Positions 1-21,051 are shown, counted from the stretch's first letter. The stretch: DNA of 21,051 bases from a virus (IMGVR_UViG_3300032235_000474:1-21051); one strand, 5' to 3'. Program-made: numbers and translations. The notes: generated from the sequence alone by a model not told the origin.

Positions 1-26
1 AACATGTTTATTTACCTTGTGTTTAA

Positions 27-920
27 TTAAACCCACAGCGCAGCTGAGCCGTGGGCACGGATAACGATATCGCTATCGCCATCACAACGTAGAGATGCAG
101 GACACGTGTCGCATGTTGTATGCATGGGTAGCATATTGCGCATTGCTCGCATCTCGTTAATGAATGGATCGCTAGGACACTGCTTGCAACCACGAGAATA
201 TGCAACGTGGCGCTTGTCACCGTAGCCATCGTGTGGACGGACTAGGAATGTACCCCAACCAGCCTCTTTGGCTTCCCAACGATCGATGTAAGAATCGCAT
301 GACGCTTGAAGCACACCACGGAATGGTTGCGCTATACGCTCACGCCATTGATGTGTGTAGCCAGTATGACCAAGCTCATAGCGTAACATGTCGCCCCATA
401 TGGGGAATGGTACGGCAACTGGATCGCCATATGTACCCATGCGCAGCTTCTTGCCAGCGACTAACTGAATGGTGGCTGCAACAGTACTGGTGATGATAGG
501 TACATTACCTCGCTGAAATGATTCCCATACAGCAGACGTGCCCTTGCCAATGTTGACATAGCAAGTGCGTACATCCTTGACCTTGGCGGTACGAGTATGT
601 CGCTTGCGTCGCTTGCGGTGTGTGCAGTTGCCACAGATACAACTGTCAAGTTGTTGATCGATGGCAAGTTGTGGATGTACATCACGCATGATGATGTATG
701 TCTGAATCATGTCGCCTGTTTTGATGTTCCAGTCTTCGTTGTTAGTCTGGCAGTTGGACATAACGCATATGATGCGAGACCGTCTATCTAGCTGGCTGAC
801 ACTATCATAGATACAGTACGAGTTGTACTTAGGCTTCATGTGTTTGCCATTGTGTACATTAGTAAAAAAGGCTGGATTTGCATCCAGCCCGAACTTAGCG
901 AGGTATTGTTTTGCTGTCAT
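27..920 (-). CDS. Conserved phage protein, Cys-rich, GTYGDP/TGYTHQW motifs (function unknown)
   Basis: The 297-aa protein starts at an ATG that overlaps the previous stop (ATGA), with an SD (GGGAGAG) inside the end of the upstream gene. The C-terminal two thirds carry LRMGTYGDPVAVPF, HTGYTHQW, GWGTFLVR and a final CPASLRC. From memory this resembles a widespread phage family of unknown function (possibly DUF7227), in which a G-YGDP loop and a TGYTHQWR box are conserved. The N-terminal ~100 residues are more variable and hold a CICGNC knuckle. Further Cys pairs (CKQC, CDTC) could bind metal. It is last in the visible operon. On the minus strand after its stop, an AAGG and an ATG at positions 5-3 suggest that another gene begins at the window edge. 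The family assignment is moderately sure; no activity can be inferred. Confidence 0.85.
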   Translation of the reverse strand: MTAKQYLAKFGLDANPAFFTNVHNGKHMKPKYNSYCIYDSVSQLDRRSRIICVMSNCQTNNEDWNIKTGDMIQTYIIMRDVHPQLAIDQQLDSCICGNCTHRKRRKRHTRTAKVKDVRTCYVNIGKGTSAVWESFQRGNVPIITSTVAATIQLVAGKKLRMGTYGDPVAVPFPIWGDMLRYELGHTGYTHQWRERIAQPFRGVLQASCDSYIDRWEAKEAGWGTFLVRPHDGYGDKRHVAYSRGCKQCPSDPFINEMRAMRNMLPMHTTCDTCPASLRCDGDSDIVIRAHGSAALWV

Positions 921-1420
921 TTATTTCTCTCCCTATCTTTGTTTTCTGCCACATGATCTAGATACATAGTAAGTGCGTTTTCTTCTGTCCAGTTAGCGTC
1001 ATATGAATCATCATCTTCTCGTTGTGTCTTTAGGATTTCTCTCCAGTCGACATCACGTAATTCACCAAGGATTACGTCAGTTACGTAAATGTTAGCAATA
1101 CCATCGATAAGGTCTTGATACATTTCCTCAAAGTATGATTTGAGATCTGATGCTGTTACACGACCGCCTGCATCGTGATACCAGTTCTCTACATCCTCGC
1201 TGTGATGTAGATAAAACAACCATGTTGCGTAGTTAGTCCAACCGTTATACTTTTCCATTGTGTTACTCTTTCTTCTGTTACGTTGTTCGTTATTCTTTAT
1301 TCGGTACGCATGCGTAGCCGAAATCCCGTAGTAATGGATAGCAGCTACTACTGACATTCCATTATTTAATGCTCGTCGTATTTCTTCTGTTTGTTTAAGT
1401 GTAAGTTTGCGTAGTGGCAT
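917..1420 (-). CDS. HTH domain joined to a DUF7249-like phage protein
   Basis: The 167-aa frame has two parts. Residues about 5-45 (LTLKQTEEIRRALNNG...VAAIHYYGISATHAYRIKNN) look like a resolvase/sigma-type helix-turn-helix. From Met55 the sequence MEKYNGWTNYATWLFYLHHS begins a domain resembling the phage 'NGWTNYATW' family (DUF7249, from memory), which usually starts at this methionine. A purine-rich AGAAGAAAGAG lies just upstream of Met55 (ATG at 1258), so internal initiation giving a ~112-aa short form is possible. The long start overlaps the upstream stop as TAATG, and the end overlaps the next gene as ATGA. No catalytic motif is visible. Either a real fusion or two overlapping products from one frame would fit. 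Confidence 0.8.
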   Translation of the reverse strand: MPLRKLTLKQTEEIRRALNNGMSVVAAIHYYGISATHAYRIKNNEQRNRRKSNTMEKYNGWTNYATWLFYLHHSEDVENWYHDAGGRVTASDLKSYFEEMYQDLIDGIANIYVTDVILGELRDVDWREILKTQREDDDSYDANWTEENALTMYLDHVAENKDRERNK

Positions 1421-1647
1421 TACCAGCCTCGTTCTGCTTGATTAGCGCATTCGTCGCATTGATATCCTTTCCATACATCCATTGGTGTAAGCCTGTTAGG
1501 TTCTCCACATGTTGGGCACGGCAGATTCCGAGGATTACTTTTAGTTGCCTTTCGCAACGCTGAAACACCATGTGGATCTTCAAACATCTGTTCAATAATC
1601 TCATCTTCGTCATGTGGCATATCGTCTTCATCCCATTCGTAATACAT
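1420..1647 (-). CDS. Small zinc-ribbon protein
   Basis: This 75-aa protein has an acidic N-terminus (MYYEWDEDDMPHDEDE) and a C-terminal Cys4 ribbon, CPTCGEPNRLTPMDVWKGYQCDECA, with CxxC pairs about 20 residues apart. The 'NRLTP..VWKGYQCDEC' core resembles small zinc-ribbon proteins seen in other phages (from memory); the partner is unknown. A strong SD (AAAGGAGG) sits 6-7 nt before the ATG. Its stop and the next start share one base (TAATG), so translation is probably coupled. It probably binds zinc and could contact nucleic acid or a protein partner; nothing more specific is supported. Confidence 0.8.
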   Translation of the reverse strand: MYYEWDEDDMPHDEDEIIEQMFEDPHGVSALRKATKSNPRNLPCPTCGEPNRLTPMDVWKGYQCDECANQAERGW

Positions 1648-1659
1648 AATTATCCTCCT

Positions 1660-2058
1660 TTATTCGTAGTGTGATCGTTCTGTTTGTTGATTTTGTCCGG
1701 GAAACTTCTCAATGAGTACATGATATGTACTTGGTCCATCGTAGCCATGATCATCTACATCTTCACCTCGTGCATAAGCACGTTCGCAATGACGTAGGCA
1801 GTCTTCGCTATCTCGTTGTTGTTCTTCTTTATTTAACTCCTCACACCGTTCTCGTAGTTTTGCATATAGTTTTTCGGCTGCATCACGATTACTGCACCGA
1901 ACATATTTTCTAAGTATGTATAGGTTGCCCCACCAACCTCCTTCCTCTGGGCCACCGTAATAACGCTCGACACTATACATAGAAACGATGCATTCTTCGG
2001 CTTCTTGTGCGTCAGCCATGATCTCATCCCATGCTTCAATCATTATTCTGTCATTCAT
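1660..2058 (-). CDS. Conserved phage protein with YYGGPEEGGWW motif (function unknown)
   Basis: The 132-aa protein contains VERYYGGPEEGGWWGNLYILRKYVRC around residues 29-55, then a charged helical stretch (AAEKLYAKLRERCEELNKEEQQRDSED) and a C-terminal YHVLIEKFPGQNQQTERSHYE. A GGPEEGGWW-type block followed by an E/R-rich helix is a combination I recall from small phage proteins of unknown function. The start codon overlaps the upstream stop (ATGA), and 12 nt separate its end from the next gene. There are no membrane or secretion signals. The family resemblance is from memory; the function is not known. Confidence 0.8.
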   Translation of the reverse strand: MNDRIMIEAWDEIMADAQEAEECIVSMYSVERYYGGPEEGGWWGNLYILRKYVRCSNRDAAEKLYAKLRERCEELNKEEQQRDSEDCLRHCERAYARGEDVDDHGYDGPSTYHVLIEKFPGQNQQTERSHYE

Positions 2059-2330
2059 ATTTTTACATCATCCTTTGTTGCTATGGACGCAAAGCCAACC
2101 ATACAGTGACGCTCACTATACACACGATATTGATTGCCATCGTATGACTGCTCAATACCTTGACGTAGTCGTAAGCAACCAATGTCACTAAAGAGTTGAT
2201 GCCTGACCTTTTTAGGGTCAGGCGCATTGCGATACGTTTTGAAATAGAAACGTACTTGTCGATTAGGTGTTGCATCCTGAAATGTTGACCAATACTCAAA
2301 CTTATACGTTACTGGATTTGCTGCTTTCAT
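2055..2330 (-). CDS. Hypothetical phage protein, 91 aa
   Basis: Sequence MKAANPVTYKFEYWST... has alternating beta-like segments (YKFEYWSTF, VRFYFKTYRN, QYRVYSERHC) and a basic middle. I recognise no family. The ATG overlaps the upstream stop (ATGA), and its own stop overlaps the start at 2058 by four bases, so it is the middle gene of a coupled trio (2327-2566, this gene, 1660-2058). It contains no transmembrane segment. The strong overlap architecture and lack of a competing frame support it being real. Confidence 0.7.
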   Translation of the reverse strand: MKAANPVTYKFEYWSTFQDATPNRQVRFYFKTYRNAPDPKKVRHQLFSDIGCLRLRQGIEQSYDGNQYRVYSERHCMVGFASIATKDDVKI

Positions 2331-2566
2331 TTTGTGACCTTTATAGTTATAGTTACGTTGTCATCTTCCCATTCAATGACATCATCTGGACATTCAAGGC
2401 AATACTTGGCTGTCTTCTTCTCAGGTATCCATGCTTCCATTACACCTAAGAAATACTTCTTGTCCTGCTTGGAGCATGATGGCATGCGGTAGAAGTGACG
2501 CGCCCAGCGTAGCATTCCGGGTGCATTAAACATATCGACGCTTATTAAACAGATTTTTTTATTCAT
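2327..2566 (-). CDS. Hypothetical phage protein, 79 aa
   Basis: I start this at ATG 2566 (MNKKICLISVDMFNAPG) because GGAGAAAC lies the right distance upstream; the longer in-frame extension has no SD. The protein has a RWARHFYRMPSCSKQDKKYF basic/aromatic stretch and ends in VTITIKVTK. Cysteines are scattered without a clear metal site. The start lies 8 bases inside the preceding gene and the end overlaps the next as ATGA. No family recognised. Confidence 0.7.
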   Translation of the reverse strand: MNKKICLISVDMFNAPGMLRWARHFYRMPSCSKQDKKYFLGVMEAWIPEKKTAKYCLECPDDVIEWEDDNVTITIKVTK

Positions 2567-2786
2567 TGTTGTGTTTCTCCATTGCCTTATCGATGTATTC
2601 TGCAACTTGATGAAAGGTTAGATAACCTATAACTGAATCATCATCTATGCAACCATCTGGATTGATTAAGGCGCATTCAAATAAATTATCTGCGTGACCA
2701 TAACTAATGTCCTCTTTGCAGATAATGGAGATGACTGTTCCGTCATCGAGGTTGATCTTGCGTTGGTACCATGTTGATTTATTCAT
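2559..2786 (-). CDS. Hypothetical phage protein, 75 aa
   Basis: ATG 2786 gives MNKSTWYQRKINLDDGTVIS..., a small acidic protein (NPDGCIDDDSV, YIDKAMEKHNNE). An in-frame GTG further upstream would add 16 residues made entirely of the repeated leader described at 2813-2844, so I reject that start. No strong SD lies before ATG 2786, only GGACAAC. Initiation may depend on the hairpin leader. No family recognised. Confidence 0.65.
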   Translation of the reverse strand: MNKSTWYQRKINLDDGTVISIICKEDISYGHADNLFECALINPDGCIDDDSVIGYLTFHQVAEYIDKAMEKHNNE

Positions 2787-2812
2787 TGTGTTGTCCGTTG
2801 TATTGTGTCGTT

Positions 2813-2844
2813 GTGCGTTGTTAGTGAGACGCACCCCTCACATG
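2813..2844 (-). repeat. Intercistronic leader repeat, copy A
   Basis: Read on the minus strand this is CATGTGAGGGGTGCGTCTCA followed by CTAACAACGCAC. GTGAG and CTCAC can pair around an 8-nt loop. It begins a few bases after the stop of the gene at 2849-3358 and ends about 26 nt before the ATG at 2786. Close copies lie at 3376-3406 and 4466-4496. Confidence 0.85.
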
Positions 2845-2848
2845 TTGA

Positions 2849-3358
2849 CTACTCTTGGTTAGCAACCCAGCTCAATCTTTTGAATGCTTTTGCTGATCCT
2901 TCAAAAGCAGGAGCTGCACTAGACACATACTTCCAGAAATCAAACGATATCTTTGGCAGTGGCATGTGCTCAATGACTTGATTGAAGTAACCAATTGCTT
3001 CGTCAATGCGAGCATAATAAGTCTCTTCTGTAAACGTAATGTCATAGCGTTCTCTGAGAGTAACAGAGTTATCGCTTTTATCATTATTTGGTTTTAGTGT
3101 CATGGTTACAGTGATGTATGCTTTAGGTACATCAGATACCTGCCATGCTTGCGTCTCTTCATTACGCTCTGCTACATCCATGCGTAGTTCGTATGTCATA
3201 GACATCTTATGACCATTGATTATGGTCTCAGCGCTAACTGATTCATAACCATAGTAATCATAAGAAGCCATGGTTCCTTGGTCACATTTGGCTGGCACGT
3301 CCTTGATTGTGCGGACGAGCCATGAGCATGGATGAGCGAATGTGTTAGTTGTAGACAT
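2849..3358 (-). CDS. Hypothetical phage protein, 169 aa
   Basis: ATG 3358 (MSTTNTFAHPCSWLVRTIKD) is preceded by an AGAAAGAAAC purine tract; the longer GTG-started version would only translate leader repeat B. The protein alternates polar beta-like strands (KMSMTYELRMDV, AYITVTMTLKPN, VTLRERYDITFTEE) with a C-terminal helix region (YFNQVIEHMPLPK, AFEGSAKAFKRLSWV). This suggests a beta-rich fold. No transmembrane segment or known motif. It lies between leader repeats B (upstream) and A (downstream). Confidence 0.75.
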   Translation of the reverse strand: MSTTNTFAHPCSWLVRTIKDVPAKCDQGTMASYDYYGYESVSAETIINGHKMSMTYELRMDVAERNEETQAWQVSDVPKAYITVTMTLKPNNDKSDNSVTLRERYDITFTEETYYARIDEAIGYFNQVIEHMPLPKISFDFWKYVSSAAPAFEGSAKAFKRLSWVANQE

Positions 3359-3375
3359 GATGTGTGTTTCTTTCT

Positions 3376-3406
3376 GTGCGTTGTCAGTGAGGCGCACCCC
3401 TCACAT
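3376..3406 (-). repeat. Intercistronic leader repeat, copy B
   Basis: Minus strand ATGTGAGGGGTGCGCCTCAC, then TGACAACGCAC. The GTGAG/CTCAC stem is retained, while the loop differs from copy A by T to C and the linker by A to G. It starts 5 nt after the stop of the gene at 3412-3666 and lies 17 nt upstream of the ATG at 3358. Confidence 0.85.
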
Positions 3407-3411
3407 AAAAA

Positions 3412-3666
3412 TTAGATGGCGATCTTAGCTTCAGTAAAACTCTTGAGGTTACACTCTTTAGTTAGGTAGGTAATGATCTTGTCACAATCATCTTGTTCAA
3501 GATTCAATAACACCTCAGACATATCGAGTAATACCCAGTTGACTTCGTCTTGTTTGTCTTTAAATATTTCCCACATATGGTCATAATGATCTTTAGTTAT
3601 CAGGCCTTCTTCTAGAAGCTCCTCTAGAACTAAGGAGCCCATTACAACATCCCAGTCACATTTCAT
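3412..3666 (-). CDS. Hypothetical acidic phage protein, 84 aa
   Basis: MKCDWDVVMGSLVLEELLEEGLITKDHYDHMWEIF... is highly acidic and appears almost entirely alpha-helical (LEELLEEG, VNWVLLDMSEVLLNLEQDD). Its ATG overlaps the stop of the upstream gene (ATGA) and leader repeat B follows its stop directly. Small acidic helical phage proteins often inhibit host proteins or mimic DNA, but nothing here proves that. Family not recognised. Confidence 0.72.
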   Translation of the reverse strand: MKCDWDVVMGSLVLEELLEEGLITKDHYDHMWEIFKDKQDEVNWVLLDMSEVLLNLEQDDCDKIITYLTKECNLKSFTEAKIAI

Positions 3667-3920
3667 TTTGTTAAAATATCCTTTTGCTTACTTGTTCTTA
3701 TTTTCTTTTCTGAATAAGACCACCACACCACCTTCCATGGTGTGTATTCATATGTGCCGTACTTGCGTCGCAAGATGCGCACAAACTGAACATGTCCTGC
3801 CTCAATGAGCCATTGCTTGGCTGCATTGGTGGCAGTGTCGCCTGTTATATAACGGTAAGGGCGACTTACAGGGTCGCCCATCCAGTTATGTAGTTGAATC
3901 TCGTATTCATAACTAACCAT
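3663..3920 (-). CDS. Hypothetical basic phage protein, 85 aa
   Basis: MVSYEYEIQLHNWMGDPVSRPYRYITGDTATNAAKQWLIEAGH... is rich in Tyr, Trp and Arg and ends with a Lys-rich tail (SEKKIRTSKQKDILTK). The arrangement of a strand, a helix containing AAKQWLIEAG and further strands (VQFVRILRRKYGTYEY) suggests a small alpha/beta domain. It overlaps the upstream gene by 8 bases and the downstream gene by 4. No family recognised. Confidence 0.7.
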   Translation of the reverse strand: MVSYEYEIQLHNWMGDPVSRPYRYITGDTATNAAKQWLIEAGHVQFVRILRRKYGTYEYTPWKVVWWSYSEKKIRTSKQKDILTK

Positions 3921-4239
3921 TGCTTGTATCTACCTCCTCCCATCCGTTTGGTCGTGGTATCGGCGTAAGTGCTGATGTCCACTTATCGTATTCTCTCTCT
4001 TCGTATTCATTTGGCTTCTCAAAGATCCAATCATCAAAGCCTTGACGATTACGTGTGCTGTATGCAACATGAGCATCAATGAAGTCGAGTAGCTCTGTAC
4101 AATGTTGACGTGCTTCACTATCAAGGAATCGTTGAAACGACGGTGTGAGTAAAATTGCCTTCTCAAGTCCACCACCGGGGTGGATATGAAGATAAGCAAA
4201 CTTGAGCACAATAATTTTGTGGTGATGAATAGGCGACAT
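3913..4239 (-). CDS. Hypothetical phage protein, 108 aa
   Basis: MSPIHHHKIIVLKFAYLHIHPGGGLEKAILLTPSFQRFLDSEARQ... has a His-rich beginning with an HIHPGGGLE segment, a helical centre (CTELLDFIDAHVAY) and an acidic C-terminus (KPNEYEEREYDKW). Start and upstream stop share a base (TAATG). The His cluster could bind metal, but no recognised metalloprotein motif is complete. Function unknown. Confidence 0.7.
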   Translation of the reverse strand: MSPIHHHKIIVLKFAYLHIHPGGGLEKAILLTPSFQRFLDSEARQHCTELLDFIDAHVAYSTRNRQGFDDWIFEKPNEYEEREYDKWTSALTPIPRPNGWEEVDTSNG

Positions 4240-4451
4240 TATAAACTCCTCAATCTGTTTAGTTCTTTAGCTTTGTTAGTGTTGTAATTGAGCATGAATT
4301 GATACTGTTCCTCAATATCATCAGTATCTGGAAGCTCTTCTTTAAAATCACTTCTGTGTTTCTTAGCAAGACCCATGTTTGCCATCATGTTGATAAAGAC
4401 CATATCGTTGACCCACTTCCAGTAGGCAACTTTCTTTTCTTCTAGTGTCAT
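4239..4451 (-). CDS. Hypothetical phage protein, 70 aa, helical
   Basis: I choose ATG 4451 (MTLEEKKVAYWKWVNDMVFINMM) because AAAGAGAAAC lies just upstream at the same place as in the gene after leader repeat B. An ATG at 4466 adds five residues and overlaps leader repeat C. The protein is charged and helical (DDIEEQYQFMLNYNTNKAKELNRLRSL), and a coiled coil is plausible. The stop overlaps the next start (TAATG). No family recognised. Confidence 0.68.
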   Translation of the reverse strand: MTLEEKKVAYWKWVNDMVFINMMANMGLAKKHRSDFKEELPDTDDIEEQYQFMLNYNTNKAKELNRLRSL

Positions 4452-4465
4452 GTGTTTCTCTTTCA

Positions 4466-4496
4466 TGCGTTTTTAGTGAGACGCATCCCTCACATG
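4466..4496 (-). repeat. Intercistronic leader repeat, copy C
   Basis: Minus strand CATGTGAGGGATGCGTCTCA, then CTAAAAACGCA. It keeps GTGAG/CTCAC; the GTG of copies A and B is ATG here. It starts 3-4 nt after the stop of the gene at 4500-4898 and precedes the ATG at 4451 by about 15 nt. Confidence 0.83.
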
Positions 4497-4499
4497 TAA

Positions 4500-4898
4500 C
4501 TAAGGAATAACTACGATGCCGTGTACTTCAGCTGCCTTGAGCTGATACACAGTCTCAACAAAATCACTCATCCATTCACGCAGTTGCATGAACGTGTACT
4601 GCATTTCGGTGTCATCACTTGTATACAGAACATTGATCTCATCAAGATAACCTGTTGTGTATAACTTCCAACGTCCATCATGAATCATGATGTTGATGGT
4701 AAATACAAAAGATGCCATTCGGGCATGATGCATGCTAAGTCGTGCTTCGAGTGTCCCATTAATGACAACTCGGTGTTTAGTGCGACCATTCTCACTGTTG
4801 TGAAACTCAACACCAGTAATAAGTTCGTTTGAAGCTTTTTCGTATGTTGTAATTACTTTACGAGCCAACTCATGAGCGCTGATAATTTGTTTGTTCAT
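4500..4898 (-). CDS. Hypothetical phage protein, 132 aa
   Basis: MNKQIISAHELARKVITTYEKASNELITGVEFHNSENGRTKHRV... has an N-terminal helix, a beta-rich centre (HRVVINGTLEARLSM, SFVFTINIMIHDGRWKLYTTGYLD) and a C-terminal helix (FMQLREWMSDFVETVYQLKAAEV). The ATG overlaps the stop of the 38-aa membrane peptide upstream (ATGA) and has AAGGAGA upstream of it. No known motif. Leader repeat C follows directly. Confidence 0.75.
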   Translation of the reverse strand: MNKQIISAHELARKVITTYEKASNELITGVEFHNSENGRTKHRVVINGTLEARLSMHHARMASFVFTINIMIHDGRWKLYTTGYLDEINVLYTSDDTEMQYTFMQLREWMSDFVETVYQLKAAEVHGIVVIP

Positions 4899-5011
4899 TC
4901 TTCTGTCTCCTTGTCGATACGGCGTTGTGCCTCATTGATTGAATTAAAAAACCACCCTATTAAAAATAGGATGGATGCGATGGCGATAGTTAAACACAGC
5001 GCAATAATCAT
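4895..5011 (-). CDS. Small single-pass membrane protein, 38 aa
   Basis: A short gene, MIIALCLTIAIASILFLIGW followed by FFNSINEAQRRIDKETEE. Residues 1-22 form one hydrophobic segment and the remaining tail is charged. Its ATG overlaps the stop of the gene at 5008-5319 and its TGA overlaps the start of the gene at 4500-4898, both as ATGA, so it sits exactly in a coupled operon. GAAGAGAAGAAG just before the start can act as SD. Topology is probably N-out/C-in with a short cytoplasmic helix. Function unknown. The overlaps on both sides make it very likely real. Confidence 0.78.
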   Translation of the reverse strand: MIIALCLTIAIASILFLIGWFFNSINEAQRRIDKETEE

Positions 5012-5319
5012 TTTCTTCTTCTCTTCTTTTCGTATGCAGCAATGCGAGCAGCCACACCACCCTCATCACCACTACGCTTGTATGACTCGAATGCCTCATG
5101 GATCTTTTCTCCTGTGCGGAGAAGGTCAACAGGAAGCTCATCAAGTTCTCCACCTTTCCACTTGCCATTGGATGTAAGTGAAATGCGTGGGTATCTAACT
5201 ACGACACGCATGTCTTGTGGCCTCGTTGCCCATTTGTTATTGGGTGCATCTAATGAGGTAACCACCCCGACAACGTCGGGGCGGCGTACGTTACGAACAC
5301 GATCACCTACTTGTAGCAT
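5008..5319 (-). CDS. Hypothetical protein with SH3/KOW-like start, 103 aa
   Basis: MLQVGDRVRNVRRPDVVGVVTSLDAPNNKWATRP... has the VGDRV....GVVTSL pattern of a small SH3/KOW-type barrel in residues 3-25, continued by MRVVVRYPRISL. The C-terminal half is charged (GELDELPVDLLRTGEKIHEAFESYKRSGDEGG) and ends in a very basic EKKRRRK. Such barrels often bind RNA, DNA or ribosomal partners; that is inference only. It overlaps the upstream HTH gene by 17 bases. No named family recognised. Confidence 0.75.
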   Translation of the reverse strand: MLQVGDRVRNVRRPDVVGVVTSLDAPNNKWATRPQDMRVVVRYPRISLTSNGKWKGGELDELPVDLLRTGEKIHEAFESYKRSGDEGGVAARIAAYEKKRRRK

Positions 5320-5650
5320 TTCGTTCCTCTACAACCTTGTTTAGCTTCTTGTACAAGTTATGTACTACAGCAATATCTCGCTGTCGGATACTTGCACCAA
5401 GTACCGTAAACAACTTCTCTTTCATCTTGCACAGACGATAGTGGTCGCCCATGTACGTGTTGACGGTTGTCACGCTAAGCCCAAGTAACTCAGCGATATA
5501 CATGCGGTCAAGCATAACCATGCAGACCTGCCACAGTTGCTCTTCAGCCTCGGTAGCCTCAATGGTAAGAAGACCAGCCTTGATGAGGCTATGTCGTTGT
5601 GCGTCGTTGAGGTTATTGATTGCCTCTTGTGTCCAAACTGTACGTGCCAT
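5303..5650 (-). CDS. Putative HTH DNA-binding regulator, 115 aa
   Basis: ATG 5650 (MARTVWTQEAINNLNDAQR) follows GAGGAGC at good SD distance; an upstream in-frame start has no SD. Residues about 54-76 (MYIAELLGLSVTTVNTYMGDHYR) form a sigma-region-4/LuxR-like helix-turn-helix with 'IAELLGLS..TV..Y' spacing. The C-terminus is basic and helical (IAVVHNLYKKLNKVVEER). It is the first gene after a 130-bp gap holding a 10-bp-arm dyad and two G4-AT-C4 elements, which makes autoregulation plausible. It may switch the downstream leftward genes. DNA binding is fairly likely; the target is inferred. Confidence 0.78.
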   Translation of the reverse strand: MARTVWTQEAINNLNDAQRHSLIKAGLLTIEATEAEEQLWQVCMVMLDRMYIAELLGLSVTTVNTYMGDHYRLCKMKEKLFTVLGASIRQRDIAVVHNLYKKLNKVVEERNATSR

Positions 5651-5663
5651 TTGTTTGCTCCTC

Positions 5664-5689
5664 ACAATCATATATGTTCATATGATTGT
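5664..5689. promoter_or_regulatory. Dyad symmetry upstream of HTH gene (operator candidate)
   Basis: ACAATCATAT and ATATGATTGT are perfect 10-bp inverted arms around ATGTTC. The left arm abuts the SD of the HTH gene, so a protein bound here, or the RNA hairpin it would encode, could block its translation or transcription. A TTGAAT/TATGAT hexamer pair with an 18-bp gap overlaps it on the minus strand, but the implied start site would fall too close to the SD, so I do not call that promoter. Confidence 0.65.
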
Positions 5690-5704
5690 TATTCAATATA
5701 ATGA

Positions 5705-5764
5705 GGGGGGTAATATTTGACCCCTCCTCCCTGTAAAAATTGAAGGGGTATAAAATTTAACCCC
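5705..5764. promoter_or_regulatory. Two G4-AT-C4 elements, 40 bp apart
   Basis: GGGGGGTAATATTTGACCCC (5705-5724) and GGGGTATAAAATTTAACCCC (5745-5764) share GGGGTA.....TTT.ACCCC, and both are followed by TCC(T/C)CC. Their 40-bp offset is close to four helical turns. On the minus strand TTTACA and TATTAC (16-bp gap) lie between and within them as a possible promoter. They could be tandem operators for the HTH gene at 5303-5650. The one nearer 5780 could also work as a weak terminator of the gene at 5780-6148. Confidence 0.55.
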
Positions 5765-5779
5765 TCCCCCTAACAGTGG

Positions 5780-6148
5780 TTAGCTTATTGCGTCTAACCA
5801 CGAGTGATCACCGCATTCGGTGTCGATTGCGTGATCATCCAACTTGAATGACCACGTGTTTTTGTATAGCTCGCCGTCCATATGGAAGACAAACATCCAT
5901 CTACCGCCGTTATACATTGGACAACGTGTGTTATCGCATGTTGTTGGTGGATAGATGTAGCCACGAAAGTTTGGCTCATTATGAAGTCTCATAAAATGCC
6001 CAACATCGTCCCTGAATCCATCCGCAGGAATCTCTTTGTATTTCCTGTCTTTGATAGAGACTTCTGTGCCGATTGGATCCATGGCAGCGATAGCCTCATC
6101 AGTACTTTGCAGTACCATTCTGAGAGTCTTGAATGAATTGATGTCCAT
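5780..6148 (-). CDS. Hypothetical phage protein, 122 aa
   Basis: MDINSFKTLRMVLQSTDEAIAAMDPIGTEVSIKDRKYKEIP... has an N-terminal helix and then a strand-rich region with CDNTRCPMYNGGRWMFVFHMDGELYKNTWSFKLDD. One CxxxxC pair is present, too little to claim a zinc finger. The start shares a base with the previous stop (TAATG). A promoter/operator gap follows, so this ends the upstream leftward unit. No family recognised. Confidence 0.75.
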   Translation of the reverse strand: MDINSFKTLRMVLQSTDEAIAAMDPIGTEVSIKDRKYKEIPADGFRDDVGHFMRLHNEPNFRGYIYPPTTCDNTRCPMYNGGRWMFVFHMDGELYKNTWSFKLDDHAIDTECGDHSWLDAIS

Positions 6149-6354
6149 TAGTAACCTAACCTCCTACTACGTGCTGACTTCTCATCAGCAGTACGCGCCT
6201 CTTGAATCATCTGGTCTAACTTCCTCGTTAGACTTTTGAGTTGTTCCTCATTGGCACGAATCGTTGTACCTGTACGTGACCAAGTCTTGTACATGCACTT
6301 GGACAACTCACTGATCTCAGCTTGAAGCATGAGGATTTTTTCTGTTTGTTTCAT
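6148..6354 (-). CDS. Small coiled-coil protein, 68 aa
   Basis: MKQTEKILMLQAEISELSKCM... is almost wholly helical, with heptad-like hydrophobic spacing (ILMLQAEISELSKCMY; EEQLKSLTRKLDQMIQEA) and a basic tail (KSARSRRLGY). AAAGGAAA is a good SD upstream of ATG 6354. It probably forms a coiled-coil dimer; the partner is unknown. It is coupled to the next gene by TAATG. A structured untranslated segment of about 100 nt precedes it. Confidence 0.75.
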   Translation of the reverse strand: MKQTEKILMLQAEISELSKCMYKTWSRTGTTIRANEEQLKSLTRKLDQMIQEARTADEKSARSRRLGY

Positions 6355-6371
6355 AAGTGTTTCCTTTGTTC

Positions 6372-6447
6372 TTATGCAGCCGCTTTTTAAGCCTGACTCA
6401 TCAGTGTGGGGAGGCTAAGTCCCACAGACTTCTCCGCATGGGAGAAG
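6372..6447 (-). other. Structured leader with competing hairpins
   Basis: On the minus strand, after the stop at 6454, CTTCTCC-CATGC-GGAGAAG forms a 7-bp stem. It is followed by TGTGGG...CCCACA (10-nt loop) and then AGCCT...AGGCT, whose left arm lies within the loop of the second stem. The latter two cannot form together. No U-tract follows the first stem, so it is not a standard terminator. No gene or convincing ORF is present. Confidence 0.5.
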
Positions 6448-6453
6448 TTTCGT

Positions 6454-6924
6454 CTAGATAAGACCAGTTGCTTTCATGGCCTCATGTTCAAGAAGGACGG
6501 TGTTACTAACGTACGTGCCGTACCACATCTCAAAACCTGCACCCTTGAGTGTAAGTAAGCACTCGGTCTTGAATGGATAGAGCTTGTCACTAGGTATTAC
6601 CTTTGCGTCTTGCCCAGTGTGCTCTTTGAACAGGGCAGCAAACTCATTGGCTTCTTCTTCAGTGATGAACAGAAGCATCTTCTTGTATCCCTTTCCGTCG
6701 AGAGTGATGACATCTGACCCGTCCTCCGTACGCAATATGTACGGCTTCATTGGCCAGTCGAGCAACTCTTGCTCATCATGTCCGTTCTCAGTTGAGAACT
6801 TGCTAATCGAGGCTTTGATATCCTGAATCTCCTGCTTGACGATTCCTGCGAGCTTACGCGTTTTTGCGTTACGCTGGAATGCAGTGAAGAAGTTTTCTGT
6901 GAAAATGCTTGGTCTTTTTCTCAT
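6454..6924 (-). CDS. Hypothetical phage protein, 156 aa
   Basis: MRKRPSIFTENFFTAFQRNAKTRKLAGIVKQEIQ... begins with a basic helix that could contact nucleic acid. A longer helix, an acidic linker (STENGHDEQELLDW) and a C-terminal alpha/beta region follow (YILRTEDGSDVITLDGKGYKKMLLFITEEEANEFAALFKEH). AAGGAAAA serves as SD, located between the U-tract of the upstream terminator and ATG 6924, so only 21 nt separate the terminator from the start. It must therefore be transcribed by read-through. No family recognised. Confidence 0.78.
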   Translation of the reverse strand: MRKRPSIFTENFFTAFQRNAKTRKLAGIVKQEIQDIKASISKFSTENGHDEQELLDWPMKPYILRTEDGSDVITLDGKGYKKMLLFITEEEANEFAALFKEHTGQDAKVIPSDKLYPFKTECLLTLKGAGFEMWYGTYVSNTVLLEHEAMKATGLI

Positions 6925-6945
6925 TGTCGTTTTCCTTGTTGTGTT

Positions 6946-6969
6946 AAAAAAAGGGGGCTTGCGCCCCCT
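6946..6969 (-). terminator. Intrinsic terminator, GCAA tetraloop
   Basis: Minus strand AGGGGGC-GCAA-GCCCCCT followed by TTTTTT. A 7-bp GC stem, GNRA loop and long U-tract make this the clearest terminator of the left arm. It follows the stop of the gene at 6975-7526 by 5 nt. Confidence 0.93.
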
Positions 6970-6974
6970 GTGTG

Positions 6975-7526
6975 TTAGTCGAGATTGAACATCTCGGCAA
7001 AGTGAGCCTTGTCGGCTCGTGTCTGCTTGATTTTCTCTTCACAGTGAGCAAGCCACTGCCATTTTAGTTCTTCGAGTCGCTCATGGATTTTGGTTGCCTC
7101 GATTCGTTTGACGTAAAGGTATGCGACATCAGTCTGTGTACGGCTTGATCCGTACATAGTGTTAGTCCAACTGTCAACCACGATTTTAGCCTGATGGATT
7201 ATTGTGTCAACCATCACTTGTACATCGTTGTTTCTCTCAAACATCACACTGACATTGCTCGATGCCCACAGTTTGTCACCCATTGCCCACCACATGAGCG
7301 CTTCATCCCATTCCTCATTGATGCAGCACATCATGCCAGCATTGAACATGGCACGTGCATCAGACGTTGCGGCTGCATCATCGTATGGGATCTCATTGAT
7401 GACTGACCCGTAATATGTACGGGCCTTAAGTGTCTTTTCAAGCAAACCAGTTGCTTTCTTATTCAGATTGTATTGTTGGTGTTCACATGTGACAGGTGAG
7501 TCAACTAGAAATTCAAACTTCAGCAT
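6975..7526 (-). CDS. Hypothetical phage protein, 183 aa
   Basis: MLKFEFLVDSPVTCEHQQYNLNKKATGLLEKTL... appears mostly helical. Its centre is rich in Met, Trp and Ala (ARAMFNAGMMCCINEEWDEALMWWAMGDKLWASS), and the C-terminus is a long charged helix (YVKRIEATKIHERLEELKWQWLAHCEEKIKQTRADK). TTAGGAAC provides the SD. The gene starts about 38 nt after one terminator hairpin and ends 5 nt before another. No enzymatic motif or membrane segment was found. Confidence 0.78.
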   Translation of the reverse strand: MLKFEFLVDSPVTCEHQQYNLNKKATGLLEKTLKARTYYGSVINEIPYDDAAATSDARAMFNAGMMCCINEEWDEALMWWAMGDKLWASSNVSVMFERNNDVQVMVDTIIHQAKIVVDSWTNTMYGSSRTQTDVAYLYVKRIEATKIHERLEELKWQWLAHCEEKIKQTRADKAHFAEMFNLD

Positions 7527-7549
7527 CTCATTGTTCCTAACGTGGTTGA

Positions 7550-7581
7550 AATAAAAATAAAGTGGGGGACTTGCGTCCCCC
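7550..7581 (-). terminator. Terminator-like hairpin, GCAA tetraloop
   Basis: Minus strand GGGGGAC-GCAA-GTCCCCC followed by the U-rich CACTTTATTTTTATTT. It lies just after the 45-aa membrane gene and about 38 nt before the ATG at 7526. Confidence 0.82.
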
Positions 7582-7589
7582 GTTGTTGA

Positions 7590-7727
7590 TTAGTGGCCGA
7601 ATGGATATCGATGCATCGGGAGCGTTGACAGCGCCCAATACATTGCCAACAACCCACCTACGATAACGACAGCGGTCAAGCCGTCCAATACAAACTGGAC
7701 GAGCCAGTGGTGACGCCGTTGTTTCAT
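7590..7727 (-). CDS. Small single-pass membrane protein, 45 aa
   Basis: The peptide MKQRRHHWLVQFVLDGLTAV continues VIVGGLLAMYWALSTLPMHR and YPFGH. Basic residues 3-7 precede one hydrophobic helix (about residues 8-35), as expected for an inner-membrane protein with its N-terminus inside. The ATG overlaps the stop of the upstream gene as ATGA, so translation is coupled; a terminator follows 8 nt later. Small phage membrane proteins include holins and inhibitors of superinfection, but one helix and the left-arm location do not decide between them. The gene is too short for many callers. Confidence 0.8.
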   Translation of the reverse strand: MKQRRHHWLVQFVLDGLTAVVIVGGLLAMYWALSTLPMHRYPFGH

Positions 7728-7966
7728 CTCGTGCCACCAATCCTTCGAGCCAACGCTACAACGTCAACGTCGTCGCTTGCGCCCATAATGCGGGCGAGGC
7801 TAATCATCTCGCGCTCCAGTTGTGCCCACGACAGGATGTGCCCAGTGAAGCCCATTTCACCATGGGCGCTCTTTATCGTTACGGTTGTCTGTCCACTGGG
7901 CGTGGGAGTCGAGATAGAAACCGAATACTTGCGGTTTTGTGTCAGAAACAAGCCATTGAATTGCAT
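7724..7966 (-). CDS. Hypothetical phage protein, 80 aa
   Basis: I use ATG 7966 (MQFNGLFLTQNRKYSVSIST) since AGAGGTG lies 7 nt upstream; the GTG at 7975 lies within that SD. The first half is strand-like (YSVSISTPTPSGQTTVTIKS) and the second helical (WAQLEREMISLARIMGASDDVDVVALARRIGG). The pair with the 45-aa membrane gene is coupled by ATGA, suggesting the two products act together. No family recognised. Confidence 0.76.
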   Translation of the reverse strand: MQFNGLFLTQNRKYSVSISTPTPSGQTTVTIKSAHGEMGFTGHILSWAQLEREMISLARIMGASDDVDVVALARRIGGTR

Positions 7967-8050
7967 GGCGTTCACCTCTTTGTTGTGTTACGTTTCGCCT
8001 GTAGACTGGCCTCGTCAGCTCATTGGCATCACCCAATGAGGACATAACAT

Positions 8051-8076
8051 TAAAAGGGTTGGGGGCTTACGCCCCC
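8051..8076 (-). terminator. Terminator hairpin containing the stop codon in its loop
   Basis: Minus strand GGGGGC-GTAA-GCCCCC followed by AACCCTTTTAAT. The TAA stop of the gene at 8067-8456 lies inside the GNRA-type GTAA loop. The U-tract is short and displaced by AACCC, so efficiency is uncertain. Confidence 0.75.
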
Positions 8077-8456
8077 GGTTCCAACAACCCCTTGCGAAGA
8101 CCGTACTTCACATCCTGCGGGGTAAACATCAGCAACAGGTAGTCACTGACTAGGTAACAGTCCGTGTAGCCGTCCAATGCCAGTTCATCCTTGGCATCCG
8201 ACAGCCCTGTACTTATCACGCTTCCATTGACGCTATATGTGAAGTGCATATCTTCACCCTTCACACTGCGAGATACCGTGAAGTAGTCGTGCGATAGCGC
8301 AACTACATTCCAGTCAACGGGGATGGCTACGTGTACCGTTTCACGCACACCGTCCTTGAGTCCGTTGATATGCATATGGTACTTCACACCATATGAACTA
8401 AGTTCTGCGAGATTGCGCACGTTGCGCAGATGCGGGGTACTGATTGTTTGGCTCAT
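8067..8456 (-). CDS. Hypothetical phage protein, 129 aa
   Basis: ATG 8456 (MSQTISTPHLRNVRNLAEL) follows AAGGAAAA; earlier in-frame codons run through the upstream terminator and are rejected. The protein is beta-rich (YHMHINGLKDGVRETVHVAIPVDWNVVALS, HFTYSVNGSVISTGL) with a C-terminal hydrophobic/helical part (CYLVSDYLLLMFTPQDVKYGLRKGLL). Its TAA falls in the loop of a GC-rich hairpin, so the terminating ribosome would cover that hairpin. No family recognised. Confidence 0.76.
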   Translation of the reverse strand: MSQTISTPHLRNVRNLAELSSYGVKYHMHINGLKDGVRETVHVAIPVDWNVVALSHDYFTVSRSVKGEDMHFTYSVNGSVISTGLSDAKDELALDGYTDCYLVSDYLLLMFTPQDVKYGLRKGLLEPGA

Positions 8457-8481
8457 TGTTTTTCCTTTTTTTTTGAGATAA

Positions 8482-8508
8482 AAAGAAGCCCCGGTATTGA
8501 ACCGGGGC
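8482..8508 (-). terminator. Intrinsic terminator, 8-bp stem
   Basis: Minus strand GCCCCGGT-TCAAT-ACCGGGGC followed by TTCTTTTTATC. It lies 9 nt after the stop of the gene at 8517-8858 and about 31 nt before ATG 8456. Confidence 0.9.
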
Positions 8509-8509
8509 A

Positions 8510-8527
8510 ACCCGTCTTACGACGGGT
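8510..8527 (-). other. Stop-codon hairpin (GTAA loop)
   Basis: Minus strand ACCCGTC-GTAA-GACGGGT forms a 7-bp stem with the TAA stop of the gene at 8517-8858 inside the loop. It abuts the terminator at 8482-8508, giving two hairpins in tandem. Confidence 0.75.
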
Positions 8528-8858
8528 CTTCTTCGGTAGCGGTCAGACCGGAGAAGTCCATTGCCTTCACCTGCGCCTTCGCCATCGACACGTTACGGTC
8601 AGCCGCCTTCTTCTTCTTGACTGCAACCACCGTTGCATTCACTTCACTCTGGATGGCATCCAGTACCGCCTGCAAGGTTTTAGGCGTAGCGTTGGCATCG
8701 GTGGCAAATGATTGCCCGTACACCGTTGCAATATCGTTGCACGTGTCAACGATAGTTTTCATGTCGCACGGGATGCCAGATTCCCTGTAAACCTTCAACG
8801 CCTGCATGATGCCTGCGTAATCATTGCGCGCGGATGCGATAACTTGTTCTGTTGTCAT
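8517..8858 (-). CDS. Hypothetical phage protein, 113 aa, first leftward gene
   Basis: ATG 8858 (MTTEQVIASARNDYAGIMQAL) is chosen because the sequence upstream turns into the palindromic hub; AAAGGAAA lies about 12 nt before it. A start 15 codons earlier (MAGYSRKHKGKRIV) is possible. The protein is helical, with a Lys-rich segment (VAVKKKKAADRNVSMAKAQVK) and an acidic end (TATEEDPS). It begins the leftward array next to the hub, a position often held by immediate-early genes. Its leucine codons are all TTG/CTG, unlike the TTA-rich right arm. No family recognised. Confidence 0.74.
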   Translation of the reverse strand: MTTEQVIASARNDYAGIMQALKVYRESGIPCDMKTIVDTCNDIATVYGQSFATDANATPKTLQAVLDAIQSEVNATVVAVKKKKAADRNVSMAKAQVKAMDFSGLTATEEDPS

Positions 8859-8906
8859 AACTATTCGTTTTCCTTTATGTTTTCGGCTATAACCTGCCAT
8901 CGTCGG

Positions 8907-8924
8907 ACATTCACCGGTGAATGT
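8907..8924. repeat. 18-bp perfect palindrome plus TGAATG tandem repeats
   Basis: ACATTCACCGGTGAATGT is a perfect palindrome. The right half continues as TGAATGTGAATGTGAAC, adding two further 6-bp periodic half-copies. It lies 49-66 bp upstream of the first leftward gene, so it is a candidate operator for leftward transcription. Confidence 0.8.
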
Positions 8925-9019
8925 GAATGTGAACATAAGATAATGTGTTGACCGGACGACCCCGGAGGGCGTCCATGCCATGTAGGTGCCCGGGGATTTG
9001 CAACCAAGTCACGTGCCTA

Positions 9020-9043
9020 GGGTGGGTGGGGCTAGGGCTAGGG
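9020..9043 (+). other. G-quadruplex-capable tract
   Basis: Five G runs of three or more (GGGTGGGTGGGG, then CTAGGG twice) with loops of 1, 1, 3 and 3 nt satisfy the usual G3-N1-7 rule for an intramolecular quadruplex. A further G5 run follows at 9052-9056. Confidence 0.75.
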
Positions 9044-9120
9044 TGTGGCAAGGGGGTGCCCGGGTATGTCCGGCCTAGTTGGGACTCCAAAACAAATATT
9101 CTCAGCTATCTTTTATATAT

Positions 9121-9136
9121 TTCTCCCACCGGAGAA
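9121..9136. other. Short hairpin TTCTCC-CACC-GGAGAA
   Basis: A perfect 6-bp stem with a 4-nt loop; the left half reappears as TTCTCCCACGGG at 9141-9152. It lies 42 bp upstream of the tRNA-Asn promoter. It could be a protein-binding repeat. Confidence 0.5.
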
Positions 9137-9177
9137 CTTATTCTCCCACGGGTAAAACAATTAGGATCCATACAAAT

Positions 9178-9215
9178 TTGCTACAATCATGTAGTATGGG
9201 TATACTTACGGTATA
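9178..9215 (+). promoter_or_regulatory. Promoter for tRNA-Asn, with TATACTTACGGTATA motif
   Basis: TTGCTA (-35, 9178-9183), a 17-bp spacer and TATACT (-10, 9201-9206) give a good sigma70-type promoter, with a start predicted just before the tRNA at 9217. The -10 is the left part of TATACTTACGGTATA (9201-9215), an interrupted dyad (TATAC/GTATA) shared with the tRNA-Leu site. Confidence 0.75.
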
Positions 9216-9216
9216 T

Positions 9217-9288
9217 TCCTACTTAGCTCAGCGGTAGAGCGTTCGGCTGTTAACCGAATGGTCGCTGGTTCGATCCCAGCAGTAGGAG
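9217..9288 (+). tRNA. tRNA-Asn (anticodon GTT)
   Basis: A 72-nt cloverleaf: acceptor TCCTACT/AGTAGGA, D arm GCTC-AGCGGTA-GAGC, anticodon stem TTCGG/CCGAA with loop CTGTTAA, T arm GCTGG-TTCGATC-CCAGC, discriminator G. CCA is not encoded (GTC follows), so the host must add it. It reads AAC and AAT. Confidence 0.96.
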
Positions 9289-9324
9289 TCCCCCATGTAT
9301 GTAAAGGCACTGGGGATGGCGTTG

Positions 9325-9359
9325 CACCCTGTAGTCCTTTCTCTTTCTCCTGCAGGGTG
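9325..9359 (+). other. Hairpin between tRNA-Asn and the first protein gene
   Basis: CACCCTGTAG pairs with CTGCAGGGTG (one G-U) around a pyrimidine-rich 15-nt loop. No U-tract follows, so it is not an obvious terminator. It may protect the 3' end of the tRNA precursor or mark a processing site. Confidence 0.55.
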
Positions 9360-9401
9360 TAGCGTTATGCTTTTAGTAGTAAAATGTGGTAGGAGATTCC
9401 C

Positions 9402-9842
9402 ATGCCACAGGAAAAGATCAAAGTAACGACCCGCGAAATGAATGAGGGTCTAAATAAAAGCCTAACTCGTTTGTCTGACACTGGCCTTAAAAATGTGGTT
9501 GACACAGCGCGTAAAGACAATGATTTCCTAGAACGTGTACCTACAGCATTAGCACCTGCAATCCACAGTTCCATTAAAAAAATCCCTTATGTTGGTAGTT
9601 CTATATCTAACGCTGTGCGAGGTATTGAGGACAAGTTAACTAAACCAGTGCAGGAACAATATGACAAAAACCGAGCTACTATTAATCAGGCTTTTAACGA
9701 GGAACTTGCTCGTATTCGCTCTAATAAGGCTGGGCATCAAAATGCGCGTACGTTACGTGATTTGATGGGTATGAAAGAAGATCCCAATGCATTTGGAATA
9801 ACTGCACTTGAGGGAAGTAAACCGAAAAAGGGAAAACGTTAA
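9402..9842 (+). CDS. Hypothetical phage protein, 146 aa, basic C-terminus
   Basis: MPQEKIKVTTREMNEGLNKSLTRLSDTGLKNVVD... is helical, with an AIHSSIKKIPYVGSSISNAVRGIEDKL segment that could be weakly amphipathic and a C-terminal basic tail (SKPKKGKR). TAGGAGA lies about 6 nt upstream of the ATG, an excellent SD. Its stop and the next start share one base (TAATG). Gly/Ser-flanked helical regions and basic tails are common in minor virion proteins, but no family is recognised, so this is only a possibility. Confidence 0.8.
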   Translation: MPQEKIKVTTREMNEGLNKSLTRLSDTGLKNVVDTARKDNDFLERVPTALAPAIHSSIKKIPYVGSSISNAVRGIEDKLTKPVQEQYDKNRATINQAFNEELARIRSNKAGHQNARTLRDLMGMKEDPNAFGITALEGSKPKKGKR

Positions 9843-10591
9843 TGGCTAAAGACAAGGTTGATTATGATATAGACCCACAAGTTGTAGATGCTGTGGCGTT
9901 TGGCTATAAAGAGTTTTTATCTAAAGGGCTTGATGCTGCAGAGAAAGCACTAGAGTCTAAAATCGCCAAGTATGACATTAACCGTCAGATTCATATACGA
10001 AGTAAATTCAATGCAAAGACACTCCTTGGTGCGAAAATTTCACGCAAGGCTATCGACGAGGGTAATCCTAACAGGGATAAATCCAAGGAGCCTAATGAAG
10101 TATTCCGCCGAGTTGACGAAGTAGTCAAATCTAAGCAACCTGCACCACCTCCACCTCCGCCACCCAAAAAGGCTGCTGCACCAGTAAAAGTTGAGGCTAA
10201 AACTACACCACAAGCAGAGGTAAAAGCACAGCCAAAACCACAAATTAAGACCGATGCAATTAAAGAGGCTGTTGGTGTTGGATTTGATGGAGCTATTCGC
10301 AAGGGTAAATCTGCTGGCATTGATGCCATGCATGGATCTGTCGAATACAAGAGGTTGAACGACAGGCAAAAAGAACTTGCAGATGGAAAATATAACGCAA
10401 GGGTAGCTACAGATCAGAACATCAAGGCTAAAGAAGGCATAGGTGAGGATAAAATAGGCTTATACCGTAAAGCTGGCCAGCAAAACGTAAAGATTAAATA
10501 CAATGACACGTTTAATCAGGACGGCTCTTATAAAAATCAAGCCCTTGTATCTAAATTGATGGGTGTCAAAAACAACAAGGCAGGTAAATGA
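9842..10591 (+). CDS. Hypothetical phage protein, 249 aa, with proline-rich linker
   Basis: The N-terminal ~95 residues (MAKDKVDYDIDPQVVDAVAFGYKEF...) look helical. Residues about 99-140 form a low-complexity linker beginning PAPPPPPPPKKAAAPVKVEA and continuing Lys/Pro/Gln-rich. The C-terminal ~110 residues hold AIKEAVGVGFDGAIRKGKSAGIDAM and a positively charged helical end. This two-domain, proline-hinge layout resembles the N-terminus of the giant protein at 15028 in composition only. It is translationally coupled to the upstream gene (TAATG) and is followed by the nuclease gene. No family recognised; a virion role is possible. Confidence 0.82.
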   Translation: MAKDKVDYDIDPQVVDAVAFGYKEFLSKGLDAAEKALESKIAKYDINRQIHIRSKFNAKTLLGAKISRKAIDEGNPNRDKSKEPNEVFRRVDEVVKSKQPAPPPPPPPKKAAAPVKVEAKTTPQAEVKAQPKPQIKTDAIKEAVGVGFDGAIRKGKSAGIDAMHGSVEYKRLNDRQKELADGKYNARVATDQNIKAKEGIGEDKIGLYRKAGQQNVKIKYNDTFNQDGSYKNQALVSKLMGVKNNKAGK

Positions 10592-10592
10592 C

Positions 10593-10976
10593 ATGTATGA
10601 GTACGGTATTCGGTTTAAACGATGTATTGATGGAGATACGTTTGTCTGCGATATTGATCTTGGCTTTGGTATTTGGCTTATGGATCAGCACTGTCGTCTC
10701 TTTGGCGTGGATACACCAGAGAAAAACACTGCCGAAGGTAAAACTGCTACGCAAACAGCAACAGAATGGTTTGAATCACGTAAGAATACAGCCGAAAAGT
10801 TTAGCATTACGGTACTACAAAAGGCAGATAAGTACGGACGAAGACTAGTACACGTACGCACAGATCGCTCTGCCACTACATTAAACGATGAAGTGCTTAA
10901 ATCTATAGGTGCATACGTCTACACTGGTGGTACTAAACGAAAAGCAATTACAGCAACTGCAGAGGTAACTGATTGA
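10593..10976 (+). CDS. Staphylococcal-nuclease-fold (SNase-like) endonuclease
   Basis: ATG 10593 gives MYEYGIRFKRCIDGDTFVCD; AAGG-CAGG upstream supplies the SD and the previous stop is 1 nt away. The 127-aa protein is one SNase/thermonuclease OB-fold: DGDT at residues 13-16, then CRLFGVDTPE with Arg35, Asp40, Thr41 and Glu43, and KYGRRLVHV with Arg83. These correspond to the Staphylococcus nuclease calcium ligands (D21, D40, T41) and catalytic R35, E43 and R87. All key residues are present, so a Ca2+-dependent phosphodiesterase cleaving DNA or RNA is expected. No signal peptide is present, so it acts in the cytoplasm or is packaged. Possible roles are host DNA degradation or nucleotide recycling for the downstream thyX/dut genes. 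Confidence 0.93.
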   Translation: MYEYGIRFKRCIDGDTFVCDIDLGFGIWLMDQHCRLFGVDTPEKNTAEGKTATQTATEWFESRKNTAEKFSITVLQKADKYGRRLVHVRTDRSATTLNDEVLKSIGAYVYTGGTKRKAITATAEVTD

Positions 10977-11212
10977 CACCAACACAAGCATTTATTGCTG
11001 GATTTGCATGCACCTGCGCAATATATTGCGTCATTGATTACATTGCCGGTTACTTTGAATATGTCAGATTTAAGAAGTGGCTTGAAAGCATAGACGTATC
11101 AGTCAGATCGTTAGATGAAAAAGCTTTTGATAAGTACTACGCAATGTGGGAATTAAGTAAGTTGCCGAATATAACCATAACAGAGGTTACAGATAAAGAT
11201 AAACAAGAATAA
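10973..11212 (+). CDS. Membrane-anchored small protein, 79 aa (TTG start)
   Basis: Translation probably starts at TTG 10973, which overlaps the nuclease stop (TTGA) and has GAGGTAAC as SD. No ATG precedes the hydrophobic segment. Residues about 6-28 (AFIAGFACTCAIYCVIDYIAGYF) form one transmembrane helix containing two Cys, followed by a charged cytoplasmic-type domain (VRFKKWLESIDVSVRSLDEKAFDKYY). The unit ends with a strong terminator directly after the stop. Function unknown; the coupling suggests co-expression with the nuclease. Confidence 0.75.
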   Translation: MTPTQAFIAGFACTCAIYCVIDYIAGYFEYVRFKKWLESIDVSVRSLDEKAFDKYYAMWELSKLPNITITEVTDKDKQE

Positions 11213-11214
11213 AG

Positions 11215-11240
11215 AAGGCCCCTCTGTGAAGGGGCCTTTT
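11215..11240 (+). terminator. Intrinsic terminator after the first rightward unit
   Basis: AAGGCCCCT-CTGTGA-AGGGGCCTT followed by TT: 9-bp stem, 6-nt loop and a T-tract partly inside the stem. It separates the tRNA-Asn/nuclease unit from the tRNA-Leu/thyX unit, which has its own promoter motif. Confidence 0.92.
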
Positions 11241-11323
11241 AATTCGCTCGTCTCAAAATCGCTATAGTGGCATGATGGGCGGACTTTTAAGATATCATCG
11301 CGTTTCATTTCTATGTTACCACA

Positions 11324-11340
11324 TATACTTACGGTATAAT
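11324..11340 (+). promoter_or_regulatory. Promoter motif upstream of tRNA-Leu
   Basis: TATACTTACGGTATAAT repeats the 15 bp found before tRNA-Asn and ends in a perfect -10 hexamer TATAAT, 8 nt before the tRNA. No good -35 hexamer is seen at 16-18 bp, suggesting that the motif itself, or an activator, defines the promoter. Confidence 0.7.
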
Positions 11341-11348
11341 AAAAACAG

Positions 11349-11429
11349 GCTCCGGTGGTGGAATGGTAGACACGACAGACTTAAAATCTGTTATCGCAAG
11401 ATGTACGGGTTCGAGTCCCGTCTGGAGTA
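11349..11429 (+). tRNA. tRNA-Leu (anticodon TAA)
   Basis: An 81-nt class II tRNA: acceptor GCTCCGG/CTGGAGT (two G-U pairs), anticodon stem ACAGA/TCTGT with loop CTTAAAA, a long variable arm (ATCGCAAGAT region), T arm ACGGG-TTCGAGT-CCCGT, discriminator A. CCA is not encoded (CTA follows). It decodes TTA, the commonest leucine codon at the start of the giant gene at 15028 (10 of 22 leucines in the first ~220 codons by my count). Confidence 0.96.
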
Positions 11430-11436
11430 CTAATGT

Positions 11437-11458
11437 GCAGATAAATGGCAGATAAATG
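11437..11458 (+). repeat. Exact 11-bp tandem duplication spanning the thyX start
   Basis: GCAGATAAATG occurs twice in direct succession. The second copy carries the thyX ATG (11456); the first carries an ATG in another frame that opens an 8-codon frame (MADKWQQH) overlapping the thyX start. Neither ATG has an SD. Confidence 0.85.
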
Positions 11459-12088
11459 GCAGCAACATTAAAGTACATACAACCCGACGCAGAAGAATTT
11501 ATGATTCATCTAGCCCGTATTTCATCTGATAACCAAGATAATCCTGAGTTTGTAAAGCTGTTAAATTACTGTATGCGTGAAGGCCATTGGTCTGTATTTG
11601 AGATGGTAGATGTAGTTATGGAGATCTACACATCAAGGGCTATCGCTGCACAAATACTGCGACATAGAAGCTTCCACTTCCAAGAATTTAGCCAGAGATA
11701 TGCTGATCCCAGCAAGATTGAAATGGATTTGCCAGTGATGCGTCGCAAGGGTAGTTCTAATCGACAAGGTAGCGTTCCATTTGAAGATCAGGAAACGCAA
11801 TACCAGATGGATAATAAAGCGCTTGCTCCAGTACTCGTAGCTGTTCGTGCATACGACGATCTTATTAAGTCTGGTGTAGCGCTTGAGTCAGCACGTATGG
11901 TGTTACCTCTGTGCGTAGGCACACGCCTCTATATGAAGGGCACTGTTCGAGACTGGCTGCATTACTGCCGTGTACGCATGGATAACCATACACAATTAGA
12001 GCATCGTGAGATAGCAACCGATTGCTGGAATGTTTTAAGCAAGGTGTTGCCAAACGCAACAGCAGCTTTTAAGGAATACCACATGTAA
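11456..12088 (+). CDS. thyX: FAD-dependent thymidylate synthase ThyX
   Basis: ThyX methylates dUMP to dTMP using methylenetetrahydrofolate, FAD and NADPH, supplying dTTP for phage DNA synthesis. The 210-aa protein has the signature RHR-x7-S-x-R at residues 69-81 (RHRSFHFQEFSQR) and the upstream EGHWSVFEM block (His44, Ser46, Glu49) typical of the family. The C-terminal REIATDCWNVLSKVLPNATAAF matches the usual ThyX ending. Length is near the family norm, so it appears complete. It starts at ATG 11456 inside an 11-bp duplication without SD, which may keep initiation low or rely on the overlapping mini-ORF. Its stop overlaps the next start (TAATG). With dut downstream, dUTP -> dUMP -> dTMP is encoded within one operon. 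Confidence 0.97.
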   Translation: MAATLKYIQPDAEEFMIHLARISSDNQDNPEFVKLLNYCMREGHWSVFEMVDVVMEIYTSRAIAAQILRHRSFHFQEFSQRYADPSKIEMDLPVMRRKGSSNRQGSVPFEDQETQYQMDNKALAPVLVAVRAYDDLIKSGVALESARMVLPLCVGTRLYMKGTVRDWLHYCRVRMDNHTQLEHREIATDCWNVLSKVLPNATAAFKEYHM

Positions 12089-12375
12089 TGACACTCGGTC
12101 ACGACTCAACTATAACGTTGCTTGCAATTGGTTTGGACTCAGACGTTGCAGTGTATGAACAGCCGGATGGGCAGATTAATGTTGAATGGGACGCCGAAAA
12201 GTCTGGTGAATTAAATATAGCTGAAATGCAGAACATGGGTGAGGCAGTACTTCTGTTAGATCAACTGCAGTTTGCGGGATACAAAGTCCCATTTCGATTT
12301 GTAAAGGAGTTGGCTATTAACGCCATTAGCCAATTGTTAGAAGGAAAAGAAAATGACAATCTTAAAGCAGAGTAA
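12088..12375 (+). CDS. Hypothetical protein, 95 aa, related to the next gene
   Basis: MTLGHDSTITLLAIGLDSDVAVYEQ... has a strand-rich N-terminal half and a helical C-terminal half. Its KVPFRFVKELAINAISQLL aligns with KIPSKWLNELAYVALTHVM of the following gene, and both show an upstream strand-turn region, so the two look like diverged tandem copies. The start overlaps the thyX stop (TAATG). The lack of a separate SD suggests coupling to thyX. No family recognised. Confidence 0.8.
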   Translation: MTLGHDSTITLLAIGLDSDVAVYEQPDGQINVEWDAEKSGELNIAEMQNMGEAVLLLDQLQFAGYKVPFRFVKELAINAISQLLEGKENDNLKAE

Positions 12376-12586
12376 TCAATCGGACATCGAAGTTGTGCAG
12401 GTAACTCCTGACACTTATGTGCTTACGGTCAATGGAAATCTACATGGTGAGTATTCATTGGAGAACCTTGCAGTTACGGCAATTGAATTAAAGAAGGACG
12501 TTAAGATTCCAAGCAAGTGGCTAAATGAACTAGCCTACGTTGCACTCACCCATGTTATGAAGAAGCTTGCAAATTCCAACGCATGA
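12353..12586 (+). CDS. Hypothetical protein, 77 aa, related to the preceding gene
   Basis: MTILKQSNQSDIEVVQVTPD then TYVLTVNGNLHGEYSLENLA is a compact alpha/beta protein. AAGGAAAA lies upstream of the ATG, inside the previous gene, giving a 23-bp overlap. The helical C-terminus resembles that of the previous gene (see that entry). The stop overlaps the dUTPase start as ATGA. Function unknown; the location suggests nucleotide metabolism or replication support. Confidence 0.8.
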   Translation: MTILKQSNQSDIEVVQVTPDTYVLTVNGNLHGEYSLENLAVTAIELKKDVKIPSKWLNELAYVALTHVMKKLANSNA

Positions 12587-13053
12587 AATCAAAGAGCTTA
12601 GAGTTTCAATGGTGCGGTAATGATGAGCATCAACAGGGACACGAGCCAGTTCGTAAAACACAACTGGCTAGTGGGCTAGACGTAAAGGCATATCTAAAGA
12701 AGCCAGTGGTTCTTAAGCCCGGACAAACTACGCTTATTCCTACGGGATGGCGAGTTAAGATGGATCCAGAATACGAACTGCAGGTAAGGTCACGTAGTGG
12801 ACTAGCTTTAAAATATGGAGTCCATGTTCTTAATTCACCCGGGACTGTAGATGCGGACTATCAAGGTGAAGTAGGTGTAATCTTGCACAATGCTGGTCAA
12901 GAACAATTTGTAGTTGTTGATTGCATGGCAATTGCACAGCTAGTACTTTGCCCAGTCGAGCGTTGCCACGTAACAATCGTCCAGACAGGCAATTTGTTTG
13001 ATGAGGTGACAGATCGTGGCCAAGGCGGTTTTGGATCTACTGGAGAATTTTAG
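12583..13053 (+). CDS. dut: Deoxyuridine triphosphatase (dUTPase)
   Basis: dUTPase hydrolyses dUTP to dUMP and pyrophosphate, keeping uracil out of DNA and feeding ThyX. The 156-aa trimeric-type enzyme shows all five motifs in order: SGLDVKA (30-36), RSRSG (69-73), GTVDADYQGEV (87-97, with Asp90 and the uracil-stacking Tyr93), AIAQLVL (116-122) and the glycine-rich C-terminal RGQGGFGSTG (145-154). The length is normal. The ATG overlaps the previous stop (ATGA), and its stop TAG overlaps the GTG start of the DUF3310 gene (TAGTG). Position after thyX makes a dTMP-supply cluster. Confidence 0.97.
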   Translation: MKSKSLEFQWCGNDEHQQGHEPVRKTQLASGLDVKAYLKKPVVLKPGQTTLIPTGWRVKMDPEYELQVRSRSGLALKYGVHVLNSPGTVDADYQGEVGVILHNAGQEQFVVVDCMAIAQLVLCPVERCHVTIVQTGNLFDEVTDRGQGGFGSTGEF

Positions 13054-13298
13054 TGGAAAACACACACTATAGGAAGCATAAGATTCAGACAGTACATTGT
13101 GCTTGGGAGTGGGATCTAACGTGGGCAGAGTTTAACGCTGTCAAATATATTGAAAGAGCTGGAGATAAACCCGGCTCTACATATAATGACGATATCAATA
13201 AAGCTATCTGGTATTTAGTAGCGACTGTTACACACAGCGATGTGTTTGCTCAGCAAGTTATTGATTCAATTGAGCAATACTGTAAGGATAAATCCTAG
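13053..13298 (+). CDS. DUF3310 family protein (SaV-like)
   Basis: The 81-aa protein starts at GTG 13053, overlapping the dUTPase stop. It carries the family's diagnostic HYRKHKIQTVHCAWEWDLTW and FNAVKYIERAGDKPG...NDDINKAIWYL segments: an HY box, a central Trp-rich helix and the K-YI-RAG...D--KA-WYL core. DUF3310 proteins are common in phages, often beside nucleotide-metabolism genes; a nucleotide kinase-like role has been suggested but is not proven. The end overlaps by 4 bp, tail to tail, with a minus-strand gene. Confidence 0.9.
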   Translation: MENTHYRKHKIQTVHCAWEWDLTWAEFNAVKYIERAGDKPGSTYNDDINKAIWYLVATVTHSDVFAQQVIDSIEQYCKDKS

Positions 13299-13456
13299 TC
13301 GTAATCACATCCACACTCGGATTTCTTTTTACCGCAGCCGGGGCACTCATTTTCGTTTTCAACCATCTTCCCTTTTTTCATGCCCTTCTTCATACCCTTT
13401 ATCATGCCGGTTTTATAGATGCCGTCCTGCTTCATCTGTTTGATATTTCGTCTCAT
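13295..13456 (-). CDS. Cys-rich 53-aa protein on the opposite strand
   Basis: The small gene MRRNIKQMKQDGIYKTGMIK continues GMKKGMKKGKMVENENECPG and CGKKKSECGCDYD. The N-terminal half is basic with a repeated GMKKGMKKGK unit; the C-terminal CPGCGKKKSECGCD has four Cys in a knuckle-like order. No SD lies upstream. Convergence with the DUF3310 gene (4-bp overlap) and divergence from ssb indicate an independent minus-strand unit. The first Met-Lys repeats could bind DNA/RNA and the Cys cluster a metal. The short length makes it less certain than its neighbours; an alternative is an antisense transcript. Confidence 0.65.
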   Translation of the reverse strand: MRRNIKQMKQDGIYKTGMIKGMKKGMKKGKMVENENECPGCGKKKSECGCDYD

Positions 13457-13469
13457 AAAAATAGTTTAC

Positions 13470-13510
13470 TGCACGTCGTGTGTACGTGCATATACCGTAT
13501 TACGGTATAA
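13470..13510. promoter_or_regulatory. Twin dyads and promoter motif before ssb
   Basis: TGCACGT-N7-ACGTGCA (13470-13490) is followed immediately by TATACCGTATTACGGTATA (13491-13509), a perfect 9-bp inverted repeat with one central base. The right arm contains the TTACGGTATA(AT) motif shared with the two tRNA promoters and ends in TATAAT. No -35 hexamer fits. The region serves ssb and possibly the divergent 53-aa gene, so it may be a regulated bidirectional promoter. Confidence 0.75.
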
Positions 13511-13527
13511 TAAAAGTGGAGGAAGTT

Positions 13528-13923
13528 ATGTTCAATAATGTTTCACTTGTCGGCAGGTTAACAGATGATCCTGTTACAAAAGAATCACAACTTGGTAAAA
13601 GTTACACGAGTTTCTGTATTGCAGTAGATCGCAAGACAAAAGATAAAGAAGCAGATTTCTTTAACTGTACATTGTTTGGAAACTCAGGTGTAGCTTTAAA
13701 TGAGTATGCACAAAAGGGACGACTACTTGCAGTGAGCGGTAAAGTTCAAATTGATAAGTATACAAATAAAGACGGAGTAAAGATGCAAGCTATTAAGGTT
13801 ATTGTAGATAACTGGTCACTTCTGGATTCACGTAAAGAGCAAAATGATACAACTCAACCAGTTGCCACTAAGGTGAAACAAGTTAACACGGATGACATTG
13901 ATGATCCGTTTGCAGATGATTAA
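13528..13923 (+). CDS. ssb: Single-stranded DNA-binding protein
   Basis: ATG 13528 (MFNNVSLVGRLTDDPVTKES) is chosen because GGAGGA lies 4-5 nt upstream; a longer in-frame version would translate the promoter dyads. The 131-aa protein has the OB-fold of bacterial-type SSB: NVSLVGRLTDDP, SYTSFCIAVDRK, ADFFNCTLFGN, LLAVSGKVQIDKY. A short linker and an acidic tail, DDIDDPFADD, follow, resembling the DDDIPF tip that recruits repair and replication proteins. It coats single-stranded DNA in phage replication. It converges with the LuxR-type gene, overlapping by 4 bp. Confidence 0.95.
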   Translation: MFNNVSLVGRLTDDPVTKESQLGKSYTSFCIAVDRKTKDKEADFFNCTLFGNSGVALNEYAQKGRLLAVSGKVQIDKYTNKDGVKMQAIKVIVDNWSLLDSRKEQNDTTQPVATKVKQVNTDDIDDPFADD

Positions 13924-14126
13924 TCTAGAAGATTATTTATTAATGCTACGTTGTAAGCCTTTTGCCTTGCACCAACCCCGCCAACACCTAACTTAAAGTA
14001 GGCATTCTCTAGGTAGAAATGTACAGTCCTTGGACTTATCTGTAGTTCAAGGGCTATTTCTTTGGAAGTCTTATTCTTGCCAAGCAATGCAATAACTTCC
14101 TTTTCGCGCTTTGATAATTGCATCAT
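13920..14126 (-). CDS. Solo LuxR/GerE-type HTH regulator, 68 aa
   Basis: MMQLSKREKEVIALLGKNKT then SKEIALELQISPRTVHFYLE is a nearly complete LuxR C-terminal HTH: LS-REKEV--LL----S-KEIA--L-IS-RTV--(Y)L-N---KL. The usual N-terminal autoinducer or receiver domain is absent, so it is not a sensor by itself. Second-residue Met allows start at 14126 or 14123; no clear SD is present. The motif ACTTGCGGTAGAAT, close to the ssb/tRNA promoter motif, lies immediately upstream on its strand, so the gene may autoregulate or share control with ssb. The target is inferred only. Confidence 0.9.
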   Translation of the reverse strand: MMQLSKREKEVIALLGKNKTSKEIALELQISPRTVHFYLENAYFKLGVGGVGARQKAYNVALINNLLD

Positions 14127-14132
14127 AATTGC

Positions 14133-14147
14133 ATTCTACCGCAAGTA
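14133..14147 (-). promoter_or_regulatory. Promoter/operator motif before the LuxR-type gene
   Basis: Read on the minus strand, TACTTGCGGTAGAAT matches the tRNA-Leu site TACTTACGGTATAAT at 13 of 15 positions. It ends 7 nt before the ATG at 14126, so transcription would start at or very near that ATG, implying a nearly leaderless message. Confidence 0.6.
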
Positions 14148-14194
14148 ATGTCTTGCCATGGTAGGTAGTGTATGATAGTGCAGAGGTGCAGTAA

Positions 14195-14446
14195 ATGGGA
14201 GTTGTAAAAAAATATCAAAACCCTGCCGGTGGTTTAAACTCAGCTGGACGAGCGCATTACAAAAGGACTACTGGTGCTAACCTTAAGCCACCTGCGCCCA
14301 ATCCAAAAACAAAAGAAGATGCTGGTAGACGTAAATCTTTCTGTGCACGTATGGAAGGTATGAAACGTTCACGTACAAGCGCTAAAACCGCCAATGATCC
14401 TAATAGCCGTATCAATAAATCATTACGGGCGTGGAACTGCAATTAA
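14195..14446 (+). CDS. DUF6321-like small basic phage protein
   Basis: The 83-aa protein MGVVKKYQNPAGGLNSAGRA continues HYKRTTGANLKPPAPNPKTKE. The segment GGLN-AGR--Y---TGANLK-P.....TKEDAGRRKSFCAR with a late INKSLRAW matches the pattern I associate with DUF6321: Gly-Leu-x-x-Ala-Gly-Arg, a Thr-Gly-Ala-Asn-Leu-Lys-Pro core, 'R+KSF' and 'aLra W'. Known members are phage and algal-virus proteins without assigned function. GAGGTG precedes the ATG, and the stop shares a base with the next start. It opens the right-hand structural-looking cluster. Confidence 0.8.
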   Translation: MGVVKKYQNPAGGLNSAGRAHYKRTTGANLKPPAPNPKTKEDAGRRKSFCARMEGMKRSRTSAKTANDPNSRINKSLRAWNCN

Positions 14447-14661
14447 TGTTAAATCAAATGCACAAGTATGTTAATCATCTATCACGCAAAAAGATTTTTG
14501 CTGTAGAGAAAGATGAACATAATTTAAAAACACTGCCGTCCGAAAGCGAATTACTGACAATGGAACAGAAAGAACACAAGTTAAAGAACCGACCAACCAT
14601 GTCACAATTACTTAAGATTGAAAGAAGAGAACATGGCAACAAAAACGCACCTCGGTTTTAA
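14446..14661 (+). CDS. 71-aa protein with three ~18-residue repeats
   Basis: I start at ATG 14446, overlapping the previous stop (TAATG). After MLNQMHKYVNHLSRKKIFAV come three imperfect units: KDEHNLKTLPSESELLTMEQ, KEHKLKNRPTMSQLLKIER and REHGNKNAPRF. Each has an EH(x)LK-type head and an LL(T/K)-(M/I)E tail. The protein is charged and helical. The last ~29 nt overlap the next gene. The repeat form suggests a helical binding module; function unknown. Confidence 0.75.
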   Translation: MLNQMHKYVNHLSRKKIFAVEKDEHNLKTLPSESELLTMEQKEHKLKNRPTMSQLLKIERREHGNKNAPRF

Positions 14662-14794
14662 AGCAGTGCAACAGAAGATTGCCAAGCAGCAAGGCGTCTC
14701 TGTCAAGTCCGCTGGAGCAATCCTAGCGTCTTCTACCCGTAATGCATCGGCATCGGCAAAGAAGAAAAATCCACGACTCAATAGAGTTAAATAG
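14633..14794 (+). CDS. Small basic virion-type protein, 53 aa (GFKAVQ...AGAILASSTRNAS...KKNPRL)
   Basis: The short gene begins MATKTHLGFKAVQQKIAKQQ and continues GVSVKSAGAILASSTRNASA. The remainder SAKKKNPRLNRVK is strongly basic. A pattern of GFKAVQ--IA--QGVS---AGAILA--TR-AS--AKK-NPRL--V is familiar from small phage genes near virion cassettes (from memory, no formal family name). AAGAAGAG serves as SD. It overlaps the repeat protein upstream by 29 bp and precedes the KA-rich protein by 9 nt. A DNA-associated or head-internal role is possible but not shown. Confidence 0.8.
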   Translation: MATKTHLGFKAVQQKIAKQQGVSVKSAGAILASSTRNASASAKKKNPRLNRVK

Positions 14795-14803
14795 AGGTGT
14801 GTT

Positions 14804-15013
14804 ATGAGGAAAAATCCTGCCGCGGCTCGCGGTAAAGCAATGGGTATGGCTGCTCTGCTGGGTATGGCAAAAGGTGCAAAGCCAGCTCCAAAGAAAGCTG
14901 CAGCTCGTCCACCGCGTAAAGCAGCTGCAAAGCCAAAGCGTGGTTCTGTTCCACCGATGATGCCTCCAATGGGTGGTGGTGGTATGGGTCCAATGGGTCC
15001 AATGGGAATGTAA
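14804..15013 (+). CDS. Histone-H1-like Ala/Lys-rich protein with Gly-Met tail, 69 aa
   Basis: MRKNPAAARGKAMGMAALLG continues into an Ala/Lys/Pro block, KPAPKKAAARPPRKAAAKPK, like bacterial and eukaryotic H1-type tails, and ends in MMPPMGGGGMGPMGPMGM. The strong positive charge suggests DNA binding, perhaps condensation of packaged DNA; the Gly-Met-Pro end is unusual and could self-associate. AGAGGTG is the SD. It lies 14 nt before the giant gene. Low complexity means family assignment is unsafe. Confidence 0.8.
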   Translation: MRKNPAAARGKAMGMAALLGMAKGAKPAPKKAAARPPRKAAAKPKRGSVPPMMPPMGGGGMGPMGPMGM

Positions 15014-15027
15014 TTAAGGATAGATCT

Positions 15028-18000
15028 ATGGCGTCACTGTTATCAAGTTTGGTTCGTGCAAATAATACGGATGAAGAGAAAAAGGTAGAACCACCTGTTT
15101 CAATTCCTCCTGTTGCAAATCCTGTTACTCCTGCCCCTGCTCCGGCACAACCACAACAGCCGGTGTCAATACCACCAGTAGCGCAACAGGCACCAGTAAA
15201 ACCTGCACCTGCTAATCCATTAGCATCAATGAATATTGGTGGACTCACACTTAATCCAGCTGACGCCTTTTTAAAAGGAATGATTAAAGGTGGACAACCC
15301 ACTCCGGGCCTACCTAATATTGCTCCTAAACTCACAACAGGTATTGCAAGTCCTGCAGCAACATGGAATGTAGATTCATTAAAAAAAGAAGCAGACGATC
15401 TATCTACATTTGTTGGAGTCCAAAATAAAGGACGTCCTAAATATGGTTTAGAATTTTTAGACACTGCGGGTGACTGGTTAAAATCACAGCCAGATGCAGG
15501 TGATTCATTTGATATGAGTGCCATGCCAATTAAGGCACTTATCAAAAAAGCTACTGATTTACGAAACAATCCTGACCCGGCTGCGCAACTGCAAGCAAAA
15601 ACATATGCAGACGGTTTATTGTATTTAACTCAAGCAACATTGAATCGCGATAACGAAAAGGCAAACGATGCTAAACGTTATCTAGAACAAATATCTGGTT
15701 ACAATCCAGAAGATTTTAAACAGCAAAATGTTCAGCGTCTAGTAGCTGGCAAAACAAAAACTATTAATGCATATGCAAAGCCAACTCCACTTGCTAGTGC
15801 AGATATGGCAAAAGAGTTAGATCCTGAGACGATTAAAAAACGGTTGGTTGGAACAGCTGTATTTGACTACGTGCGAGATCACTTTACTGAATTGACACAG
15901 ATGTCTCAGTCTGGAGGACCTGACGCAGAAGGTGCATCACGCACACTTTCAATTTTTAAGGGCGCATTTAAGGACGTTAATGCTCCAGTATCTGAGGGTA
16001 CACGTGATGCTCGTATTGATGCGTTTATGGGTACACCTCAAGGTCGAGCAATAATCAATGAAGCCTATAGTCAATTAGATGGCATTGGATTCTTTAATCA
16101 AGCAAAAGCAGGGGATCTTGTAACGCGTACACGAAAACAGATTCAAGCAACACAACGAAGTGAAAAGTTTGATAACACTGTTACACCTGAAGAGATTCGT
16201 GATGTGTTTGGTCCATCGCGTATGCGTCGTCAAATAAAGTCGGCATTAAACATCAGTGGTGATTTAAGCCCAGATACTGCACGTGCATATGAATTAGCTC
16301 CTGACGATCAAGATGTGCGTAAAAAAGTTTACTCTGGATTATCACCACGTGGCGTAGCTGCATTGTATGGAGTGGACGAGTCTGGTTCGTATCTTGGTGA
16401 TACGGATCTTGCGCAACAATCTGACACCTCATATTACGATCTATCATCAAACGTTCGTGGCGGAGTAGTGCCATCCGCAACAACTGTTCAGGGCGTAGCC
16501 ACTGGTCGTATACAATCCCGCCCAGCGCTTGCTGGTGGATTAGCTGCTGGCATGGGTTTAAGCACCGAGCAGTTAACACAGGCTGCCCAAAAACTATATT
16601 CTGATCCAGCACAAATTAAAGAATTTGTAGATGCTGGTTTATCAGATTACACAATGGATAGTGACATTGTCCCTAAAATTGAGTCTGACTTAAAAGCAGT
16701 AAGGTTGCAAAAAACGGGTGGAGCAAAAACATCTGGCGTTGCGACTAACACTTACAATTTACTTACTGATGCATTTAATGCAATTACATCTGTTGTGCCT
16801 CAAGAACGACAGGGCGAATGGAATAACAGACGTCGTATTGTCAATGACATTGCAGCGCAAGCACGTAGTCTTGAAGGGTCAACACTAGAAGCTAAGGGTA
16901 GTTTGTTTGCAAAAAAACCTGATGGCACACAAGATTTCTATTCACCATTATTGCCAACACGAGATGATCAAGTTGGACGAATACAAGTTCTTCAACAAAT
17001 TCTTGAGCATGCAAAAACGGATAGTGGGTATCGTGGTGAACTTAATAAGTTAATTTCCAGTGCTTTGTCTGACCTACCTTACACTGGCAGAATTAACATG
17101 AAGCCTAGTGAATTAAAAACACTGGTAGGCCTATATGCGTCACGGCTAGAAAGTGCTGCCTTTGCAACAAAGGGTAATCTTACGGATAGATGGTACGAGA
17201 AGACATTTAGTATTACTCCATCTGAACTTACAAAGACTGATTTAAAAACTGCGCTATTGCAGAAAATGTTAAGGGCAAGTAAGTCTCGCCTTTCTACATT
17301 TGCATCACAACTCAATATTGACGCCGAAGGTAATCAACGATTTATACCAACTACGGATGCTGAAAAATTAGTAGCTAATCAATCTGCAATACCGGGTGAT
17401 ACTGGTGGTAAGGGTGGTAAGTCAAGCGCTCCAGAAAGAGAAGCCATTAAGTCTATTGACACCAGTCTTTCAATCATGGATCGGGCAATGGGCGCTGGAC
17501 GTCAGGCAATTTTAAACTTTGCAAATGACGATAAAAATGAGGGACTGTCGGGCAAGAGCTTTGCCATTGGCATTTCTAACGCATTCAAAACGGCGCTTAC
17601 AGATAATCTAAAAGACGTCACGATGACGGCACAAGATAAAGCTAAATTTTTAAATGCCGTAACAAATATCTCGGATGAATTGAAAGATGCTGTCAGATTA
17701 GATTGGATGCGTGGCACTGTAACTGACACTGACGTTGATGGTTTACTTGGTAAGTATTCTGGTTATACACGAGTAATGTCGGCTAAGGCTCCGCCTCCGA
17801 AAAAGACACTAACTGATGAGGAGCGACTTAAACAATTAACGGATGGTGAGAAGCGATTAATTGAAGCACGTAAAGCGTTAGGTGAGACTGACGAGCAAAT
17901 TAAAGCAACTCAAAGTTATACAGAAAAAATTCTTGCAGAATACAAGAAGAAGAATGATCCATATGGTCTGTTTGTATCTGGGTGGCAAGCTAGTGTTTTA

Positions 18001-21000
18001 CGACGCGCTGGACAATCTGATGCAAAAATCAAGCGCTACGAAGAACAAATAGATGGATTAACTCAACGCATTGGTGATTTACGGCAAGTTGTTTCTGCTA
18101 GTACTGGGCAAGCAAAAGCTGATGCTATTAAAGCGATTGGCACAAATCAAGAAAGTATCACCGAGTTAAATGCAAAACTTGACGAGCAAAGGGATCTTTT
18201 AAAGAAACTTGCTGGATCATACACAGCTCCACCTACTGTAGAAGAATGGAATGCGTCGCAGTCTAAGCAGTTAGATAGCAAGATTTCTACAGATGCGGAA
18301 CGTAAGTACTACACAAAATTACAACAAAAGCTAAAGGCTAGGGGTTTTGACGCCTTTACCCCAGAGGAGAAACGTTGGTACTACATGGCCAACGTACGCC
18401 GATTTGAAGCAGGTGATTCAAATAATATTACTGTTGGGAAAGAACGAAGATTAGTATTCCAGAGCTTTATCCAAAGTCCATCCGGTACTAAATACAAATT
18501 AGATGAGCCATTAACTGCTGAAGGCGATCTGATGCAGCCAGAAATGAATTATTTCATTGAAAAGAAGGATCGTGGCGGACGAGTTATTGGTATGCAATTG
18601 AATCCTAATGTGGGATTTACATATCAATGGACTAAGAACGAAAAAACGGGCTATGTGTCAGATGTCAATATTATTGCGCAAGAACGCATTGTAGAAGGCG
18701 ACAATAAGCGAGTCATTACTGGTAAGCAGAAAATCATCACAGGTGTCGAGAACGACTTAGTAAAAGCAAAGAATGACCTACTCGATGTAACCAAAACATT
18801 CCAAGGTGTTGATGTTGCTATAAACAAAAATACACCTAATGCAAAGTTTGGTGGCATTACAGAAAAAGGACGGCGCAGACAAGCTACACCAATGTCTGGT
18901 GTATTAAGAGACATTCTCACACTTACATCTCAGGATAATTTGTCAGCGGCCAATAAGCAAAACCTTGCGGATTTAATGACCATTGCTAAACAAAACATTG
19001 TTGGCATGAAAGATGTTGACGCTTATTTGACTAAGATTATCGAAGTCAATCGCAAGGCTAAATTTGCAGATGAATTTGCAGGAACGTTACGCCAACGAAT
19101 TGCCGATCGTATTGAGGCTATTGCGAGTAGATCTGGAGGACGTGTTATTACGCCAAAGGACATACAAGATGACTTGCAAGAATACTTCAAACTTACGGCG
19201 GACGATGAATCGTTACGTCAACACACGCAAGAAGACATTGAACTAGCAAAGAAGGCTGGAGTTCAGAGAGAACTCAAAGATAAGGACGGCAACATTCGTG
19301 TAATACCAGAGACAAATATTGTCGAGAGTATATTAACGAAGGTTTCAAATGGTAATCCACCAGTAGCCTTAACAACATCTACTAACTTTAAGGATCTACA
19401 GTTATCTGTTACTGCGAAGCTTAATACATACATGGCAAAGCTAGATGATCAGATTTCCTATGGTACAGATCAAACTGCTATTGCTAAGGCATCAACAACA
19501 CGTGCTCGTTTAGCACAAGTCATTGAAAAGGTTAATGCATCTGGTAATAAGACTGCCTTAAACGCAGCGCTAAATAATTTAGTTGGCAAGGAATTTACTG
19601 ACGCAAAGAATATTGTTGCTAATTGGAACGTGCGCAAGGATTTAGATTTTGGCACGTATTTCAAGCAGTACAAGACTTTACAAGACAAAGTCAACAATGG
19701 CACCGCAACTGAAACAGAAACAAAAAGGGCAGCATTGTTAGCGTCAGCTGGAAATACATGGTTTAAAAAATACGGCCCATCGATTGGTGGCAATCCGATG
19801 ACGGTGCTTTACGATGCAGCTGTGCGCCGTGATTTACGAGATGTCGCGATGACGGCACTTGGTAAACGGGAAAATAATGCGTTTAACGTAATCTTTGGTG
19901 AACGTGCCCTGCACTATGTTCGTTACGATATACCGACCACTACAAATGCTGGCAACGTTGACGAAGAACATTATAAAGCGTGGTTGAAAAAACTATCCAA
20001 AAAGGATAGAGAGCGATTAGAAAAGGAAAAAGAATTTGGAGAAGCGCTAGGATTAGACACAAAAAACTACACTCTGAGTAGAGGTGTATGGGCCGACTTG
20101 TTTAAGCGATACGACAAGATGTCTCCAAGCCAATGGATTGATTGGGTTTACAACGCAAACATAGACGCTGATGAGCGCAACAGGTTATTTAGAGAATACA
20201 AGCCTTGGGCTGGACCGCGCAATAATGAGGAGGCAATTGCTGGTGAAGTAGCAGAAAAAAGAAAGACGCTTGGAGTTACAGTAGACGGCTATGTTGTACC
20301 AGTAGATCTAACCGGAAAAGCTGCGCAACGTTTTCCTGAATGGGTAGAAAAAGCAGACAATCCTACATCCTCGGATTTTTACAAAGGTCTTTTCTACAAG
20401 ATCGACAACAAACAAACAGCTTACATGGATGTGTTGCGTAACAGTGTTACTGACAGAACGTACACCATTAAAGACGATAAGGGCAAGACGCTTACAAATA
20501 GAAAAGCTGGAGATTTTTTACTGAAAGAAGAGTTTGGTAAAGATCCAGAATTAAAACCCGGTTATACAGTTCTAGGATGGAAGGAAACATACTTTGATGA
20601 AAATGGTACCAAGCATACTCGTACGTTTGAAGGAGATCATATAAAGCATGGCAGTCTTTCGATTGAGCCATGGAATTTAGCTAGACGAATTGGTAAGTCC
20701 AATGTTGGTGCAAAAATTGCCGTAGACCCAGCCAAAATAAAGAATGCTATTGAACCACCTTTCCCAAATTGGGGTGAACCTAAGACAGAACCACTTCCTG
20801 TAAAAACAGGAGACAGGTTAGGTTTCCGTGTGGAAGGTAGAGACTTCTGGATTGGACGGCGAGACTACCTTGATATTGTTGATCAAATCAAAGCTGGAAA
20901 AATTAAAGCACGTGACTACAAAGAGATAACCGCTATTCTCCTAGATAAAGTGCGCATTAACGTAGGTCAAGCTAAGCGTATGGGCACGTATGGGCATACA

Positions 21001-21051
21001 GCTCGCTCAGGATACGCTACGGATATTACTGCTGATGTAGCAGTTGATGGT
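15028..21051 (+). CDS. Giant phage protein (>=2008 aa, open at the right edge)
   Basis: The frame starts at ATG 15028 (MASLLSSLVRANNTDEEKKV), with AAGGA 7 nt upstream, and shows no in-frame stop to the window end, so the true length exceeds 2008 aa. Residues ~22-65 form a Pro/Ala-rich linker containing VSIPPVA twice. Residues ~925-965 and ~995-1065 are coiled-coil candidates (EERLKQLTDGEKRLIEARKA; KIKRYEEQIDGLTQRIGD). Much of the rest is helical, alanine- and lysine-rich, with a later beta/aromatic region (GYTVLGWKETYFDENGTKH). No enzyme motif (transglycosylase, peptidase, polymerase) was recognised. Size, helical character and position after small basic genes fit an internal-head, ejection or tail-assembly protein, but a non-virion role is not excluded. 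Leucine TTA is frequent, matching the phage tRNA-Leu. Confidence 0.9.
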   Translation, partial: MASLLSSLVRANNTDEEKKVEPPVSIPPVANPVTPAPAPAQPQQPVSIPPVAQQAPVKPAPANPLASMNIGGLTLNPADAFLKGMIKGGQPTPGLPNIAPKLTTGIASPAATWNVDSLKKEADDLSTFVGVQNKGRPKYGLEFLDTAGDWLKSQPDAGDSFDMSAMPIKALIKKATDLRNNPDPAAQLQAKTYADGLLYLTQATLNRDNEKANDAKRYLEQISGYNPEDFKQQNVQRLVAGKTKTINAYAKPTPLASADMAKELDPETIKKRLVGTAVFDYVRDHFTELTQMSQSGGPDAEGASRTLSIFKGAFKDVNAPVSEGTRDARIDAFMGTPQGRAIINEAYSQLDGIGFFNQAKAGDLVTRTRKQIQATQRSEKFDNTVTPEEIRDVFGPSRMRRQIKSALNISGDLSPDTARAYELAPDDQDVRKKVYSGLSPRGVAALYGVDESGSYLGDTDLAQQSDTSYYDLSSNVRGGVVPSATTVQGVATGRIQSRPALAGGLAAGMGLSTEQLTQAAQKLYSDPAQIKEFVDAGLSDYTMDSDIVPKIESDLKAVRLQKTGGAKTSGVATNTYNLLTDAFNAITSVVPQERQGEWNNRRRIVNDIAAQARSLEGSTLEAKGSLFAKKPDGTQDFYSPLLPTRDDQVGRIQVLQQILEHAKTDSGYRGELNKLISSALSDLPYTGRINMKPSELKTLVGLYASRLESAAFATKGNLTDRWYEKTFSITPSELTKTDLKTALLQKMLRASKSRLSTFASQLNIDAEGNQRFIPTTDAEKLVANQSAIPGDTGGKGGKSSAPEREAIKSIDTSLSIMDRAMGAGRQAILNFANDDKNEGLSGKSFAIGISNAFKTALTDNLKDVTMTAQDKAKFLNAVTNISDELKDAVRLDWMRGTVTDTDVDGLLGKYSGYTRVMSAKAPPPKKTLTDEERLKQLTDGEKRLIEARKALGETDEQIKATQSYTEKILAEYKKKNDPYGLFVSGWQASVLRRAGQSDAKIKRYEEQIDGLTQRIGDLRQVVSASTGQAKADAIKAIGTNQESITELNAKLDEQRDLLKKLAGSYTAPPTVEEWNASQSKQLDSKISTDAERKYYTKLQQKLKARGFDAFTPEEKRWYYMANVRRFEAGDSNNITVGKERRLVFQSFIQSPSGTKYKLDEPLTAEGDLMQPEMNYFIEKKDRGGRVIGMQLNPNVGFTYQWTKNEKTGYVSDVNIIAQERIVEGDNKRVITGKQKIITGVENDLVKAKNDLLDVTKTFQGVDVAINKNTPNAKFGGITEKGRRRQATPMSGVLRDILTLTSQDNLSAANKQNLADLMTIAKQNIVGMKDVDAYLTKIIEVNRKAKFADEFAGTLRQRIADRIEAIASRSGGRVITPKDIQDDLQEYFKLTADDESLRQHTQEDIELAKKAGVQRELKDKDGNIRVIPETNIVESILTKVSNGNPPVALTTSTNFKDLQLSVTAKLNTYMAKLDDQISYGTDQTAIAKASTTRARLAQVIEKVNASGNKTALNAALNNLVGKEFTDAKNIVANWNVRKDLDFGTYFKQYKTLQDKVNNGTATETETKRAALLASAGNTWFKKYGPSIGGNPMTVLYDAAVRRDLRDVAMTALGKRENNAFNVIFGERALHYVRYDIPTTTNAGNVDEEHYKAWLKKLSKKDRERLEKEKEFGEALGLDTKNYTLSRGVWADLFKRYDKMSPSQWIDWVYNANIDADERNRLFREYKPWAGPRNNEEAIAGEVAEKRKTLGVTVDGYVVPVDLTGKAAQRFPEWVEKADNPTSSDFYKGLFYKIDNKQTAYMDVLRNSVTDRTYTIKDDKGKTLTNRKAGDFLLKEEFGKDPELKPGYTVLGWKETYFDENGTKHTRTFEGDHIKHGSLSIEPWNLARRIGKSNVGAKIAVDPAKIKNAIEPPFPNWGEPKTEPLPVKTGDRLGFRVEGRDFWIGRRDYLDIVDQIKAGKIKARDYKEITAILLDKVRINVGQAKRMGTYGHTARSGYATDITADVAVDG

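Follow-up and report, generated by a model that had tools for sequence, protein, structure and literature searches.

How are genes expressed when they lie beyond GC-rich hairpins that leave hardly any space for a promoter? This question is raised by the window, the whole 21,051-base IMG/VR virus record that was analyzed here. Its relatives, represented by records of 63 to 67 kb, encode a P22-like portal protein (PF16510), a terminase large subunit (phrog_38), and a major head protein (phrog_212), which points to an uncultivated podovirus-like phage. The early operon runs leftward, consists of small genes, starts at about 8.9 kb, and extends to the left end of the window (Table 1). The rightward arm opens with a tRNA-Asn gene (positions 9216 to 9291), includes translations that we take, from reading by eye, to resemble ThyX, dUTPase, and SSB, and further on encodes a giant protein. 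The protein encoded before the first hairpin is among the least conserved across relatives, and no relatives were retrieved with the 129-aa protein as query. A promoter-like sequence inside the 183-aa gene (TTGACA-16-TAAAAT, positions 7210 to 7183) was dropped as a candidate, as it is not retained in L003. The 297-aa gene contains an intragenic hairpin with a GCAA loop and a U-tract near its start, which is conserved at synonymous sites.

Table 1 Genes and RNA elements of the leftward early operon, with positions counted along the window
Feature	Position	Strand	Description
GC hairpin in leader	8954..8974	-	GGACGCCCTCCGGGGTCGTCC; upstream of the hammerhead-like element
Hammerhead-like leader element	8938-8875	-	Type III order; variant core CCGACGA (U4 to C)
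First gene, 113 aa	8517..8858	-	Highly divergent among relatives
H1	8508-8488	-	GCCCCGGT-TCAAT-ACCGGGGC, then TTCTTTTTAT; stem of 8 bp; U-rich tail to 8478
129-aa gene	8067..8456	-	Stop codon inside H2 loop
H2	8076-8061	-	GGGGGC-GTAA-GCCCCC, then AACCCTTTTA; no U-tract
Type III hammerhead	8050-7985	-	Core CUGACGA with extra G before stem II; GAAA; GUC site
80-aa gene	7724..7966	-	Behind type III ribozyme
45-aa gene	7590..7727	-	Overlaps 80-aa gene
H3	7581-7564	-	GGGGGAC-GCAA-GTCCCCC, then ACTTTATTTT (tail also given as ACTTTATTTTTATTT)
183-aa gene	6975..7526	-	
H4	6969-6952	-	AGGGGGC-GCAA-GCCCCCT, then TTTTTTAACA (tail TTTTTTT)
156-aa gene	6454..6924	-	Stop codon UAG supplies first base of type II ribozyme
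Type II hammerhead	6455-6387	-	Canonical core; between 156-aa and 68-aa genes
68-aa gene	6148..6354	-	Behind type II ribozyme

Four intergenic hairpins of two kinds

A sequence-only reading of this locus had described four hairpins (H1 to H4) as serial terminators wired directly to the genes behind them. The hairpins exist: structures with at least six G-C pairs and a T-bearing tail were observed four times, compared with a mean of 0.03 and a maximum of 1 when that 2.5 kb was dinucleotide-shuffled 300 times. The GNRA-type loops (GCAA, GCAA, and GTAA) and the separate Shine-Dalgarno (SD) sequence of each following gene had been read correctly, and the distances given from hairpin to start codon (31, 95, 38, and 21 nt, some counted from the U-tail) are close to the 31, 94, 37, and 27 nt that separate the bases of H1, H2, H3, and H4, respectively, from the next ATG.

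The four hairpins are two kinds of RNA part and not one device. A U-tract directly behind a GC-rich stem, as in intrinsic terminators, was found in H1, H3, and H4 but not in H2; the 8 nt after the stem contain seven, three, five, and six T residues in H1 through H4, and in H3 two nucleotides separate the stem from the U-run. To judge by its sequence, H1 is a canonical intrinsic terminator placed after the first gene. It is present at the matching place in most of the relatives examined, in most of them 24 to 42 nt ahead of an SD-ATG, with a recurring motif (ACCCGGTA/TACCGGGT) between covarying flanks, and it is doubled in tandem in L009, L010, L013, and L023. Matches of H1 and nearby sequence to the Rfam families anti-hemB, Spot_42, and RyhB were far below the cut-offs, reflect generic terminators, and were rejected. 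H3 and H4 are terminator-like and may be weaker or lineage specific. Conservation in relatives, which the sequence-only reading had offered as a check on its proposal, extends to H1 in most relatives and to H3 in L003 and L031, which share that hairpin with the window, but not to H4, for which the relatives aligned at that gene (L003 and, with a compact junction, L017) showed no counterpart. H2, with no U-tract, is not a terminator, and the notion of a uniform series is not supported here. The H2 stem encloses the end of the 129-aa gene, whose UAA stop codon lies within the tetraloop, and the stop codon is found inside the loop in five of six relatives.

Hairpins located 20 to 95 nt upstream of genes would also be expected if they served as single-strand promoters for a virion RNA polymerase, as in N4-like phages, and the giant proteins (at least 2,008 aa in the window and 4,264 aa in one relative), which matched no known family, could be cited in favor of this idea. 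We consider it highly improbable, as no RNA polymerase family was recognized in the giant proteins (a search of the genome with PF00940 gave no match, and neither did the control of that search) and as the hairpins are situated at gene ends, three of them U-tailed and the other within a ribozyme junction.

A type III hammerhead behind H2

The gap behind H2, which had been taken for a spacer too short for a promoter, is not empty. It reads TGTTATGTC-CTCATTGG-GTGATG-CCAATGAG-CTGACGA-GGCCAGTCTACAGGC-GAAA-CGTAACA and holds a type III hammerhead, on sequence grounds a candidate self-cleaver. The CUGANGA and GAAA motifs and the NUH site that define the type are present as CUGACGA, GAAA, and GUC, and cleavage is predicted between positions 8041 and 8040. 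The helix order III-I-II-III is supported by covariation among nine homologs, in whose alignment 96% of stem cells are paired and both partners vary in 11 of 15 pairs (11 of 14 for stems III and I alone); the covariation score was 0.57 versus 0.25, and none of 500 shuffles reached it. Exchanged pairs are visible by eye in stem I (CTCATTGG/CCAATGAG versus TCTATAGG/CCTATAGA) and in stem III (GTTAT/GTAAC versus ACGTG/CACGT). Stem II has 3 bp, and an extra G occurs in four of the nine homologs, a variant common to the window, L017, L020, and L027 at one and the same junction. The plus-strand hammerhead of Chrysanthemum chlorotic mottle viroid was reportedly described by de la Pena and Flores in 2001 as having a nucleotide inserted between A9 and stem II. 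The type III core of the window resembles it in carrying one extra nucleotide at this place, a G here and an A in the viroid, where the hammerhead is a replication element.

A CM built from the nine elements gave 72 bits for the window copy; in 686 kb, nothing but these nine source elements, some of them found twice in overlapping loci, scored above 23 bits. The homolog in L003 (positions 5370 to 5428) matched the Rfam family Hammerhead_3 (RF00008) with 45.1 bits (E value, 7e-8), against a gathering cut-off of 48.5 that is curated and not a defining biochemical feature; the window copy stayed below the RF00008 gathering threshold and matched no Rfam family. At gathering thresholds, Rfam returned only tRNAs for the window, and the hammerheads were detected through lower Rfam thresholds together with comparison with relatives. 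In L017, L020, and L027, a second type III hammerhead, accompanied by a GC hairpin, is present one junction downstream, where it takes the place of H3.

These results bear on how the genes behind the hairpins are reached. Behind H1, the earlier claim that a promoter has no room stands with respect to sigma-70, and the terminator and the short gap recur in most relatives; therefore, read-through or antitermination reaches the genes beyond, as had been proposed. Active antitermination has less in its favor. Since the protein of the first gene is variable, a conserved N-like antiterminator at this place is not favored, and no candidate for a lambda-type antiterminator protein was seen. A simpler reading is a fast-evolving first gene expressed at high output, with partial read-through at H1; the further suggestion of a stepped dosage gradient was not supported. 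The GC stems and U-rich tails of H1, H3, and H4, the terminator found after the first gene of most relatives, often in tandem, and the hairpin of the 297-aa gene would all suit an operon with four ordinary terminators, either leaky or regulated, passed by read-through or by phage-directed antitermination in an attenuation cascade like that of lambda. That explanation is unlikely given that a covarying hammerhead, and no U-tract, lies behind H2, that three relatives hold a hammerhead at the H3 junction instead, that no antiterminator was found, and that the gene before H1 is poorly conserved.

A further hammerhead at the 156-aa gene and a hammerhead-like leader element

RNA processing, the remaining option of the sequence-only reading, finds direct support in the covarying hammerhead behind H2 and in a second hammerhead at 6455 to 6387, in the junction that follows the 156-aa gene (6454 to 6395), which its list of four hairpins had missed together with a hammerhead-like element in the leader. 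This second hammerhead has the type II core order II-GAAA-III-NUH-I-CUGAUGA-II, with cleavage predicted between positions 6427 and 6426. It matched Hammerhead_II (RF02276) with 33.8 bits (E value, 2.7e-4), below the cut-off of 37, and a strict type II descriptor had no match in 1.56 Mb of shuffled sequence. The element is conserved with a canonical core in six phages, in which its stems are 100% paired; of its 16 pairs, only 2 vary at both positions and the rest are nearly invariant.

The leader element, upstream of the first gene, has a predicted site at 8931/8930 and gave a weak CM match; its descriptor found no match in 4 Mb of shuffles. L017, L027, L003, L020, and L031 have it in the corresponding position, and its stems covary, with as many as four kinds of pair at a position in stem III and changes throughout stem I. 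The core is CCGACGA in the window, L017, and L027, TTGATAA in L003 and L020, and CTGAATGAA in L031. The text of PMC3088659 reports that the C3U/G8A core covariation, which corresponds to TTGATAA, is active and that the A6a insertion, which is present in the L031 core, is weak. That text does not mention the U4C change of the window; therefore, the leader element of the window may be slow or dead.

A companion hairpin specific to type III hammerheads

The pairing of a hairpin with a type III hammerhead recurs outside this phage group. Pattern scans of viral contigs unrelated to the window phage, in which hammerheads proved widespread, were evaluated for a stable hairpin ending no more than 8 nt 5' of the element. 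In the first scan, such a hairpin accompanied 9 of 21 type III elements, compared with 15 of 252 background windows (P = 1e-5), whereas the frequencies at type II (15 of 135; P = 0.21) and type I (4 of 89; P = 0.79) elements were not significant. A second, independent scan was made once the hypothesis had been written down and gave 14 of 20 type III elements against 13 of 240 background windows (P = 1e-11), with 2 of 58 for type I (P = 0.83, not significant). With both scans pooled, the companion hairpin is present in 23 of the 39 contigs that carry a type III element. In phylogenetic terms these contigs are not independent (L415 and L424 seem to be relatives), although most of the hairpin sequences differ. 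The companion hairpins lack a U-tract and lie 5 to 12 nt (median, 6 nt) from the predicted cut. An SD and start codon follow within 60 nt behind 115 of 135 type II elements.

Cleavage by type I and type II hammerheads leaves an upstream product that ends in the stem III hairpin of the ribozyme, whereas the upstream product of a type III hammerhead ends in a single strand. The restriction of the companion hairpin to type III is likely due to the fact that only this type leaves a bare 3' end. RNase R, PNPase, and similar exonucleases require a longer 3' overhang to engage, and the short spacing between hairpin and cut therefore fits a cap. H2 would accordingly be, in sequence terms, the companion hairpin of the type III hammerhead behind it, and we propose that it caps the 3' end of the upstream mRNA. 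The tail between hairpin and predicted cut measures 20 nt in the window, 13 nt in L003, and 8 nt at the second junction of L017, L020, and L027; as 20 nt exceeds the range of 5 to 12 nt, protection by H2 would be less tight.

The abundance of hammerheads in viral contigs and the variant leader cores (CCGACGA, TTGATAA, and CTGAATGAA), some of whose kinds were weak or inactive in published tests (PMC3088659), might suggest that these ribozymes contribute nothing to expression, being relics or mobile passengers, next to hairpins that are fortuitous or insulate the ribozyme fold. We regard this as quite improbable, considering the strong covariation and the conservation at fixed junctions. The leader cores of L003 and L020 correspond to the C3U/G8A covariant, described as active in that same text, and an insulating role would predict hairpins at type I elements as well, which were not enriched.

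tRNA-like elements at the junctions of other relatives

In nine relatives (L009 to L012, L022, L025, L026, L028, and L032), hammerheads were not detectable and the early-gene junctions carry a tRNA-like element. It comprises an acceptor helix, a linker with CUGGUG, and a T-arm with UUCGAUU, and it has no anticodon arm; in most of the nine, a small hairpin and the next SD-ATG follow close behind. In L022 and L025, the element lies directly 5' of the homolog of the 122-aa gene of the window, which is one gene behind the type II hammerhead. No relative combines the tRNA-like element and a hammerhead in its early operon, a distribution that kinship could explain.

A pattern that ignores the acceptor matched the element in about 90 stretches of viral contigs. 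The acceptor helix, which MAFFT left unaligned, was assessed by a permutation test in place of a CM and averaged 4.65 bp, compared with 1.79 bp when the 5' and 3' halves were permuted (maximum of 2.2 in 200 permutations). ARAGORN called a tRNA near only 1 of 80 elements, and Rfam has no family for them. Searches of named phages with blastn found T-arms and not the full element; on reading, one of these T-arm matches, at the gp49-gp50 gap of Mycobacterium phage Send513, proved to have the whole tRNA-like shape. Host RNase P and/or RNase Z would presumably make the cut in these elements.

A model for the early operon and its relation to known systems

The early operon is probably punctuated by intrinsic terminators and self-cleaving junctions. 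The features observed directly are the sequences, the covarying folds, the conservation at the same junctions, and the companion hairpin that is specific to type III. From these we infer that H1 would act as a strong terminator after the first gene, with only partial termination, and H3 and H4 as weaker or lineage-specific ones, so that part of the polymerases would read through to the next gene. At the two self-cleaving junctions (H2 with the type III hammerhead, separating the 129-aa gene from the 80-aa gene, and the type II hammerhead, separating the 156-aa gene from the 68-aa gene), the polycistronic RNA would be cut once transcribed. The upstream mRNA would then end in or near a stable hairpin that resists 3'-5' exonucleases, namely H2 at the type III junction and the ribozyme's own stem III at the type II junction, and the downstream mRNA would begin with a structured 5'-OH leader just ahead of the SD. 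The purpose of cleavage may be the separation of stabilized mRNAs. It is about an even bet, in our judgment, that phage early operons more generally are assembled from interchangeable "cut-and-cap" modules, consisting either of a type III hammerhead with a dedicated hairpin (tail of about 6 nt) or of a tRNA-like element.

In phage T7, RNase III sites between the early genes convert a polycistronic early transcript into stable mRNAs with hairpin ends. The window phage would resemble T7 in that a polycistronic early transcript is cut at intergenic structures to give mRNAs ending in hairpins, but T7 relies on long stems and on host RNase III, whereas the RNA of the window phage would cut itself. 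The PL operon of lambda has N followed by the terminator tL1. In both operons the first early gene is followed immediately by a strong terminator, a predicted one in the window phage, and the other genes come after it; unlike in lambda, the first gene is not conserved in the window phage, and no N-like protein was found.

Cutting of phage operons by ribozymes is a known proposal, dating from 2011. According to Perreault et al. 2011 (PMC3088659), clustered phage and prophage hammerheads cleave multigene transcripts in vitro and in E. coli, and what exactly hammerheads do in bacteria and phages was called unclear. The window operon resembles those prophage clusters, as described there, in having several type II and type III hammerheads per phage operon, each placed shortly before a gene, in the proposed cutting into mRNAs of one or a few genes, and in natural core variants. 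It differs from them, on the same account, in that terminators are mixed in, in that the type III hammerhead has a companion 5' hairpin, in that a given junction can have a hairpin in some relatives and a ribozyme in others, and in that relatives use tRNA-like elements. Companion hairpins are not mentioned in the passages of PMC3088659 matched by the search. The companion-hairpin rule, its type specificity, and the alternation with tRNA-like elements appear to be new, as they were not found in the literature searched, a coverage that leaves out many subscription papers.

For the annotation of phage genomes, the default label of terminator is unsafe for GC hairpins between genes, and a tRNA-like element with no Rfam family is widespread. 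If the cut-and-cap proposal is true, a new family of tRNA-like RNAs absent from Rfam would be defined, and phage hammerheads would gain a concrete function in 3'-end formation. The type-specific companion hairpin suggests that this function may be a simple one, in which mRNA 3' ends are protected without termination while downstream expression continues.

tRNA-like element at early-gene junctions

Some junctions of early genes in the relatives and other viral contigs listed below carry a tRNA-like element made up of an acceptor helix that covaries, a GCUGGUGC linker, and a UUCGAUU T-arm, with the anticodon arm absent. The element is widespread among viral contigs; Rfam holds no family for it, and it is not called by ARAGORN. 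In a variant found in two relatives, an extra internal arm forms a GCAA-loop hairpin and the acceptor helix overlaps the stop codon.

Positions of features in the window and in relatives or other viral contigs (L-numbers)
Feature	Genome	Position	Strand	Remark
tRNA-like element	L022	1067-1110; 2394-2437
	L025	3449-3491; 4426-4468
	L026	2534-2577
	L028	1524-1566
	L011	4597-4637
	L032	386-426
	L496	about 786-826		Mycobacterium phage Send513, gp49-gp50 gap
Variant	L009	4070-4125
	L010	3832-3887
Hammerhead-like leader element	window	8938-8875	-	non-consensus core
Leader block AATATTTGTTTTGGAGTCCCAACTAGGCCG	window	9103-9070	-
GCAA-loop hairpin + U-tract	window	890-869	-	30 nt into 297-aa gene (920-27)
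Exact repeat CTTACGGTATA	window	9205-9215; 11328-11338	+
LuxR/GerE-type HTH protein, 68 aa	window	13920-14126	-
Giant protein, 2008+ aa	window	15028-21051	+
Giant protein, 4264 aa	L245	1502-14296	-

Candidate regulatory sites

The core of the hammerhead-like leader varies among relatives (U4C; C3U/G8A; A6 insertion), and all three helices covary despite these differences. The leader block, strongly conserved in three relatives (L003, L017, and L020), is a candidate early promoter or regulatory site. In about 25 of 28 relatives, the DNA of the hairpin and U-tract inside the 297-aa gene shows almost no synonymous change, whereas adjacent codons vary; this element may be an intragenic attenuator.

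The giant proteins of the window and of the relative L245 had no Pfam match, and the former had no PHROG match. The LuxR/GerE-type gene runs opposite to the right arm. The repeat CTTACGGTATA lies directly 5' of both window tRNA genes, and several relatives also have it ahead of tRNA genes; it is likely a promoter motif.
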